A stretch of DNA of 64,000 nucleotides from Mucilaginibacter sabulilitoris (GTDB lineage: Bacteria; Bacteroidota; Bacteroidia; Sphingobacteriales; Sphingobacteriaceae), in contig NZ_CP139558.1 of assembly GCF_034262375.1 (NCBI RefSeq), positions 6,882,001 through 6,946,000 of the forward strand, in the 5' to 3' direction. Under the pieces are notes generated by a model. That model had not been told where the DNA came from. It worked only from the letters and a program-made list of their open reading frames with translations, and did no database searches. The position numbers and the translations under genes are program-made. Below are positions 1 to 64,000 of this stretch, piece after piece (the stretch's first letter is position 1; each line of letters begins with the position of its first letter).

Positions 1-327
1 GCCGGGCTGTACTGCGTTGGTATTGGTAGTAGCTGCAGATATAGCATTATTATGGGTGATGAGATATACCGGAAAGCCAAGGTTATTTACTCCCTGCAAA
101 GATATCAGGTTACCGTTTTTTGAACGGCGTTGCACCCGCCACCCGCGGTTTGCAGCCAGGGCCAGTGCCTTTTTACGGCTGGCTTGGTATAAATTTCTTG
201 ATTGATTGGAAAAACTAACTAAAGCGGCCCGCTTATCTTCACTAACGAGGGGCTGCTGTGCAAAGGTTTGGGCTGCTGTACACAGCAATAAAAGGCAAAC
301 AGAAATTGCTGTGTAAAGTTTATTCAT
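1..327 (-). CDS. Secreted S8 family serine peptidase, N-terminal part only (runs off the window)
   Basis: Reading leftward from an ATG at 327, the frame stays open for 109 codons to the window edge. The first ~24 residues form a signal peptide (MNKLYTAISVCLLLLCTAAQTFAQ). The next part contains LVSEDKRAALVSFSNQS and later GNLISLQGVNNLGFPVYLI followed by THNN. From memory of the family, this is the propeptide-like N-terminus of Bacteroidota S8 (subtilisin-like) peptidases, which often carry a C-terminal sorting domain. The catalytic Asp/His/Ser domain lies outside the window, so the peptidase call is recall of the N-terminal type and not seen catalytic residues. The protein should be exported to the periplasm or cell surface. 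Confidence 0.6.
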   Translation of the reverse strand, partial: MNKLYTAISVCLLLLCTAAQTFAQQPLVSEDKRAALVSFSNQSRNLYQASRKKALALAANRGWRVQRRSKNGNLISLQGVNNLGFPVYLITHNNAISAATTNTNAVQPG

Positions 328-431
328 GGCCCTGAAATATAGGCATTTTTATAGATACCTAAATCTATAAATATTCCATTATTTATTAAGCCTGTGTAGT
401 AAACTGTGCAAATTATGTTCAGGAATGTAAA

Positions 432-2081
432 CTATGAAAGGTACTTGCCCACTATAGGCATTCTGCGGCCCATACCAAAAGCCTTGGGCGAAACCCGGAG
501 GATTGGCGGGGTTTGGTAACGCTTATGCTCGGCCAGGTTTATAAGCCTGATCACCCTGCGAACGGTTTGTTCATCATAACCCATTTTTATGATCTCAGCT
601 GATGAGCAGCGGTTTTCAATATATTCGGCCAGTATCTTATCCAAAATATCATACTCCGGTAATGAGTCGGTATCCTTTTGATCGGGTCTTAACTCAGCCG
701 ATGGAGGTTTAATAATGGAATTAATTGGGATGATCTCCTTGTCGCGGTTAATGTAACGGGCGAGTTCAAAAACCTGCGTTTTATATACATCTCCTATTAC
801 AGATATGCCGCCACACATATCACCGTATAAAGTACCATAACCTACGGCTGCTTCGCTTTTATTGCTGGTATTCAACAATATATAGCCAAACTTATTACAC
901 ATGGCCATCAGCAATATTGCCCTGCTGCGCGATTGGATGTTCTCTTCGGCTATGTTAAACGGCAGGTTGTTAAACTGTGGGTGCAGCGCTTTTTCAATTG
1001 CCTCGGTAATATTTTTAATGGCGATGGTTTCGCTTTTGCAGCCCAGATTTTTCACCAGGTCTTCGGCATCCTTGAGAGAGTGGTCACTCGAGAAACGGGA
1101 AGGCAGCAATACTGCCATTACATTCTGTGGGCCCAAAGTCTCAGCAGCCAAAGCACACACTACCGCCGAATCGATACCGCCTGATAAACCCAGTATAGCC
1201 TGCTTGAAACCTGATTTATAAAAGTAATCGCGGATACCTAACAAAATAGCCTGATGTATTTGCTCAATATCAGCTGGGCGCTCGGCTTTAAGTGTTGAGG
1301 GATGCTCAAAACTAATGCTTGCATCAGCATTAAACGTGTAGTAAGCCATATTCTCTTCAAAATAGGGCAGTTCATCTATCAGTTTGCCGGTATTATCAAA
1401 CACCAGCGATCCACCATCAAATATCAGTTCGGTTTGAGCACCAACCTGGTTTACATATAGCAAAGGCAATTTATACCGACTGGCATTATCGCTTAAAATA
1501 GCAATCCGCGTTTCATCATGATTGTAAGCAAAAGGCGATGCCGCTATATTGATCATTATATCAGGCTGCTGATGGATCAGGCTATCCATAGGCCGGGTTA
1601 CATACAGCGGATTTTCAATAGTGTTCCACAGATCCTCGCAAATGGTAAGCGCAATTTTTTTCCCTTTAAACTCAATACAGCTAAACTCGGTTGAAGGCTC
1701 AAAATAACGGTACTCATCAAATACATCATAATTTGGCAGCAGCGCTTTGTTTACTACGGCCTTTACCTTACCATCTTCAATAAAATAAGCCGAGTTGCTC
1801 AGGTCCTTACCTTCATCTTTATGATTAAAGGTAGGCAGACCAATAATGCAGGCTATGTCAATACATTCAGTAGCTATTTTTTTTGCAGCTTCATCGCAAA
1901 GGCCAATAAACTCATCAAATTCCAGGAAATCGCGTGCGGGGTAACCGCTAACACATAACTCGGCAAACACTACCAGGTCGGCGCCATTTTGCTTTGCTTT
2001 ATATATATGATCAATAATTTTTGCAGTATTCGATTCGAAGTTACCTATATGATAGTTGAGCTGGGCTAATGCGATTTTCAT
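432..2081 (-). CDS. nadE: Glutamine-dependent NAD(+) synthetase
   Basis: Last step of NAD synthesis: amidates deamido-NAD using ATP and ammonia released from glutamine. The 549 residues hold an N-terminal nitrilase-like glutaminase domain (about 1-260) with the expected triad E41 (VVFAELCVSGYP), K112 (NKALLPNYDVFDEYRYF) and C148 (LTICEDLWN). A C-terminal synthetase domain follows, with the ATP-binding PP-loop SGGIDSA at 300-306. Length and domain order match the two-domain bacterial enzyme. The start is the ATG at 2081, close to the divergent gldB, so the two genes share a very short promoter region. A cytoplasmic essential enzyme; no oddities seen. Confidence 0.96.
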   Translation of the reverse strand: MKIALAQLNYHIGNFESNTAKIIDHIYKAKQNGADLVVFAELCVSGYPARDFLEFDEFIGLCDEAAKKIATECIDIACIIGLPTFNHKDEGKDLSNSAYFIEDGKVKAVVNKALLPNYDVFDEYRYFEPSTEFSCIEFKGKKIALTICEDLWNTIENPLYVTRPMDSLIHQQPDIMINIAASPFAYNHDETRIAILSDNASRYKLPLLYVNQVGAQTELIFDGGSLVFDNTGKLIDELPYFEENMAYYTFNADASISFEHPSTLKAERPADIEQIHQAILLGIRDYFYKSGFKQAILGLSGGIDSAVVCALAAETLGPQNVMAVLLPSRFSSDHSLKDAEDLVKNLGCKSETIAIKNITEAIEKALHPQFNNLPFNIAEENIQSRSRAILLMAMCNKFGYILLNTSNKSEAAVGYGTLYGDMCGGISVIGDVYKTQVFELARYINRDKEIIPINSIIKPPSAELRPDQKDTDSLPEYDILDKILAEYIENRCSSAEIIKMGYDEQTVRRVIRLINLAEHKRYQTPPILRVSPKAFGMGRRMPIVGKYLS

Positions 2082-2138
2082 GAATGGTATAGTAACGTAT
2101 TAATGCAAATAAAAATTATTTTTGCTCAAAGGATAAAG

Positions 2139-3176
2139 ATGACAGCTACCCCGAATAGAGCAAAGCAAATTTACTTAATTTTTTCTATCGCCCTGATATT
2201 AGCGTCATGCGGACGCAACAAAAAAGTTGATGTAAGCAATATTAATGTCGAGGTAAAAATTGAACGTTTTGACCGCGACTTTGATGCCATGCGCAGCAAA
2301 TCTATGGGCATACAGGCTGCTTACCTGCAACAACAATATGGAATTTTTTACGGTGATTTTATAAACCACATATTACAAGCTGGTACTGTTAATGATACGG
2401 CCTATTTCAAAACCCTGCGAGAGGTTTTTAAGGGCAAGGCTTATACCGACCTGAAACATGACATAGATGCGGCCTATCCCAACATGGACGCGCAGAACGC
2501 CAGCCTTACTGAGGCCTTTAAATACATTAAATATTACTACCCTCAGAAAAAACTGCCTAAGGTATATGCTTATTTTTCGGGCTTCCAGGCACAAACCTCT
2601 ATTGGCGACGGATATTTTGCCGTTGGGCTCGATCTTTTCCTGGGTGCCAACTCCAGGTTTTACCCTGCCCTTACCAATACCTTCCCGCATTATTTGTCGC
2701 GCCATTTTACACCGGAAAATATTACGCCTCGCGTGGTTGAAGGCATTGCCCGTGAGGATATGTTCCCCGAAGATGATAATGACCGCTCATTACTGGCCAA
2801 GATGGTTTATAACGGCAAGATCATGTATTTTATGGACCGCATATTACCTGATGTTGCCGATACCACCAAAATAGGTTATACCCCCGAACAGCTAAAATGG
2901 TGCAATGATTTTGAGGCTAAAATATGGGGGTATTTCCTGGAAGAAAACCTGCTGTACGAAACCGACTATCCTAAAATTCAGAAATTCCTTACCGAGGCCC
3001 CATTTACCCCGGGCCTGGGTGAAAAAAATGAATCGGCTCCTAAACTGGCTATATGGACAGGATGGCAAATTGTGCGCCAGTATATGGATAAACATCCCGA
3101 AGTTACCCTGCCCCAGCTCATGGCCGAAAAGGATGCTCAAAAAATCCTGAACCTTTCAAGGTACAGGCCTAAGTAG
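2139..3176 (+). CDS. gldB: Gliding motility lipoprotein GldB
   Basis: A lipoprotein with a clear lipobox: the hydrophobic stretch IYLIFSIALILA is followed by SCGRNKK, with the acylated Cys in ASC. The body contains KIERFDRDFDAM, GDGYFAVGLDLFLG and YPALTNTFPHYLSRHF, which I recognise as GldB, required for gliding and type IX secretion in flavobacteria. I chose the ATG at 2139 because it places a short basic stretch before the hydrophobic core; an in-frame ATG at 2103 would add 12 residues. Its divergent neighbour nadE is also found beside gldB in other Bacteroidota. No gldC follows, and no other gld gene lies in the window. GldB-like proteins also occur in non-gliding relatives, so motility is not proven. 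Confidence 0.85.
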   Translation: MTATPNRAKQIYLIFSIALILASCGRNKKVDVSNINVEVKIERFDRDFDAMRSKSMGIQAAYLQQQYGIFYGDFINHILQAGTVNDTAYFKTLREVFKGKAYTDLKHDIDAAYPNMDAQNASLTEAFKYIKYYYPQKKLPKVYAYFSGFQAQTSIGDGYFAVGLDLFLGANSRFYPALTNTFPHYLSRHFTPENITPRVVEGIAREDMFPEDDNDRSLLAKMVYNGKIMYFMDRILPDVADTTKIGYTPEQLKWCNDFEAKIWGYFLEENLLYETDYPKIQKFLTEAPFTPGLGEKNESAPKLAIWTGWQIVRQYMDKHPEVTLPQLMAEKDAQKILNLSRYRPK

Positions 3177-3179
3177 AAG

Positions 3180-3261
3180 CCCCCCTGCTCCCTAAAGGGG
3201 AGCTTTAATTTGGATTTTGGATTTTCTCACTTTTAATTCAACTCCCCTTTAGGGGCAAAGG
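3180..3261. repeat. Intergenic inverted repeat (CCTAAAGGGGAG type)
   Basis: Two arms, CTCCCTAAAGGGGAG near 3188-3202 and CTCCCCTTTAGGGG at 3242-3255, face each other downstream of gldB. A single arm of the same kind (TCCCCTTTAGGGG) reappears near 30171-30183, so this is a dispersed family. It may fold at the RNA level, but no T-run follows the fold. Confidence 0.6.
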
Positions 3262-3320
3262 ACATAAAAAAAGCGCTCGGGGATTACCGGAACGCTTTGG
3301 TATATCTTGAAATATTATAA

Positions 3321-3515
3321 TTAGCTGATGATCCTGAAAACACTTCTTAAGCCAATAGCCACACCCAAAACCAATAAGATATTAGCGATCCATGAAAAAT
3401 AGGTTGAATTTTCATCACCCGCAAAACGGATGAAAACACCTGTTATGCCTATGGCGATAGCTACAACCAATATTTTATAATGTTTCTCTGAATTAGCATT
3501 TTGCATTGACTCCAT
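3321..3515 (-). CDS. Small two-helix membrane protein, function unknown
   Basis: 64 residues starting MESMQNANSEKHYK. Two hydrophobic stretches, ILVVAIAIGITGVFIRFA and SWIANILLVLGVAIGL, are separated by the polar GDENSTYF. The layout suggests a hairpin in the inner membrane with charged termini. I do not recognise a named family. The start could be the first Met or Met4. The gene is convergent with gldB and separated from it by an inverted repeat. The amino-acid composition and hydrophobic pattern look like a real protein, but there is no other support. Confidence 0.6.
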   Translation of the reverse strand: MESMQNANSEKHYKILVVAIAIGITGVFIRFAGDENSTYFSWIANILLVLGVAIGLRSVFRIIS

Positions 3516-3575
3516 GGTACTGTTATTTAATGTTTGGCAAAAATAGAAATGTTTACCGAAAATGCTATCATATTT

Positions 3576-3770
3576 TTATGATTTTATCACAACAGGCAGT
3601 GCCGGGTTGTTCCTCTTATAAAAACGGATCAGCAGCCAGGTACCTATACCTGCCAAAATGAATATTCTATCAAGACTATAAGTGCTCGGAAGCTGGAATT
3701 CAGGACGTTGAAATGGAGGTGAAAAAGCTAACGTGTTCACGTTCATAACCGCGTGAACAACCGTGAACAT
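3576..3770 (-). CDS. Doubtful small ORF with one membrane helix
   Basis: A 64-codon frame with a single hydrophobic stretch (RIFILAGIGTWLLIRFY) near its C-terminus and a low-complexity N-terminus. The N-terminal part is read through the GAACA half-site array at 3734-3779, which makes the annotated start suspicious. It could be the 3' remnant of a membrane protein gene or a chance frame. I do not recognise it. Confidence 0.25.
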   Translation of the reverse strand: MFTVVHAVMNVNTLAFSPPFQRPEFQLPSTYSLDRIFILAGIGTWLLIRFYKRNNPALPVVIKS

Positions 3771-3779
3771 AAATGAACA
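3734..3779. promoter_or_regulatory. Array of TGTTC/GAACA half-sites with 10-bp period
   Basis: One TGTTC at 3734-3738 and three GAACA at 3755-3759, 3765-3769 and 3775-3779. The three GAACA copies are exactly 10 bp apart, so they lie on one face of the helix. A similar array occurs at 33305-33347 in the hut cluster. It looks like a cooperative operator or a dispersed repeat. The regulator is unknown. Confidence 0.4.
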
Positions 3780-3913
3780 ATTGATAATCAGACAATTGCA
3801 TTTTTAGCAAAATGATATAGCAGATTTTATAAAATTCCTTGGTTGGGAGACAGCGCTGCTTGCTTTCGTCCTAAAATTTAGGTGTTAGAGAAAAAAATAA
3901 AAAAACATTTAAT

Positions 3914-3951
3914 CAAAAAAAAGCCTGGTTACTTGCATAACCGGGCTTTTA
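3914..3951 (-). terminator. Rho-independent terminator of the sucA-sucB unit
   Basis: Read leftward, AAAAGCCCGGTTA, a short loop (TGCAAG) and TAACCAGGCTTTT form a strong hairpin followed by a run of T. It lies about 20 bases beyond the sucB stop and is placed to end the sucA-sucB transcript. Confidence 0.8.
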
Positions 3952-3969
3952 AATATTATAATATCAGGA

Positions 3970-5565
3970 TTAAACTCCTAACAATAATCTTGCGGGATCT
4001 TCCAGTAATTGTTTTACACGTACCAGGAAGCTTACCGATTCGCGGCCATCAATGATACGGTGGTCATAAGATAATGCCAGGTACATCATTGGGCGAATTA
4101 CTACTTGTCCGTTTATGGCAACAGGGCGTTCAATAATATTGTGCATACCCAATATGGCCGATTGCGGCGAATTGATGATTGGGGTTGACATCATAGAACC
4201 AAACACACCACCATTGGTGATAGTGAAGGTACCGCCGGTCATTTCAGGAATGGTTAATTTGTTTTCGCGGGCTTTACCTGCTAAAACAACAATTTCCTTT
4301 TCAATTTCGGCAAGGCTCATGCTATCCGCATTGCGGATTACCGGCACTACTAAACCTTTAGGTGCTGATACAGCGATTGAAATATCAGCAAAGTTACTGT
4401 ATACCACTTCTTCGCCTTCAATACGGGCGCCAACGGCTGGCCAGTCTTTCAACGCTTCGGTAACTGCTTTGGTAAAGAACGACATGAAGCCTAAACCTAC
4501 GCCATGTTTTTCTTTAAATTTATCTTTGTACTTGCCGCGCAGTTCCATGATGGGTTGCATGTCAACCTCGTTAAAGGTAGTTAGCATGGCCGTTTCATTT
4601 TTAACAGATACCAAACGTTTGGCAACTGTTTTACGCAGCGAAGTCATTTTCTCACGTTTCTCGCTTCTTTCACCGACGATAGCAGGTGCAGCAACAGGAG
4701 TTGCTGTAGCCGCTTGTGCAGTAGCTGCAGGCTTAGCTGCCGGTGCTTGCGCGCCGAGTGCATCGCCTTTAGTAATGCGACCGTCAACACCGGTACCATT
4801 TACTGATTTTGGATCAACACCTTTTTCTGCCAGTATTTTTGCGGCAGCCGGTGATGGAGTACCTGATGCATATGTTACAGCACCATCTGTAGTAGTTGCA
4901 GCCCCGCCACGTGGCGATTCATCTGTAGCGCTGACAACAGCTGGCGTTACCGGAGTAGCTTGTACAGCAGCGCCGGCACCTTCAATGGTACAAACAACCG
5001 CGCCAATTGGCAACACATCGCCTTCTTTAGCTAAAGTTTTCAAAACACCGGCTTTTTCGGCAGTAAGTTCAAAAGTTGCTTTGTCTGATTCCAGTTCGGC
5101 AATGGCTTCATCCATTTCAACGGTATCGCCATCCTTTTTAATCCAGCTTGATAAAGTAACTTCTGTTATTGATTCGCCTACCGGCGGTACTTTAATTTCT
5201 ATTGATCCGTCACCTGCAGCAGGTGCGGGGGCCGAGGCAGCAACAGGCGCCGGAGCCGGAGCATTGGCAACAACGTCAGGCTGTGGCTGAGCGGCCGGGG
5301 CGCTTTCTTTCGCAGGGGCCGCTGCTCCTGCGCCTTCTTCAATATTGGCAACAACAGCGCCAATAGCTAAAGTATCACCTTCTTTGGCAAGAATTTGTAA
5401 AGTACCGGCCTTTTCTGCGGTAAGCTCAAAAGTAGCTTTGTCCGATTCTAATTCGGCAATAACCTCATCCATTTCCACGTGATCGCCATCCTTCTTTTTC
5501 CAGCCTGATAGGGTTACTTCTGTTATCGATTCGCCTACCGGCGGAACTTTGATCGCTAAACTCAT
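3970..5565 (-). CDS. sucB: 2-oxoglutarate dehydrogenase E2, dihydrolipoyllysine succinyltransferase
   Basis: E2 core of the TCA-cycle 2-oxoglutarate dehydrogenase complex: transfers succinyl from lipoate to CoA. The 531 residues contain two lipoyl domains, with lipoylation lysines K43 and K162, both in ESDKATFEL. Ala/Pro-rich linkers separate them from a peripheral subunit-binding domain (about 234-270, [18 protein letters not shown]) and a C-terminal acyltransferase domain (about 305-531). The catalytic motif HRIIDG has H502 and D506. Two lipoyl domains are more than the single one of E. coli SucB; the succinyl specificity is taken mainly from the neighbouring sucA. It lies 115 bases downstream of sucA in the same orientation and ends at a good terminator. 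The start is the ATG at 5565. Confidence 0.93.
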
Positions 5566-5680
5566 ATTTTAGTTTTGTAGATTTAATATTTTATAGTTGC
5601 GGGTTGCCTGTTGCGAGGTTCGTGTAAAACAGTTACTGATTTAACGCCCGCACCCCGAAACCCGTCACTGGCAACAGAAC

Positions 5681-8500
5681 TTAATCTGCTCCGGCATCAG
5701 CCATTTTTTTTGTTGTCTTTTTTATTACTTCTTTTACAGTTTTACCTGCAGGTGCTTCAAATGCTTTTGAAACAATGTAAGCTTGTTGAGCGGCATGCTG
5801 TTTGGCAAAGCCTGTAGCTGTACTGCTGCCCTCAATCCTGGAGATCACGTTCAGGCGCACAATTTTATCATTGTGGAACTTGCGGCATATATAAGGCCAT
5901 GCGCCCATATTCTCAGGTTCTTCCTGTACCCAGATAAACTCAGTAGCTTTATCGTATTTAGCTTTAATCTTCAGTATTTGTGTAACAGGTGTAGGGTATA
6001 ATTGTTCAACACGAACAATGGCCACATCTTTGCGTTTATCGGCTTGCTGTTTTTCCAGCAGGTCATAATATACTTTACCGGTACAAAGCAGTACGCGTTT
6101 TACTTTTTTAACATCGGCATAGGTATCGTCAATCAGCTCGTGGAATTTACCATTGGTAAACTCTTCAATCCCAGATACACATTTAGGACTGCGCAGCAAA
6201 CTTTTGGGTGTAAAAATAATCAGCGGCTTACGGAAATCGCGGTGCATTTGCCTGCGTAAAATATGGAAAAAGTTGGCCGGGGTGGTACAATTGGCTACCT
6301 GGATATTGTCATCAGCACAAAGTTCCAGAAAACGCTCCACACGGGCCGATGAATGCTCCGGACCTTGCCCTTCGTAACCATGCGGCAATAGCATCACCAA
6401 TCCGTTACCACGCTGCCATTTAGTTTCGGCACTGGCAATATACTGGTCAACAATGATTTGGGCTCCGTTAAAGAAATCGCCAAACTGGGCTTCCCATATA
6501 GTTAAAGCGTTAGGATTAGCAAGCGCATAACCGTATTCAAAACCTAAAACCCCATATTCAGATAATAAAGAGTTGTATATACTCAATTTAGCCTCGGTAT
6601 CAATAGTAGCCAGCGGTGTATATTCATCTTCAGATTCGGCAAGGGTTAATACCGCGTGACGATGGGAGAAAGTACCACGTTTAACGTCTTCACCGCTTAA
6701 CCTTACCGGGTAACCATCTTTTAACAATGTACCATAGGCAAGCAATTCGGCCATGGCCCAGTCAAAAACCTGGGTTTCGTTAACCATGATCTTACGATCT
6801 TCAAAAAGTTTTTCAATTTTTTTGAAAAACTCCATGTTCGGCGGCAAAGTGGTTAGTTTGTTGCCAATTTCGACAATCTCTTCTTTTGGTACCGAGGTAT
6901 CAACCACCGAAACCAATTCTTTATGACTTGCCAAGTGCAATCCACTCCAGGCACCCTCAAACATGGCTATAGTTTCAGTAAACCTGTCTTCAGATTTAGA
7001 TTCATCAAGCTTTTGCTGCAACTCATCGCGGAAGGTTTTTTCTATTGATTTAAGTAAGCCCGCGTCAATGCTGCCTTCATCTACCAGTTTCTGGTTATAA
7101 ATTTTTAGCGGATTTGGGTGCGCTTCAATAGCTTTATATAATAACGGCTGGGTGAATTTTGGTTCATCGGCTTCGTTATGACCATAACGGCGGTAACATA
7201 AAATATCAATAAACACGTCCTCGTTAAACACCTGGCGGTATTCCATTGCCAGGTTAGCTACATAGGCTAAAGCTTCCACATCATCGCCATTTACGTGAAA
7301 CACAGGCGAAAGCACAGTTTTAGCTACATCGGTACAATAGGTACTTGAACGGGCGTCTTTATAATTGGTGGTAAAACCTATCTGGTTATTAATAACCAGG
7401 TGAATGGTACCACCTGTACGGTAGCCATCCAGTTTTTCCATTTGTAAAACTTCGTAAACAATTCCCTGGCCTGCAACAGAAGCATCACCATGAATTAATA
7501 TCGGCGCTATCTTAGAATGATCGCCGTTGTATTTAAAATCGATCTTTGAGCGGGTGATCCCTTCTACTACCGGGTCAACAGCTTCCAGGTGCGATGGATT
7601 AGGACAAAGGCTCAGGTGAACTTTTTTTCCGTTTGATGTTTCCACATCGGTTGAAAAGCCCAGATGATATTTAACGTCGCCGCCAAATGGTGATTCGGAA
7701 TCAAAGTTTTTACCCTCAAACTCAGAGAACACCTCTTTGTAGGTTTTCTCCATAATGTTGGTAAGCACGTTTAACCGGCCGCGATGGGCCATGCCTATAA
7801 TAAATTCCTCAATACCCAAATCGGCGCCTTTTTTAATTACCGAGTCAAGAGATGGGATCAACGCCTCGGCACCTTCCAATGAGAAACGTTTCTGGCCCAG
7901 GAACTTGGTACCTAAAAAGTTTTCAAAGGTTACTGCCTCGTTGAGCTTGTTCAGCATCAGCTTTTTTTCGTCAATGGTGAACGACGCTGTGTTGCGCTGG
8001 CTTTCCATACGCTCCTCAAACCACTTGATCTTGATAGGGTTGCGGATGTATTTATACTCGGCGCCAATGGCACGGCAATAGGTATCTTCCAGCAGCTGAC
8101 GTATATCGCGTAAGGTGGCGGCCCCTAAACCAACTTCAACACCTGCGTTAAATACGGTATCCATATCGGCTTCGCTTAAGCCAAATGTTTCCAGCTCTTT
8201 ACCGGGATAATAATGACGGCGCTCACGTACCGGGTTTGTTTTGGCAAACAGGTGACCACGTGACCGGTACCCATCAATCATGTTGAGCACGTTGATTTCT
8301 TTTAAAAAGTGGTCGGGCGTTTTGTCGCCCGCATTTGGCGCGACGCTACCGGCTACCGCCTGGTTATCCCTGCCAAAATCAAAGCCTTCAAAAAATTTCT
8401 GCCAGCCAAAATCCACTGATTCGGGATTTTCTTTGTAACTGTCGTATAAGGTATTAATGTAGTCCGCGTTGCCGCTATTTATATAATTGAGACGATCCAT
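5681..8500 (-). CDS. sucA: 2-oxoglutarate dehydrogenase E1 component
   Basis: Thiamine-diphosphate-dependent decarboxylation of 2-oxoglutarate and succinyl transfer to lipoate on E2. About 939 residues, normal for the family. Starting from the ATG at 8500 the protein begins MDRLNYINSGNADYINTLYD and has the E1 N-terminal motif FGWQKFFEGFDFG (residues 31-43). The catalytic-core HRGRLNVLTN has H239, and GDASVAGQGIVYE is the ThDP/Mg-binding region. The C-terminal transketolase-like half has GYEGQGPEHSSARVERFL. A TTG nine codons further upstream is open, but the ATG fits the conserved N-terminus better. It is transcribed together with sucB. Cytoplasmic. Confidence 0.96.
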   Translation of the reverse strand: MDRLNYINSGNADYINTLYDSYKENPESVDFGWQKFFEGFDFGRDNQAVAGSVAPNAGDKTPDHFLKEINVLNMIDGYRSRGHLFAKTNPVRERRHYYPGKELETFGLSEADMDTVFNAGVEVGLGAATLRDIRQLLEDTYCRAIGAEYKYIRNPIKIKWFEERMESQRNTASFTIDEKKLMLNKLNEAVTFENFLGTKFLGQKRFSLEGAEALIPSLDSVIKKGADLGIEEFIIGMAHRGRLNVLTNIMEKTYKEVFSEFEGKNFDSESPFGGDVKYHLGFSTDVETSNGKKVHLSLCPNPSHLEAVDPVVEGITRSKIDFKYNGDHSKIAPILIHGDASVAGQGIVYEVLQMEKLDGYRTGGTIHLVINNQIGFTTNYKDARSSTYCTDVAKTVLSPVFHVNGDDVEALAYVANLAMEYRQVFNEDVFIDILCYRRYGHNEADEPKFTQPLLYKAIEAHPNPLKIYNQKLVDEGSIDAGLLKSIEKTFRDELQQKLDESKSEDRFTETIAMFEGAWSGLHLASHKELVSVVDTSVPKEEIVEIGNKLTTLPPNMEFFKKIEKLFEDRKIMVNETQVFDWAMAELLAYGTLLKDGYPVRLSGEDVKRGTFSHRHAVLTLAESEDEYTPLATIDTEAKLSIYNSLLSEYGVLGFEYGYALANPNALTIWEAQFGDFFNGAQIIVDQYIASAETKWQRGNGLVMLLPHGYEGQGPEHSSARVERFLELCADDNIQVANCTTPANFFHILRRQMHRDFRKPLIIFTPKSLLRSPKCVSGIEEFTNGKFHELIDDTYADVKKVKRVLLCTGKVYYDLLEKQQADKRKDVAIVRVEQLYPTPVTQILKIKAKYDKATEFIWVQEEPENMGAWPYICRKFHNDKIVRLNVISRIEGSSTATGFAKQHAAQQAYIVSKAFEAPAGKTVKEVIKKTTKKMADAGAD

Positions 8501-8683
8501 GAGAAACTGATCTTTAAAACGGTACAAAAGTAAGCATATAGGCTTATATACTTCATAATTAATTGTAAAGAAATTTGCATCAGGCTAATATTCTGCCAAT
8601 AACTGGTAAAATAGTATAATAGCACAATTTATAGAGCCATAAAACTCCAAATAGTTTAACAGGAATAAATAAAAAGGGGTAAT

Positions 8684-9997
8684 CTATGCATGCATCAGAT
8701 CGCCGGCTTCATCATGCGGAGAGTGCTGCCAGGTGGTCACAAAATCGCTTGCCATATCTTTAGGTTGCATGGCTGCAATAGTATATTTACTTTCTTTAGC
8801 ATCGTTAACGCCGGCAATAAATGCCCAGTTGCCCCAGTTGCTGGCCGGTGAATAATCTATCAGCTTTTCTTCAAAATAAGCAGCCCCACGGGTCCAGTCG
8901 GCATGAAGGTCATGTACCAGGTAAGTGGCTACTATTTGTCTGCACTGGCTGCATATGTAGCCCGTAGCGTTAAGTTCATGCATACAGGCATCAATAAACG
9001 GAACACCTGTTTCGCCATTGGCCCACTTATTAAATTCGAGTTCATTGGTGGCCAATGCCTGCGTTTCTTCCTCGGCGGTTTTAGCCTTGATAAACTTTTG
9101 TCCGTGTTTTTTAAACATGAACCTGAAATAATCACGCCAAAGCAATTCCAGTTTTAGCATACCGGCACTTTGCGCGGAGTTATCCTGATGATGTTTAACT
9201 ATTTCCCAATAAACCTGACGTGGCGATATACAACCCACTGCCAGCCATGGCGATAACTTTGAAGAATTACCAGAGTTGCCGTTACGCTGGTTTTTAGGTT
9301 TAACAACCTGCTCGCTTTGCGAAAAATATTTATGCAGCTGCACTAAGGCAGCGGTTTCGCCACCTTGAAAATGATTAGTGGCACGCTCGTCATCAACCGG
9401 TTCATCTAAACCCAATTGCTTCAGGGTAGGTAATTCGCCGGCATCAGTAATTTCAGGGGTTATAATACTTTCGGGAGTAGGTACACAGGGGCGAACATTA
9501 CTGTCGCGCTCTACTTTCTTTTTAAATACCGCGAAGCTATCAGGAATATCCTTGATCGGAAAGGGAAGATCTTCTTTATGATACATTGTATGACCGATAA
9601 AGTGTTTCAGGTTAAGCTTCAATTTCCACAAGGCCGCCTCCACCTCTTCAGATATGCCCGTTTCTTCGTAAGCCACTTCCCGGTGATGATATACCTCATT
9701 CACCTGGTACTCTTCGGCAAGCTGTAGCAATATCTCGGCAGGGTGCCCGGTCCTGATGATTAGTTCGGCACCATAGCCTTGCAGATTCTTACGCAAATCT
9801 GCTACTGCCTCTAACAGGAAACGGGCCCTGAAACTCCCGGTTTTCGGAGTGCCCGACCCGGTACGTTGAAAATAATAAGGATCAAAACAATATACTGGTA
9901 ATACTCTATCAGCTTTACGAACAGCCTCTAACAAAATTTCGTTATCGTGTATCCGCAAGTCATTTCTAAACCAAACCAATATTGTCTTTTCGCTCAT
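8684..9997 (-). CDS. DASH-type cryptochrome / deoxyribodipyrimidine photolyase family
   Basis: A flavin-binding blue-light protein; DASH cryptochromes repair cyclobutane pyrimidine dimers mainly in single-stranded DNA. The 437 residues begin with the photolyase antenna domain (TILVWFRNDLRIHDN, VLPVYCFDPYYF). The FAD-binding domain includes LELLWRDYFRFMF, GETGVPFIDACMHELNATG, YLVHDLHADWTRGAAYFEE and ASNWGNWAFIAGVNDAKES. The RTGSGTPKTGSFRARFLLEA region, the YHHREVAYEE motif and the overall length point to DASH rather than class I photolyase. That subtype is judged by eye. Cytoplasmic, a single gene with no operon partner. Confidence 0.9.
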   Translation of the reverse strand: MSEKTILVWFRNDLRIHDNEILLEAVRKADRVLPVYCFDPYYFQRTGSGTPKTGSFRARFLLEAVADLRKNLQGYGAELIIRTGHPAEILLQLAEEYQVNEVYHHREVAYEETGISEEVEAALWKLKLNLKHFIGHTMYHKEDLPFPIKDIPDSFAVFKKKVERDSNVRPCVPTPESIITPEITDAGELPTLKQLGLDEPVDDERATNHFQGGETAALVQLHKYFSQSEQVVKPKNQRNGNSGNSSKLSPWLAVGCISPRQVYWEIVKHHQDNSAQSAGMLKLELLWRDYFRFMFKKHGQKFIKAKTAEEETQALATNELEFNKWANGETGVPFIDACMHELNATGYICSQCRQIVATYLVHDLHADWTRGAAYFEEKLIDYSPASNWGNWAFIAGVNDAKESKYTIAAMQPKDMASDFVTTWQHSPHDEAGDLMHA

Positions 9998-10212
9998 AGT
10001 TAAACAGGGTGTTAACTCAACTTAATGCAGAGCACAAATTTGCAATTTATTTGTGTCCTAAACACACTTTAATGCAATTTTTGACATCGTCTCAACATTT
10101 TTACTGTTTTTCAGACAGTTTTAACGGCCTTTAACTAATGGGATTCCTATCAGTTAAAAGCCCTGTTTCAACAGATAAATATAAGGTATATTAATAAAAA
10201 TACAATATATCC

Positions 10213-11055
10213 TTATTTATCGGTTTTTATTTTGGCCCGGATAATCGAGTCTTTCTGCGCCGCACTAAGCTTGTAATTAAACTGAGACAATGCGCCTTCA
10301 AAATCACCGTACGACGGATTAGGTATTACAATATATTTATTTCCAAAGTCTTTTTGCAGTTTTTGTGTTGCTGCTGTGCGGCTTTCCTCAGATGGATGAT
10401 TATCATATAACATATCAAAATCGGGCAGGTTGTCACCGCAGAGTAACAGCACGTTATGTGTTTTTAGCACTTCCAGCCTGCGCTCTTCCTTACTTGAACT
10501 GCTTTGTTTTAGCAGCAGGTGCTCATCGTTAGTATTAGGTAAACCATACCGCTGCAAATTATACAATGTTGCAGCGCGTTCGTTCTCGTTACGGTTGGTA
10601 ATATAAAAAATGGTAACCCCTTTTGATGCGGCGTATTTTAAAAACGCGGGAGCACCGGGTACAGTATCGGCAATACCTTTATCTGTCCACTGCTTCCAGC
10701 TTTTATCGTCATAATCTAAATTTTGCAGGGCGCGTTTAGCGTCGTACGGACTATTATCAAGCACCGTTTCATCAATGTCGGTAATAATGGCGAGTGGTTT
10801 GTTGCTTACCTGTTTTACACCTTGGTCAACGCGCTGCCTTGCTATATTATAGGCCTGAAAACATAAAGCCTTGTATTCGGCAGCCCTTTGCTGCCATAAC
10901 GAAGCCCAAACCTTACCATCATTGCTGATATCGGTGTTAGAACCTGCAGCCGATGCTGTGGTGGTGGTAGTTGTTGTTGTTGATATTTTTTTTGCTGATG
11001 AGCAGGCGCCAAGAATTAAAAGGGCCGGTAAGAGATAATTATAGTTTATTTTCAT
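10213..11055 (-). CDS. Acid phosphatase lipoprotein, e(P4)/OlpA type HAD phosphatase
   Basis: A membrane-anchored phosphatase of the 5'-nucleotidase lipoprotein e(P4) family. The ATG at 11055 gives MKINYNYLLPALLILGACSS, with the lipobox Cys at residue 18. A Thr-rich linker of about 8 Thr follows. The HAD catalytic motif DIDET is at 93-97 (IITDIDETVLDNSPYD) and motif II is in TIFYITNRNENE. GDNLPDF is the C-terminal acidic motif. In the e(P4) family these enzymes dephosphorylate nucleotides such as NMN at the cell surface. An upstream extension of 18 codons is open but would bury the signal peptide, so I reject it. Single gene, minus strand, downstream of msrA. Confidence 0.88.
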   Translation of the reverse strand: MKINYNYLLPALLILGACSSAKKISTTTTTTTTASAAGSNTDISNDGKVWASLWQQRAAEYKALCFQAYNIARQRVDQGVKQVSNKPLAIITDIDETVLDNSPYDAKRALQNLDYDDKSWKQWTDKGIADTVPGAPAFLKYAASKGVTIFYITNRNENERAATLYNLQRYGLPNTNDEHLLLKQSSSSKEERRLEVLKTHNVLLLCGDNLPDFDMLYDNHPSEESRTAATQKLQKDFGNKYIVIPNPSYGDFEGALSQFNYKLSAAQKDSIIRAKIKTDK

Positions 11056-11174
11056 TTTTTTAGAATAGCCCGGTAGATGCCATGCTGAACCTGCTTCAGC
11101 ACCCCACATACCGGGTGTACAATACGCCGGTGCCTTTTTGAGATTCCGAAATAAATTCGGGATGTCTTCAGACC

Positions 11175-11720
11175 TTACAGCAGTTCGGGTTTAATTTTGT
11201 CTTTAAACTCCTTGGCAAATTTATTCAGTTTTGGCTGGATAACAAATGCGCAGTACGACTTATTAGGATTATCAATAAAATAGTTTTGGTGATATGCTTC
11301 TGCAGCGTAAAACTCGCAAGCCGGAGTAACTTGGGTAACTATAGGATCGTGATAAATTTTTTCATCGGTGAGCTTTTTGATCATGGCTTCTGACGCCCGT
11401 TTTTGTTCATCGTTATAATAAAATATAGCGGAGCGGTATTGTGTTCCAACGTCGTTACCCTGACGGTTTAAGGTAGTAGGGTTATGTGTTTTAAAGAAAA
11501 CCAGTAGCAACTCATCAAAAGAAATTACATCAGCATCATACTCCAGATGTATTACTTCGGCATGACCTGTAATACCCGTACAAACCTGCTCATAAGTAGG
11601 ATTGGTAATTTTGCCACCCATAAAACCCGATGTAACTGATGTTACACCTTTAAGTGACTGAAATACAGCTTCGGTGCACCAAAAGCAACCGTTGCCAAAT
11701 GTTATTTTTTGGATGTTCAT
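11175..11720 (-). CDS. msrA: Peptide-methionine (S)-S-oxide reductase
   Basis: Reduces methionine-S-sulfoxide in proteins and free methionine. The 181 residues begin with the catalytic motif GNGCFWCTEAVF, with C12 as the nucleophile. EVIHLEYDADVISFDELL and QYRSAIFYYNDEQ are typical MsrA segments, and the late Cys in KSYCAF could act as resolving residue. There is no signal peptide, so it should be cytoplasmic. It stands alone; no msrB is fused or adjacent. Confidence 0.96.
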   Translation of the reverse strand: MNIQKITFGNGCFWCTEAVFQSLKGVTSVTSGFMGGKITNPTYEQVCTGITGHAEVIHLEYDADVISFDELLLVFFKTHNPTTLNRQGNDVGTQYRSAIFYYNDEQKRASEAMIKKLTDEKIYHDPIVTQVTPACEFYAAEAYHQNYFIDNPNKSYCAFVIQPKLNKFAKEFKDKIKPELL

Positions 11721-11833
11721 GGTAATTATTAACGAAAATAATACCGATTTGGTTTAAAGGGATTAATGTCATTTTTGAATATGTCAATTAAATTACTAAA
11801 TTAGTATCTCACGTCCATTTAAACCTTAAATTC

Positions 11834-12226
11834 ATGAAAATTGCTGTATTAATTGCCCGCATTTTGCTGGGCCTTATCTTTATCGTATTCAGCCTGAATT
11901 TCTTCTTTAATTTTATACCCATGCCCAAACCTGTCATGTCAGAAAAAGCACAGGCTTTTAGCGGCGGGCTATATGGTTCAGGTTATTTTTTTCAGTATTT
12001 GAAAATTATTGAATTGATAAGCGGGCTAGCCATTTTATTTAATCGGTATACTGCATTTTTCCTGCTCGTATTGTTCCCCGTTTCGGTCAATATTTTCCTG
12101 TTTCATTCTATTCTGGCCCCTGCGGGAGTACCTATAGCAGCTACTATTATTATATTACACCTGTTTTTGTGTTTTGCTTACCGTAAATATTATTCAAGCT
12201 TATTTACGGCAGTTCCTACTTTATAA
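11834..12226 (+). CDS. DoxX-like four-helix membrane protein
   Basis: 130 residues with about four hydrophobic helices: VLIARILLGLIFIVFSLNFF, YFFQYLKIIELISGLAILF, AFFLLVLFPVSVNIFLFH and AATIIILHLFLCFAY. The ARILLGLIFIVFSL start and the central FLKIIELISGLAIL pattern are typical of the DoxX/DoxD-like family. The biochemical role of most DoxX proteins is unclear. It is followed by a perfect palindromic terminator and looks monocistronic. Confidence 0.75.
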   Translation: MKIAVLIARILLGLIFIVFSLNFFFNFIPMPKPVMSEKAQAFSGGLYGSGYFFQYLKIIELISGLAILFNRYTAFFLLVLFPVSVNIFLFHSILAPAGVPIAATIIILHLFLCFAYRKYYSSLFTAVPTL

Positions 12227-12244
12227 TCAAGCCTTATTTCAATA

Positions 12245-12278
12245 AAAAACGCCCGCGAGCATGCTCGCGGGCGTTTTT
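12245..12278 (+). terminator. Perfect palindromic terminator after the DoxX gene
   Basis: A 34-base perfect palindrome: AAAAACGCCCGCGAGCA facing its reverse complement, ending in TTTTT. It can work in both directions. Confidence 0.9.
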
Positions 12279-12367
12279 GCTTTAGCAGGATTAAAAAGTC
12301 TACTTCACTATTACATAAATATTTATAATTTAGTGTTAAATACACATTTAATCCTAAATTACCAGTT

Positions 12368-14806
12368 ATGCCCCTTATCAAACTCGCTTTACCAAAAACC
12401 GGTAAATTATTGTACCTGATTTTTATAGCTACGTTTTTTAGTTTACAGGGTTTTGCACAGCAAGCCCGGCAAAAACTCGATTTTGATAAAGGCTGGCGTT
12501 TTAATTTAGGCGACGCCGGTAATGCTCAAAATCCTGCCCTGAATGAAGCAGGCTGGCGCACACTTAACTTACCGCACGACTGGAGCGTTGAGGGTAAATT
12601 CAGTAAAGACAACCCGGCCACGGCCGAAGGCGGCGCCCTGCCGGGCGGTATTGGCTGGTACCGCAAAACATTTACCATTCCAGCCGATTCAAAAAACAAA
12701 CTGGTTTATATTGATTTTGACGGTGTTTACCAAAAAAGTGATGTGTGGATAAACGGGCACCACCTGGGTTTCAGGCCAAACGGTTATATATCTTTCCGAT
12801 ACGAGCTTACACCTTACTTAAACTTTGGCGGTAAAAATGTAATTGCGGTTAAGGTTGATAACTCCGTACAGCCAAACTCCCGCTGGTACTCCGGCTCGGG
12901 CATCTACAGGAATGTGTGGCTGGTTACTACCAATAAAATCGCCATCGATCATTGGGGTACTTATGTGACTACCAGCGATATAGACGAAACATCGGCAAAA
13001 GTTAATCTAAAAATCAGCGTAAAAAACAAAGCAGGTTCAAATGAGCCGCTTGTTTTAAAAGCATCAATTTATGATGCTGCCGGTAAAGTTGTGTCGGCCG
13101 TAAGTACAAGCGCCACAAACACCAATTTACAGGATACATTATTTGAAACATCTTTCAAGTTTACCCTTAAATCGCCCCAGTTATGGTCGGTAGAAAGACC
13201 CTATTTATATAAAGTGGTTACGCAGATTATCAACGGCAGAAATGTGATTGACGAATATACCACTCCCCTGGGCATCCGCTATTTTAATTTCGACGCTGAT
13301 AAAGGGTTCTCCTTAAATGGTAAATCCATGAAAATCCTGGGCGTATGTAATCATCACGATCTGGGCTCATTGGGTGCCGCAATCAATACCCGTGCTTTAG
13401 AACGCCAGTTGCAGATATTAAAAGCGATGGGCTGTAACGGCATCCGCACCTCGCATAATCCTCCCGCGCCAGAACTGCTTGATCTTTGTGACAAAATGGG
13501 CTTTATTGTAATGGATGAAGCGTTTGACTGCTGGGACTGGAAAAAGGCTAAATATGATTATCACCTGTTTTTTAAAGAATGGCACAAACGCGACCTGGAA
13601 GATCAGATCCTGCGCGACCGCAACCACCCCAGCGTGATGATATGGAGCATTGGTAATGAGATACCGCAACAAGGCGATACCAGTACATTAAGGATTGCTC
13701 CTGAACTCGCCGCCATTGTTCACAACCTTGATAATACAAGACCAATAACTACGGCCAATAATCGCCCCGATAGTACTAATAAGATCATCAAATCGGGTGC
13801 TATTGACCTCGTTGGTTATAATTATCACGAATTTGACTATGCCAAATTTCACGACCGCTATCCCGGCAAAAAATTCATCGCTACTGAAACCACCTCGGGT
13901 CTGGAAACACGCGGTTACTATGATATGCCATCGGACAGTATCAGGATATGGCCCGAAAGATGGGATAAGCCATTTACCCGGCCGGGCAACAATGTTTCGG
14001 CGTATGATAATGTGCGCCCGCCATGGGGATCAACCCACGAGGCCACCTGGAAAGTGATGAAAAAATACGATTTCCTGTCGGGCATGTTTGTCTGGACCGG
14101 TTTTGATTATTTAGGTGAACCAACCCCTTACAGCTGGCCATCGCGCAGTTCATATTTTGGCATTGTTGATTTGGCGGGCTTTCCTAAGGACGTATACTAT
14201 ATGTATCAAAGCGAATGGACCGATAAACCGGTGCTCCATATTTTTCCGCACTGGAACTGGCAAGCCGGAAAAACAGTTGATGTTTGGGCCTATTATAATA
14301 ATGCCGATGAAGTGGAGCTTTTCCTGAATGACAAATCATTAGGCACCAAAAAGAAAACCGGCGATGATTTGCATATCATGTGGCGAGTAAAATTTGAACC
14401 AGGTACACTAAAAGCAATATCGCGTAAGGATGGCAAGGTTGTTTTAACACGCGAAATACACACCGCCGGACCTGCTGCCAAAATTGTGCTTGTTGCCGAT
14501 CGTAACCTGATCAACGCAGATGGTAAGGACCTGTCATTCATTACCGTAAAAATCATGGATAAAGATGGCAACATATTACCCGATGCCAACAACCTGGTCA
14601 ATTTTAAAATTAACGGTGAAGCATTTATAGCCAGCGTTGATAACGGCGATCCGGTTAGTCATGATTCTTTTAAGGTAAATTACCGCAAAGCTTTCCATGG
14701 TTTGGCTCTTGCCATTGTACAGGCAAAAGACAAGGCCGGTAACATCAAGTTTACAGCTACGTCAAAAGGGTTGCAAAGCGCATCGATGGTTATAAAAAGT
14801 AAATAA
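12368..14806 (+). CDS. Secreted glycoside hydrolase family 2 (beta-galactosidase-like)
   Basis: 812 residues with a signal peptide ending near residue 30 (LIFIATFFSLQGFAQ). The sugar-binding domain runs from about 35 (KLDFDKGWRFNLGD, LPHDWSVEG, GGIGWYRKTF). An Ig-like domain and a TIM barrel follow. The acid/base is E431 in MIWSIGNEIPQQGD and the nucleophile is E507 in FIATETTSG. After the barrel come Ig-like/DUF4982-type domains (VDVWAYYNNADEVELFLND, LVADRNLINADGKDLSFITV). Such GH2 enzymes are mostly beta-galactosidases, but specificity cannot be read from sequence alone. The signal peptide predicts periplasmic or surface location. A possible partner in glycan use with the GH20 and GH31 enzymes far downstream, though not in their operon. 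Confidence 0.9.
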   Translation: MPLIKLALPKTGKLLYLIFIATFFSLQGFAQQARQKLDFDKGWRFNLGDAGNAQNPALNEAGWRTLNLPHDWSVEGKFSKDNPATAEGGALPGGIGWYRKTFTIPADSKNKLVYIDFDGVYQKSDVWINGHHLGFRPNGYISFRYELTPYLNFGGKNVIAVKVDNSVQPNSRWYSGSGIYRNVWLVTTNKIAIDHWGTYVTTSDIDETSAKVNLKISVKNKAGSNEPLVLKASIYDAAGKVVSAVSTSATNTNLQDTLFETSFKFTLKSPQLWSVERPYLYKVVTQIINGRNVIDEYTTPLGIRYFNFDADKGFSLNGKSMKILGVCNHHDLGSLGAAINTRALERQLQILKAMGCNGIRTSHNPPAPELLDLCDKMGFIVMDEAFDCWDWKKAKYDYHLFFKEWHKRDLEDQILRDRNHPSVMIWSIGNEIPQQGDTSTLRIAPELAAIVHNLDNTRPITTANNRPDSTNKIIKSGAIDLVGYNYHEFDYAKFHDRYPGKKFIATETTSGLETRGYYDMPSDSIRIWPERWDKPFTRPGNNVSAYDNVRPPWGSTHEATWKVMKKYDFLSGMFVWTGFDYLGEPTPYSWPSRSSYFGIVDLAGFPKDVYYMYQSEWTDKPVLHIFPHWNWQAGKTVDVWAYYNNADEVELFLNDKSLGTKKKTGDDLHIMWRVKFEPGTLKAISRKDGKVVLTREIHTAGPAAKIVLVADRNLINADGKDLSFITVKIMDKDGNILPDANNLVNFKINGEAFIASVDNGDPVSHDSFKVNYRKAFHGLALAIVQAKDKAGNIKFTATSKGLQSASMVIKSK

Positions 14807-14827
14807 TGGGATTATAAAACAGATGAC

Positions 14828-14907
14828 GTCATCCTGAACTTGTTTCAGGATCTCACAGGGCTGGTTAAAACTTGCTTGTGAGGTGCCGAAACAAGTTCGG
14901 CATGACT
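14828..14907. repeat. Palindromic intergenic repeat (GTCATCCTGAAC type)
   Basis: GTCATCCTGAACTTGTTTC on the left and GAAACAAGTTCGGCATGAC on the right are near reverse complements around a central region. This is one copy of a dispersed REP-like family that also occurs at 33196, 33488, 28541 and 61585. Confidence 0.8.
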
Positions 14908-14922
14908 TTAGTTTAGCAGTCC

Positions 14923-15513
14923 CTACTTTTTTAGTATCCCCTTTTCTACGCTGTCGTCAATCAATGTTTTGGCAAAATCCCATAAGGTTTTTGAGCCATG
15001 CTCAATAACGCTTTTCTTTTGTACCACCTGATCATATTTCACGTTATGCTCCTGCCAGGTGCCGCCGTTGTTTGATACATTTTGCAGCAGGGGTTCCAGT
15101 CTGTCCATAGCACGGGCAAATTTAGCCTCGGCTGTTTCGCCGGCCTCAAACTCCTCCCACACGGCAATTAACTCTTCGGCTTGCTCTGGTGGTAACAGCC
15201 CGAAGATCCTTTCAGCCGCTTTGCGCTCCGCCTCTGTATTGGTGTGGCTTATGGCCGTATCGTATAAAAAAACATCTCCTGCATCTATTTCAACCACATC
15301 ATGTATCAGCAGCATTTTAACAACTTTCAGCGTATCAATGGGTTCGTTGGCATGCTGGGCCAAAATAATGGCCATCATGGCTAAATGCCAGCTGTGCTCG
15401 GCATCGTTTTCATTTCGGTCGCTATTAAAAAGGCGGGTTTTACGCTGGATGTATTTTACCTTGTCTATTTCGTGGATGAAGGCCACTTGTTTTTGCAGAT
15501 GCTCAAAATTCAT
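14923..15513 (-). CDS. HD domain phosphohydrolase (YfbR/HDDC2-like)
   Basis: 196 residues from the ATG at 15513 (MNFEHLQKQVAFIHEIDKVK). The metal-binding HD signature is seen as H in DAEHSWHLAMMA, the paired HD in LLIHDVVEIDAGD and a late D in FARAMDRLEPLLQN. This arrangement is that of the HD_3 group, which includes the 5'-deoxynucleotidase YfbR; a nucleotide phosphatase role is likely but not shown. An upstream GTG start would add six residues. Cytoplasmic, no operon partner. Confidence 0.85.
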   Translation of the reverse strand: MNFEHLQKQVAFIHEIDKVKYIQRKTRLFNSDRNENDAEHSWHLAMMAIILAQHANEPIDTLKVVKMLLIHDVVEIDAGDVFLYDTAISHTNTEAERKAAERIFGLLPPEQAEELIAVWEEFEAGETAEAKFARAMDRLEPLLQNVSNNGGTWQEHNVKYDQVVQKKSVIEHGSKTLWDFAKTLIDDSVEKGILKK

Positions 15514-15782
15514 GTTATGTATGTTAAGCACTACAAATATACCATTAATAAAGAAACAGGATGTTGCTTACTTTGTTAAGCCATTAAGATAAAAACAAAT
15601 AATGTTATCACGGGCTTAATATAGCAATCTATCCGTATTAACAATAATACTCAGATACTCAATAACCTAAAGTGATTGCTTAAATATTACTGCCCTGCAA
15701 TGGCATAAGTTGTATTTATTTCAGGAAAAAATCCTGTAACTTGGATGCATATAATTAATTATTGAATAATTGCCGCTGACCT

Positions 15783-16649
15783 ATGACCGTAATAGAAAAC
15801 GAATATTTAAAAGTAGCCATTGACCTTAAAGGTGCGCAGCTCAGTTCATTTTTTAATAAGCAAACCAATACCGAACACCTTTGGCAGGCCGACCCAAATG
15901 TTTGGCCCTGGCATGCCCCTAACCTGTTCCCGGTAGTGGGCGGCTTAATTAATAACCAGCTTTTGGTTAACGGCGAGGCCTACGAAATGGGAAGACATGG
16001 CTTTGCAAGACAATCGGAATTTATTTTGCTCGAAGCTGATGAAGTATCGGCAAGTTTCTCACTTCCGCACTGTGAAAAAACATTGCAAGTTTATCCTTAT
16101 AAATTTGATTTCCAGGTTTTGTACACGCTTATTGATAATTCATTGCGAATAACCTACAAGGTGATCAATTTGGATAAAAAAACAATTTACTTTTCTGTTG
16201 GCGGTCACCCTGCTTTTAATGTACCTTTTAACAAAGGCGAAAAGTATGAAGATTATTACCTGGAATTTGAAACCGACGAACATTTAGAAGCGCAAATGTT
16301 ATCATCAGGAGGTTTTTTTACCGGCGAAACACACCCGGTACTTACACCCGGCAATAAATTATATTTAACACGCCAATTGTTTGATGCCGATGCGCTTGTT
16401 TTTAAACAACTAAATTCAAGAATGGTAAGTATTAAAAGCAATAAGCACGATCAGTCATTATCAATAGAGTTTCCTCATTTTAATTACCTTGGTTTATGGG
16501 CCAAACCAGGGGCCGATTTTGTATGTATTGAACCCTGGCTGGGATGCGCCGATACCGAGGGACACCAGGTAAATATTGATAAAAAAGAAGCTATACAATC
16601 CCTGCATGCCGGCCATGTTTTTGAGGCCCCATACTTTGTAAGTGTTTAG
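15783..16649 (+). CDS. Aldose 1-epimerase family protein
   Basis: 288 residues of a galactose-mutarotase-like beta-sandwich: begins VIENEYLKVAIDLKGAQLSSF, with WPWHAPNLFPVVGGL, the substrate-site region MGRHGFARQSEF, YFSVGGHPAFNVPF and CIEPWLGCADTEGH. The family interconverts anomers of sugars or sugar phosphates; the LacX/YeaD-type subgroup often has unclear substrates. No signal peptide, so cytoplasmic. Single gene. Confidence 0.9.
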   Translation: MTVIENEYLKVAIDLKGAQLSSFFNKQTNTEHLWQADPNVWPWHAPNLFPVVGGLINNQLLVNGEAYEMGRHGFARQSEFILLEADEVSASFSLPHCEKTLQVYPYKFDFQVLYTLIDNSLRITYKVINLDKKTIYFSVGGHPAFNVPFNKGEKYEDYYLEFETDEHLEAQMLSSGGFFTGETHPVLTPGNKLYLTRQLFDADALVFKQLNSRMVSIKSNKHDQSLSIEFPHFNYLGLWAKPGADFVCIEPWLGCADTEGHQVNIDKKEAIQSLHAGHVFEAPYFVSV

Positions 16650-16746
16650 GCAGGGTTTTTGTAATATATAATTACATAGCAATAAAACATTTTAATAATT
16701 TTTTAACTTACCATATTTAAACAATAACACTTATAAAATAATTACT

Positions 16747-17091
16747 ATGAAAAAGAAAATCTATTTAATCGCCCTTACTATGCTGCTTTCAGTTGGTGCA
16801 TTTAACAGTTACGCGTCAACTGTTACCGATGGCGCTTTAACTGCGCTAACCAAAGAGCAAATAGCCACCATGACCACCGAGCAGAAACAAGCCCGTGTTG
16901 AAGAAATTAAAACCAGGGTGAACGAAATAAAAGCCATGAAAAAATCTGAGCTTACTAAGGAAGAACGCAAGGAATTGCGTACCGAGCTCAAAGGCTTAAA
17001 ACACGAAGCAAACGCTTTAGGTGGTGGCGGTGTTTACCTTTCTGTAGGCGCCATTATCATTATTATTTTAGTACTGATCCTGATACTGTAA
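16747..17091 (+). CDS. Small exported protein with charged helix and C-terminal membrane segment
   Basis: 114 residues: signal peptide MKKKIYLIALTMLLSVGAF ending near YAS, then a long Lys/Glu-rich helix with likely coiled-coil character (about 38-88). A GGGG hinge and an extremely hydrophobic tail (SVGAIIIIILVLILIL) follow. I have seen such short proteins in other Bacteroidota, but I know of no function. The tail suggests anchoring in the inner membrane from the outside. A good terminator follows at once, so it is its own transcript. Confidence 0.75.
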   Translation: MKKKIYLIALTMLLSVGAFNSYASTVTDGALTALTKEQIATMTTEQKQARVEEIKTRVNEIKAMKKSELTKEERKELRTELKGLKHEANALGGGGVYLSVGAIIIIILVLILIL

Positions 17092-17115
17092 GTAAATTAT
17101 ACTTTACAATTCAAC

Positions 17116-17143
17116 AAAAAGGCACTTAATAAGTGCCTTTTTT
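17116..17143 (+). terminator. Rho-independent terminator
   Basis: AAAAAGGCACTTA facing TAAGTGCCTTTTT with a minimal loop, then T. It ends the small exported-protein gene just 12 bases before the next start codon. Confidence 0.88.
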
Positions 17144-17154
17144 CGTTAGTTAGC

Positions 17155-17919
17155 ATGATGTCATCAGAACCTACCAAACGATTCTCAAACCGGGTAAACG
17201 ATTATGTTAAATACCGCCCGGGTTATCCTGCCGAAGTAATAAGTACGCTGCAACAAGAGTGTGGCTTAAACCAGAATAGTATTATAGCCGATATTGGTGC
17301 AGGTACAGGTATCTTTACCGCCTTGCTTTTAACACAAGGCTATAAAGTTTATGCCGTTGAACCCAATGGCGATATGCGCCAGTCGGCCATAGAGCAATTG
17401 GGGGGCAATGAAAATTTTATACCTGTAATTGGAACTGCCGAGGCCACAACATTGCCCGACAGTAGTATTAACCTTGTAGTTTGCGCGCAGGCTTTTCATT
17501 GGTTTAGCAATAGTAATACGCGTGCTGAATTTAACCGGATACTGGTTAAAGATGGTTACGTTGCCTTAATATGGAATAACCGGCTTGCCAATGCGGATGA
17601 GTTTGCTACTGAATACGATGCGCTTTTAAAACTGGATAGTATTGACTACAATAAAGTAAACCACCAGAACATTAGGGACATTGATTTTAAAGGCTTTTTC
17701 AGGGATGGTAATTATAAGGTGATCAGGTTCCCCAATCTACAGGTTTTTGATGAAGACGGATTGATAGGCCGGGCTTATTCATCATCATACGTACCTGCAA
17801 AAGATACCGACGCGGGTAAAGCTTTTTTGAAACCTTTGAAAGAACTCTTTGAAAAACATAATAAAAATGGCAAGGTAAATTTCCATTATCAAACAGAAAT
17901 CTACCTTGGCCGGGTTTAA
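17155..17919 (+). CDS. Class I SAM-dependent methyltransferase
   Basis: 254 residues with a Rossmann methyltransferase core: motif I IIADIGAGTGIFTALLL (about 44-60), acidic end of beta-2 in YAVEPNGDMRQ, post-I motif FIPVIGTAEATTLPDSSINLVVCAQAFHWF, and LVKDGYVALIWNNR. The FHWF pattern is common in the YcgJ/Methyltransf_11 group. The substrate is unknown. Two adjacent ATGs (17155 and 17158) are possible starts. The gene is convergent with parC and their ends are only 9 bases apart. Confidence 0.88.
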   Translation: MMSSEPTKRFSNRVNDYVKYRPGYPAEVISTLQQECGLNQNSIIADIGAGTGIFTALLLTQGYKVYAVEPNGDMRQSAIEQLGGNENFIPVIGTAEATTLPDSSINLVVCAQAFHWFSNSNTRAEFNRILVKDGYVALIWNNRLANADEFATEYDALLKLDSIDYNKVNHQNIRDIDFKGFFRDGNYKVIRFPNLQVFDEDGLIGRAYSSSYVPAKDTDAGKAFLKPLKELFEKHNKNGKVNFHYQTEIYLGRV

Positions 17920-17928
17920 TATTTATTG

Positions 17929-20754
17929 TTAGAACAGTCCTAACTGACCTTTATCATCCATCTCGATATCATCGGGATTGGTGATCTCAAAATCTACCTT
18001 TTTGTGTGTTTCTTTGGGTGGTTCTTCCGGTTTTTCCAGTTCCTCGGCAGAAGATTCTACAGGCTCAGGTTTAGTTTCCTCTGGTTCAACTTGTTTTGTT
18101 ACCGGCTCAGCTTGCTTTTGTTTTATTGGTTCAGGTTTTGCCGGTTCTGTCGTCCCCTCTTCTTCATCGGCAGATTGATCGATCTGTTCATCTATACTTG
18201 CCTCATCTTCTTCTGTTATTTCAGGTTCAGCATCAACAGGTTCTTCAGCGCTGTCTGCCAGCAATTCAACAGATCTTACCGGAAACTGCGACAGGCGGTT
18301 ACCCATAGCCTTCATACCTTTTACATCTATCAGTTCGGCCAGGTTAATTTCTATGGTTTCGGGGGTTTGGTCTTTACCTTTCAGTTGAACCACACTTACC
18401 TGCGGAGCTTCATTTGCTATCAGTATCAATTTTGAACCGGGTTCTTCACTAATAATGCTTACCTGTTTGCCCAGCGCTACATTTTCAAATGAGAAGCGCT
18501 TCACCATATAGTTTTTCGATTTACCATCGAGGTGGATAACCGAATAAACCTTTTTAGGATCGTACTTCTCAATCCTGATCATTTTATCATCAAAATGATT
18601 ATTTAGGTCAAAACTGGTGAGTTCGTAAATACCATTACTCAATACGTTTAGTATACGATCATCGCCATCAAATTCGCCCAGATATTTACCACGGCTATCG
18701 GCATTCAGGCGTTTTAAAATATCATCATACCAAATTTTCCTACCAGCCAGTGTTGATATACCCTTGGTTTTAAGAATGATCTTTTTAACCGGGTATTTGG
18801 TAATGATGTTACCCATTGAGCCGCGGCCCTTAATGGCCAGCATGGCAAAATCTTCGTCAAACTGCAGTTTCTTTAATTTGGAATGTGGTTTAAGCTGCAC
18901 GTTCACCACCTCGGCCTCTCCATTTGGATTGGCGCTAAAATAAAGTACTCGGGTACCTTTTGTACCTTTGGTTAAATCGTATTCCTTATCGCGGGTTACC
19001 CCCACTACCGAGAAACGTTTAATATAACTGATACCGCTTGTACCGTCTTTATAGATCATGTTATACACCGTACGCTCATCATTCTTTTTAAATACGGCCA
19101 CATGTATAATTTCCTTACCCACAAAAACTTTATCCTGTACCTTGGTAATGATGCAGCGTCCATCAGCGCGGAAAACAATGATCTCGTCGATATCAGAGCA
19201 ATCGCCTACCAGTTCATCTTTCTTAAGGCCGCTTCCAATAAAACCATCCTCCCGGTTAACATATAGTTTTACGTTGGCCAGGGCAACCTGCGAGGCTTCA
19301 ACCCTGTCAAAAGTGCGCAGCTCGGTTTTACGGCCACGATCTTTACCATACTTTTCCTTCAGTTTTTCAAACCAGGCAATGGTATAATCGGTAAGGTGTT
19401 TAAGGTGATGTTTAACTTGTTTTATTTCGTTTTCAAGCGTTTTCATCAGCTCATCTGCTTTTTTAACATCAAAGCGGGTGATGCTGCTCATTGGCTTGTC
19501 AATCAGTTTTTTATAGTCATCGGGTAATATCTCCCGGTAAAACTGCGGAAAGAAAGGCTCGAACAAACGGTTCAGTACTTCCAATACGGTTTCAAAATTA
19601 CCCGAGCCTTCATAGTCGGGATTTTTGTACATCCCCTCCTGTATAAATATTTTCAATAACGAACTGAAGAAGATCTTTTCCATCAGTTCCTTTAGCTTGA
19701 TCTCCAGTTCCTGTTTTAACAGATCTTTTGTAAAAAAGGTACTTTCACTCAGCATGTCGTTCACGCTCATGAAGCGTGGCTTATCATCCTGTATTACGCA
19801 GGTATTGGGCGAAATAGACACCTCACAGTCTGTAAAGGCGTACAGCGCGTCGATAGTTACATCGGGCGATATGCCGGGTGCCAGGTGAATAATGATCTCG
19901 ACATTCTGAGCGGTATTATCCTCAATTTTTTTAATCTTGATCTTGCCCTTATCATTGGCCGATATCACACTATCAATTAAACTGCCGGTAGTAGTAGTGA
20001 ACGGGATTTCGGTAATAGCAAGTATTTTTTTGTCACGCTCCACAATTTTAGCGCGTACCCTCACCTTTCCTCCCCGTTGCCCCTCGTTGTATAATGAGGC
20101 ATCGGCCATACCACCTGTAGGGAAATCGGGTAGTAAATTGGGCCGTTCACCTTTTAGTACAGCTATAGATGCGTCAATCAGCTCAATAAAGTTATGCGGC
20201 AATATTTTAGTAGCCAAACCCACCGCTATACCTTCGGCTCCCTGTGCCAGCAACAAAGGGAACTTTACCGGAAGCGTAATAGGCTCTTTGTTACGGCCAT
20301 CATAACTGGCCTGCCAAACGGTGGTATCGGCATTAAAAACAACATCCAATGCAAATTTCGACAGGCGCGCCTCAATGTAACGCGGAGCCGCGGCCGAGTC
20401 GCCGGTTACCGGGTCGCCCCAGTTTCCCTGGCAGTCAATCAGCAGGTTTTTTTGCCCTATTTGTACCATGGCATCACCAATGGATGCATCACCATGCGGG
20501 TGATACTTCATGGTATTACCTATAACGTTGGCCGCTTTGTTAAAACGCCCATCATCCATCTCCTTCAGCGAGTGCAGGATACGGCGTTGCACCGGTTTTA
20601 AACCGTCATTTATATGCGGTACGGCACGGTCAAGAATTACGTAAGAGGCATAATCAAGAAACCAGTTTTCATATAACCCGTCGAGTGAGGTAACATTATG
20701 TAATTTTTCTTCATTATTGGCGGGTATATCGTTTTGATTCAGATCTTCACTCAT
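17929..20754 (-). CDS. parC: DNA topoisomerase IV subunit A
   Basis: Subunit A of type IIA topoisomerase IV, which breaks and rejoins DNA to decatenate chromosomes. The 941 residues begin with the winged-helix catalytic domain (VILDRAVPHINDGLKPVQRR, MKYHPHGDASIGDAMV). The catalytic Tyr is Y126 in AAAPRYIEAR. A coiled-coil and a beta-pinwheel-like C-terminal domain follow. The last ~110 residues are a Glu/Pro-rich, probably disordered tail. It ends in GQLGLF, which resembles the QLxLF beta-clamp-binding peptide. I call ParC rather than GyrA because the parE in this window is of the Bacteroidota topo IV type and the C-terminal domain lacks an obvious GyrA box. parE is about 20 kb away. Confidence 0.9.
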   Translation of the reverse strand: MSEDLNQNDIPANNEEKLHNVTSLDGLYENWFLDYASYVILDRAVPHINDGLKPVQRRILHSLKEMDDGRFNKAANVIGNTMKYHPHGDASIGDAMVQIGQKNLLIDCQGNWGDPVTGDSAAAPRYIEARLSKFALDVVFNADTTVWQASYDGRNKEPITLPVKFPLLLAQGAEGIAVGLATKILPHNFIELIDASIAVLKGERPNLLPDFPTGGMADASLYNEGQRGGKVRVRAKIVERDKKILAITEIPFTTTTGSLIDSVISANDKGKIKIKKIEDNTAQNVEIIIHLAPGISPDVTIDALYAFTDCEVSISPNTCVIQDDKPRFMSVNDMLSESTFFTKDLLKQELEIKLKELMEKIFFSSLLKIFIQEGMYKNPDYEGSGNFETVLEVLNRLFEPFFPQFYREILPDDYKKLIDKPMSSITRFDVKKADELMKTLENEIKQVKHHLKHLTDYTIAWFEKLKEKYGKDRGRKTELRTFDRVEASQVALANVKLYVNREDGFIGSGLKKDELVGDCSDIDEIIVFRADGRCIITKVQDKVFVGKEIIHVAVFKKNDERTVYNMIYKDGTSGISYIKRFSVVGVTRDKEYDLTKGTKGTRVLYFSANPNGEAEVVNVQLKPHSKLKKLQFDEDFAMLAIKGRGSMGNIITKYPVKKIILKTKGISTLAGRKIWYDDILKRLNADSRGKYLGEFDGDDRILNVLSNGIYELTSFDLNNHFDDKMIRIEKYDPKKVYSVIHLDGKSKNYMVKRFSFENVALGKQVSIISEEPGSKLILIANEAPQVSVVQLKGKDQTPETIEINLAELIDVKGMKAMGNRLSQFPVRSVELLADSAEEPVDAEPEITEEDEASIDEQIDQSADEEEGTTEPAKPEPIKQKQAEPVTKQVEPEETKPEPVESSAEELEKPEEPPKETHKKVDFEITNPDDIEMDDKGQLGLF

Positions 20755-20858
20755 TATATGCTAAAAACTAAAAGACTTTTGGATGGGTAAAGATAAAAAA
20801 TAATGCGTGGATGTGCGGAGGGGCAGTTTTACACATTTTATATTTTGTTAACAGCCGC

Positions 20859-22067
20859 TCAGGGTTTCAGGTCAAGATCATTACAGATAAACAGGTTATA
20901 ATTGCTATCGATATTTAACACTTTGCCTTCCAGCACACTTTGACCGGCACTTGCGGGGTTATTGCCATGCCCGAATGGCCAGCTGCCACTTGTATCTGTA
21001 ATTTTTATCCCGGCGGTGCCCGCCAGGTTTAGTCCAAAATCGGTACAGTTATTTTTATTGAGGTTATACTTTTTCTGATCGTAATCCTTTATCACCTGTA
21101 ATATTTTTCTAAACTTTCTTTCGGATATGAACTTGCCAACGGTTTCGTCCCAGCCATGCAGCTCATCATCTTTGAAAACCGATTTTGTAGTTGGGAACAA
21201 TGGCGTGGCCGACAAAAAATGATCTTTTTTGGGATAAAAACCAAACGATCTTGATACCGATGTAGAATCGGCATTATACTTAATCAACGTTATGAAGGTG
21301 TGCCCCACCTTACTCAGCTTCACAAAAATTTTTCGCTTGCCGGAAACGGGCTGCGATATATGGATCAGCAGTGCATAAGCCATCGCCTTTTTACCATCAT
21401 CAAAGGGATCGGTAATATTACATACCTCTTCGGGCTTTGATTTTATTTCATGACCAGTATAAGCATAGTTATTAGTATCGGCAGTTAATAGTATCTGTTC
21501 ATCACGATTATTAATAGTCAGCAAACGGTTTACCGAGGTGTCTGTACGGGTATTTAGCAATGCTATTGAGGTATCCTGAGGCGGCGTATTATAATAGTTG
21601 CTCAGCGTTACGGTATCTGTTATATGAATATCATTGTTCCCATCGCTCTGCAATGTTTTAAAGTAACACTTCATGGCAAGAGGGTACATTTTAAGCCGGG
21701 CAAATATATTGGCCAGATGGAAATAAAATTTGTGGCTCCGTTTCTTTTCAGTTGTTACGCTTTTATACCTGCCTTCTTTAAAAAGGTTTACAACAGGTTT
21801 AATCGCGTGTTTTTTTCCGTCAGCATCAAGATCGGCTACCTTTTCAAAATAGACATCTTCATCAAACGCGTCGGCATTAGCCTCGTTATCAGCAGGAATA
21901 CCGGCCTTTTCAAAATTATTTGCGGTAATAGAAACGTTGCGTAGCCTTGCCGAATCTGTTTGCCCGGATGCATACTTAACAACAGGCTGCTCCTGGGCAT
22001 AAAGCGGTAACTGAAACGATAGCGATATAATAGTGCTATAACCTATCCATCGTAATAATGCGTTCAT
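20859..22067 (-). CDS. Secreted protein with permuted papain-like (His then Cys) signature, function unknown
   Basis: 402 residues: signal peptide MNALLRWIGYSTIISLSFQL ending in YAQ, an N-terminal region of unclear fold with a helical stretch (about 70-140), then a C-terminal domain. That domain contains KVGHTFITLIKYN and, about 90 residues on, NLNKNNCTDFGLNLAGTAGI. A conserved-looking His preceding an N-N-C-T-D-F motif is the order found in permuted NlpC/P60-like or DUF4105-like papain folds. This is a resemblance I infer, not a confirmed family. Located 104 bases upstream of parC in the same orientation, but probably a separate unit. Confidence 0.6.
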   Translation of the reverse strand: MNALLRWIGYSTIISLSFQLPLYAQEQPVVKYASGQTDSARLRNVSITANNFEKAGIPADNEANADAFDEDVYFEKVADLDADGKKHAIKPVVNLFKEGRYKSVTTEKKRSHKFYFHLANIFARLKMYPLAMKCYFKTLQSDGNNDIHITDTVTLSNYYNTPPQDTSIALLNTRTDTSVNRLLTINNRDEQILLTADTNNYAYTGHEIKSKPEEVCNITDPFDDGKKAMAYALLIHISQPVSGKRKIFVKLSKVGHTFITLIKYNADSTSVSRSFGFYPKKDHFLSATPLFPTTKSVFKDDELHGWDETVGKFISERKFRKILQVIKDYDQKKYNLNKNNCTDFGLNLAGTAGIKITDTSGSWPFGHGNNPASAGQSVLEGKVLNIDSNYNLFICNDLDLKP

Positions 22068-22338
22068 TTAATTGTGGGTTTGGTTGAGCAAAATGGTTAT
22101 TAAAACAAAAAGCCCCTCAAAATACTGAAAGGCTCAACAACAAATATTGATCTGCATTTTTTTATGTCGTTGCCTTTATAATAAACCCATTACTACAACA
22201 CTTAACGTTACAGGCAGTATTAAAGGTATGGACAGCAAATGAAATCATATTAATACAAACATATAAAAAATAGTCTACAAATTTAGTAGTTATTTATTCA
22301 AAGAAATTTGTACACTTGTTCATCACTCATTTTAATTC

Positions 22339-23118
22339 ATGAATACTTACGCTTTAATTACCGGGGCAAGCAAAGGCATAGGCCGTTCCATAGCAATGTT
22401 ACTTGCCAAAAAAGGGTACCCGGTTTTACTGGTTGCCCGTGCCGAAGACGAGCTAAAAGCGCTGGCCCAGGAAATTACCGCGCTTTATAAAGTACAGGCA
22501 AACTGGTTGGCTGTTGACCTTTCTACGAATGATGCCGCTCAAAAAGTACGTCAATGGAGTACCGAGAATTCATACCCCGTGTCCATACTGGTTAATAATG
22601 CGGGGTATGGCATTTGGGGTAATTTTGAAAGTGTGGATATAAACGGACAGCTAAACATGATCTGCCTGAATATAAATGCATTAATAAAGCTTACTCACCT
22701 TTTTATAAGCGAACTAAAACAACAGCCACAAGCCTATATTTTAAATGTATGCAGTACCGCCGCTTACCAGGCGGTACCAACGCTGGCAGTATACTCGGCA
22801 ACAAAGGCTTTTGTATTATCATTTAGCCGGGCATTACGTTACGAACTGAAAGATTCAACAGTATCTGTGAGCTGCCTGAGCCCCGGACCAACCGATACAG
22901 GCTTTGCACATCGTGCCGGTCTGGACGCGCTGGCCGACCTTGCTGCCAAGTTCAATATGCAACCTGCGGAGGTAGCAGCCCTTGGGCTTAAAGGCATGTT
23001 TAATAAAAAAGCTGAGATTATTCCCGGCTTTTTAAATAAGCTTTCTGTAGGTGCCGCGCGACATTTGCCTAAAGCGCTTATTGAGAAAATAGGTGGCGAT
23101 CTGTATAAAAGCAAATAG
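22339..23118 (+). CDS. Short-chain dehydrogenase/reductase
   Basis: 259 residues of the classical SDR fold: cofactor motif TGASKGIG at 8-15, NNAGYGIWG (NNAG motif) and the catalytic Y152 and K156 in YSATKAF, with the Ser in CSTAAYQ. The C-terminal part (SCLSPGPTDTGFAHRAG) matches the DltE/YqjQ-like subgroup with broad substrates. NADP(H) use is likely from the S-K residues after TGA. Single gene; substrate unknown. Confidence 0.9.
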   Translation: MNTYALITGASKGIGRSIAMLLAKKGYPVLLVARAEDELKALAQEITALYKVQANWLAVDLSTNDAAQKVRQWSTENSYPVSILVNNAGYGIWGNFESVDINGQLNMICLNINALIKLTHLFISELKQQPQAYILNVCSTAAYQAVPTLAVYSATKAFVLSFSRALRYELKDSTVSVSCLSPGPTDTGFAHRAGLDALADLAAKFNMQPAEVAALGLKGMFNKKAEIIPGFLNKLSVGAARHLPKALIEKIGGDLYKSK

Positions 23119-23396
23119 ATTTTCACCCTCCATAAAATATTTTTCATAATTATTTGTTTTTCAAAATCATTTACTACATTTGTATTGTCTATTAAATCTA
23201 TAGAATATATATAATTAAATAATTGACAACTCACATACATACCAATAGCGCACTGATGCGAATGCCTTTCCCTAAAAAGGTGATGGTTTGTTGTTGTTGA
23301 TATTTTATTACTCCAAAGCATTTCTGCAAATACAATTACCCGCTATAGCATAGCCGGGCTGCTCTCAATCATTATTTACTGTTTATAATTCTTCAA

Positions 23397-24203
23397 ATGA
23401 GTACTGCATATAAAAAATTTATTTTAGGCAATAAGCTTACCGCCGAACAACATCAGTTTTTTAACGAGCATGGTTTTATTCACTTTAAAAACTTCATAAC
23501 ACCCGAAACCGTTAGCGCTATCACCAAAGCATCGGAGCAGGTTCAGGACAAATGGATCAAGAACGAGGTGGCCAAGGTTAATGGCGTACCTATTAAATAT
23601 GGTAAGGATTTAAACGGCGAACGCATAGTACAAAGGTTCGCGTTCATTAACCAGCATCACCCGGTGTTTTCAGAGTTTATCCAGGATCCGCGCTTTAATA
23701 CTTTACTTGACCTCATTGGCTCAGGGGCAAGACTGGGAACCGATGAAAAAGACGGTATGGTGTTTAACCATTATGTAAACAGCGAAAATAGTAGCTTTAC
23801 CAAAATGGGCTGGCACACCGATGGTTTGCGCGATATTTTTCATGGCCAGAAACTAAACCCAATGCTTAATGTGGGTATACACCTGAGCACCCTGAAACCA
23901 GAAAATGGAGGACTGCGCATACTACCCGGCACCCACAAACAGGGTCTTTACCAAATGCTGTTTAAAAAGAAATACTTTTTAGATAATGATGCCGATGAAA
24001 ACGAACTGGCCATTACCCCCCAGGCCGGCGATCTTACTATACACGATGGTCGCCTTTGGCACCGTGTAGCACAATCGACGGTAATTGGTGAGGCCAGCAG
24101 GCGTAGGGTAATATACATTCCTATAATTGCGGGTAAGTATGCACCCAAAGACGCTGATAGCCCTACTGTGTTTTATCAAAAATTTGCCGGCTTAGTTAAA
24201 TAA
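23397..24203 (+). CDS. Phytanoyl-CoA dioxygenase (PhyH) family protein
   Basis: 268 residues of an Fe(II)/2-oxoglutarate oxygenase. The metal triad is visible as H140 and D142 in GWHTDGLRD and H222 in RLWHRVAQS. The C-terminal RRRVIYIPII segment supplies the 2-oxoglutarate-binding Arg. The start, HQFFNEHGFIHFKNFI, is typical of PhyH proteins. These hydroxylate varied small molecules; the substrate is not predictable. A TACATTTG box at 23175-23182 could be its promoter, leaving a leader of about 200 bases. Confidence 0.87.
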   Translation: MSTAYKKFILGNKLTAEQHQFFNEHGFIHFKNFITPETVSAITKASEQVQDKWIKNEVAKVNGVPIKYGKDLNGERIVQRFAFINQHHPVFSEFIQDPRFNTLLDLIGSGARLGTDEKDGMVFNHYVNSENSSFTKMGWHTDGLRDIFHGQKLNPMLNVGIHLSTLKPENGGLRILPGTHKQGLYQMLFKKKYFLDNDADENELAITPQAGDLTIHDGRLWHRVAQSTVIGEASRRRVIYIPIIAGKYAPKDADSPTVFYQKFAGLVK

Positions 24204-24367
24204 ATAAGATGCTTATACTTTTATTATTCAGCTATTTGGCACGTACAGGAAAACTTGCTCCGATACAAAAAATGTTTATTCGGTTTAAATATTATTATAA
24301 AGGCAGACGCGCTGCATTCGTGCGTATTTAAGGTTAAATAAATAATATGAAAAAACTCATTATTTTA

Positions 24368-24382
24368 ATCTACTAAATAGAT
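24368..24382. promoter_or_regulatory. ATCTA-N5-TAGAT palindrome
   Basis: ATCTA (24368-24372) and TAGAT (24378-24382) flank CTAAA. It sits about 20 bases upstream of the TATATTTG box of the RNA candidate that follows, where an operator could act. Confidence 0.35.
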
Positions 24383-24401
24383 GGATTTAATAGATTAATA
24401 T

Positions 24402-24409
24402 TATATTTG
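24402..24409 (+). promoter_or_regulatory. Candidate promoter -7 box TATATTTG
   Basis: Matches the Bacteroidota TAnnTTTG consensus exactly. No clear TTTG -33 element is seen. Transcription would begin a few bases downstream and run through the T-arm-like structure to the terminator at 24544-24573. Confidence 0.45.
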
Positions 24410-24413
24410 CAGC

Positions 24414-24573
24414 AGATGGTTTGTAAATGGTGGTTCATTTTATAACTGTGTCGCAGGCGCTGGTTCGGCAGCACGAGGATGGTTCGACTCCATCCCCTGC
24501 ATCTCTCCTCTCTCATATTTATGTTTTATAATTGGTTAAAATCAGAGTTCCTGCCCATCAGGAGCTCTTTTTT
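24414..24573 (+). ncRNA. Candidate structured RNA with a tRNA-like T-arm
   Basis: Between a TATATTTG box and a strong terminator lies about 160 bases with no convincing ORF. At 24478-24494, GATGG-TTCGACT-CCATC forms a perfect T-arm with the universal TTCGAnT loop. It is followed by CCCTGCA (24495-24501), like the 3' strand of an acceptor stem. GCAGG at 24453-24457 can pair with CCTGC at 24496-24500, enclosing the T-arm and a second hairpin GCTG-GTTCGG-CAGC at 24459-24472. There is no anticodon arm, so it is not an ordinary tRNA. It could be a tRNA remnant, a tRNA-like domain of a small RNA, or an integration scar. Confidence 0.4.
24544..24573 (+). terminator. Rho-independent terminator of the RNA candidate
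   Basis: AGAGTTCCTG, loop CCCAT, CAGGAGCTCT (10 pairs including one G-T) and TTTTT. It lies 270 bases before nagB and 340 bases after the PhyH gene. Confidence 0.85.
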
Positions 24574-24714
24574 ATTGATAGCCCTTTAAATTAACAGTTT
24601 CATAAAAATATATTTACTTATTAAAAAAATTTAAAAAGTGCTTTAAATTGAATTTAAGTTTTATTAAGTTTGTAACAATAATGTACAACATATTATTCAA
24701 CGGAATTTACTTTA

Positions 24715-24788
24715 ATCTCATGTCGGTGAGATCGAAAAGGTTTTGTTAATTGGTTTGATAAAAATCCTCGCCTCGGTGGGGGTTTTTT
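24715..24788 (+). promoter_or_regulatory. Hairpin plus terminator-like structure in the nagB leader (possible attenuator)
   Basis: A 6-bp stem ATCTCA/TGAGAT with loop TGTCGG (24715-24732) is followed at 24760-24788 by AAAAATCCTCGC facing a G-rich arm and TTTTTT. The second structure resembles a Rho-independent terminator with several G-T pairs. It ends 56 bases before the nagB ATG. A terminator inside a leader suggests attenuation or a riboswitch, but I recognise no known class. Confidence 0.4.
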
Positions 24789-24844
24789 GTATAGTGATCT
24801 TTTTAATTCAACATATAGTATAAAACACAGGTTCTTAGAAAATT

Positions 24845-26767
24845 ATGGCCCGATTAAATTTATTGGAAGAGACCCGGTACGAGAAGCTGCCGGTAAGCGT
24901 TTATGATAACCAGCAGGTGGCATCCGTGGCGGTGGCCGCAAGGATTGCTGCTTTGATCCGCAGCAAACAAAGCAAGGGACAAAAAGCCGTTTTAGGTTTG
25001 GCTACCGGCGTTACCCCCATTGGCGTGTATGCCGAACTGGTGCGGTTGCATCAACAAGAGGGCTTGTCTTTTCGGGATGTGATCACTTTCAACCTCGATG
25101 AGTATTATCCCATGAAGCCCGATGCGGCCCAAAGCTATGTCACCTTCATGTACGAGAACCTGTTCAGCCATGTGGATATTGATAAGGCTAATGTGCACAT
25201 ACCCGATGGTACCCTGGAACAGGATGCCGTGGCGGCTTTCTGCCTCGAATATGAGCACAAGATCGAAGCTCTCGGCGGCCTCGACCTCCAGATCTTAGGG
25301 ATCGGCCGTACCGGTCACATCGGGTTCAACGAGCCGGGCTCTGCACCCAATTCGGGTACCCGCCTGGTGACTTTGGATGATTTGACCCGCAATGATGCTT
25401 CCCGTGATTTTGGCGGTAAGGCCAATGTGCCTACCAAGGCCATCACCATGGGTATCGGCACCATCTTCAAGGCCCGCGAGATCATCCTGATGGCCTGGAG
25501 CAAAAAGAAGGCCCCTATCATCAAGAAAGCCGTGGAGGGCGAAATGTCGGGCGATGTTCCGGCTACTTACCTGCAGCTGTCCGATAACGTGGAGTTTGTA
25601 CTGGATGAGGCCGCCGCTTCCGAGCTCACCCGCTTTGATACGCCATGGTTAGTAAAAGACTGTTCCTGGGATGACAAGGTTTTAAAGAAGAAAGCCGTGA
25701 TCTGGCTGGCCGATACCATCGGCAAGCCGGTACTGAAGCTCACCGAGGAGGATTACAACAACCATGGTATGGCGCAGTTAGCCGTAGAGCAGGGGCCGGT
25801 GTACAATATCAACATTGATATTTTTAATAAGATACAGCATACCATTACCGGATGGCCGGGTGGCAAGCCCGATGCGGATGATTCGCAGCGCCCGGAAAGG
25901 GCTTTACCAGCCAAGAAGCGTTCCATCATCTTTTCTCCACACCCGGATGATGATGTGATCTCCATGGGGGGTACGTTTATCCGTTTGGTGGATCAAGGAC
26001 ATGATGTACATGTGGCTTACCAGACTTCGGGCAATACCGCCGTGTGGGATGATGATGTATTGCGGTACATGGAGTTTGCCATTGACTTTACCAACAGCAT
26101 TGGTGAGGACACCGGTCACCTAAAAAAACTATACGAGGAAATGAGGGCTTTCTTCCCGCAGAAACAGCCCAACCAGATCGATACCCAGGAGATCCGCAAC
26201 GTGAAAGGGTTTATCCGCAAGACCGAGGCCATCTCGGGGGCCCGTTACGCGGGGTTGCATGATGACCATATCCATTTTATGGCCCTGCCTTTTTACGAAA
26301 CGGGTAAAACCAAAAAGAATGCCGTGGGCGAGGAGGATATCCTGCTGACCATCGAACTGCTGCAACAGGTGAAACCCCAGCAGATCTTTGCGGCCGGTGA
26401 TTTTGCTGATCCGAACGGCACGCATTTGGTATGCTTTAAAATTATCCTGGCTGCTTTGGACCGTCTGAAGGGCAAGGAGGCCTGGGTGGAGGATTGCTGG
26501 CTCTGGATGTACCGCGGGGCATGGCATGAGTTTGAAACTTATGAGATTGAGATGGCCGTGCCTTTATCTCCCCAGGAGGTCATCCGCAAGCGCAATGCCA
26601 TCTTCAAGCACCAGTCGCAAAAGGATCGTCCCGTGTTCCCGGGTGATGATGCCCGTGAGTTCTGGGTGCGCGCCGAGGACCGTACCCGTGACACCGCTCA
26701 GCGCTATGACCGCCTTGGCCTCGCTGAATATGAGGCCATGGAAGCGTTTGTAAGATATCGGTTTTAA
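24845..26767 (+). CDS. nagB: Glucosamine-6-phosphate deaminase fused to a PIG-L-type deacetylase domain
   Basis: 640 residues, two domains. The N-terminal NagB part (about 1-290) has the sugar-phosphate loop LGLATGVTPIGVYAEL, D85 in FNLDEYYPM and the catalytic H158 in GIGRTGHIGFNEPGS. It converts glucosamine-6-P to fructose-6-P and ammonia. The C-terminal part (about 355-640) begins IIFSPHPDDDVISMGGT, the zinc motif (H366, P367, D368, D369) of LmbE/PIG-L N-acetylglucosamine deacetylases. Single-domain NagB is about 260 residues. This long form is common in Bacteroidota as I recall it. The gene is visibly richer in G and C, with more ATC/CTG/GTG codons, than its neighbours. A structured leader precedes it and an IS follows. 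Confidence 0.93.
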   Translation: MARLNLLEETRYEKLPVSVYDNQQVASVAVAARIAALIRSKQSKGQKAVLGLATGVTPIGVYAELVRLHQQEGLSFRDVITFNLDEYYPMKPDAAQSYVTFMYENLFSHVDIDKANVHIPDGTLEQDAVAAFCLEYEHKIEALGGLDLQILGIGRTGHIGFNEPGSAPNSGTRLVTLDDLTRNDASRDFGGKANVPTKAITMGIGTIFKAREIILMAWSKKKAPIIKKAVEGEMSGDVPATYLQLSDNVEFVLDEAAASELTRFDTPWLVKDCSWDDKVLKKKAVIWLADTIGKPVLKLTEEDYNNHGMAQLAVEQGPVYNINIDIFNKIQHTITGWPGGKPDADDSQRPERALPAKKRSIIFSPHPDDDVISMGGTFIRLVDQGHDVHVAYQTSGNTAVWDDDVLRYMEFAIDFTNSIGEDTGHLKKLYEEMRAFFPQKQPNQIDTQEIRNVKGFIRKTEAISGARYAGLHDDHIHFMALPFYETGKTKKNAVGEEDILLTIELLQQVKPQQIFAAGDFADPNGTHLVCFKIILAALDRLKGKEAWVEDCWLWMYRGAWHEFETYEIEMAVPLSPQEVIRKRNAIFKHQSQKDRPVFPGDDAREFWVRAEDRTRDTAQRYDRLGLAEYEAMEAFVRYRF

Positions 26768-26805
26768 AAGTTATACGTTGTACGTAATGCGTTGTACGTA
26801 AAAGA

Positions 26806-28521
26806 AGCCGTCTCATAAGTCAATTATGAGGCGGTTTTTTTATTTAGAGCGATTTAGATAAGCTATTAGGGAAGGCGGACTGTGTTGGTTTGTTCTGTTT
26901 TTTGGATTGGTTCAGCTGTCTTTGGGGAGATAAAAGCCTTTTTCTCAGGCTTTCCATTTTCTGAGGTTATGAGCGATGGATAATAACCCTATTTCTACCT
27001 CTGTTTTGGACATTCCTTTCAACAGGAATCGTCTGAAACCATGATTGTGCTTCAGTTGTGCGAATACCGGTTCCACATCGGCGGGTCTTCGTTTTCGGTA
27101 TTTGATGCCCTGTTCTGTATTCAATCTTTCCGTCGCTGCCTGTTTATGTTTTCTCAGACTGTGGTTGATCTCGACGATCCGGTTGCCGGGGTTTTGGTGG
27201 CATACGCCCCGCATCGGACAGCCTTCACAGTTCTGCGCCTGATAGCGGCTGATCAACTGCAGAAAACCTGAAGAAGTTATCCGCTGACCGTCGCCAACAT
27301 GGTGCATGCGCTGGCCCATCGGGCAGGTTAGATAGTTATCCGCTTCGTTATAATGCAGACTATCGTTACTGAATGCTTTGATACCTTCTTTTTGTTCCTT
27401 GTCGAACGTATTGTATTTGATATAAGCTTCAATACCTTTTTGCTGCAGCACACCATAGTTCTCGTCCGAGCCGTAACCTGCATCGGCAACGACGGCTTTT
27501 GGCTGTTCTTTATAAAGGGATTCGTACTGTTCGATATGTGATGGTAGCGTTTGGTAATCGGTCGGGGTCTGGTGCAGCGTGTAATTGAGAATGAACTGCT
27601 CTTGGGTGGAGATCTGCAGGTTATAAGCAGGCTTGAGTTGCCCATTCAGCATATGGTCTTCTTTCATCCGCATGAACGTGGCATCCGGGTCCGTCTTTGA
27701 CATACTGTTACGCCCAGCCAATAACTTTTCCTGTTCATCATATTTGGCCAGGTTCTCCGGCCAATGCTTTTTTGCATAGTTCAGCTTTTGTTTTACTTTC
27801 CCCGCCACGTCTTCCTTATCCTCCAATGCCGCGTTGATCTTTGAGATCGTTTCTTTCACTTTCTCAGGGTTGATCTCGCTGTATTCCAGCGGTGCGGTGT
27901 CTTTGAGTTCTTCAGCAGCAATACTTTGCGCATAGCCCCATAACTCATCAAGCTGGGCTTTCATCTTCTCTTTACTGTTCTTTATGCTTTTACCCCATAC
28001 AAAAGTGTACTTGTTCGCCACCGATTCGATCTTGGTGCCATCAGTGAAAACGGCCTCCTTCAATGATACAATTCCTTCCTGTTGTAATAAAAGAACGATC
28101 TGTGAGAATATCTGCTTTAGTACCCCTGATAGCTTTTCACTGCGAAAACGGTTGATGGTATTGTGGTCGGGCTTTTTCATGCCCAATAACCACATGAAGT
28201 GAACGTTCTGTGCCGCCTGGTCTTCCAGTTTACGTGATGAATACGTATTGGTCAGATAACCATAAACCAGCAGTTTCAGCATCAGCCGGGGATGAAAACT
28301 CGACGCGCCGCCGCCTTTGTACTTCCGGTTGAGTGGCTTGACATCGACCGCGTCAACCACCTGTTTAACTATCCGTACCGGATGACCCGCCGGTACCAAT
28401 TCTTCCAGTTTATACGGTAAAAACGTTAACTGGTCCGGATCATATTCCTTAAAGACTACCTTGCCTCCCATGCCTTTAAGATACACAAAAAACCGCCCCA
28501 TATTTGACTTATGAGACGGCT
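26806..28521 (-). mobile_element. IS1182-like insertion sequence
   Basis: Bounded by 34-bp inverted repeats: left 26807-26840 beginning GCCGTCTCATAAGTCAA and right 28487-28520 beginning, on the other strand, with the same 17 bases. The arms differ at 2 of 34 positions. It contains one transposase gene on the minus strand. I find no clear target duplication, so exact ends may be off by a few bases; the matching AAAAG outside both arms could extend them. Confidence 0.88.
26945..28471 (-). CDS. IS1182 family transposase
   Basis: A DDE-type transposase of about 508 residues starting MGGKVVFKEYDPDQLTFLPY at 28471; an upstream ATG at 28501 overlaps the inverted repeat. The N-terminal DUF772-type segment has SFHPRLMLKLLVYGYLTNTY, SSRKLEDQAAQN and DHNTINRFRSEKL. 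The catalytic domain has EAVFTDGTKIESVANKYTF and VVADAGYGSDENY. A Cys cluster, CEGCPMRGVCHQ, and KYRKRRPADVEPVFAQLKHN close the protein. These are the marks of the IS1182 group. The frame is intact, so the element may be active. Confidence 0.93.
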   Translation of the reverse strand: MGGKVVFKEYDPDQLTFLPYKLEELVPAGHPVRIVKQVVDAVDVKPLNRKYKGGGASSFHPRLMLKLLVYGYLTNTYSSRKLEDQAAQNVHFMWLLGMKKPDHNTINRFRSEKLSGVLKQIFSQIVLLLQQEGIVSLKEAVFTDGTKIESVANKYTFVWGKSIKNSKEKMKAQLDELWGYAQSIAAEELKDTAPLEYSEINPEKVKETISKINAALEDKEDVAGKVKQKLNYAKKHWPENLAKYDEQEKLLAGRNSMSKTDPDATFMRMKEDHMLNGQLKPAYNLQISTQEQFILNYTLHQTPTDYQTLPSHIEQYESLYKEQPKAVVADAGYGSDENYGVLQQKGIEAYIKYNTFDKEQKEGIKAFSNDSLHYNEADNYLTCPMGQRMHHVGDGQRITSSGFLQLISRYQAQNCEGCPMRGVCHQNPGNRIVEINHSLRKHKQAATERLNTEQGIKYRKRRPADVEPVFAQLKHNHGFRRFLLKGMSKTEVEIGLLSIAHNLRKWKA

Positions 28522-28622
28522 CCTTTTGTTTTCACCAATTTGTCATCCTGAGGAACGAAGGATCTATTCACAAACATGAAGTCGCTTAACAGATTCTTCG
28601 TTCCTACCCATGACATAATAAT

Positions 28623-29921
28623 TTAAGCAGGCACAAGTTTCATATTTAATTCAAGGGCGAGTCTTTCTAATCGCCTTTGTTTCTGTTCTTTAAGAATGTT
28701 CTCATACGAGTGAAGGCCCTTCTCTACAAAGTCGGCGCCTTTTACGATTAAACGCCAGTATTGAGCAGCCAGTTTTCTGGCTGTAGCTTTAATAGCTATC
28801 GCGGGGCCTTTTCTACCCCTTAATCTTCTTGCAAATGAACCCCAGCCGATATACTTGCTGTTCAATAATCCATGGGCCATCTGTTTGAATATTTGCCCAA
28901 CGGTCGGCTTACCCTTGCTTTTACTTTTGTTTTTCTTTCCTGAACGGTCATGCCCCGGCGATAAACCAAGCCAACTGGTGAAATGTTTTTCACTTGGCCA
29001 TCGGCTAAGATCCGAACCTACCTCTGTGTATAACTGTAACCAGTTGTAATCTGTAATACCCGGGAGTTTGGTCGCGTCTTTACCATCAAATATCTTCAAC
29101 AAGTGATCCCCCAGATTATCGATATTAGGTTGGTTGTGACGGATCGCTTTGCGTTTCCCGCCGCTTATTCCCGGCGGTAGGCTCTTGTCCCTGTTGATCC
29201 GCTGTAAAACACGATCAATCTGACTGTCGCATTCCTGTATCTGACCCTGATAAAAACCATAGCCCTTATAGGCCTGACCCAAGGCAAAAAGCCCCTGGGC
29301 TGTATAATGGCCCTGCAAGGCCTTCAATAGTTCTTCTCCTTTATTCTCCCTGATCTTTTTATGGCACAGTGAAAACAACTTATCAGGATCACGCTCACCC
29401 TGCAGTATCGCATCGATCAACGCCATGCCGCTTACTCCATGGACCTGGCTTAATACCTCCGGCAAACGGATATTCATTTCTATCAGTGCCTTCTGCATGT
29501 GTTGAACATGCATGGCCGCACTCCGAAGGTGATCCTCCCGAAGACGCTGATAACTACGCAATTCTTTGATATGCCCCTCTGAAACATAACAGCGGTTCAG
29601 TAAACCATAGCTATGCAACTGCTGTATCCACTGGCAATCCTTTACATCTGTTTTTCTGCCTGGTAACTGCCGTGTCTGCCGACCGTCAACAAGCCACACA
29701 TCTAATCCCGCATCCAAAAGAATATCATAAAGCACATACCAGTAAACTCCTGTCGCTTCCATGGCTACCGTACTTACTTTATGCTCCAATAAATAATGCT
29801 TAAGTGATACCAGATCACTGGTGAAAGTTTCAAACGAACGAACCGGCTGACTTTCAAGCCCCACGAATAGCTTACGGGCGCCTATATCTATGCCCGCTGC
29901 ATGAAAATGCATCTTTTCCAT
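28623..29921 (-). CDS. IS110 family DEDD recombinase (transposase)
   Basis: 432 residues. The N-terminal RuvC-like DEDD domain shows D12 (AAGIDIGARKLFVG), E55 (TVAMEATGVYWYV), and D92 and D95 (GRKTDVKDCQW). The C-terminal transposase_20 domain has KLPGITDYNWLQLYTEVGSD and FTSWLGLSPGHDRSGKKNKS, whose Ser is the expected covalent nucleophile. Family members (IS621 is the type case) recombine donor and target under guidance of a bridge RNA. The frame is intact, so the element may be functional. Confidence 0.95.
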   Translation of the reverse strand: MEKMHFHAAGIDIGARKLFVGLESQPVRSFETFTSDLVSLKHYLLEHKVSTVAMEATGVYWYVLYDILLDAGLDVWLVDGRQTRQLPGRKTDVKDCQWIQQLHSYGLLNRCYVSEGHIKELRSYQRLREDHLRSAAMHVQHMQKALIEMNIRLPEVLSQVHGVSGMALIDAILQGERDPDKLFSLCHKKIRENKGEELLKALQGHYTAQGLFALGQAYKGYGFYQGQIQECDSQIDRVLQRINRDKSLPPGISGGKRKAIRHNQPNIDNLGDHLLKIFDGKDATKLPGITDYNWLQLYTEVGSDLSRWPSEKHFTSWLGLSPGHDRSGKKNKSKSKGKPTVGQIFKQMAHGLLNSKYIGWGSFARRLRGRKGPAIAIKATARKLAAQYWRLIVKGADFVEKGLHSYENILKEQKQRRLERLALELNMKLVPA

Positions 29922-30143
29922 CCTTATAATCTTTTTTAAGAAGCCGTGCCCGAAGGAGTTTAAAGAAAAGACAGGCTACCCATCGGACAAATCACTCTTG
30001 TAAGGATCGTACCATACCTTCAGACTCTATGCTTCAGAACCATACTCAGCAACAGGCAATAAGCACTATAACTTGATCGGACACACTGCACGGCTCAGCA
30101 AAGCTATGTCATTTCTCCTTCAGAGGCCAAGGATTTAATCACT
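29922..30143 (-). ncRNA. Putative bridge RNA region of the IS110 element
   Basis: A 222-base non-coding left end, transcribed leftward. It contains CTACCCAT (29976-29983, plus strand), identical to the element's other terminus with core (28604-28611). It also contains AATCACT (29990-29996), identical to the near terminus with core (30137-30143). The two copies are 6 bases apart, as expected for a donor-binding loop. Further upstream in the RNA, 30028-30044 is a TATG/CATA stem with a 9-base loop containing TCAGAA (plus strand). That matches the target from the core T onward (T-CAGAA). The right-donor copy is in the same sense as the DNA, which does not fit the simplest pairing scheme. Confidence 0.6.
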
Positions 30144-30190
30144 CAGAATGACACACAGCTTTTGTTTATCTCCCCTTTAGGGGTTGGGGC

Positions 30191-31882
30191 TTACAATCCT
30201 ATTCTCCCGTTCACCAGTTCAATGATTTCCGTTTCCAACGCAATAACCTTGCGTTCAATTTCATTGCCCTTGTAAATAATATCTACTACAAAATCTTTGT
30301 CCTTATATCCCGAAGCGTTGACCTTTACATTCATAAAGGCACCAAGTACAGCGGTTCGGGCACAGAGTGCCGCTACACCAGCATCGGTCACAGAATTAGG
30401 GTTGCCAATTTCAACCATCGCTTTAATTACTTCCATGCTGTTTAACGCGGCCTGCATCACCTTGAAAGGGATTTCGATAGCGTATTTAGTGGCCTCCTGA
30501 ATGGCCTTGTCCCTTGTGGATTTCTCCTCATCGGTAGATTTTGGCAGGCTAAAAGATTCCATGATACGATTAAACGCCAGGGTATCCAGATCAACCAAAC
30601 CAAGCAGCTCATCTTTATAACCCTGTGCCTTTTCGGCCCAGGTACTAAATTCTTCCCAACGGCTATCCCAACCTTTTTTGTGCGAACTCAGATTAGCCAC
30701 CATACCGGCCAATGAAGCGCCCAATGCACCTACATAAGCAGAGATTGAACCCCCGCCCGGCGCAGGACTTTCGCTGGCTGTTTCATCGGCAAAATCGGTG
30801 AGGCTCATGCTTACCAGTTTGCTGGTGGCTTTATCTTTTAATAAATATTCAATAATACGCTCCTCCGGAATAAATGGCCCAAGCTCATCCAGTCCCATTG
30901 ATTTGATGGCGATTTTGATAAGTTCTTTTTCGCTTACGCCTACAGATCGTTGCTGCTTACGCAGAAAATATTTACCCGCATCAAGCATAGCCTTAAGCGG
31001 GATCAAACCTACCAGTTCACTGCCGGTTACGCGGATGCCACGCTCGTTGGCTTTGGCGCAAACTTCATCGAACGCTTTATGTACCGGGGTTACTTCAATA
31101 TTGGTAAGGTTCATGGATATTTGTGCCACGCCGTATTCTTCAATATACCAGCCAATAGCCTTTACCGCCTTTAATGAACCCGGTATTGTTTTAGCTTTGC
31201 CATTTTCATCGGTAACAATTTTTCCGGTCGCCGGATCGCCCTCACGCAGGGTACGGCCCGCTTCGCGTACATCAAAGGCAATAGCGTTGGCCCTGCGGGT
31301 TGATGTAGTATTGAGGTTTACATTATAAGCTACCAGGAAATCACGTGCACCAATAACTGTGGCACCGCGCTTTGCATCATTTTCGGCCGGACCAAAATCT
31401 GGCGCCCATTCCGGCAGTTTAATCTTCTTAAAAAACCCTTCATACTCTCCTGCTCTGATCACCGACAAATTGCTGCGGCTTTTGTTGGGCTGGGCCCGCT
31501 CGTATAAATAAACCGGGATCTGCAATTCTTCCCCAACCCGTTTAGCCAACTGGCGCGCATATTCAGCGGTTTCTTCCATACTGATATTACTGATCGGTAT
31601 CAGCGGACAAACATCTGTTGCACCCATCCGCGGATGCTCACCTTTTTGCTTGCTCATATCAATTAGTTCACCGGCTTTTTTTATTGCGCGAAAAGCGGCT
31701 TCAATAACCCTTTTGGGCTCTCCCACAAATGTTACAACAGTGCGGTTAGTGGCCTTACCGGGATCGACATTCAGCAGGCGAACACCTTCTACAGATTCCA
31801 CTTCATTGGCGATCTGTTTAATGACATCAAGGTTTACTCCTTCGCTAAAATTGGGTACGCATTCTATTAGTTGTTGGCTCAT
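30191..31882 (-). CDS. ftcD: Bifunctional glutamate formimidoyltransferase / formimidoyltetrahydrofolate cyclodeaminase
   Basis: Last step of histidine degradation: transfers the formimino group of formiminoglutamate to tetrahydrofolate, releasing glutamate, then cyclises it with loss of ammonia. The 563 residues have the transferase domain first (LIECVPNFSEGVNLDVIKQI, GEHPRMGATDVCPLIPI, LYERAQPNKSRSNL). The cyclodeaminase domain runs from about residue 358 (LTDFADETASESPAPGGGSI, YVGALGASLAGMVANLS). This fusion is the form known from animals and Bacteroidota. It follows hutI by 56 bases on the same strand and closes the hut cluster. The IS110 element lies directly downstream. Confidence 0.93.
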   Translation of the reverse strand: MSQQLIECVPNFSEGVNLDVIKQIANEVESVEGVRLLNVDPGKATNRTVVTFVGEPKRVIEAAFRAIKKAGELIDMSKQKGEHPRMGATDVCPLIPISNISMEETAEYARQLAKRVGEELQIPVYLYERAQPNKSRSNLSVIRAGEYEGFFKKIKLPEWAPDFGPAENDAKRGATVIGARDFLVAYNVNLNTTSTRRANAIAFDVREAGRTLREGDPATGKIVTDENGKAKTIPGSLKAVKAIGWYIEEYGVAQISMNLTNIEVTPVHKAFDEVCAKANERGIRVTGSELVGLIPLKAMLDAGKYFLRKQQRSVGVSEKELIKIAIKSMGLDELGPFIPEERIIEYLLKDKATSKLVSMSLTDFADETASESPAPGGGSISAYVGALGASLAGMVANLSSHKKGWDSRWEEFSTWAEKAQGYKDELLGLVDLDTLAFNRIMESFSLPKSTDEEKSTRDKAIQEATKYAIEIPFKVMQAALNSMEVIKAMVEIGNPNSVTDAGVAALCARTAVLGAFMNVKVNASGYKDKDFVVDIIYKGNEIERKVIALETEIIELVNGRIGL

Positions 31883-31938
31883 TGGTTCAGTAGTTTATTT
31901 GTTCATTGGTTTTGGGTAACAAGATATAATCAGCGAAA

Positions 31939-33174
31939 TCATAATAATCTTAATAAATCAGCGGTCGTCCACACCTTATCCGGCTTCAGTTTCCCTTGCT
32001 GGTATAATATTTCGCGGTAATCATCGCATGGGTAGGCCTGCATATCTGCAAGTTTACCTTTGGTCAGGATACCGCGGTCATTTAGTTTTAGTGCCGATGC
32101 GGCCCTGAAGGTTAAACCTGCAAATACCTCAGCAGCGCACAGCTTTTCGGATGCAGCCATTACTGCGGCCTGCATCAATAAATCGCCCATCGGGGCCGAG
32201 CCGGGGTTCCAGTCGCTGGCAATGGCGAGGCAGGCTCCGGCATCCAGCAATTTACGGGCAGGCGCGTAAACCATGCCCAAACCCAACGACGCACCGGATA
32301 AAGTTACAGCAACTGTGTCTGATTTTGCCAGCATATTTATTTCATAATCGGTACTGGCCTCCAGGTGATCGGCAGAAACAGCCCTTGCTTTGATAGCCGT
32401 TTCGCTGCCCCCTGTAGTGAATTGATCGGCATGAACCGTTACCTCAAAACCCATCTGTTTGGCTTTGGCGAGGTAATTTAAGGCATCACTCGTATTGAAA
32501 GCGCTCTCTTCAACAAATATATCCACACGGTTTGCAAGGCGCTGTTGTTTAATAACCGGCAGCAAATTTTGTAAAATATGGTTCAGATATTCCTGGTGCA
32601 TACCATTAAAATCTTTAGGCAGCATGTGTGCGGCAAGGCAGGTGGGGATGAGAGTGGTATGGGTTTTATCTGCCGCTGCTTTGATGGCCTTTAGCTGTTT
32701 TAGTTCAGCATCAATGCTTAACCCGTAGCCACTTTTAATTTCGATAGTAGTTACCCCTTCGGCCAAATGACGTTGTATGCGTTTTAATAGCAGCTCTGTT
32801 AGCGTGGCCTCATCAGCAGCACGGGTTTGGGTAACCGAATCCCAGATACCGCCGCCGGCTTTGGCGATTTCCAGGTAGGTTTTACCCGCAGTACGCAGCG
32901 CATAATCCTTTGCCCGGCTGCCTGCGAAACAGATGTGGGTATGGCAGTCGACAAAGCCAGGCAACACTACATGATCACCGGTTATTTCTTCTATTTGGGC
33001 CGATGGGTTTGCTGATCTTAGTTGCTCAAAATCCCCCACAGCGGCAATCAGTCCGTCCTCAACCAATACCCCTCCCTGCGGGATGATATGTAATTGTTCA
33101 TCCTTCAAAGCGCCCTTTAACGAGAGTTCTGTAAGCGGCAGTATTTGTGTGAACGGACCTATCAGTTTTTTCAT
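31939..33174 (-). CDS. hutI: Imidazolonepropionase
   Basis: Hydrolyses 4-imidazolone-5-propanoate to N-formimino-L-glutamate, third step of histidine use. About 411 residues from the ATG at 33174 (MKKLIGPFTQILPLTELSLK); six more codons are open upstream. Amidohydrolase metal motif VVLPGFVDCHTHICFAGSRAKDYALR, EIKSGYGLSIDAELK, TVHADQFTTGGSE, SADHLEAS and AIASDWNPGSAPMGDL are all as expected. It is separated from hutU by about 415 bases of palindromic repeats, so it may need its own promoter. Confidence 0.95.
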   Translation of the reverse strand: MKKLIGPFTQILPLTELSLKGALKDEQLHIIPQGGVLVEDGLIAAVGDFEQLRSANPSAQIEEITGDHVVLPGFVDCHTHICFAGSRAKDYALRTAGKTYLEIAKAGGGIWDSVTQTRAADEATLTELLLKRIQRHLAEGVTTIEIKSGYGLSIDAELKQLKAIKAAADKTHTTLIPTCLAAHMLPKDFNGMHQEYLNHILQNLLPVIKQQRLANRVDIFVEESAFNTSDALNYLAKAKQMGFEVTVHADQFTTGGSETAIKARAVSADHLEASTDYEINMLAKSDTVAVTLSGASLGLGMVYAPARKLLDAGACLAIASDWNPGSAPMGDLLMQAAVMAASEKLCAAEVFAGLTFRAASALKLNDRGILTKGKLADMQAYPCDDYREILYQQGKLKPDKVWTTADLLRLL

Positions 33175-33195
33175 TTTGCATGTATATTTCAATGG

Positions 33196-33269
33196 CTGTC
33201 ATGCTGAGCTTGTCGAAGCATGGTGGGCAGGCTTCTGCGCGCAATCCTTCGACAGGTTCAGGATGACAG
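33196..33269. repeat. Palindromic repeat A between hutI and hutU
   Basis: CTGTCATGCTGAGCTTGTCG at the left and CGACAGGTTCAGGATGACAG at the right pair around an inner GGTGGGCAGGC segment. Same family and same inner segment as the copy at 33488-33562. Confidence 0.85.
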
Positions 33270-33304
33270 TACTAATTGAGTTCACTTTATCCCGAATAAC
33301 CAGG

Positions 33305-33347
33305 TGTTCGTTTTTTGAAGTGCGAACACCGCGAACACTTACGAACA
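33305..33347. promoter_or_regulatory. Second TGTTC/GAACA half-site array
   Basis: TGTTC at 33305-33309, then GAACA at 33324-33328, 33333-33337 and 33343-33347 (spacings 9 and 10). Very similar in layout to the array at 3734-3779. It lies 130-175 bases upstream of the hutI start. Confidence 0.4.
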
Positions 33348-33367
33348 CGACTTGTTTTTTAATAATT

Positions 33368-33468
33368 ATGTCATTGCGAGCGATAGCGTGGCAATCTCTT
33401 TACGACAAGTAATTAACCTTGTCTGTCCGAATTACATAGGGAGATTGCTTCGTTCCCCGCAATGACAT
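33368..33468. repeat. Palindromic repeat B (GTCATTGCGAG type)
   Basis: ATGTCATTGCGAGCGATAGC at the left and CCCCGCAATGACAT at the right; inner arms GCAATCTC and GAGATTGC also pair. This is the second dispersed palindromic family of the window; other copies are at 45635-45721, 59556-59661 and (half) 54182. Confidence 0.85.
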
Positions 33469-33487
33469 GTCTTTTTTTAGAACTATG

Positions 33488-33562
33488 GCTGTCATCCTGA
33501 GCTTGTCGAAGCACGGTGGGCAGGCCACTCCGCGCGATCCTTCGACAAGCTCAGGATGATAG
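33488..33562. repeat. Palindromic repeat C between hutI and hutU
   Basis: GGCTGTCATCCTGAGCTTGT and TCGACAAGCTCAGGATGATA pair almost perfectly. The inner GGTGGGCAGGC is shared with repeat A. It ends 30 bases before the hutU stop codon region and could stop or protect the upstream hut transcript. Confidence 0.85.
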
Positions 33563-33591
33563 GCTCGTTACGATTTAATGCCTCTGCTTAC

Positions 33592-35265
33592 CTACCACAC
33601 CTTCAACCCAAATTTATCAGCCCATTCTTGTGCCTTGTCGTAACCGGCGTCGGCATGGCGGAAGATACCCATCGCGGGATCGTTATGTAAAACACGTTTG
33701 AGGCAGGTGGCCGCTCTTTCGGTACCATCGGCCAATACCACCATGCCCGCGTGCTGCGAATAGCCCATGCCTACCCCACCTCCATGATGGAACGAGATCC
33801 ACGTGGCTCCGCCCGCCGCGTTGGCCATGAGGTTGAGCAACGGCCAGTCGGATACCGCGTCCGAGCCATCCTTCATCGCTTCCGTTTCGCGGTTTGGTGA
33901 TGCTACCGAGCCGCAATCTAAATGATCGCGACCGATCACTATCGGGCCTTTTACTTTGCCTGTTTTTACCAGTTCGTTAAACAATAACCCGGCTTTTTCC
34001 CTCTCGCCCAGGCCCAGCCAGCAGATACGTGCGGGCAATCCCTGAAAGGAAATTTTTTCCTGCGCATTTTTCAGCCATTTGATCAGGGGTTTATCTTCCG
34101 GAAACAGTTCCATCAGCGCCTTGTCTGTCGTATAAATATCTTCCGGATCGCCGGATAGGGCCACCCACCTGAACGGTCCTTTACCTTCGCAAAAAAGCGG
34201 ACGGATATAGGCTGGTGTAAATCCCGGGAAGTTGAACGCATCGGGTTCGCCACCTTGTTTGGCAAACTCGCGCAGGTTGTTGCCGTAGTCAAAAGTAACG
34301 GCCCCCTTGTTTTGCAGCTGCAACATCAGGCCCACATGCCGGGCCATGCTTTTGAGCGATAACCTTTTATACTCAACCGCATCCTTTTTACGGAGTTCTG
34401 CTGCCTGGGCCAATGATAAACCATTAGGGATATACCCATTTAGCGGGTCGTGTGCCGATGTTTGGTCAGTTAATATATCAGGGATAATATTGTCTTTTAG
34501 CAAATGCTCCAGCAAATCGCCGGCATCGCTTACGAGGCCAACCGACAGTGTTTGTTTTTTGGCGATAGCTTCCTTTACCCAGGCAATCGCCTCGTCGTAA
34601 GAGTGGGTCATCCTGTCGATGTATTGTGTATCCACTCGTTTTTGAATGCGAGTGGCATCAACATCAGCACCTAAAAAAACGCCGCCTGCCATGGTTGCGG
34701 CCAGTGGCTGAGCGCCACCCATTCCGCCTAAACCGGCACTTATTATGAGCTTGCCGGTTAAATCTCCATTAAAATGCTGGTTGCCGCATTCCACAAAGGT
34801 TTCGTAAGTGCCCTGTAAAATGCCCTGTGTACCGATGTATATCCAGCTGCCTGCCGTCATCTGGCCATACATCATCAGCCCTTTGGCACGCAGTTCGTTA
34901 AAATGCTCCCAGTTAGCCCAGGCCGGTACCAGGTTGCTGTTGGCTATTAATACGCGCGGTGCCTCCGGGTGACTTCGGATTACACCCACCGGCTTTCCCG
35001 ACTGGATCAGCAGTGAATGATATTCATCGAGCTCCAGCAGCAGTTCAATAATTTTCCGAAGCGATTCCGGGTTGCGGGCTGCCTGGCCGATGCCGCCGTA
35101 CACTACGAGTTCGTCGGGGTTTTCGGCAACCTGGCCGTCAAGATTGTTGAGCAGCATGCGTAGCGGCGCTTCTGTTTGCCAGCTTTTGGCATGCAGCTGT
35201 ATGCCGCGCGGCGCTTTATACAACGGGTGACTGGCGTAGGTTTTAATAAATTCCGAACTCGTCAT
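33592..35265 (-). CDS. hutU: Urocanate hydratase
   Basis: Adds water to urocanate with tightly bound NAD+, second step of histidine degradation. 557 residues, normal length. Recognisable parts: [34 protein letters not shown] (with an extra L at its front), [55 protein letters not shown] and the late [20 protein letters not shown], whose Cys is in the active site. Its start overlaps the hutH end by 23 bases, which suggests translational coupling. No defect is seen here, in contrast to hutH. Confidence 0.96.
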
Positions 35266-36800
35266 GGCTGAGATTTATATGGTTGCTGATGGCCGCTTCA
35301 TCGGCTGTTGCCAGAATGGAGCCATCGGTAATTATTTGATGTAAACTGTTAATATCGTCGGCAAAAACACGGTCGTCCTGTATGTGGGGCACGTGTTGAC
35401 GTACTTTGGCGTGTATAGCCTCAATAACCGGAGTTGATTTGAGCGGTCGTCTGAAATCGACCGCTTGCGCTGCGTACAGTAACTCAATAGCCTGTATATA
35501 TTCCAGGTTATCGATCACCTGGTGCAGCTTTCGTCCGCTCACTGAGCCCATGGATACGTGGTCTTCCTGCCCTAAGGAGGTGGGCACACTATCGGCGCTG
35601 GCCGGGAAACACAGGGTTTTATTCTCTGTGACCAAAGCAGCCGTAGTGTACTGTGGAATCATTAAACCAGAGTTTAGCCCGGCATTATGGGTAAGCAGTT
35701 TGGGCAGGCCATAGCGCCCCTCGCTCATGAGGTAGCAGCGGCGGTCGGCAATATTGCCCAGCTCAGCCGCGGCAACGGTGGCATAATCAAGCGGCAAGGC
35801 CAACGGCTGGCCGTGAAAATTGCCCCCGCTAATGGTATCATCGGCATTAAAAATTACCGGATTATCGGTTACAGAATTGAGTTCAATTTCCGTTAGCTCT
35901 TTAAGATGGAGCCAGGCATTACGGGATGCGCCATGCACCTGCGGCATACACCGTAATGAATATGGATCCTGTACGCGGTCGCAGTTTACGTGCGATGAAT
36001 TGATCTCGGAGCCGTTCAATAAAGTAAACAAACGACCGGCCACATGCTTTGTCCCCTTAAACGGGCGAATTGCATGCAGGCGCGCGTCAAACGGCCTGGC
36101 CGAACCCATCAATCCTTCTAACGAAAGTGCACCAATCAAATCGGCACGGTCAAGGGCATCGTTTAACCTTTGAACAGCCTTTACGGCAAAGGCGAGTATA
36201 AATTGTGTACCATTAATTAAGGCAAGTCCTTCCTTAGGCCCTAATACTAACGGTTGCAGGTTATTTTTTTTTAATAGTTCGCCGGCAGCAAGGGCTTCGC
36301 CCTTTTCATATACCTTACCTAAACCAATCAGCGGCAAAAACAGGTGCGACAATGGCGCCAGATCGCCGGAAGCCCCAACCGAACCTTTCGGGAACTATAG
36401 GAATGATGTCGTTATCAATATGCCAAATGATGCGCTCCAGGGTTTCGGGAGCAACACCCGAGTAGCCCTGCGCCAAAGCCTGCACTTTGGTGATGAGCAT
36501 GAGCTTGGCAATTTCCTGCGAAATGGGGTTGCCTACCCCTACGCTATGGCTTTTAAGTATATTGCTTTGCAGCAGGCTGGTATCTTCTTCAGAAATGCGC
36601 GTATCGCACAACGGACCAAAGCCGGTATTTATACCATAAACCGGATGATGCGCGTGAACGATCTTTTCGACCTCGCGCCACGAAGCCCGGATGGCCCTAT
36701 TGGCATCTGCATTAATGATACCCTTTGTTTTGCCCGAAGCTATATCCAGGCAAATACCAATGGTTAAATGATCGGTACCATAATTAAATATATTATTCAT
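35243..36800 (-). pseudogene. hutH: Histidine ammonia-lyase, frameshifted in this sequence
   Basis: Deaminates histidine to urocanate, entry step of the pathway. The frame starts at the ATG at 36800 (MNNIFNYGTDHLTIG). It reads well through YGINTGFGPL and IDNDIIPIVPE, then loses frame at about 36386-36391, where CCCGAAAGGTTCGG is read as PERFG. In the +1-shifted frame the same bases give GSVGASGDLAPLSHL, the family's MIO loop with its Ala-Ser-Gly triad. Two bases seem missing (GAA-A-GGT where GAA-AAr-GGT would encode the usual E-K-G). The remainder is intact to 35243, including NCDRVQDPYSLRCMPQVHG and the C-terminus. It is either a recent inactivation or a sequencing error in a short A run. 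If restored, about 519 residues. Confidence 0.88.
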
Positions 36801-37302
36801 GGCGGGCAAGGTTTGATTGTTTACTAATGTTACGACTGATGCGATTAGCCAGCGGATAGGTTTGCAGCGCACTTTCAAGTGCGGTAATAGCCGGCAATAA
36901 TTCCTTACAACCCAATTCGCTGTTCATCATCTCGTTCATGGAAGTATCAACAGCCTCCCAAACAGGCTTTATCCGGGTAAGTAATTCCCTTCCCTTATCG
37001 GTAAAGGTTACCTGTTGCTTACGGCCGTCTTTTGCGTTGGTAGTAGTGGTTAGTAAGCTTTTCTGTTTAAGATTGGTGATCAATTGACTGGCAGCAGGGT
37101 GGCTTATCTCTATCTGCTCGCTGAGTTCTTTTATTGACAAGGTGTTATGCTGCGACAACAAATAAAAAACCGGGAACCAGCTGGCTTCAAACTCGATACC
37201 CTCCTGCTGATAAGCACGGTTAATCTCGGACAAAAAAGACTCGCTGATGCGCCTTAACCGACTGCCCAAAACCAGGTATCCTAAACGCTTGTATAAATTC
37301 AT
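36793..37302 (-). CDS. MarR family transcriptional regulator, probably of the hut cluster
   Basis: 169 residues with a winged helix-turn-helix: TLSIKELSEQIEISHPAASQ (recognition helix about 65-80), then LITNLKQKSLL and the wing NAKDGRKQQVTFTDKG. Terminal helices would form the dimer. Its last codons overlap the hutH start by 8 bases, so it is the first gene of the hut transcript. A perfect palindrome lies directly upstream of its start. By position it should repress its own operon and respond to a histidine-pathway intermediate such as urocanate; this is inference. Other Bacteroidota or proteobacteria use HutC (GntR) instead. Confidence 0.9.
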   Translation of the reverse strand: MNLYKRLGYLVLGSRLRRISESFLSEINRAYQQEGIEFEASWFPVFYLLSQHNTLSIKELSEQIEISHPAASQLITNLKQKSLLTTTTNAKDGRKQQVTFTDKGRELLTRIKPVWEAVDTSMNEMMNSELGCKELLPAITALESALQTYPLANRISRNISKQSNLARHE

Positions 37303-37304
37303 GA

Positions 37305-37335
37305 TGCAATTTATATAAGTACTTATATAATTGCA
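37305..37335. promoter_or_regulatory. Palindromic operator abutting the marR start
   Basis: TTATATAAGT / ACTTATATAA (37311-37330) is a perfect 20-bp palindrome. Outer TGCAAT and ATTGCA extend it with one base of offset. It ends 3 bases before the marR start codon on the minus strand. Size, symmetry and AT content are typical of MarR operators, so autoregulation is likely. Confidence 0.75.
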
Positions 37336-37437
37336 AGTTTTTGATGCAGGATATTTTAAAAAACGCCATTACAGCAAATACTTACTATAAAAATATTTGC
37401 ACAAATGTTGATATAATGGTAAATACGAAGCCGCCTG

Positions 37438-37590
37438 CTAAAACTTAAAGCTCAAATGCGGGCCGGTTATGAGTATTTTAAACAGATCTGTTTTTTTACA
37501 ATACCCTCCAGTACCGACCTGAAGATTACCGGCTTTAAACATGTAAATGATTGATATCCCTTTCCCAAAACAATAGGAGGAAAAGCGCAT
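37438..37590 (-). pseudogene. 50-codon frame resembling the C-terminus of an outer-membrane beta-barrel
   Basis: An ATG at 37590 opens MRFSSYCFGKG and the frame continues as ISIIYMFKAGNLQVGTGGY, CKKTDLFKIL and ITGPHLSFKF before TAG at 37438. Alternating hydrophobic residues and a terminal Phe after GPHLSFK look like the last strands of a porin-type barrel. No upstream part remains, so it is probably a gene remnant. The rest of the gap 37336-37630 shows nothing recognisable. Confidence 0.35.
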
Positions 37591-37630
37591 AAAAAAAGCA
37601 GACAATGTATTAACATAAATAGTTTTTATA

Positions 37631-38131
37631 TTAACGGTTTATATTGCCAATTTTTACACTGTCTATTCCCCATGATTTAATCAATGATTCACGCATAGCA
37701 TGGGCCAATTGATAGGTTGATTGCCGAGTAGGTGAAGCAAAACTATCAATGTTTTCAGCTTTAGCAATAGCCATCATCCCACCTTCTATACTCTTTTCCT
37801 CTATTAAACTTAATTCTCCCCAATAAAGCTCAGCAAAACGTTTTGTTGCGTTAATAACCTCTGCCTCCGTGTGCTGGGTTTTGGAAGCTAAAATTGATGC
37901 ATTATATAGTGCATCCAAATACAACTTTTGCCTTAGCTCGAGAAATGGCTTCGCGGCTTCAATTTTCCTTGACTCCGCATCAATTTTGCTCAGTTCTACT
38001 TCCTTTTTTCTTGATTCGGCTTCTTTTTCTTTAGCCCTGCTAAATTCCATTACGCTGATAACTATGCCTAAAACTATACTTATTGTAGAGATGACATTGG
38101 CGATTGTTTTAAACGTTTCAGATTTGTCCAT
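37631..38131 (-). CDS. Hypothetical protein with one membrane helix and a coiled coil
   Basis: 166 residues: a hydrophobic segment near the start (IANVISTISIVLGIVISVME, about 10-30) followed by a highly charged Lys/Glu/Arg stretch (FSRAKEKEAESRKKEVELSK and on to about 62) that should form a coiled coil. A helical C-terminal domain follows (LELRQKLYLDALYNASILAS). I do not recognise a family. The layout suggests an inner-membrane protein with a cytoplasmic helical domain. Single gene, short intergenic spaces on both sides. Confidence 0.7.
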   Translation of the reverse strand: MDKSETFKTIANVISTISIVLGIVISVMEFSRAKEKEAESRKKEVELSKIDAESRKIEAAKPFLELRQKLYLDALYNASILASKTQHTEAEVINATKRFAELYWGELSLIEEKSIEGGMMAIAKAENIDSFASPTRQSTYQLAHAMRESLIKSWGIDSVKIGNINR

Positions 38132-38222
38132 AAGTAATAAATTAAATGATTAATTAATAAAATTAGCTCTTGCTTATTTACTGTAGTGATTATTCATTCC
38201 CGTATAAAACAAGTATTACTTA

Positions 38223-38735
38223 CTATTCCCTTGCCTTCTTCTGCTCCCTTAACATCATTCCATAATCCATTCTGCGTAGCATGGCGTTTATGGTGGCTGC
38301 TATGCGGTTGGCACGGGTTTGATCGGCTTTGGCGCTGTCAATCCATTTTATAAAGTAACCACGGTGGCTTTCGCTAAGGCTGTGGAAAAACTCGCCGGCT
38401 TCAGGTTCAAATTCAAAACATTCCAGGAGATCGGCAGGTATAATGTATTTAAAATCGTCATCGGGTTCTAAACATACGTGCAGCATGGCGCCACGGTGTT
38501 TGCGCAGGGCCTTGCAGATCTCCCTTTTTAGTGCCATAATAAAATTACCCCCGCCTATGGGCATCAGGGCCATTCCGGCAACAGCCAGCGCATCCAGCTT
38601 TCCTTTTACCCTGAACGACTTCTTATTACCGGGTTTCATCTGCTGCGCTACATCGGCCGGAATTTCGATATAGGTCCAGCCCGTTTTTTCGCCCTGTTCG
38701 CCAAATTGTAAAATAATGGTATCAAATTCAACCAT
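38223..38735 (-). CDS. DUF1905 plus YdeI/OmpD-associated domain protein
   Basis: 170 residues. The N-terminal beta-barrel-like DUF1905 domain (about 1-90) has GWTYIEIPADVAQQMKPG and FRVKGKLDALAVAGMALMP, plus GGGNFIMALKREICKALRKH. The C-terminal helical YdeI/OmdA-type segment (about 110-165) has FFHSLSESHRGYFIKWIDSA and KADQTRANRIAATI. Some relatives have been linked to bacteriocin resistance, but the function is unproven. Cytoplasmic, single gene. Confidence 0.85.
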   Translation of the reverse strand: MVEFDTIILQFGEQGEKTGWTYIEIPADVAQQMKPGNKKSFRVKGKLDALAVAGMALMPIGGGNFIMALKREICKALRKHRGAMLHVCLEPDDDFKYIIPADLLECFEFEPEAGEFFHSLSESHRGYFIKWIDSAKADQTRANRIAATINAMLRRMDYGMMLREQKKARE

Positions 38736-38904
38736 TCAGCCGCTTTATTATATTTCTATTGTTAAGTATTTAAAAAAAGACCCAATATGTTAAATATTCG
38801 TTAAATCATCAAAATAATTAACATTAATTGTAACGTAAGGCATGGTGCCGGTGTCTTAAGAGTATAAAATTAATTAATAATACACAACCTTAATACCAAT
38901 CCAA

Positions 38905-39333
38905 ATGAAAACTTTAAAATCAATAGTACTCGGCTTAGCTTTATTAATAGTTTGCGGCGTTGCCAAAGCTAACATATATACCGACGGAGAAAACTTAACC
39001 CAGGATTACGCTATCAGCACTTATATTGACGCCATGACCCATGGCAAATTAAAAGGGCTGAATGAGGTGTTAGACTCAGATGTTAAATTCAGTATGTTAC
39101 GTGGCAAAACAGTGTTGAACTTTACCAGAAATGAAATGCTGGAATCGTTAAATGCCTCTAAAAATGTAGAACAGGAATGCACCACCACCACATCGGTTGT
39201 TGAAAGCAATGAAGCAATGGCTGTTATAAAAGTTGATATGCAATTTCAAGGCTTTTTACGCTCCAATATGGTAACTGTTACCAATACCGGTAAAGGCTGG
39301 AAAATAACCAACGTTTACAGCATTTTTAAATAA
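38905..39333 (+). CDS. Exported NTF2-like (lumazine-binding type) protein, copy 1
   Basis: 142 residues: signal peptide MKTLKSIVLGLALLIVCGVA ending at AKA, then a single NTF2/SnoaL-like cone fold (AISTYIDAMTHGKLKGLNEV, LDSDVKFSMLRGKTVLNFTR, ending NTGKGWKITNVYSIFK). The fold binds small ligands in many roles; none is known here. The next gene is a clear paralogue, so this is a tandem duplication. Each copy has its own terminator and probably its own promoter. Confidence 0.82.
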   Translation: MKTLKSIVLGLALLIVCGVAKANIYTDGENLTQDYAISTYIDAMTHGKLKGLNEVLDSDVKFSMLRGKTVLNFTRNEMLESLNASKNVEQECTTTTSVVESNEAMAVIKVDMQFQGFLRSNMVTVTNTGKGWKITNVYSIFK

Positions 39334-39370
39334 GTTTAGTTTTAGTTTAGTGTTAAATATGTAAGTAGAG

Positions 39371-39393
39371 AGCCCCGCGATGCGGGGCTTTTT
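39371..39393 (+). terminator. Terminator after NTF2-like copy 1
   Basis: AGCCCCGC-GAT-GCGGGGCT followed by TTTT. The same GC core is used again in the terminator after copy 2, consistent with duplication of the whole unit. Confidence 0.9.
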
Positions 39394-39478
39394 ATTTAGT
39401 TTATTTTTAGTGTAACGTATTGAAAATAAACGTTGTCTTATAGATATACAACTTAAATGATATCTAAACAACGAAAAT

Positions 39479-39913
39479 ATGAAAACATTAAAATTAATAA
39501 TATCCGGCATTGCTTTGCTGATAGTATGTAATACCGCAAAAGCAGACATCTATGAAGATGGTGAAAATTTAACAAGAACCTACGCTATTAATACCTATGT
39601 TGATGCCGTGACCCGCGGTAAGCTGCAGGGATTAAATGATGTGGTAGATCAAAATGCAAAATTCAGTTTGCTAAGCGGCAAAAAAATCCTGAGCTATACC
39701 AGAGATCAGGTATTTGAATCATTAAGACTCATTAAAAATATTGAGGAAGATTGTACCACCAGCACATCAATTATGGAAAGCAACAATGATATAGCCGTTG
39801 TAAAGGTTGACATGCAATTTGATAAGTTTGTACGCAGTAACTATGTAACCATTGCCAACACTGGCAAAGGTTGGAAAATCACTAATGTTTACAGTGTTTT
39901 TAAACAGCTTTAG
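39479..39913 (+). CDS. Exported NTF2-like (lumazine-binding type) protein, copy 2
   Basis: 144 residues, paralogue of the preceding gene. It shares the signal-peptide pattern MKTLKLIISGIALLIVCNTA-KA, then IYEDGENLTRTYAINTYVDA, AKFSLLSGKKILSYTRDQVF and the same ending NTGKGWKITNVYSVFK. By eye roughly 60% of positions are identical to copy 1. Same predicted location outside the cytoplasm and same unknown function. Confidence 0.82.
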   Translation: MKTLKLIISGIALLIVCNTAKADIYEDGENLTRTYAINTYVDAVTRGKLQGLNDVVDQNAKFSLLSGKKILSYTRDQVFESLRLIKNIEEDCTTSTSIMESNNDIAVVKVDMQFDKFVRSNYVTIANTGKGWKITNVYSVFKQL

Positions 39914-39930
39914 TTTAGCGTTAAATATAA

Positions 39931-39967
39931 AACAGAAAAAGCCCCGCGTTGCGGGGCTTTTTCTGTT
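39931..39967. terminator. Bidirectional terminator
   Basis: AACAGAAAAAGCCCCGC, loop GTT, GCGGGGCTTTTTCTGTT. The long perfect stem with A-run and T-run can end both NTF2-like copy 2 and the convergent SGNH hydrolase gene. Confidence 0.93.
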
Positions 39968-40627
39968 TTAGTTTACCAATGGCTGCAATACGGATTGCCA
40001 TTTATCATACCCTTTAGGGTTGAGGTGCAGGTAATCTTTTTTAAACAACGAAGAATCGGGCAGCGATGTGCCGGGTTTATTGGTAACGGTAACCAGGTCA
40101 ACAAAATGACTTTGAGGTTTATTTTGCATCCAGGCTTTAATAAGTTCATTGGCCTTTGCAACGGTTCCGTAATATTTGGCCCTTACCGGGCTTGGTTTTA
40201 TAGACAGGAAGTAGATCTCGGCCTGGGGTAACTGCTCATGAATCATTGTCCACAGTTTACCAAATTCATTAGATACATAGACGGCCGACCTGCCAGCGGA
40301 TATATCATTGTCGCCGGCGTAGATAAATATTTTACGCGGATGATACGGAAAAAGAATATAAGGTGTGTAATATTCAACCACTTGTTGCAACAGGCAGCCG
40401 CCAACCCCACGTTTAATAATAGGCTTATCGGGAAACCGCTGCTCCAGATCGCTCCATAAACGGATGGAGGAACTTCCAATAAACAGTATACCGTTTGGTT
40501 TTGGAAAGTTTAAGCTGTCCTGGTGCTTAAAAGCCTTTATCTCGTTTTCAAACGGAAAACCTTGCTGGGCAAATACATGTGCTGCAAAAGCGCAACCAAT
40601 AAAAATTAAAAGCAGTTTTAGTTTCAT
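39968..40627 (-). CDS. Exported SGNH/GDSL hydrolase
   Basis: 219 residues: signal peptide ending at AAHVFAQ, then the SGNH blocks. These are block I ILFIGSSSIRLW with the nucleophile about S53, the block II Gly in KRGVGGCLLQQV, block III IYAGDNDISAG with its Asn, and block V DYLHLNPKGY with Asp and His. The family includes esterases and acetyl-xylan or platelet-activating-factor acetylhydrolase types. A carbohydrate-esterase role would fit the glycosidases nearby but is not shown. The upstream cdd gene ends 2 bases from its start region on the same strand, so the two may be cotranscribed. Confidence 0.88.
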   Translation of the reverse strand: MKLKLLLIFIGCAFAAHVFAQQGFPFENEIKAFKHQDSLNFPKPNGILFIGSSSIRLWSDLEQRFPDKPIIKRGVGGCLLQQVVEYYTPYILFPYHPRKIFIYAGDNDISAGRSAVYVSNEFGKLWTMIHEQLPQAEIYFLSIKPSPVRAKYYGTVAKANELIKAWMQNKPQSHFVDLVTVTNKPGTSLPDSSLFKKDYLHLNPKGYDKWQSVLQPLVN

Positions 40628-40628
40628 A

Positions 40629-41117
40629 TTAAGTAATTAATCGTTCTTCAAAAAATAAAAAAGGGAGCTGATTTTCAATGCCTTTTATCACCCATACAGG
40701 ACCGCCCCCCGCATATAACAAGATCTTGATAGGGCTGTTTTGTTTTTTTTCAACTTCGGCCAGTACCTGCAAACATGAACCGCAGGAGGTAACCGGTTTG
40801 GTAAGCATAAACTCGTCTGTTTGAGCGGTTATGGCCATAGCTTCAACAGGATCATCGGGGTGGTTGGCGCCCCAGTAAAACAAGGCTACCCGCTCTGCAC
40901 AAAGCCCCGACGGATAAGCCACATTTTCCTGGTTACTGCCGTAGATGATTTTACCGCTTTGCAGCCGCAGGGCGGCACCTACCCTGAATTTTGAATATGG
41001 TGAATGGGAATTTTTTAAAGCGTTGGCCGCCTCCAGGCACAGATCATAATCGGCGGTGTCCAGATCTTTCAGCGAATCATATTCGTCAAAAGCAATTTTT
41101 ATCTCATGGTTAATCAT
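40629..41117 (-). CDS. cdd: Cytidine deaminase
   Basis: Deaminates cytidine and deoxycytidine in pyrimidine salvage. 162 residues with the substrate segment HSPYSKFRVGAALRLQSG, the zinc and catalytic motif LCAERVALF (Cys and Glu) and the second zinc pair VTSCGSCLQVL. Homotetrameric short-chain type by size, with about 25 extra residues at the N-terminus. It lies just upstream of the SGNH hydrolase gene and is likely cotranscribed with it. Confidence 0.95.
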   Translation of the reverse strand: MINHEIKIAFDEYDSLKDLDTADYDLCLEAANALKNSHSPYSKFRVGAALRLQSGKIIYGSNQENVAYPSGLCAERVALFYWGANHPDDPVEAMAITAQTDEFMLTKPVTSCGSCLQVLAEVEKKQNSPIKILLYAGGGPVWVIKGIENQLPFLFFEERLIT

Positions 41118-41186
41118 AACAAATCCCCCACATAAAAAGCGGGGGAAACAAGATAAGGCTTAATTCTTAAACTTCCAAAATTTGGC

Positions 41187-41214
41187 TGTAGAGACGCATG
41201 TGATGTGTCTCTAC
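41187..41214. repeat. Small hairpin repeat TGTAGAGACGCAT
   Basis: TGTAGAGACGCAT and ATGTGTCTCTACG pair around GTG between parE and cdd. No T-run follows, so it is more likely a small dispersed repeat than a terminator. Confidence 0.55.
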
Positions 41215-41266
41215 GCAAATAAAATCGTGGTAATCAATTAATCGTATAAACTCGGGTTCAGACGGC

Positions 41267-43162
41267 TTACACTGCAACCGGCAGGGTTAAGCTTTCGGCC
41301 TCTTCGGCAATAAGCGGGTTAATGCTTTCGTCATCCTTTTCAACCCGCAGGTTATTAACGATGTGCAGCTGACGGCTTGGCGTATTTTTACCCATAAAAT
41401 ATTCAAGCAGACCTTTGATGTTGGCATCCTTCAATATCACCGGATCAAGACGCATATCTTTACCTATAAACAACCCAAATTCATCGGGTGATATTTCGCC
41501 CAAACCTTTAAAGCGGGTTATTTCGGGTTTGTTGCCCAGTTTGGCAATAGCGTTTTTACGTTCTTCATCGCTGTAGCAATAAATGGTTTCCTTTTTATTA
41601 CGAACACGAAACAAGGGTGTTTGCAGGATAGATACGTGACCGGCCTTTACCAGGTCGGGGAAGAACTGCAAAAAGAAGGTCATGAGCAACAGGCGAATGT
41701 GCATGCCATCCACATCGGCATCGGTAGCTATTACGATGTTGTTGTAACGCAGTGCATCCAAACCATCCTCAATATTAAGCGCGTGCTGTAGCAGGTTAAA
41801 TTCTTCGTTTTCATAAACCACCTTTTTGGTTAGCCCGTAGCAATTAAGCGGCTTACCTTTCAGGCTAAACACGGCCTGGGTCATTACATCGCGCGATTTG
41901 GTGATCGATCCGCTGGCTGAGTCACCTTCCGTAATAAACAGAGTAGTATCCTGGCGGCGTTCGTGTGTATCTTCAAAATGCAGTTTACAATCGCGCAGTT
42001 TGCGGTTATGGAGCGATGCTTTTTTGGCGCGCTCATTGGCCAGCTTTTTAATACCGGCAATATCCTTACGTTCGCGTTCTGACTGCAGGATGCGTTTTTC
42101 TAAAGCATCTTTTACAGCCGGATTTTTGTGCAGATAATTATCCAGTTCCTTTTTAACGAAGTCGTTGATAAAAGTACGCACCGATGGCCCTTCCGGACCA
42201 ATATTTTGCGACCCCAGCTTGGTTTTGGTTTGCGATTCAAATACCGGCTCCTGTACCTTAATGGCAATAGCAGCTACGATAGAGGCGCGGATATCTGAAG
42301 CGTCGTACTCCTTTTTGTAAAACTCGCGCACGGTTTTCACAACTGCTTCGCGAAAGGCCGCCTGGTGCGTACCGCCCTGGGTGGTGTTTTGCCCATTTAC
42401 AAAGGAGTAATATTCTTCGCCATAAGCCTGGCCGTGGGTCATGGCTATCTCAATATCCTCGCCCTTAAGGTGGATGATAGGATAGCGCAGTGTTTCTACA
42501 TCGGTATTACGGGTCAGCAAGTCATAAAGACCGCGCTCCGAAAGATATTTTTGTCCGTTAAAGTTAATGGTGAGGCCAGAGTTCAGGAACACGTAGTTCC
42601 AGATCATGCTTTCAACAAACTCTGGTATAAAGCGGTAATGCCTGAAAATGGTATCGTCGGGAATAAAGTTTATAGCAGTACCGTTGCGCTGTGTGGTTTC
42701 CTTTTCGGCTTCGTCGCGTACCAGTTCACCTTTGGCAAATTCGGCCAGTTTGGTACGTCCATCACGGTATGACTGAACCACAAATGTGTTCGACAACGCG
42801 TTAACCGCCTTGGTACCCACCCCGTTTAACCCAACCGATTTTTGAAAGGCCTTGCTATCATATTTACCACCGGTATTAATTTTTGATACGCAATCAATCA
42901 CTTTGCCCAAAGGTATCCCGCGGCCATAATCGCGCACGGCTACTTTCTGGTCGCTCATATTTACCTCAATGGTTTTACCCGATCCCATTACAAACTCATC
43001 AATAGAGTTATCAATGATCTCTTTCAACAATACATATACACCATCATCGTAAGCCGAGCCATCGCCCAGTTTACCAATGTACATACCGGGGCGTAAACGG
43101 ATGTGTTCTTTCCAATCCAGCGAGCGGATACTATCTTCACTATAATTAACTGCGTCTGCCAT
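41267..43162 (-). CDS. parE: DNA topoisomerase IV subunit B
   Basis: ATPase subunit of topoisomerase IV. 631 residues: GHKL ATPase domain with [19 protein letters not shown] (Mg/ATP Glu and Asn) and [15 protein letters not shown]; transducer with INFNGQK and [16 protein letters not shown]. The TOPRIM domain has [12 protein letters not shown] and [20 protein letters not shown]. The [20 protein letters not shown] loop is typical of Bacteroidota ParE. The start is the ATG at 43162. It is not adjacent to parC, which is 20.5 kb away on the same strand. Confidence 0.94.
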
Positions 43163-43270
43163 TTATAAAGTAGATTTTTAAAAACTGGTGCCAACATGCA
43201 CCAAATGCAAAAATATAGTTTCGGTTCTGAACTTATGGTTCAAAACTGTCAACTTATTAACATTATGTTA

Positions 43271-43957
43271 TCAGGATTTAAATTTCAGGCAATTAGTAGC
43301 CCTGTCAATATTCTTAAAAAACTCGGGGTCTTTTTCGTTGGTAAAACAAACCATCATAATGGTGCCCGTATGGTTACGCTGAAGTGTAATGAGCAGGGCG
43401 TATTTGTAATGCTTGGTAGCGGGCAGGTCGAGCAGGTTAAGCAGGTATGATTTTCCCGCGTCGGCGTTGTAGCGGTCAAGCACGTTCTGGGGCATATTGC
43501 GTACAAAATAATTCCTGTCGCCTGTAAAAGCTGTGGCATGCGCCTTACCCATATCCAGGTATAATGAATCGGGATTTGCAAGTTGTTTATCGCTATCATT
43601 TTGCGACCGCTCATAACTGGCCCAGTTTTCTTTTTGTGATTTTACCTGGAACCATACTTCAAAATCCTTACCCGGCATTTCCATCGCATAGTCGAAAGAA
43701 AAATCCTCATTATTTACGGCGGCAATCTCCCTAAAACCTTTTGGAAAGGTAAAACTAACACTGGCCTGGGCCAGAAGCACTGAAAACTCTTTATACTGAT
43801 CGCTAATACGGTTTGTATTTTTAACCTGTACCTGAGTAGCCTTCTTTTTAATGTGAGTATGCCGATGAGGCTTTACCTGTGCGCCTCCGTTAGTAATACA
43901 AAACAAAAGCACAAGCTGCAGTAATATCCACTTAGTTTGTTTAACAATAGCTTTCAT
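43271..43957 (-). CDS. Exported hypothetical protein
   Basis: 228 residues with a signal peptide (WILLQLVLLFCITNGGAQ). A basic His/Lys-rich linker (VKPHRHTHIKKKATQVQ) precedes a domain with alternating strands (ASVSFTFPKGFREIAAVNNE, FDYAMEMPGKDFEVWFQV, YKYALLITLQRNHTGTIMMV). It ends DPEFFKNIDRATNCLKFKS. I do not recognise the family. The late part resembles PsbP/Mog1-like folds only in general pattern. It lies upstream of parE on the same strand, with a separate start region. Confidence 0.72.
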   Translation of the reverse strand: MKAIVKQTKWILLQLVLLFCITNGGAQVKPHRHTHIKKKATQVQVKNTNRISDQYKEFSVLLAQASVSFTFPKGFREIAAVNNEDFSFDYAMEMPGKDFEVWFQVKSQKENWASYERSQNDSDKQLANPDSLYLDMGKAHATAFTGDRNYFVRNMPQNVLDRYNADAGKSYLLNLLDLPATKHYKYALLITLQRNHTGTIMMVCFTNEKDPEFFKNIDRATNCLKFKS

Positions 43958-44271
43958 TTTCAGAGAAAATACAAAGTGCTTTAAAGTAACCTAATAAAGG
44001 TAGAAATACAAATCAAAACTAATTAAAAATTTAATGAAATGAACAAAACGCCTTATCCGGTTGTTACTGGTCATCTCTCAGTATACGTAAACGTATTATT
44101 AACTTATTTATTTAGTTTTTTTGCAAATATCATCAATAAAAATCATTTGTATTCGTATTATCGGCGCTTGTTTATACCTTTATTTGATACATACGTAAAA
44201 TCTAATGGATATACAGTAATTAGTAAAATTTTTGTTATATCATTTGGGGTTGTTACCATAATATACAAAAC
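43958..44271. other. AT-rich gap with no supported gene
   Basis: About 314 bases between two divergent genes. An open frame of 78 codons runs to 44275 but is AT-rich and lacks protein-like features. No terminator or known RNA is seen. It should hold the promoters of both flanking genes. Confidence 0.6.
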
Positions 44272-44565
44272 ATGAAATACGAAGATATCCCGCTTATAAA
44301 TAACGAGGCCATCCATAACTTTGAGCTTACCGTTGATGGTGTACGTTCATTTATCGATTACAAAAAAAGAGGTGAGATCATATACCTGATACATACCGAA
44401 GTACCGGAAGAAATGGAAGGCAAGGGCATAGCCGCGGCCCTTGTTGAAAAAACATTTGCTTACCTGGAACAGCACAATTTAAAAATGGTTCCCCTTTGTA
44501 CCTACATACAAACCTACCTGAAACGTCACCCCGAATGGAACAAGCTGCGGGCGGTATTTGATTGA
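44272..44565 (+). CDS. Small GNAT family N-acetyltransferase (YidJ/GTLF3B-like)
   Basis: 97 residues: FIDYKKRGEIIYLIHTEVPE then the acetyl-CoA loop EEMEGKGIAAALVEKTFAYL, followed by LKMVPLCTYIQTYLKRHPEW. This is the compact GNAT type (Acetyltransf_CG) that lacks some N-terminal elements of full GNAT proteins. Substrate unknown. The conserved Cys before TYIQTYLKRHPEW is typical of this subgroup. Single gene. Confidence 0.87.
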   Translation: MKYEDIPLINNEAIHNFELTVDGVRSFIDYKKRGEIIYLIHTEVPEEMEGKGIAAALVEKTFAYLEQHNLKMVPLCTYIQTYLKRHPEWNKLRAVFD

Positions 44566-44617
44566 TAAAGGGAATATTATTTTTGCGCCAATCTTAGCGT
44601 TGTTGGAAGCAGTAAAA

Positions 44618-44743
44618 AAAGCTGTCATTTCGAGGAGGAACGGCGAGACATCTTATACGCCCGGCAAATTTACGCGGCATACCGTATAAGATTTCTCTTT
44701 CGCACAACGCTCCTTCCGGCCCGTTGCTCTACCGAAATGACAA
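44618..44743. repeat. Palindromic repeat (GTCATTTCGA type)
   Basis: CTGTCATTTCGAGGAGGAAC at the left and CTCTACCGAAATGACAAG at the right. Inner arms AGACATCTTATAC and GTATAAGATTTCT also pair, with CGGCGAG and CTCCTTCCGG further in. Sits between the convergent GNAT and SDR genes. Confidence 0.75.
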
Positions 44744-44753
44744 GTTTTTATAT

Positions 44754-45521
44754 TTAGTACGGCGATGTACTTACAGCTGTCCACCCGCCATCTACCACTA
44801 TGTTTTGCCCGGTGATATGGTTTGCCTGCGGCGATACCAGGAACAATACGGCAGCCGCCACATCCTGTACAGTAGCTGGCCGCCCCATGGGCGTAATGCG
44901 CGACCAAGTATCCTGATAACCAGCATCTTCCATGGTTCGTTCGGTTAAAGTGGCACCCGGAGCTACCGTGTTAACCGTAATTTGGTAGGGCGACAGCTCA
45001 ATCACCAAACTTTTAGCCAGCATTTCGAGCCCGGCCTTGGTCATGCCATAGGCCGCAAGATCCTTATGTGCCTGGTGCCCCGTTACCGACGACATGAACA
45101 GGATACTCCCGCCGCTTTTTTGCTGTATAATTTGCTTTGCCGCACGCTGGGCCAAAAAGAAACTGCCCTGCAAATTGAGGTTCATTACGCTTTGCAGCGA
45201 TTGGACCGGGTACTCCAAAAAATCACCAAAAAGCGTGATGCCCGCGTTGGCTATAGCTATGGTGAGCATACCAAAGTGCTGCACGGCGGTATCAACCATT
45301 TGCTGTATAAAATTTATATCGGCGGCATCACCGGCCAAAGCAATACAATTACCGCCAAGTTTACAAATAGCATCGGCCGCTTTGGCAACAAGTTCCGCGC
45401 TTACATCATTAATAAGTACCGCCGCGCCTTGTTGGGCAATTTGTTTGGCAATTTCAAAACCTATACCCTGCCCCGCTCCTGTTACTATAGCTACCTGCCC
45501 GGTAAAATTATTAGCTGTCAT
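44754..45521 (-). CDS. SDR family oxidoreductase
   Basis: 255 residues of the classical SDR type: VAIVTGAGQGIGFEIA (cofactor loop), IANAGITLFG, the catalytic Ser in FMSSVTGHQ and Y/K in YGMTKAGLEM, NTVAPGATLTERTM, and the C-terminal NHITGQNIVVDGGWT. Highly similar in pattern to FabG and glucose/arabinose dehydrogenases. It lies downstream of the sugar-acid dehydratase on the same strand, so a role in oxidising a sugar or sugar acid is plausible. A composite palindrome of about 320 bases separates them. Confidence 0.88.
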   Translation of the reverse strand: MTANNFTGQVAIVTGAGQGIGFEIAKQIAQQGAAVLINDVSAELVAKAADAICKLGGNCIALAGDAADINFIQQMVDTAVQHFGMLTIAIANAGITLFGDFLEYPVQSLQSVMNLNLQGSFFLAQRAAKQIIQQKSGGSILFMSSVTGHQAHKDLAAYGMTKAGLEMLAKSLVIELSPYQITVNTVAPGATLTERTMEDAGYQDTWSRITPMGRPATVQDVAAAVLFLVSPQANHITGQNIVVDGGWTAVSTSPY

Positions 45522-45560
45522 ATTTTATTTAGGTTGATATTTTAGTTGTTGTTAGTGATT

Positions 45561-45802
45561 CGGCTCACCCGACCATCGCTGCGCTTGGCCACCCTCTCTC
45601 CGCCTTAGGCGCAAAAGAGGGTATTTTTAAAATGTCATTGCGAAGAGGAGCGACGAAGCAACCTCGAACTATTTATGTCTCCTCTGGAATGTACGCGATT
45701 GCCTCGTCCCTCGCAATGACATGGTTTATCTCTTTCCCTTCGCCCTCTTTCCAGCGGAGCTGAAAAGAGTACCGACCAGCGAAGTGCAGTCGTGGTGAGT
45801 GG
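45561..45802. repeat. Nested palindromic repeat, locus 1
   Basis: Outer arms CGGCTCACCCGACCATCGCT (45561-45580) and AGTGCAGTCGTGGTGAGTGG (45783-45802). Inside is ACCCTCTC...AGAGGGT (45591-45622). Innermost is a GTCATTGCGA-type palindrome, 45634-45721. The outer family resembles the outer arms at 59547/59736. Confidence 0.75.
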
Positions 45803-45805
45803 ACT

Positions 45806-45848
45806 CAATCAATAATTCAATAACTCAATAATTCAATAATTAATCAAT
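45806..45848. repeat. AT-rich tandem repeat of CAATAATT units
   Basis: CAATCAATAATTCAATAACT then CAATAATTCAATAATTAAT: a short microsatellite-like run directly after the dehydratase stop codon region. Confidence 0.6.
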
Positions 45849-47559
45849 GCGAATCCCGCACTACCTCGCTTCCCGACCCGCCTTTTAAAAAGTCAAAATC
45901 GGCGCCAAGGTGAGCCTGCTCTACATGGGTTTGGTATAAATGCACATAGCCACGTTTTGCAATATTGGTATGCAATGTTAGTCGCTCTTTTCTGGCAGCA
46001 ATTTCCTTATCGCTTACATCAAGGTGCAGGGTTCCGGCATAGACATCAAGATTGATGATATCGCCATCCTGCACAATAGCCAGCGTGCCCCCAACGGCAG
46101 CCTCGGGCGATACATGCAGCACCACCGTACCAAAACCCGTACCGCTCATACGCCCGTCAGATATCCTTACCATATCGCGCACGCCCTTATCCAGCAGCTT
46201 TTTGGGGATGGCCATATTGCCTACCTCGGGCATACCCGGGTAACCTTTGGGGCCAACATTTTTCAACACCAACACATTGGTTTCGTCAACCTCCAGGTTA
46301 GGGTCGTTTATTTTATTTTTATAATCTTCAATATCTTCAAATACAACGGCGCGCCCAGTGTGGATCATCAGTTCGGTACTTGCCGCCGATGGTTTCATTA
46401 CCGCACCGTTCTCGCATAAGTTGCCCTTCAGCACCACTATACCTGCCACCTCATTAAAAGGCTTTTTCCAGGTGGCTATCAGGTCGCGGTTAAAACATTC
46501 GCTGCTCTCATAGTTATGGCTCATCGGTTTACCGCTTACGGTAATAGTGTCGCCATGTAATACGTCGCGCAGTTCTTTCATTAGCGCGGGCAGGCCGCCT
46601 GCGTAATAAAAATCTTCCATAAAATACTGTCCTGATGGCTGCAGGTTGGCCAGCAGCGGGATCTTTTTAGCGATAGTATTAAAATCGTCCATATTCAGGT
46701 CGACCCCGATACGGGCAGCAATGGCCAGCAAATGAATAATAAAATTGGTTGACCCGCCGATGGCCGCGTTAACGCTGATGGCATTTTCAAAAGCTTGCGG
46801 GGTAAGTATGTCCGATAGTTTCAAATCTTCCCGAACCATATCCACAATACGGTTGCCCGATAAATGGGCCAGCACCTTGCGGCGTGAATCGGCAGCGGGG
46901 ATAGCAGCATTTTCTGCCAGCGACAAACCCAGCGACTCCACCATACAAGCCATCGTAGAAGCCGTGCCCATTACCGCGCAATGGCCGCGGCTGCGGGCCA
47001 TACAGGCTTCGGCGGTGTACAGGTCTTCATCGCTCATATGCCCTGCGCGGTTATCTTCCGAAAACCGCCATATATCAGAGGTGCCAATGTCGTGCCCCCG
47101 GTACTTGCCGGTAAGCATTGCCCCGCCCGATACCACAATAGTAGGTATATCTACACTGCAGGCACCCATAATGAGCGCTGGTGTTGTTTTGTCGCACCCG
47201 CAAAGCAGCACTACGCCATCAATAGGGTTGGCCCGGATAGATTCTTCCACATCCATGCTCACCAGGTTGCGGTACAGCATGGCGGTAGGTTTTATCAGTG
47301 TTTCGCCCAATGACATTACGGGAAATTCAACCGGGTAGCCACCTGCTTCATAAATACCGTTCTTTACCGATTCGGCCAGTTCCCTAAAATGCGCGTTACA
47401 GGGCGTCAGTTCCGACCATGTGTTACAAATACCTATAACCGGTTTACCCTGCAACTGGTGCGCGGGTATGCCCTGGTTTTTCATCCAGGCCCTGTATATA
47501 AAACCATCTTTGCCCGTTTTTCCAAACCAGCCCCTGCTCCTTAGTGGTTTATCGCTCAT
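45844..47559 (-). CDS. IlvD/Edd family sugar-acid dehydratase (arabonate/xylonate type)
   Basis: 571 residues. The iron-sulfur ligands are C54 (TPCNAHF), C122 (LCGCDKTTPAL) and C194 (GHCAVMGT), with K124 as the Mg-linked carbamylated Lys. The start RSRGWFGKTGKDGFIYRAWM plus MKNQGIPAHQLQGKPVIGIC matches the pentonate dehydratase subgroup (L-arabonate, D-xylonate) rather than dihydroxy-acid dehydratase IlvD or Edd. I judge this by the N-terminus and length. It dehydrates a sugar acid to a 2-keto-3-deoxy acid. An SDR lies downstream on the same strand, as in oxidative pentose or fucose pathways. No aldolase is in the window. Confidence 0.88.
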   Translation of the reverse strand: MSDKPLRSRGWFGKTGKDGFIYRAWMKNQGIPAHQLQGKPVIGICNTWSELTPCNAHFRELAESVKNGIYEAGGYPVEFPVMSLGETLIKPTAMLYRNLVSMDVEESIRANPIDGVVLLCGCDKTTPALIMGACSVDIPTIVVSGGAMLTGKYRGHDIGTSDIWRFSEDNRAGHMSDEDLYTAEACMARSRGHCAVMGTASTMACMVESLGLSLAENAAIPAADSRRKVLAHLSGNRIVDMVREDLKLSDILTPQAFENAISVNAAIGGSTNFIIHLLAIAARIGVDLNMDDFNTIAKKIPLLANLQPSGQYFMEDFYYAGGLPALMKELRDVLHGDTITVSGKPMSHNYESSECFNRDLIATWKKPFNEVAGIVVLKGNLCENGAVMKPSAASTELMIHTGRAVVFEDIEDYKNKINDPNLEVDETNVLVLKNVGPKGYPGMPEVGNMAIPKKLLDKGVRDMVRISDGRMSGTGFGTVVLHVSPEAAVGGTLAIVQDGDIINLDVYAGTLHLDVSDKEIAARKERLTLHTNIAKRGYVHLYQTHVEQAHLGADFDFLKGGSGSEVVRDSH

Positions 47560-47790
47560 AAATTATTGGTGTTTGAAGGTTCAATAAGCAAATATATATT
47601 TCTGTAAATCGTTTCAGATATAGATTACGTAGATAAGAAAAATTTATTTCCTCATAAACCCTTTCCCGTTGACTATAAAGTACAGATAGCAATGATGAGA
47701 GGAAAATCAATTCCGTTTATCAATATATTTTATATACTGGTTTTTACATATATTGCATTACCAAAAGCAATCCTACTTATCTAACTGATC

Positions 47791-48396
47791 ATGACCAAAT
47801 ACCTTTTGACCTTGCTATTGATGACAAGCCTGAGTTGCTTTGGGCAGGATTATAAGGCACAGTTAGCCAAACACCGGGAAGGCTATATGAATGATTTCCT
47901 GAAAGATGATCGCTCTCCCCTAAAAAAAGACGATTTGCAATTTCTCCGCTTTTACGATGTCGACAGCACTTACCAGGTTACCGCCACCGCCGAGGTTTTA
48001 ATGAATCAGTCGGCTTTTGTAATGCCTGTATTTAGCGGCACGGCGAAAGAATATGAGCGTTATGCCATTATCAAGTTCACATTAAAAGGCAAGCCTATTC
48101 AGCTTACGCTATATAAAAGCATAGCGCTGTCAAAAAATCCGTTATATGCCGATTATCTTTTTTTGCCCTTTACCGATGACACCAACGGAACACTCACTTA
48201 CGGCGGAGGCAGATATATCGATCTGCGCACGGGCGACATCAAAAATGGTTCGGTAATAATAGATTTTAATAAAGCCTACAACCCATACTGCGCTTACAGC
48301 GGCGGCTACTCCTGCCCCAAACCACCCGACGAAAACCGCGTAAATATGGATGTGGAAGCCGGAGAAAAAATATTTGCAGGCAAAAAAAAGCATTAA
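47791..48396 (+). CDS. Exported DUF1684 domain protein
   Basis: 201 residues: signal peptide MTKYLLTLLLMTSLSCFGQ, then the DUF1684 core. The core starts LAKHREGYMNDFLKDDRSPL, continues FLRFYDVDSTYQVTATAEVL, and has the hallmark FLPFTDDTNGTLTYGGGRYI and NKAYNPYCAYSGGYSCPKPP. The Cys of SCFG could instead be a lipobox Cys. Structure-based work places the family near FMN-binding-like folds, but its role is unknown to me. It lies 21 bases before the SUKH gene on the same strand, so the two are probably cotranscribed. Confidence 0.87.
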   Translation: MTKYLLTLLLMTSLSCFGQDYKAQLAKHREGYMNDFLKDDRSPLKKDDLQFLRFYDVDSTYQVTATAEVLMNQSAFVMPVFSGTAKEYERYAIIKFTLKGKPIQLTLYKSIALSKNPLYADYLFLPFTDDTNGTLTYGGGRYIDLRTGDIKNGSVIIDFNKAYNPYCAYSGGYSCPKPPDENRVNMDVEAGEKIFAGKKKH

Positions 48397-48417
48397 TTTA
48401 TTATTAGCGGGAATCTG

Positions 48418-48930
48418 ATGGAATTTCTACTTAAACAAATATCGCAGCTAGCTATTAAATTAGGGGATGTTACATTTACCGATGAACAGATCAAATCTGA
48501 TTGGCTGGGAAATGCTCCGGCTTCGGCGACAGAAATAAAACTCGCGGAAGACAGGTTAGGCGTAGAATTGCCGCAGGACTATAAAGATTTCCTGTTGGTA
48601 ACCAATGGATTTTCAGCTCCTAACGATATAGAGCCAACCTTTGAGCATGTTAGCAACATTGATTTTTTAAAAAATATAGACAGCGATTTAATTAATATTT
48701 GGAGCGAGGTGGAATTGGTGGAAATAGGTAAAGAGTTAGCCAAAAGTATAGTAATCGCCGGTATTAACGAGGAACAGTACTTTTTGCTGATCCCGCCAGA
48801 TTCGGCCGGCGAAAAATGGAAGTATTGGAAATTTGCGTCATGGCATCCGGGCGAACATCCCTATAGAAACTTAGAAAGCTACTTCAGGTCGGTTTCTCAT
48901 TTTATAAGAGATATGGTTTCAAAGGGATAA
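48418..48930 (+). CDS. SMI1/KNR4 (SUKH-1) family protein
   Basis: 170 residues with the SUKH core: ATEIKLAEDRLGVELPQDYK, DFLLVTNGFSAPNDIEPTFE, the strand VIAGINEEQYFLLIPPDS and WKYWKFASWHPGEHPYRNLE. SUKH proteins often act as immunity proteins against nuclease or deaminase toxins, but many are orphans. No toxin (Rhs, LXG, polymorphic repeat) gene lies next to it, so I do not call it an immunity gene. Likely cotranscribed with the DUF1684 gene. Confidence 0.85.
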   Translation: MEFLLKQISQLAIKLGDVTFTDEQIKSDWLGNAPASATEIKLAEDRLGVELPQDYKDFLLVTNGFSAPNDIEPTFEHVSNIDFLKNIDSDLINIWSEVELVEIGKELAKSIVIAGINEEQYFLLIPPDSAGEKWKYWKFASWHPGEHPYRNLESYFRSVSHFIRDMVSKG

Positions 48931-49084
48931 AGCCGAAGTAAGCCCATTTATGGCGTTCAAAATCAATGCCCTTTCCCCCAATTTTTATTCCTGCAAAAAA
49001 TCCTTTTCAAATTAAAAAAAGTACGTTATATTCACATTTTCAAAGCAAGTGTTTTCCGTACACTAATTATAAACCAAAATACTG

Positions 49085-51508
49085 ATGTTCAATATGATCA
49101 AAAATTTACCCCACGCTATCGCTAAAAAATTACAATCGATTGCGATGATAGCATCACTCTCGGTTTTTTGCCTGTCAATGCAGGCTTCCGCCACAGTAAA
49201 ATCATACAAAAAAAGCACAGATGGCGTTACTTTTTCTTTAGATAAAGGCCTGATGAAAGTACTGGTTCGCCGGGCTGATATTATTGAAGTGAAGTACACC
49301 ATATTTAACGTTTTTGAAACCAAACCTTCATTGGTGGTTAACAACAGCTGGAAAGTGCCAACTGCCTACCAGGTTGCCGAAAATAAAAGCGAAGTGATCA
49401 TTACCACCACTAAATTAAAGGTGAGGGTAAACAAAGCTACCAACGCCATTACCTATACCGATTTAAAAGGCACGGTTATTACTGCTGAAGACAGCGACAA
49501 TAAAACCATTACCCCGGCTACCATTGCCGGCATCAGTACCTATAATGTGAGCACACAGTTCAACTCTCCGGAAAACGAAGGCTTGTTTGGACTGGGCTGC
49601 CACCCGCTCGATTCTTTATCCATCAATTATAAAGGCCGTAACCAGGAGTTGCTGATCAAATACCTTACCGGTGCTATTCCTGTATTACTATCGACAAAAG
49701 GTTATGGTTTGCTTTGGGACAACTACTCAGCCTCTAATTTTTATGGAGCCGAAGCTGGCAACACCAAATTCAAATACGTATCCGAAAGCGGCAAGCAGGT
49801 TGATTATTATTTTTTCTACGGACCAAATTTCGATCATATCATCGACCTATACCGTACCGCTACAGGCCGCGCGCCGATGTTTGCTAAATGGGCTTTCGGC
49901 TTGTTCCAGTCGCAAGACAGGTATTTGAGCGAAGATGAGATCATCGGCGTTAAAGACAATTACCGCAATAACCACATCCCGGTTGACGTAATTGTGCAGG
50001 ACTGGTATTACTGGGATCCGCTGCCTATCGGTTCGCATGTGATGAAACCCGAGCGTTATCCTCACCCAAAACAAATGGTTGATGAGCTGCACAAAGCCAA
50101 CATCCACGCCATGATATCTATATGGCCGGTATTCGGCAAAGGTACTCCCAACTACGACGCGCTGGAAAAAATGGGCGGCCTGACCGATATAACCTGGGAC
50201 AACGTAGTTACCCATACCTTTGATACTTATTATGACGCCCACAACCCCAAAGCCCGCGAGCTTTACTGGGACCAGGCCCGCGATAGCCTCATTAAACGTT
50301 ATGGCTGGGATGCCTGGTGGATTGACCAGTGCGAACCAGACAACGGCGCCCTGCAGGATGCCCGTCGCCAAAGCAATTTCAGCATAGGTAAGGGTATTGA
50401 TTATTTTAACACGTACTCGTTACAGCATACCAAAGGCGTTTACGAAGGCTGGCGCAGGGATATTCCGGGCAAAAGAGCTTTCTTTTTGGTAAGGCAGTCA
50501 TTCGCCGGCGAGCAGCGCAATGCTTCAACCTTATGGTCGGGAGATATTGAGTGTACATTTAAAGATTTTAAGAACCAGGTGCCACAGGGTATTAATGCCT
50601 GCGCGTCGGGCTTGCCGTACTGGACGTCAGACATCGGCGGCTACCACTTCCACTGGAAACCTGCCGACTGGTCGCAGCCCGACAAGAGGGAACTGTTTAC
50701 CCGCTGGTTCCAGTTTGGTACATTCAGCCCTATCTTCCGTATTCATGGCAAAGGTGAACGTGCCCTGTTCAGCAAAAACTGGGATGATAAAACCAAGGCT
50801 ATTCTGCTCAATTTTGATAAATTGCGTTACCGCCTGCTGCCATACATTTATTCGCTGGCAGGCCGCGTAACTACCGATAACTATACCATTATGCGTTCAT
50901 TGGCTTTCGACTTCAGGAACGACAGCAAGGTTTACGGCATACCAGATCAGTACATGTTCGGTCCGGCATTTATGGTAAACCCGGTTACCGAACAGTTATA
51001 TACATCGGCCGATGCAGATAAAAAAGCCAAGGCCCGCCAGGTGTACTTACCTGCCGCCAGTAAATGGTACGATTTCTGGACAGGGGAACTGCTTGACGGC
51101 GGAAAAACCATCAGCGCGGCCGCGCCAATTGATATTTTACCGCTGTATGTAAAAGCAGGTTCCATTATACCAATGGGCCCCCACATGGAATATGCTACCG
51201 AAAAACCGGCCGACAATATCGAGTTGCGTATTTATCCCGGTGCCGATGGTTCATTCAAGTTCTACGAAGATGAGAACGATAATTATAATTACGAAAAAGG
51301 CCAGTATGCCACGTTCAACATCAACTGGAATGATAAAACCCGTAAGCTCAGCATATCCGACACTAAAGGCAAATTTCCCGGAATGCTTAAAAACCGCACG
51401 TTCAATATCGTGATGGTAAAAGGCTCGCACGGAGCCAATGTAGAAGTAACCGACAAGGCCGATAAGGTAGTGAAGTACTCAGGCAAAGCGTTGGCTGTTA
51501 GTTTGTAA
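49085..51508 (+). CDS. Exported glycoside hydrolase family 31 (alpha-glucosidase/alpha-xylosidase type)
   Basis: 807 residues, signal peptide to about residue 37 (IASLSVFCLSMQASA). N-terminal beta-sandwich (about 40-250), then the TIM barrel. The nucleophile is D414 in WWIDQCEPD and the acid/base is D487 in LWSGDIECTFKDF. FARWFQ-like TRWFQFGTFSPIFRIHGKGE supports GH31. C-terminal domains include a DUF5110-like sandwich with NYNYEKGQYATFNINWNDKT. The WWIDQCEP form and SGDIEC resemble Bacteroidota alpha-xylosidases active on xyloglucan fragments, but alpha-glucosidase is also possible. Export suggests a periplasmic or surface enzyme. Confidence 0.92.
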   Translation: MFNMIKNLPHAIAKKLQSIAMIASLSVFCLSMQASATVKSYKKSTDGVTFSLDKGLMKVLVRRADIIEVKYTIFNVFETKPSLVVNNSWKVPTAYQVAENKSEVIITTTKLKVRVNKATNAITYTDLKGTVITAEDSDNKTITPATIAGISTYNVSTQFNSPENEGLFGLGCHPLDSLSINYKGRNQELLIKYLTGAIPVLLSTKGYGLLWDNYSASNFYGAEAGNTKFKYVSESGKQVDYYFFYGPNFDHIIDLYRTATGRAPMFAKWAFGLFQSQDRYLSEDEIIGVKDNYRNNHIPVDVIVQDWYYWDPLPIGSHVMKPERYPHPKQMVDELHKANIHAMISIWPVFGKGTPNYDALEKMGGLTDITWDNVVTHTFDTYYDAHNPKARELYWDQARDSLIKRYGWDAWWIDQCEPDNGALQDARRQSNFSIGKGIDYFNTYSLQHTKGVYEGWRRDIPGKRAFFLVRQSFAGEQRNASTLWSGDIECTFKDFKNQVPQGINACASGLPYWTSDIGGYHFHWKPADWSQPDKRELFTRWFQFGTFSPIFRIHGKGERALFSKNWDDKTKAILLNFDKLRYRLLPYIYSLAGRVTTDNYTIMRSLAFDFRNDSKVYGIPDQYMFGPAFMVNPVTEQLYTSADADKKAKARQVYLPAASKWYDFWTGELLDGGKTISAAAPIDILPLYVKAGSIIPMGPHMEYATEKPADNIELRIYPGADGSFKFYEDENDNYNYEKGQYATFNINWNDKTRKLSISDTKGKFPGMLKNRTFNIVMVKGSHGANVEVTDKADKVVKYSGKALAVSL

Positions 51509-51530
51509 TCATGAAAAAGAACTAACAGCT

Positions 51531-51613
51531 TAAAGAAGCTGGTATGCTCTGTCAGGAGCTACCTGTTTGTATCCATAAATTAAACACGAGTTTTTGCTCC
51601 GTAGATGCAACCT
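51531..51613. repeat. 82-bp dispersed repeat, copy 1
   Basis: Begins AAAGAAGCTGGTATGCTCTG, continues TCAGGAGCTACCTGTTTGTA and ends TTTTTGCTCCGTAGATGCAA. Nearly identical to the copy at 51759-51841. Confidence 0.85.
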
Positions 51614-51758
51614 ACATCTTAAGATTAAAGGGTAGCCTCTACGACGCATAACAAAATTGACATTGCTTTGCTACAAATGGGTAGCTCCTACGGAGCACAG
51701 AATGCCGAATGAGTTTGGGCAATTTGTCACAAATATTAAAAAATATAAACCAATATTT

Positions 51759-51841
51759 TTAAAGAAGCTGGTGTGCTCCGTCAGGAGCTACCTGTTTGTA
51801 GCCAAAAATTAAACACGAGTTTTTGCTCCGTAGGTGCAACC
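51759..51841. repeat. 82-bp dispersed repeat, copy 2
   Basis: Begins TTAAAGAAGCTGGTGTGCTC and ends TTTTTGCTCCGTAGGTGCAA, differing from copy 1 at only a few positions. Between the copies, 51614-51758 holds further GTAGCTCCTACGGAGCA-like palindromic pieces. No gene is seen in 51509-51965. Confidence 0.85.
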
Positions 51842-51965
51842 CTTAATCATGTGTCACAGAAATATTATAAAGGATGATAATTTGTTTCAGACACCATTGG
51901 TCTATATTTATTACCTTGCCTTTGAGTAAATCGATTTAACAAAACCAAATTATAAAGCATTAATC

Positions 51966-54140
51966 TTGAACCCTACTTATACCCCATCGCCAGGAAAAAT
52001 ATTAATGCTGCTGGCTTTATTCTTACTTTCCTTTCAGGCAAACGCTCAAAAAAAGAACGCCGGGTATCAGTATCACATCCGCAAGGCTGCCGGCCCAATT
52101 ACCATTGATGGGATAATGGAAGATACCTGGCTTAAAGCAGACTCAGCAAGTAATTTTTTCATGGTGCTGCCTATGGATACCAGCCGGGCCAAAGTACAAA
52201 CCCAGGTGCGCATGACTTATGATAACAACAACATTTATATCATCGCGATATGCTACACTAATGGCCCGGGGCAATACATGGTAGAGTCGATGAAGCGCGA
52301 TTTCAACTTTGTAAAGAACGACAACTTTATATTTTTCCTTGACCCTTTTGATACCCGTACCGATGGGTTCAGCTTTGGGGCCAATGCCGCAGGCGGCCAG
52401 TGGGACGGCACCATGTACGAGGGCGGCAAGGTTGACCTGAGCTGGGACAACAAATGGGTATCGGTAGTAAAAAATTATCCGGACAAATGGATATTTGAAG
52501 CCGCCATTCCGTTTAAAACCATCCGTTACAAAAAGGGTGTTGGCGTATGGGGCATTAACTTTAGCCGTAACGATCTTAAATCTTCCGAAAAATCAAGCTG
52601 GACACCTATTCCGAGGCAGTTCCCTACCGCGTCGCTCGCTTATACCGGTTCGCTTGTGTGGGATGAATTACCGCCCGAGGCAGGCACCAACATTTCGCTT
52701 ATCCCCTATGCGCTGGCCGGTGTTTCAAAAGATTACCAGGCCAAAACCGGGGTAGCCTGGCGTAAGGAAATTGGTGGCGACGCTAAAATTGGTCTTACCT
52801 CGTCTTTAAATCTCGACCTTACCGTGAACCCCGATTTTTCGCAGGTAGATGTGGATCAGCAGGTGGTTAATTTAAATCGTTACGAATTGTTCTTCCCCGA
52901 AAAGCGCCAGTTCTTTTTAGAAAACGGCGATTTGTTTGCAAATTTTGGGTATACCGATATCAGGCCATTTTTTTCCCGGCGTATCGGATTAAATGCCCCC
53001 ATCAGGTTTGGGGGAAGGCTTACGGGTAAGCTGGATAAAGACTGGCGCGTGGGCCTTATGGATATACAAACCGGCGAATCAGATGTTGCCTCCAGTCCGG
53101 CCGAAAACTTTGGCGTGCTCACCCTGCAGCGCCGTGTGTTCGCGCGTTCCAATATTGGCTTTATGTTTATTAATAAAGATGCCACGGGCTCGGCAACACC
53201 GGGTAACCAGTACAATCGCAATATAGGTGTGGAGTATAATCTGGCATCGTCAAACAACCTGTTAACGGGTAAACTGATGGGAATAAAATCATTTACCCCG
53301 GGCTTAAAAGGACATGACCTGGTGGCGGCCGGACACATACAATACCTCAGTAAATACTGGACCATGTATATCCAGGATCAATATGTGGGCAAAAATTACA
53401 CCGCCGGAGTAGGTTATGTGCCGCGTGTTGGTTATAATAAGATCAGTCCGCTGTTGTTACATAACTTCTTCCCAAAATCGGGCGGTATTTTAAGTCACGG
53501 TGTACAGATCATGTCGAACTATTACTTCGACGAAAACTTTAAACGCACGGATAATGAGAGTACACTTTCGTACCTCATTACCATGCGCAACCGCAGCACA
53601 TTCACATTATCGGCGGTTGATACTTACATTAAGCTGCTTGTACCTTTTGATCCTACCAATACAGGTAAAACGCCGCTACCCATTGGCACACGAAACCACT
53701 GGAATACCATAGACGCGCAATTTGTATCAAAACCACAGGCCCTGTTCACTTACCTTACGGAGGTAGCTTATGGGGGATATTACCAAAGCGGCAGTAAAAC
53801 AAGCGTTACAGCACAGCTGGGTTACCGTTTTCAGCCTTATGTAAATATTGCGGTTAATACTTCGTACAATGATCTGCGCCTGCCACAGCCTTACGGCAAT
53901 ACCAATTTCTGGCTCGTTGGCCCGCGAACCGATATTACTATAAGTAACAAGCTCTATTTTACGACCTACGTGCAATATAACGGTCAGGTTAAAAACATCA
54001 ATACCAATATCCGTATGCAATGGCGCTACCAACCAGCATCAGACTTTTTTATTGTTTACGGCGACAACTCGACCCCATCCCCATTCATGGTTAAAAACCG
54101 TCAACTGGTTGTGAAGTGGACGTATTGGTGTAATTTGTAA
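51966..54140 (+). CDS. Exported DUF5916 protein with N-terminal CBM9-like domain
   Basis: 724 residues. The signal peptide ends at ...SFQANAQ. The CBM9-like N-terminal domain (about 35-225) has ITIDGIMEDTWLKADSASNF, VRMTYDNNNIYIIAICYTN and FEAAIPFKTIRYKKG. The DUF5916 C-terminal part is beta-rich (VNPDFSQVDVDQQVVNLNRY, ELFFPEKRQFFLENGDLF, FFSRRIGL) and probably an outer-membrane barrel, ending in VVKWTYWCNL. The only start that gives a basic n-region is the TTG at 51966; the first ATG (52005) would leave no positive charge before the hydrophobic core. Function unknown. Located 457 bases after the GH31 gene. Confidence 0.88.
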   Translation: MNPTYTPSPGKILMLLALFLLSFQANAQKKNAGYQYHIRKAAGPITIDGIMEDTWLKADSASNFFMVLPMDTSRAKVQTQVRMTYDNNNIYIIAICYTNGPGQYMVESMKRDFNFVKNDNFIFFLDPFDTRTDGFSFGANAAGGQWDGTMYEGGKVDLSWDNKWVSVVKNYPDKWIFEAAIPFKTIRYKKGVGVWGINFSRNDLKSSEKSSWTPIPRQFPTASLAYTGSLVWDELPPEAGTNISLIPYALAGVSKDYQAKTGVAWRKEIGGDAKIGLTSSLNLDLTVNPDFSQVDVDQQVVNLNRYELFFPEKRQFFLENGDLFANFGYTDIRPFFSRRIGLNAPIRFGGRLTGKLDKDWRVGLMDIQTGESDVASSPAENFGVLTLQRRVFARSNIGFMFINKDATGSATPGNQYNRNIGVEYNLASSNNLLTGKLMGIKSFTPGLKGHDLVAAGHIQYLSKYWTMYIQDQYVGKNYTAGVGYVPRVGYNKISPLLLHNFFPKSGGILSHGVQIMSNYYFDENFKRTDNESTLSYLITMRNRSTFTLSAVDTYIKLLVPFDPTNTGKTPLPIGTRNHWNTIDAQFVSKPQALFTYLTEVAYGGYYQSGSKTSVTAQLGYRFQPYVNIAVNTSYNDLRLPQPYGNTNFWLVGPRTDITISNKLYFTTYVQYNGQVKNINTNIRMQWRYQPASDFFIVYGDNSTPSPFMVKNRQLVVKWTYWCNL

Positions 54141-54181
54141 TCGAGCAGTAAGTTCTCACTTAATAAAACTAACACCACGCG

Positions 54182-54310
54182 TCATTGCGAGGAACGAAGC
54201 AATCTATATGCTGTACAGGGCGGTAATGCAAGGCGTATACCCGCTCTTGGCCGCGGGAGGGCCAGTTACTTTTGTCGCCACAAAAGTAACTAGACCGAGC
54301 GAAGCGAGAT
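54182..54310. repeat. Intergenic repeat cluster
   Basis: A half copy of the GTCATTGCGAGGAACGAAGC family at 54182-54201. A separate perfect hairpin GTTACTTTTGT-CGCC-ACAAAAGTAAC lies at 54265-54290. The rest of the 54141-54627 gap has CG-rich repeat-like text and open frames I do not believe are genes. Confidence 0.7.
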
Positions 54311-54627
54311 AATGAGCACCAAAAAACAAAAATAACTGCGAATAACGGCTTTCAGCAGAGAGGCTTCTTTGCCGCACAAGGCCTTTACCCTGCAAAGCAG
54401 ACAGAACCACAGGCTGCAATTATTTTGCTCCACTTCGTTCGCACAGGCCTCTCCATAGCAAAAACTTGCAATGCCCTGCCATCACACAGTCCATCATGTT
54501 CTGTCCGCTTTCACCCGAAGCTTATCTGCTGACGGGAAGAATAATGTAAATGAGAAATGATTGATACGCAAATACCACCTTGTTTTACAAGTTAAAACAC
54601 ATATTTTTGGGCTCTACCTATCAAACC

Positions 54628-56712
54628 ATGTTAAAGAGTTATACTACCCTTTTTTTTGTTTTAGCTGCTGCTATAACTGCCGGGGCACAAACTAAAAGAT
54701 CATCTGCAAAAAAAGATACTGTTACCCATTTGCAAACGGTTACTGTTAAAGGTTATCTTAGCGAGCAACCCGTAATCAGCGTACCTGCCTCGGTAAGCGT
54801 GCTCGGTGCTGCGCAGTTAAAATTACAGCCCGATAATTCATTTGTAAGTGCACTAAACACTGTTCCGGGGGTACGGGCTGAGGAACGTTCGCCGGGTAGT
54901 TACCGTTTGTCTATCAGGGGGAGTTTGTTGCGTTCGCCTTTTGGGGTGCGCGATGTGAAAATATATTTTGACGATATCCCCCTCACCGATGCCGGGGGCA
55001 ATACCTATTTAAATTCTATTGATATCTCGGGTGTACCCGGTGTCGAGATTTTGAAAGGCCCCGATGGAAGTTTGTTTGGCGCCAACTCCGGCGGGGTAAT
55101 GTTGTTGAGCTCCACCAACAAATACGCCGATAGCAGTTATCACTCGGTTGGCATCAACACCGGTTCGTACGGACTTTTTCATGAAAAGGCCAATATACAG
55201 CAGCAGTTCGGCAAAAACCTGCTTAACGTTAACCAAAGCTACCAGGCTTACCAGGGCTACAGGCAAAACAGCAATATGAGCCGTAACTATGTTCAGGTGG
55301 CCGATAAATGGAACTACAGCGGCAAAAACGAACTGCGTTTTCTGGGCTTATATTCTGATCTTACTTATCAAACGCCGGGTGGGTTAACGCTTGCACAAGC
55401 CGCCGCCGATCCGCGCCAGGCCAGGCAACCAACGCCCGTTGTTCCCGGTGCCCTTCAGCAACATATTGGCATTACGACTACCATGTACCTGGGCGGACTG
55501 GTTAATGAATACCATTTCAGTAACCGTTTCCGCAACGTGCTGGCAGTTTTTGGCAATCACGTTGATTTTGCCAATCCCTTTATTACCAATTTTGAGCAGC
55601 GCAGCGAAAACACCTACGGTTTCCGTACTTATTTTGAACTGGCCGGTTTACCACAGGAAAACATTAACTGGAAGGTTAACCTCGGTATGGAGTGGCAGCA
55701 AACCAATTCGCGCATCAGCAACTATGGCAATAACAGGGGCGTAAAAGATACCACGCAAACCAGCGACGATATACACAGCAACCAGCATTTCATATTTGCC
55801 CGTTACTCGGCCGACATTTATAAACGCCTGCACCTGGAAGCTGCATTGAGCCTCAACTGGTACGAGTATGATTTCAAAAATCTTTACCCTTTAAACCAAA
55901 CCGATTTTACCAATCGCAATTTTACGCCGCAGCTAATGCCAAGACTGGCGCTGAGCTACCAGTTTATGGATAATTTTATCTGGCGCGCATCGGTAAGCCG
56001 GGGATACTCTACCCCTACAACGGCCGAAGTAAGGCCGACTGATAATATTGTAAACACCGGCCTACAGGCCCAATACGGCTGGAACTATGAAACCGGCTTT
56101 CGCCTGCGCAACCAGGACGAAACCATGTTCCTGGATGTATCTGCCTTTTATTACCGAATTAACAACGCTATTGTACGCCGTTTAAATGCCGATGAAACCG
56201 AACATTACATCAATGCAGGCGGCACCAACCAGCCTGGGGTGGAGTTGTCGTTTACCGACTGGCTCATTCATCCCAACACCAATCATTTTGTACGGGGCTT
56301 GCAGTTTAATGAATCGTTCACGTTCAGCAAATTCAAGTTCAGGGATTATGCCGATGCCACCACCAGTTACTCAGGCAATGCCTTAACAGGCGTACCGCAG
56401 CAGGTTTTTGTAAGCAGTTTACAGATCAGGTTCCCACAATATATCTCGTTGTTCGCGCAGCATAATTATACTTCAAAAATCCCGCTGAATGATGGCAATA
56501 CCGTTTATGCCAAATCATATAACCTGCTGCAGGCCAAAGTAAGCTGGCAGCCAACCATAGGCCACAGAACGCACCTCGAAATTTATGCCGGCGCCGAAAA
56601 TATCCTGAATCAAAAATACAGTCTGGGTAATGACCTTAATGCTGTTGGAAACCGTTATTATAACCCATCACCATTAAGGAATTATACTGTTGGGATGGGA
56701 ATTAGTTTTTAG
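54628..56712 (+). CDS. TonB-dependent outer-membrane receptor
   Basis: 694 residues from the ATG at 54628: signal peptide MLKSYTTLFFVLAAAITAGA-Q. The plug domain has VTVKGYLSEQPVISVPASVS, FVSALNTVPGVRAEERSPGS, YRLSIRGSLLRSPFGVRDVK and VEILKGPDGSLFGANSGGVM. A 22-strand barrel follows, ending with NYTVGMGISF and its terminal Phe. The TonB box is not obvious. No SusD or carboxypeptidase-like N-terminal domain, so it looks like a siderophore-, cobalamin- or metal-type receptor rather than a SusC. A TTG start 16 codons upstream is open but less likely. The substrate is unknown. Confidence 0.92.
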   Translation: MLKSYTTLFFVLAAAITAGAQTKRSSAKKDTVTHLQTVTVKGYLSEQPVISVPASVSVLGAAQLKLQPDNSFVSALNTVPGVRAEERSPGSYRLSIRGSLLRSPFGVRDVKIYFDDIPLTDAGGNTYLNSIDISGVPGVEILKGPDGSLFGANSGGVMLLSSTNKYADSSYHSVGINTGSYGLFHEKANIQQQFGKNLLNVNQSYQAYQGYRQNSNMSRNYVQVADKWNYSGKNELRFLGLYSDLTYQTPGGLTLAQAAADPRQARQPTPVVPGALQQHIGITTTMYLGGLVNEYHFSNRFRNVLAVFGNHVDFANPFITNFEQRSENTYGFRTYFELAGLPQENINWKVNLGMEWQQTNSRISNYGNNRGVKDTTQTSDDIHSNQHFIFARYSADIYKRLHLEAALSLNWYEYDFKNLYPLNQTDFTNRNFTPQLMPRLALSYQFMDNFIWRASVSRGYSTPTTAEVRPTDNIVNTGLQAQYGWNYETGFRLRNQDETMFLDVSAFYYRINNAIVRRLNADETEHYINAGGTNQPGVELSFTDWLIHPNTNHFVRGLQFNESFTFSKFKFRDYADATTSYSGNALTGVPQQVFVSSLQIRFPQYISLFAQHNYTSKIPLNDGNTVYAKSYNLLQAKVSWQPTIGHRTHLEIYAGAENILNQKYSLGNDLNAVGNRYYNPSPLRNYTVGMGISF

Positions 56713-56875
56713 TTTTGAGTAGTAAGTGATGAGTTTGAGTTTAAAAAATGATTTAATCTTATTCATAACCAGATTCACAAATTATCATTAAAGAAGAAGT
56801 CTGCAACCTAAATCTTGCAGACTTCTTCTGCTATAATGAACTCTTTACTCAAAACGCATCACTTACTACTCAAAA
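56713..56875. terminator. Bidirectional hairpin inside a long inverted repeat
   Basis: Outer arms TTTTGAGTAGTAAGTGATG (from 56713) and CATCACTTACTACTCAAAA (to 56875) enclose the perfect 14-bp hairpin AGAAGAAGTCTGCA / TGCAGACTTCTTCT (56792-56829). It lies between the convergent TonB receptor and GH20 genes and could end both transcripts, although T-runs are absent. Confidence 0.7.
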
Positions 56876-56885
56876 CTCCTAACAC

Positions 56886-59444
56886 CTACGGATTCAAATT
56901 ATTGCTTCCACCTTCGGCTACGTTACTGCCACGGCCTTTAACGTCAAAGACGCGGAACTTGATCACGCCGCCTTTGTAGTTTACCGGGGCTGTGTATAAC
57001 TTACTTTTATCGTCAGGATCTTTACCGTTGGTAGTATAGCGAATGCTTAATCCCGGAAATTCTACATTGCTCAGGTATTTGCCATCCTGCAGACTGATGC
57101 CCGGTTTAGGGATACGGTAATTGAACCCGCCATCATAATAGCTTAACCGGGGAAGCTCACGTTTACCCAGCACATTTAAAAAGCCCGACCAGGCCTGCTG
57201 GTATCCCTGCTGTGCTTTAACCGGATCGGTTTCAGTAGCCCATTTAGGGTCAGCAGCCCAGGCACGTTCGGCCAGGGCCAGCAAACGCGGGAAGATCATG
57301 TAATCCATGCGCTCGGTACTTTTAACGGTTTCGGCCCATAGTGCGCCTTGCAAGCCCACTATATTGCTTTTACCATAGTCCGTAAGACGTTGCTTGCCTA
57401 TAAATAATGAACGGTTAATAGGGTTACCATTTTTATCAACATCGGCATTTTTAAAGTAATCAAAAGGGATAAATGAGTAAAATTTATCGATACCTAAAAA
57501 GGCGCCCCAGTAATAACCCGGTTCATCAAATGACTTATAATTAGCCATGTCAAAATACAAGTTGGTAACGCAGGTAAGCACTACCTTATACCCGGCATTG
57601 GCTAAACGATAGGCCAGGTCTTCCTGTCCGTCGCCTAAAACATTGTTCCACACATCTGCCTGCAGGTGTTCATTTGTAAAGTCGGGATTAGGTACATAGG
57701 CAAGTTTGCCATCAAGTGTGGTTTTGCGCAGGGCCATTTCTTCCCAGCCAGAAAGGCGCAGTCCTTTGGCTTTTAATATTTGGTTTACATGGCCATAAAA
57801 GTAATACCATAAATCGTTGGTGCCTTGTATCTCGGGGTGGGTTGCTTTCAGGGCCAGATACGCAGGGGATTTTTCCCAAACATGTGCGGGTACTTCATCG
57901 CCACCAAAATGGATGGTTTGCAAAGGCGCGCCGGCTTCTTTATAAGTAGTAATGATATCGTTAACCACAGTCTCTACAAAATTATAGGTAGATGGCAGCG
58001 CCACATCAATCACGTTATCATTCCAATATTGTACTGAGCGATACTCCGATTCATCTTTCAGATCGCGCAGGAGATGTTTTTCCGCTTCAGCCTTTTTACC
58101 TTCAGCCATCAGGCGGTCATACCGGGCATCCATGGCTTTAATAGGCGCGCGGGCATGGCCAGGAGTTTCGATCTCGGGAATCACAGTAATGTGTCTGTCG
58201 GTAGCGTATCTTAATATCTCTATGTATTCAGCCTTCGTATAAAACCCGGTACCCACAGTATTATTTACATCCGGTCCTGAACCGTGCGATGGTGGTAAAA
58301 AATGCTTACTATCCAATGTATGGCCGCGTCTGCTCCCAACGGAAGTCAGCTCTGGTAATGATGGAATTTCTAAACGCCAGCCCTCATCATCAGTCAAGTG
58401 CAGGTGCAGGGTGTTCAGTTTATACAGGCTCATGGCCTCCAGCAATTTCAACACCTGTTTTTTTGGCTGAAAGTTACGGGCCACGTCAAGCATTACAGCA
58501 CGGTAACCAAAACGGGGAGCATCTTGAACATCAACACAAGGTATTTGAACAGATTTTGGCGTTTTTACAAATGCTGTTGCCGGTATCAGTGATTTTAAAG
58601 ATTGTATACCATAAAAAGCTCCGGTAGCAGTTGAAGCGTTAATGGTGATATTTTTCGGTGTAACCTTCAGTTCGTATCCTTCGGGAGCTATGCCACTTAC
58701 TTTGGTTAAATTAATAACCGAAGCATTGTTTTTGGTATCAACCAGTTGTTTGCCCAGTAAACTACTTATAATTTCTTTAAGTTGAGCCGCTTCTCTGGCA
58801 AAATCATTATCAGCAATAACAGTGGTTTTATCATCCAGATTGAAAGTTCCGCTTGTTTCCTGATAACTTAGCGGTGTAGGGAAAACTTTTGTCAACTGCC
58901 CGGCAGGAATATCAGCAATGGTTTTATTGCGATCGAAAACAATCTCTGGCGTTACCAGGCCTTGGTATGTAGGCTTATACGGCTCAATAGTGAAAGAGGT
59001 GATGGAATATCCTTTGTCGGGCTGCGCGTCCCAAACCATATAGATACCTTCGGGCGCATCGGTAACGTTTACCACCGGATCGTCATTGATATACTCAATA
59101 CGGGTAGATGCGCCGGGCTTTAGCTCTTTAAAACCATCTGTCGGGGTAATGCTATACAAATCGCCGTTTACCTGGTTTATTTTAGCGTTGCCGGTTACCG
59201 CGTTTTCGGTAAAGCCGCGGCCCGAGTTAAAATAGAATTTCCAGCCACCGGCAGGCAGCACATCATGCCCGGTATTAGTGATTATTAACGCGGTTAATGA
59301 TTGGTTTTTATTCTGATAATTATTATCAACCACCTGCCAGGTCATGCGCAGATCGGACACTTTAAACTTAATTTCGTCGGTAACAGTAAAGGCGGTGCTC
59401 ATGAAAACGGCAGCCACCAGCATCATGGTAAAAATTTTGCGCAT
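56886..59444 (-). CDS. Exported beta-N-acetylhexosaminidase, GH20 with chitobiase domains
   Basis: 852 residues: signal peptide MRKIFTMMLVAAVFMSTAF, then a chitobiase-type CHB_HEX domain (about 25-170, LRMTWQVVDNNYQNKNQSLT). A GH20b domain (about 190-320) precedes the GH20 TIM barrel (about 325-700, starting APRFGYRAVMLDVARNF). The catalytic D516-E517 pair sits in HFGGDEVPAH, where the Glu is the acid/base and the Asp positions the substrate N-acetyl. A C-terminal CHB_HEX_C Ig-like domain (about 760-850, GGFNYRIPKPG, YTTNGKDPDD) follows. It releases terminal GlcNAc or GalNAc from glycans or chito-oligosaccharides. Products could feed the NagB/PIG-L fusion at 24845. Confidence 0.95.
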   Translation of the reverse strand: MRKIFTMMLVAAVFMSTAFTVTDEIKFKVSDLRMTWQVVDNNYQNKNQSLTALIITNTGHDVLPAGGWKFYFNSGRGFTENAVTGNAKINQVNGDLYSITPTDGFKELKPGASTRIEYINDDPVVNVTDAPEGIYMVWDAQPDKGYSITSFTIEPYKPTYQGLVTPEIVFDRNKTIADIPAGQLTKVFPTPLSYQETSGTFNLDDKTTVIADNDFAREAAQLKEIISSLLGKQLVDTKNNASVINLTKVSGIAPEGYELKVTPKNITINASTATGAFYGIQSLKSLIPATAFVKTPKSVQIPCVDVQDAPRFGYRAVMLDVARNFQPKKQVLKLLEAMSLYKLNTLHLHLTDDEGWRLEIPSLPELTSVGSRRGHTLDSKHFLPPSHGSGPDVNNTVGTGFYTKAEYIEILRYATDRHITVIPEIETPGHARAPIKAMDARYDRLMAEGKKAEAEKHLLRDLKDESEYRSVQYWNDNVIDVALPSTYNFVETVVNDIITTYKEAGAPLQTIHFGGDEVPAHVWEKSPAYLALKATHPEIQGTNDLWYYFYGHVNQILKAKGLRLSGWEEMALRKTTLDGKLAYVPNPDFTNEHLQADVWNNVLGDGQEDLAYRLANAGYKVVLTCVTNLYFDMANYKSFDEPGYYWGAFLGIDKFYSFIPFDYFKNADVDKNGNPINRSLFIGKQRLTDYGKSNIVGLQGALWAETVKSTERMDYMIFPRLLALAERAWAADPKWATETDPVKAQQGYQQAWSGFLNVLGKRELPRLSYYDGGFNYRIPKPGISLQDGKYLSNVEFPGLSIRYTTNGKDPDDKSKLYTAPVNYKGGVIKFRVFDVKGRGSNVAEGGSNNLNP

Positions 59445-59546
59445 TGTAAACAGGGGTTTAATAATTAACAGTCAGGTAAATATAACCTAACATTTTATTA
59501 TTTAAAATGAAAGTGACACTTTTTAAATAATTTTAAGAAGATATTA

Positions 59547-59736
59547 ACTCACCCGGTCATTGCGAGAAACCTCACCCAACCCTCTCCAAAGGAGAGGGCT
59601 TTAAAAATGCTTTTTAAAGTCTCCCTCTTGGGGGAGATTTAGAGGGGCTTCTTGCAATGACGCTGTCAAAATTTTAAAACCCTCTTTGCACCGCAGGTGT
59701 AGGAGGGTCGAACATCGAAGTGTAGTCCGGGTGAGT
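59547..59736. repeat. Nested palindromic repeat, locus 2 (three levels)
   Basis: Outer arms ACTCACCCGG (59547-59556) and CCGGGTGAGT (59727-59736) are perfect. Inside, GGTCATTGCGAG (59555-59566) pairs with CTTGCAATGAC (59651-59661). Inside that, CCTCACCCAACCCTCTCC (59570-59587) faces a GGGGGAGATTTAGAGGGG arm, with AACCCTCTCC-AAA-GGAGAGGG as an inner hairpin. Confidence 0.85.
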
Positions 59737-59745
59737 CGTCAGGAA

Positions 59746-60675
59746 CTATACCCCAAACCTGATCCAGCCTTCGCCCTCATAACCAAAAGCAAACTGTTTT
59801 GGGCGGAGGATCTCGGCCAGTATCTCAATAGAATCAACTATACGCGGACCAGGGCGGTTAAAGAACTGGTTGCCGTCAACTATAAATAGCTGGTTGTTTT
59901 TTACTGCCCTCATATCGGCAAAACCGGGGAGCTCCAGCAGCAGGTTAATCTCTTTCATGGTGCGCTCTATGGAGAAACCGCAGGGCATTACCACTATAAA
60001 CTCAGGATCTTGTACACGAATATCCTCCCATTGCACATAAGGGGAGTGTTTGCCATCCTGCGCAACCAATATGGGCGTACCGCCCGCAATGCTTACCAGC
60101 CCGGGAACCCAGTTGCCCGAAACCATCATGGGCTCCAGCCACTCAATACAGGCAACGGTTGGACGGCTTTCGCTGTATTTCAGCTTATGTTTAATAATAT
60201 CAACGCGTTCTATCAGGCGTTCCAGCAGGTCGGCGCCAGCTTCGGGAACATCCAGCGCATTGGCGATGGTGGTAATATCGGCAAAAATATCTTCGAGGCT
60301 GTTGGGTTGCAAGGAAACAATGTGTGCTTTTTTATCCAGGTAATCATCAAGCGCCAGCTCTACATCGGCTAATGACACGGCACAAACCTCACATTGGTCC
60401 TGCGTAATTACTACATCGGGGGCCAGTTCTTTTATCTGCTCACGTTTTACGGTATATACTGATAAGGCATCGGCCAGTATCTCTTTTACCCGCACATCAA
60501 TTTCGGCGCTGCCCAGGTTATCCGGGAAATTAGCCTCTGTACAAACGGGTAAATGTTTTACGGATGCCGGGTAATCGCACTCATGTGAGCGGCCTACCAG
60601 GTTAATTTCGAGCCCTAGGGCACAAACTATTTCGGTTGCGGATGGCAGTAAAGAAACTATTTTATCAGTTGGCAT
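59746..60675 (-). CDS. BtuF-like periplasmic-binding-fold protein (cobalamin-binding type) without signal peptide
   Basis: 309 residues from the ATG at 60675 (MPTDKIVSLLPSATEIVCAL). It has the type III substrate-binding fold: LVGRSHECDYPASVKHLPVC, LAPDVVITQDQCEVCAVSLA, CIEWLEPMMVSGNWVPGLVS and FIVVMPCGFSIERTMKEINL. The family is usually annotated cobalamin-binding or ABC-type substrate-binding, but this start lacks a signal peptide. The upstream extension to 60750 does not look like one either and runs into repeat DNA. It may act in the cytoplasm. No BtuC or BtuD gene lies nearby. Confidence 0.85.
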   Translation of the reverse strand: MPTDKIVSLLPSATEIVCALGLEINLVGRSHECDYPASVKHLPVCTEANFPDNLGSAEIDVRVKEILADALSVYTVKREQIKELAPDVVITQDQCEVCAVSLADVELALDDYLDKKAHIVSLQPNSLEDIFADITTIANALDVPEAGADLLERLIERVDIIKHKLKYSESRPTVACIEWLEPMMVSGNWVPGLVSIAGGTPILVAQDGKHSPYVQWEDIRVQDPEFIVVMPCGFSIERTMKEINLLLELPGFADMRAVKNNQLFIVDGNQFFNRPGPRIVDSIEILAEILRPKQFAFGYEGEGWIRFGV

Positions 60676-60930
60676 GTTACGAATCGGATGTAAGCACAGA
60701 TGTGCGGATTTCGGATGTGCAAATGTGCAGATGATTTTTTTGATGTGCAAATGCGGGCGGATGTGCAGATTTCAAATGTGCAGATATGCAGATGATACTT
60801 TTGATATATAAATTCTTTGGTAGTTGGAGAGATCTAAAAATTTGCACATCTGCACATTTACAGATCTAACTACATCTGCACATGCAAAATCCGCACATCT
60901 ATAATTTGCACATCTGCATATTTACAACTT
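60676..60930. repeat. TGTGCAGAT repeat cluster in both orientations
   Basis: 60685-60793 has repeated GATGTGCAGAT, AAATGTGCAGAT and GATGTGCAAATG units. 60838-60920 has the reverse forms TTGCACATCTGCACATTTAC and ATCTGCACAT. The two halves can form a large, imperfect cruciform around 60794-60837. Confidence 0.8.
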
Positions 60931-60937
60931 ATCTTTG
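60905..60937 (+). promoter_or_regulatory. Bacteroidota-type promoter of the LysE gene
   Basis: TTTG at 60905-60908, 21 bases, then TATCTTTG at 60930-60937, matching the -33 TTTG / -7 TAnnTTTG consensus with normal spacing. The ATG follows 5 bases later, so the mRNA would have almost no leader. The -33 element lies within the repeat cluster. Confidence 0.65.
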
Positions 60938-60942
60938 CGCCA

Positions 60943-61563
60943 ATGATATTCCTAACCTTTTTTATAGGGCTTATCGCCAACTTTATTGGCTACATCCCTC
61001 CCGGAAACATCAACCTTACTTTAATACAGATCACTATAAACCGTGGCATAAAAGAAGCTATTCGTTTTATTATAGCTTTTTCATGCGTTGAATTCTTTTT
61101 CACGTACTTTATTATGCACGCGGCCCGGTGGCTTTCGGGCGAGCTCAGGTTAGCCGTTGTTATTGACTGGATCATGGTGATTTTGTTTGGTGTTTTAGGC
61201 ACAATCACCTGGATACACCGTAAAAAACCACCAGAAACCAATTACTCTGAACACGCAAGCATTAAATACGGAATACTGCTCGGTTTTTTAAACCCTATGC
61301 AGGTACCTTTCTGGATGGTAACAGGCACCTACCTTATTACCCACGAATGGATATTAGACGGCCGGGTAGCCCTGGTTATATTCAGTATCGGTTCGGCGGC
61401 GGGCGCCTTTCTGTGTCTGTTTCTATATGCCAAATTTGCTAAGTATATACAAGAAAAGTTTGCCCTGAGTACCCGCTTTATCAATACGGGTATTGCTATC
61501 CTGTTTTTTGCTTTCGCGGCGTATCATGTGGTAAAACAGATCTATTTATCGTTTTTTAAGTAG
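60943..61563 (+). CDS. LysE family transporter
   Basis: 206 residues with about six membrane helices. The N-terminal signature FLTFFIGLIANFIGYIPPGN followed by INLTLIQITINRG is the LysE/RhtB pattern of Pro-Gly-Pro-like residues in the first loop. Further helices include AVVIDWIMVILFGVLGTITW, GILLGFLNPMQVPFWMVTGT and NTGIAILFFAFAAYHVV. Members export amino acids or related small molecules; the substrate is unknown. It starts right after a strong promoter-like sequence. Confidence 0.85.
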   Translation: MIFLTFFIGLIANFIGYIPPGNINLTLIQITINRGIKEAIRFIIAFSCVEFFFTYFIMHAARWLSGELRLAVVIDWIMVILFGVLGTITWIHRKKPPETNYSEHASIKYGILLGFLNPMQVPFWMVTGTYLITHEWILDGRVALVIFSIGSAAGAFLCLFLYAKFAKYIQEKFALSTRFINTGIAILFFAFAAYHVVKQIYLSFFK

Positions 61564-61584
61564 TAACGGTTCACACAACCTTTT

Positions 61585-61660
61585 CATCCTGAGGCACGAA
61601 GGATCTGTTGGCAAACCGCGCTTGATACAGAAGATACTTCACTGCGTTCAGCATGACAAG
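61585..61660. repeat. Palindromic repeat (TCATCCTGAGG type)
   Basis: TTCATCCTGAGGCACGAAGG at the left and CACTGCGTTCAGCATGACA at the right pair at their ends around a degenerate centre. One copy of the dispersed family seen split by the IS110. Confidence 0.7.
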
Positions 61661-61703
61661 TTAAAATTAAGAGATTGATTTCCGGAAGGGTTTCCGGTAA
61701 TTA

Positions 61704-61711
61704 TACCTTTG
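61704..61711 (+). promoter_or_regulatory. Candidate -7 box TACCTTTG of the NUDIX gene
   Basis: Matches TAnnTTTG and lies 31 bases before the NUDIX start codon. A clear -33 element at the right spacing is not seen. Confidence 0.45.
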
Positions 61712-61742
61712 CTTTTCTACTACTTATTATTACTTTAACGCC

Positions 61743-62303
61743 ATGCATAATCCTCAAGAAAATCCCTGGAAAATAACATCAGAAAAACTTATTTATAATA
61801 ACCCGTGGATAAGCGTAACAGAGTACCAGGTGATCAACCCTTCGAGTAACCCGGGTATTTATGGTACGGTTCATTTTAAAAATGTGGCCATTGGTGTTAT
61901 CCCGCTTGATGATGATCTGAATACTTACCTGGTGGGCCAATTCCGTTTTGCTCTAAATCAGTATAGCTGGGAAATTCCCGAAGGGGGCGGCCCTGAAGGT
62001 ACCGATCCACTGGAGTCGGCCAAGCGTGAGCTGCTGGAAGAAACCGGTCTTAAGGCTACTCAGTGGACGGAAATACAACGTATGCACCTCAGTAATTCGG
62101 TAAGCGACGAGTTAAGCATTATTTACCTTGCACGTGGTCTAACCCAGTTTGAAGCCGAACCGGAAGATACCGAACAACTGATAATGCATAAAGTCCCTTT
62201 TGCCGAGGTATATCGCATGGTTTGTGATGGCGAGATAACCGACTCAGTTACTGTAGCCGCCGTACTTAAAGTACAATTGCTTTTGTTAGAAAACCGTTTA
62301 TAA
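61743..62303 (+). CDS. NUDIX hydrolase (ADP-ribose pyrophosphatase-like)
   Basis: 186 residues. The Nudix box is complete: GGGPEGTDPLESAKRELLEE-TG, with the REXXEE core in KRELLEETG. It starts NPWKITSEKLIYNNPWISVT, typical of ADP-sugar pyrophosphatases, and has VGQFRFALNQYSWEIPEGG before the box. It likely hydrolyses ADP-ribose or a related nucleoside diphosphate sugar. Cytoplasmic, 40 bases before plsC on the same strand. Confidence 0.92.
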   Translation: MHNPQENPWKITSEKLIYNNPWISVTEYQVINPSSNPGIYGTVHFKNVAIGVIPLDDDLNTYLVGQFRFALNQYSWEIPEGGGPEGTDPLESAKRELLEETGLKATQWTEIQRMHLSNSVSDELSIIYLARGLTQFEAEPEDTEQLIMHKVPFAEVYRMVCDGEITDSVTVAAVLKVQLLLLENRL

Positions 62304-62328
62304 AAATATTCCTTTACCTAAAAAAACC

Positions 62329-62336
62329 TAAATTTG
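62329..62336 (+). promoter_or_regulatory. Candidate -7 box TAAATTTG of plsC
   Basis: TAnnTTTG match 7 bases before the plsC ATG. If used, the mRNA would be nearly leaderless; plsC could also be cotranscribed with the NUDIX gene. Confidence 0.4.
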
Positions 62337-62343
62337 CCGGTCG

Positions 62344-63075
62344 ATGAAAAAGTTTTTAGGCTACATTTTGTCCCCGCTTGCTATTGCAGTATTTTTTTTG
62401 GCGCTGCTCATTTTTCACCCCATACAATGGGTATGTTACCGCATGTTCGGCTATACGGCACATAAAAGGGCTGTTGACATTTTAAACCTTTGCTTACTAA
62501 GCAGCGTTTACGTGCTGGGCAATACCGTTACATTTATTAATAAACAAAATCTGCCTGTTGGCCGCCCTATTATATTTTTGGCCAATCATCAAAGTTTGCT
62601 AGATATACCTCCCCTTATCTGGTACCTACGTAAATACCATGCTAAATTTATTTCAAAAGTGGAGCTTACCAAAGGCATCCCGTCTATCTCCTATAACTTA
62701 AAATATGGAGGCGGCGCTAATATCGACCGTAAAGACTCACGCCAATCCGTTGCCGAAATTATTAAGCTTGCCAACCGCATGAAAGAAAATAAGTGGTCGG
62801 CAGTGATATTTCCCGAGGGCACACGTTCAAAAAACGGCGAGGTAAGGAGTTTCCAGGTGGGCGGTATTGCTACCATATTAAAAAAATGCCCGGAAGCCCT
62901 GCTGGTACCCATCGCCATTAAAGACTCCTGGAAAATGATACGTTACGGCTTATATCCCCTAAATACATTTACCCCCATGACCTGGGAAGTACTGAGCCCT
63001 ATCGAGCCCGGTAAAGCCCCAATTGAAGACCTGGTACTCGAAGCCGAAAACCAGATCAGGGCCGCGTTATCTTAA
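62344..63075 (+). CDS. plsC: 1-acyl-sn-glycerol-3-phosphate acyltransferase
   Basis: Makes phosphatidic acid in phospholipid synthesis. 243 residues: N-terminal membrane helix (ILSPLAIAVFFLALLIFHP), acyltransferase motif I NHQSLLD with H82 and D87, block with KFISKVELTKGIPSISYNL, motif III VIFPEGTRSKNGEV and the final LLVPIAIKDSW. Inner-membrane, active site in the cytoplasm. All catalytic motifs are intact. Confidence 0.93.
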   Translation: MKKFLGYILSPLAIAVFFLALLIFHPIQWVCYRMFGYTAHKRAVDILNLCLLSSVYVLGNTVTFINKQNLPVGRPIIFLANHQSLLDIPPLIWYLRKYHAKFISKVELTKGIPSISYNLKYGGGANIDRKDSRQSVAEIIKLANRMKENKWSAVIFPEGTRSKNGEVRSFQVGGIATILKKCPEALLVPIAIKDSWKMIRYGLYPLNTFTPMTWEVLSPIEPGKAPIEDLVLEAENQIRAALS

Positions 63076-63241
63076 ATTCGGGTTGCGGAATTTCAATCGA
63101 GTGACGATTATTGTCCAGCGTACAGTGTAGTAAACCGCCATTTTTTAACTGAATATTCGCAGATTTCGGCCTGTTTAACAATACCCGGGTAACTTCAGCG
63201 TACAAAAAATCGTTTTGTCCTTCAATCCGATGAATCGTCGT
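63059..63241 (-). other. Uncertain 61-codon open frame, possible gene remnant
   Basis: The minus strand is open from 63241 to a TGA at 63056-63058, overlapping the plsC end. It lacks an ATG. The product reads HRIEGQNDFLYAEVTRVLLN, then RPKSANIQLKNGGLLHCTLD and NNRHSIEIPQPEFKITRP, which looks protein-like with beta-strand character. I do not recognise it. It may be the 3' end of a decayed gene. The rest of 63242-63430 shows nothing definite. Confidence 0.25.
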
Positions 63242-63430
63242 TCAGACTAACAAAATCTGGCAATCCCCCCATCCCATAAATCAAGTTTAACCACCGATCT
63301 CTCAACTTGTTAATAATCAGTTAAATGTTAACAAATAAATCACATGTTATTTACGTTAATATGGAACGTTATCGCTTATTTTTATAGACCCATAAAAAGG
63401 TCAGCAAAAATTTACCCAAAAACAAATTTT

Positions 63431-63904
63431 ATGACCTGGAGAAAATTCAGCGGAGAGGTGATCCAATCACCCATTATGGAAGCGGTTGAGCGGGCAATTG
63501 AACGCGAAGCGGCCCTCGGCAACAAACTCAAAGTATGTATTGGCACAGATTCGCAGGTGAAAGGAACTATTACCGACTTTGCAACCGTAATTGTTTTTTT
63601 ACGGGAGCAGCGCGGCGGTTTTATGTTTATTCACCAGGAAAAAACAGCACAAAAAATGAGCATAAAAGAACGTATGCTGAGTGAGGTGCAAAAATCTATC
63701 GACATTGCCTATAAGCTGTGCGATCTGCTCGACTTGTACGATGTTGACCTGGAAGTACATGCCGATATTAATACCAACCCAATGTTTAAATCAAACCAGG
63801 CGCTGCATGAGGCCATGGGTTATATTTTAAGCATGGGCTTTGTATTTAAGGCCAAACCCGAAGCCTTTGCCAGTTCATATTGCGCCAATAAAATAGTGCA
63901 GTAA
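63431..63904 (+). CDS. YkuK-like ribonuclease H-fold protein
   Basis: 157 residues from the ATG at 63431 (MTWRKFSGEVIQSPIMEAVE). The RNase H-like signature appears as VCIGTDSQVKGTITDFATVI with the acidic D in GTDSQ, then MLSEVQKSIDIAYKLCDLLD and the second acidic site DLEVHADINTNPMFKSN. Homologous to Bacillus YkuK (DUF458), whose role is uncertain. A longer open frame from 63344 adds 29 residues without family resemblance, so I prefer the shorter start. Confidence 0.85.
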   Translation: MTWRKFSGEVIQSPIMEAVERAIEREAALGNKLKVCIGTDSQVKGTITDFATVIVFLREQRGGFMFIHQEKTAQKMSIKERMLSEVQKSIDIAYKLCDLLDLYDVDLEVHADINTNPMFKSNQALHEAMGYILSMGFVFKAKPEAFASSYCANKIVQ

Positions 63905-63930
63905 GTAGCAAAAAAAGCTTAGGGTGTATT

Positions 63931-63938
63931 TATATTTG
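63931..63938 (+). promoter_or_regulatory. Candidate -7 box TATATTTG near the window end
   Basis: Perfect TAnnTTTG match 29 bases before an ATG at 63967. No TTTG is present at the -33 position. Confidence 0.4.
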
Positions 63939-63966
63939 ATTTTTCCTATAAAAAATCAAATGTGCT

Positions 63967-64000
63967 ATGTCACCACTAATTGAAATCAACGATCCGGCTT
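63967..64000 (+). CDS. Start of a gene cut by the window end
   Basis: ATG at 63967 opens MSPLIEINDPA and the frame runs to the edge. Only 11 residues are visible, too few to name a product. A promoter-like TATATTTG precedes it. Confidence 0.4.
   Translation, partial: MSPLIEINDPA

What the first reader, a model, noticed from the sequence alone, without database searches (positions are those of the whole stretch)
28604..30143. IS110 element with exact ends, CT core and self-matching leader: a candidate bridge RNA
Seen: the element splits a palindromic host repeat, so the empty site can be rebuilt (TTCGTTC-CT-CAGAATG) and the duplicated core CT read at 28604 and 30142. The 222-base non-coding end upstream of the recombinase contains CTACCCAT (29976-29983), identical to one terminus plus core. 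AATCACT (29990-29996) is identical to the other terminus plus core, only 6 bases away. A TATG/CATA hairpin (30028-30044) has a loop with TCAGAA, which matches the target from the core T onward. Known: IS110 recombinases such as IS621 use a bridge RNA with donor and target loops. Inference: this leader encodes such an RNA, and the target loop explains insertion in the GTCATCCTGA repeat family.
Basis: partly seen in the sequence, partly recalled or inferred. Interest (0 to 1): 0.78.

Follow-up and report, generated by a model that had tools for sequence, protein, structure and literature searches.

The report
RNA-guided jumping gene in repeats
This is a bacterial jumping gene that carries its own guide RNA; comparison with relatives shows which RNA letters pick the repeat it lands in, and that two of those guides sit in the opposite order to the best-studied example.

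Summary
The finding is real and its general reading holds in part. An IS110 element (28606-30141, recombinase on the minus strand) has 11 copies in this genome, all at GTCATNCTGAG-type repeats, flanked by AG. Its leader encodes a structured RNA (29941-30096, minus), supported by covariation over 21 elements. A covariance model found it in 17 of 39 loci not used to build it.

Blind scans place the left target guide at 30045-30052 and the left donor guide at 29976-29983. Its other two matches are not guides: near relatives keep those stretches although their ends or targets differ.

The right target guide lies 5' of the left one (30070-30075). This reverses IS621 and ISEc21 and matches the order reported for IS1111, although the RNA lies upstream as in IS110. 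The core on the recombinase strand is AG, not CT. The right donor guide is unresolved, and nothing was tested experimentally.

Verdict: a bridge-RNA element of a known kind, with a guide layout not described in the text that I read.

The parts
28606..30141 (-). IS110-family element (1536 bp, without the core dinucleotides)
   Evidence: 11 copies, 99-100% identical, same ends
28604..28605 (.). core dinucleotide, right end of element (AG on the minus strand)
   Evidence: shared by 11 of 11 copies
30142..30143 (.). core dinucleotide, left end of element (AG on the minus strand)
   Evidence: shared by 11 of 11 copies
28623..29921 (-). 432-aa DEDD/serine recombinase
   Evidence: Pfam PF01548 and PF02371, NCBIfam NF033542, IS621 fold Z 18.2
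29941..30096 (-). bridge RNA, conserved fold
   Evidence: covariation 0.545 vs 0.217 shuffled; model R1 138 bits; exactly 11 hits in the genome
30045..30052 (-). left target guide (LTG) TTGCTGAG
   Evidence: largest excess of 8080 scanned combinations against targets, 6.29/7 vs 4.20 permuted
30070..30075 (-). right target guide (RTG) CAAGTT, 5' of the LTG; pairs the top strand AG-CTTG with one G-T wobble
29976..29983 (-). left donor guide (LDG) ATGGGTAG
   Evidence: 6.45/7 vs 4.19 permuted; donor end follows in 6 of 7 guide differences between hand-paired elements
29956..29965 (-). tentative right donor guide (RDG) CTTTAAACTC
   Evidence: hand model in six near relatives only; not the best hit of the blind scan
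30088..30096 (-). helix P1 5' strand (closes the whole RNA)
   Evidence: 8 of 9 pairs with changes on both sides, 78.9% of cells paired
29941..29949 (-). helix P1 3' strand
30078..30082 (-). helix P2 5' strand (stem of the target loop)
   Evidence: 95.2% of cells paired, 1 of 5 pairs with changes on both sides
30052..30069 (-). hairpin P3 between RTG and LTG
   Evidence: 95.2% of cells paired, 3 of 6 pairs with changes on both sides
29985..30013 (-). hairpin immediately 5' of the LDG (helix 5)
   Evidence: 79.4% of cells paired, 3 of 6 pairs with changes on both sides
30099..30106 (-). TAGCTTTG, resembles the Bacteroidota -7 box TAnnTTTG (consensus recalled, no call)
   Evidence: exact in 11 of 21 leaders (11 of 16 from the window's family, 0 of 5 from another family), counted by eye
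30105..30112 (-). subterminal inverted repeat, left copy ATGACATA
   Evidence: 8 bp; covaries across 20 elements
28610..28617 (-). subterminal inverted repeat, right copy TATGTCAT
30142..30152 (-). left target half GTCATTCTGAG (host repeat, core included)
28592..28605 (-). core plus right target half AG-GAACGAAGAATC (host repeat)

Best explanation
This is an IS110-family insertion sequence whose upstream leader is transcribed into a bridge RNA with a conserved fold of about 156 nt. Shown by sequence comparison: a closing stem (P1); a target loop in which the right target guide, hairpin P3 and the left target guide follow one another; and a donor part in which a hairpin is followed by the left donor guide. 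Inferred from work on IS621 and ISEc21: the recombinase binds this RNA, brings the excised circle together with a GTCATNCTGAG repeat, exchanges strands at AG by the RuvC/serine active site, and so inserts in one orientation. The left guide (7-8 nt) sets the target; the right side is loosely specified, which fits the variable right flanks among the 11 copies.
For: 11 of 11 copies share ends and AG core; the left flank is GTCATNCTGAG in 9 of 11 and GTCATCCTGAGAGAG in 2 of 11. The genome holds 150 GTCATNCTGAG sites against 0 for the reversed control pattern. Blind scan of 21 elements: target signal peaks at the LTG and donor signal at the LDG (setting aside the leader start matching itself), both ending at the core and in the expected strand sense. 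Between hand-paired disjoint elements, 16 of 25 LTG differences and 6 of 7 LDG differences are followed by the DNA. Fold: 85.0% of cells paired vs 65.7% shuffled, covariation 0.545 vs 0.217 +- 0.015, 0 of 500 shuffles as high. Model R1 hit 17 of 39 loci not used to build it, E <= 0.02. RTG: family-wise P 0.002-0.004 by excess for 6-mers in 20 elements; in 15 other elements own-target run score 5.07 vs 3.18 for other targets, 0 of 20,000 permutations, rank 1 of 190 positions. Recombinase: DEDD and serine positions invariant in 18 sequences, IS621 fold Z 18.2.
Against: No expression or binding data. The RDG was not found convincingly. RTG support is weaker by the z-based maximum (P 0.016-0.068 for 6-mers) and absent for 4-mers (P 0.10-0.16 by excess); L035 shows no RTG match. 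In G000 only 2 of 11 copies (L002, L008) carry the right flank CTTG that the RTG would pair best. The permutations do not correct for relatedness. Two measures are weaker: pairs with a change on both sides 24 vs 21.0 (17 of 500 shuffles as high) and further pair types 62 vs 58.1 (71 of 500). Two copies (L003, L004) sit 4 bases off the usual register. Rfam had no match at gathering scores.
Confidence: 0.9

Rival explanations
1. The leader RNA is a cis-acting 5' UTR or regulatory RNA for the recombinase (as described for ISPpu9), and site choice comes from the protein recognising the repeat.
For: The RNA lies directly upstream of the start codon, and small RNAs regulate tnp in ISPpu9 (title and start of abstract of PMC8450116, search listing).
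Against: A UTR would not be expected to hold 7-nt stretches that follow the target and the donor end across elements. Relatives with recognisable recombinases use other targets with matching guide changes.
Confidence: 0.05
2. It is a bridge RNA in the IS621 layout (LTG, stem loop, RTG) and the RTG signal 5' of P3 is an artefact of relatedness.
For: In one search the z-based maximum statistic is only marginal, and permutation ignores phylogeny.
Against: The place came first of 190 positions in 15 elements outside the first set and first of 195 in 8 of these (P 0.014). No significant signal appeared on the 3' side of the LTG.
Confidence: 0.12
3. The self-matches in the leader are accidental.
For: AATCACT (P 0.04) and TCAGAA (P 0.11) are near chance in one sequence, and they do not follow ends or targets in relatives.
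Against: The LDG and LTG persist and covary.
Confidence: 0.02

Closest known systems
IS621 (IS110 family, Piv/IS492 branch)
   Same: DEDD RuvC plus serine Tnp recombinase, RNA in the left end, target and donor guides, left guides end in the core and pair the bottom strand, REP-like repeats as targets
   Different: Core AG instead of CT; RTG lies 5' of the LTG (IS621: LTG, stem loop, RTG); one closing stem P1 around the whole RNA; recombinase 432 aa versus 315-330 in that branch (PMC11187229 section 6); covarying 5-8 bp subterminal inverted repeats; possible promoter box inside the left end
ISEc21 (IS110 type, seekRNA)
   Same: RNA upstream of the gene; eight distant relatives collected here (L206, L208-L214) sit in what I took, from recall, to be IS3-family genes, the kind of target ISEc21 has
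   Different: ISEc21 has the top-strand match 3' of the bottom-strand match; here it is 5'
IS1111 group (ISEc11, ISPa11, ISKpn4)
   Same: Top-strand complement 5' of bottom-strand complement in the RNA; subterminal inverted repeats; ISPa11 also uses REP targets
   Different: RNA upstream, not downstream; recombinase 432 aa, not 330-350; inverted repeats shorter and asymmetric
IS110-proper subgroup with 395-455 aa transposases (PMC11187229 section 6)
   Same: Length and upstream RNA; by length the most likely home of this element (no tree built)
   Different: Guide order of that subgroup is not stated in the text I read

Membership tests
IS110 family | DEDD RuvC domain and Tnp domain with catalytic serine | tested here: met
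   Pfam and NCBIfam above cut-offs; D12, E55, D92, D95 and S327 invariant in 18 sequences; S327 aligned to IS621 S241 (numbering offset of 2 inferred)
IS110 family | recombinase fold like IS621 | tested here: met
   AlphaFold model pLDDT 82.7, but residues 324-337 around the serine are under 50; IS621 8wt6 Z 18.2, rmsd 4.8, 291 aligned
IS110 group | structured RNA in the left end | tested here: met
bridge RNA | guides that covary with target and donor | tested here: met
   LTG and LDG; RTG
bridge RNA | right donor guide | tested here: inconclusive
   one search gives several competing places; hand model only in six near relatives
IS621-type subgroup | CT core on the recombinase strand | tested here: not met
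   AG in 11 of 11 copies
IS621-type subgroup | LTG 5' of RTG | tested here: not met
IS1111 group | RNA downstream of the gene | tested here: not met
IS1111 group | top-strand guide 5' of bottom-strand guide | tested here: met
   against PMC11187229
IS1111 group | subterminal inverted repeats of 7-17 bp | tested here: inconclusive
   8 bp here, 5-8 bp in 20 elements, mean 6.75 vs 4.65 permuted
IS1111 group | recombinase of 330-350 aa | tested here: not met
   432 aa
IS1111 group | recombinase falls in the IS1111 clade | not tested
   no IS1111 reference proteins were gathered and no tree was built
bridge RNA | RNA is expressed and binds the recombinase | not testable with these tools
   no expression data held

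The most novel reading that the evidence does not exclude
The long-recombinase branch of IS110 carries a third, undescribed bridge-RNA layout: an upstream RNA closed by one stem, with the target guides permuted to the IS1111 order (RTG, hairpin, LTG), an AG or AA core and covarying subterminal inverted repeats. It would link the IS110 and IS1111 types and offer a differently wired programmable recombinase.
Probability: 0.4. Interest if true: 0.68.

Novelty: new variant of a known kind. Interest (0 to 1): 0.55.

Why it matters
Bridge recombinases interest genome engineers, and both solved examples in the PDB search are IS621-like. The published contrast is that IS110-type RNAs are mostly upstream with one guide order and IS1111-type RNAs mostly downstream with the other (PMC11187229). 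Here position and order are uncoupled, in relatives from Bacteroidota and Pseudomonadota, with a different core dinucleotide. That is directly testable and would widen the set of usable cores and RNA scaffolds. It also gives a worked case of an RNA-guided element that uses a dispersed repeat as its landing ground.

Tried and rejected
Single-sequence folding of the leader: no more stable than shuffles (z -0.13); rejected as evidence. Rfam: no family at gathering scores. RTG on the 3' side of the LTG, as in IS621: no significant signal. RDG: searched; several places pass the excess test, the best lie past P1 and look confounded by relatedness, so it was left open. IS621 N84 as an explanation of the core: its aligned residue (read by hand) is D in near relatives but N in others with the same AG core; rejected. 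A RAYT transposase spreading the repeats: one Y1_Tnp frame with 2 stops in the genome, no support. Sigma-70 and terminator scans were at chance. phmmer of the single protein against PDB found nothing; the profile found IS621 and ISCro4. Two further searches for more elements with other recombinases as query gave few new ones. Literature: (GTCATCCTGAG: 47 papers hold it, 20 listed, none relevant by title), in an open-access library only. The figures of PMC11208160 (Fig. 6d and Extended Data Fig. 10c show six diverse RNAs) could not be seen, so this layout may already be drawn there.

Data left out: truncated copies L031, L032 and L118, and the M. gossypii set (leaders like G234, contigs end inside the element), were not used. 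L128 and L136 were left out because their left boundary could be set only by the guide match. For one search I gave 39 loci; L107, L124-L126, L129, L130, L137, L138 and L141 were not given (L107 carries a broken copy; for the others the printed stretch before the match showed coding sequence or a contig start). In one search, 15 elements were used; L135, L186, L191, L200 and both L207 hits were dropped because no clear right end was found, and L182 and the other model misses were not tried. L128's right end there was the third candidate (6 of 7), picked by hand; L208, L209 and L212 were not model hits and were read by hand; a register shift of up to 2 was allowed. In one search the segment register was set by hand (one base further 5' in L206 and L211). 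In G369, G136 and G034 the junction is uncertain by 1-2 bases; one search was also run without them: the top target place then moved by 1-2 columns, and the LDG stayed the leading donor place apart from self-matches of the leader start.

Full report
What is there. The window lies in one 7.55 Mb contig. The host is probably a Mucilaginibacter: a same-genus genome (G308, L103) prints the same leader as M. flavus CECT 7857 (L034). A 1536-bp element at 28606-30141 carries a 432-aa IS110 recombinase on the minus strand. Eleven copies, 99-100% identical, occur in the genome. All 11 start TGATTAAATCC and end CATGGGT on the recombinase strand, each end flanked by AG. The left flank is GTCATNCTGAG in 9 of 11 and GTCATCCTGAGAGAG in 2 of 11; the right flank varies (GAAC 4, CTTG 2, CGCA 2, GTAC 1, CTCG 1, CTCC 1). 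The genome has 150 GTCATNCTGAG sites; the reversed control pattern has none. Of the 100 sites that call lists, 92 are not insertions, and 45 of these have C at N (counted by eye). None of the 9 canonical insertions does (P 0.004). The target guide has G there.

The RNA. Folding the single leader is uninformative. I collected relatives and set the ends of 22 elements from repeated copies or from homology of the ends. One leader per element was aligned for 21 of them. Consensus folds made separately for six groups show the closing stem P1 and the long stem P4 in five; the pair G016/G384 folds otherwise on its own, and P2, P3 and the hairpin before the donor guide appear in some groups only. Counted on all 21, 85.0% of cells are paired against 65.7% after shuffling; covariation is 0.545 against 0.217 +- 0.015 (0 of 500), and slid versions reach at most 0.203. 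Two coarser measures are weaker: pairs with a change on both sides 24 vs 21.0 (17 of 500) and further pair types 62 vs 58.1 (71 of 500). The structure came from the same alignment, so the test on other loci matters: a model built from it hit 17 of 39 loci not used to build it, with E <= 0.02. The other 22 gave nothing up to E 1; some of these are cut off upstream or are distant. In the own genome it hits exactly the 11 copies.

The left guides. For every leader column, DNA offset and sense I counted 7-mer agreement with the element's own target or donor and compared it with permuted partners (8080 combinations). For targets the largest excess is at minus 30051-30045 (TGCTGAG) against the last 7 bases up to and including the core, same sense, 6.29/7 against 4.20. 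For donors it is at 29982-29976 (TGGGTAG) against the last 7 bases of the right end, 6.45/7 against 4.19; when three elements with uncertain junctions are left out, the leader start matching itself ranks higher, as it must. Both are in the sense that pairs with the bottom strand, as IS621 left guides do (PMC11208160 section 6, PMC11208158 sections 7-8, read). Between disjoint pairs of elements that I paired by hand, 16 of 25 LTG differences and 6 of 7 LDG differences are matched by both DNAs. Examples: G162 TTGTTGAG with ATGTTGAG; G114 ATTGCGAG with ATTGCGAG; G739 GTCGTGAG with GTCGTGAG; G384 CATGGTAG with AATGGTAG. Poor fits are too: Mfla matches 5 of 8, G370a and G758 5.5 on average, and Lich's donor end is shifted by one base.

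The right target guide. The strongest opposite-sense signal with the right target half is directly 5' of P3, at minus 30075-30070 (CAAGTT), which pairs with AG-CTTG with one wobble. In 20 elements the family-wise P is 0.002-0.004 for 6-mers and 0.004-0.006 for 5-mers by excess, but 0.016-0.068 and 0.010-0.10 by z, and 4-mers are not significant (0.10-0.16). In 8 distant relatives outside that set the own pairing there is the best of 195 places; permutation P is 0.014 for pairs and 0.035 for contiguous pairs (register set by hand). In 15 elements outside the set whose right ends were found by the donor guide, the own run score is 5.07 against 3.18 for other targets (0 of 20,000 permutations) and the place is first of 190, the next three being its immediate neighbours. 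L035 fails (1.0). The 15 include the 8, and some share targets. So the order is RTG, hairpin, LTG. IS621 has LTG, stem loop, RTG (PMC11208158 section 7). PMC11187229 (sections 6, 12 and 14 read, plus passages of abstract, introduction and section 9) reports the top-strand match 5' in IS1111 seekRNAs and 3' in ISEc21, and the RNA downstream in most IS1111 and upstream in most IS110 types. The present element combines the IS110 position with the IS1111 order.

Other differences. The core on the recombinase strand is AG; IS621 uses CT and its T is called almost invariant (PMC11208158 section 8). A subterminal inverted repeat of 5-8 bp covaries between the two ends in 20 elements (mean 6.75 against 4.65 +- 0.36 permuted). 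A TAnnTTTG box (Bacteroidota -7 consensus, recalled) lies inside the left end just before P1, exact in 11 of 16 leaders of the window's family and 0 of 5 of another family of the phylum. If it is a promoter, the RNA may be made from the integrated copy; in IS621 the promoter forms on the circle (PMC11208160 section 5). The right donor guide remains open.

CTACCCAT is the LDG. AATCACT and TCAGAA are not guides: G234, Lich, Mfla and G370a keep GTGATTTGTCCG and GGTTCCGAAG although their element starts are TGTTTAAA, TTTTAAAA, TTATAAAA and TGTTAAAA, and G162 keeps nearly the same second stretch with another target.

Recombinase. The profile reaches only IS621 and ISCro4 in PDB. The model superposes on IS621 with Z 18.2, although the serine loop (324-337) is of low confidence. 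Catalytic positions are invariant in 18 relatives. At 432 aa it fits the 395-455 aa subgroup that includes IS110 (PMC11187229 section 6); I built no tree with named IS1111 members.

Standing. Bridge RNAs and IS110 insertion into REP-like repeats are known (PMC11208160, sections 5, 6, 12, 21 and 43 read; PMC1525189, abstract only). My searches of the open-access library listed no paper that by title or abstract start concerns this element, its repeat or this layout; figures and subscription papers were not seen.

Noticed in passing
L022, L025, L028, L042, L057, L058, L104, L106, L107, L110, L111, L114, L143, L144, L146, L147: Stand-alone units of about 46 bp, GTCATNCTGAG-T-(about 25 nt)-TGAAGGNGAAATGACA, often with a few differences in the head, look like target half plus the first 37-42 bp of the element's left end but are not followed by the RNA (its weaker cases L037, L038, L059 and L094 are left out here). 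The left end may be a relic or source of a genus-wide short repeat family.
   Followed up: partly
L146 minus strand, near 850: A solo unit that reads GTCATGGGTAG-TGATAAG...ATGACA, i.e. right end, core and left end abutted as in an excised circle.
   Followed up: no
L003 and L006 (G000:C1:6287529 and 1726689): The repeat halves are mismatched (CATCC with GCATG; CATGC with GGATC) and the copies are in opposite orientation, as expected after inversion by recombination between two copies. L005 and L011 also have mismatched halves.
   Followed up: no
L121-L123 (G384): A related element whose target guide CATGGTAG matches its target GTCAATGGTAG, which equals the right-end motif of G084, G114 and G176; it may insert at relics of its own relatives.
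   Followed up: partly
L206, L208-L214: Distant plasmid-borne relatives share a run-of-A target and guide (TCAAAAAAC-type); I took the split genes to be IS3-family transposase genes from recall.
   Followed up: partly
L127/L139 (G758:C20): Tandem pair: one copy inserted exactly at the right end of the other, where its target guide partly matches the donor end.
   Followed up: no
26945-28501 (-): A complete-looking IS1182-family transposase (NF033551, 440 bits) lies directly beside the same repeat.
   Followed up: no
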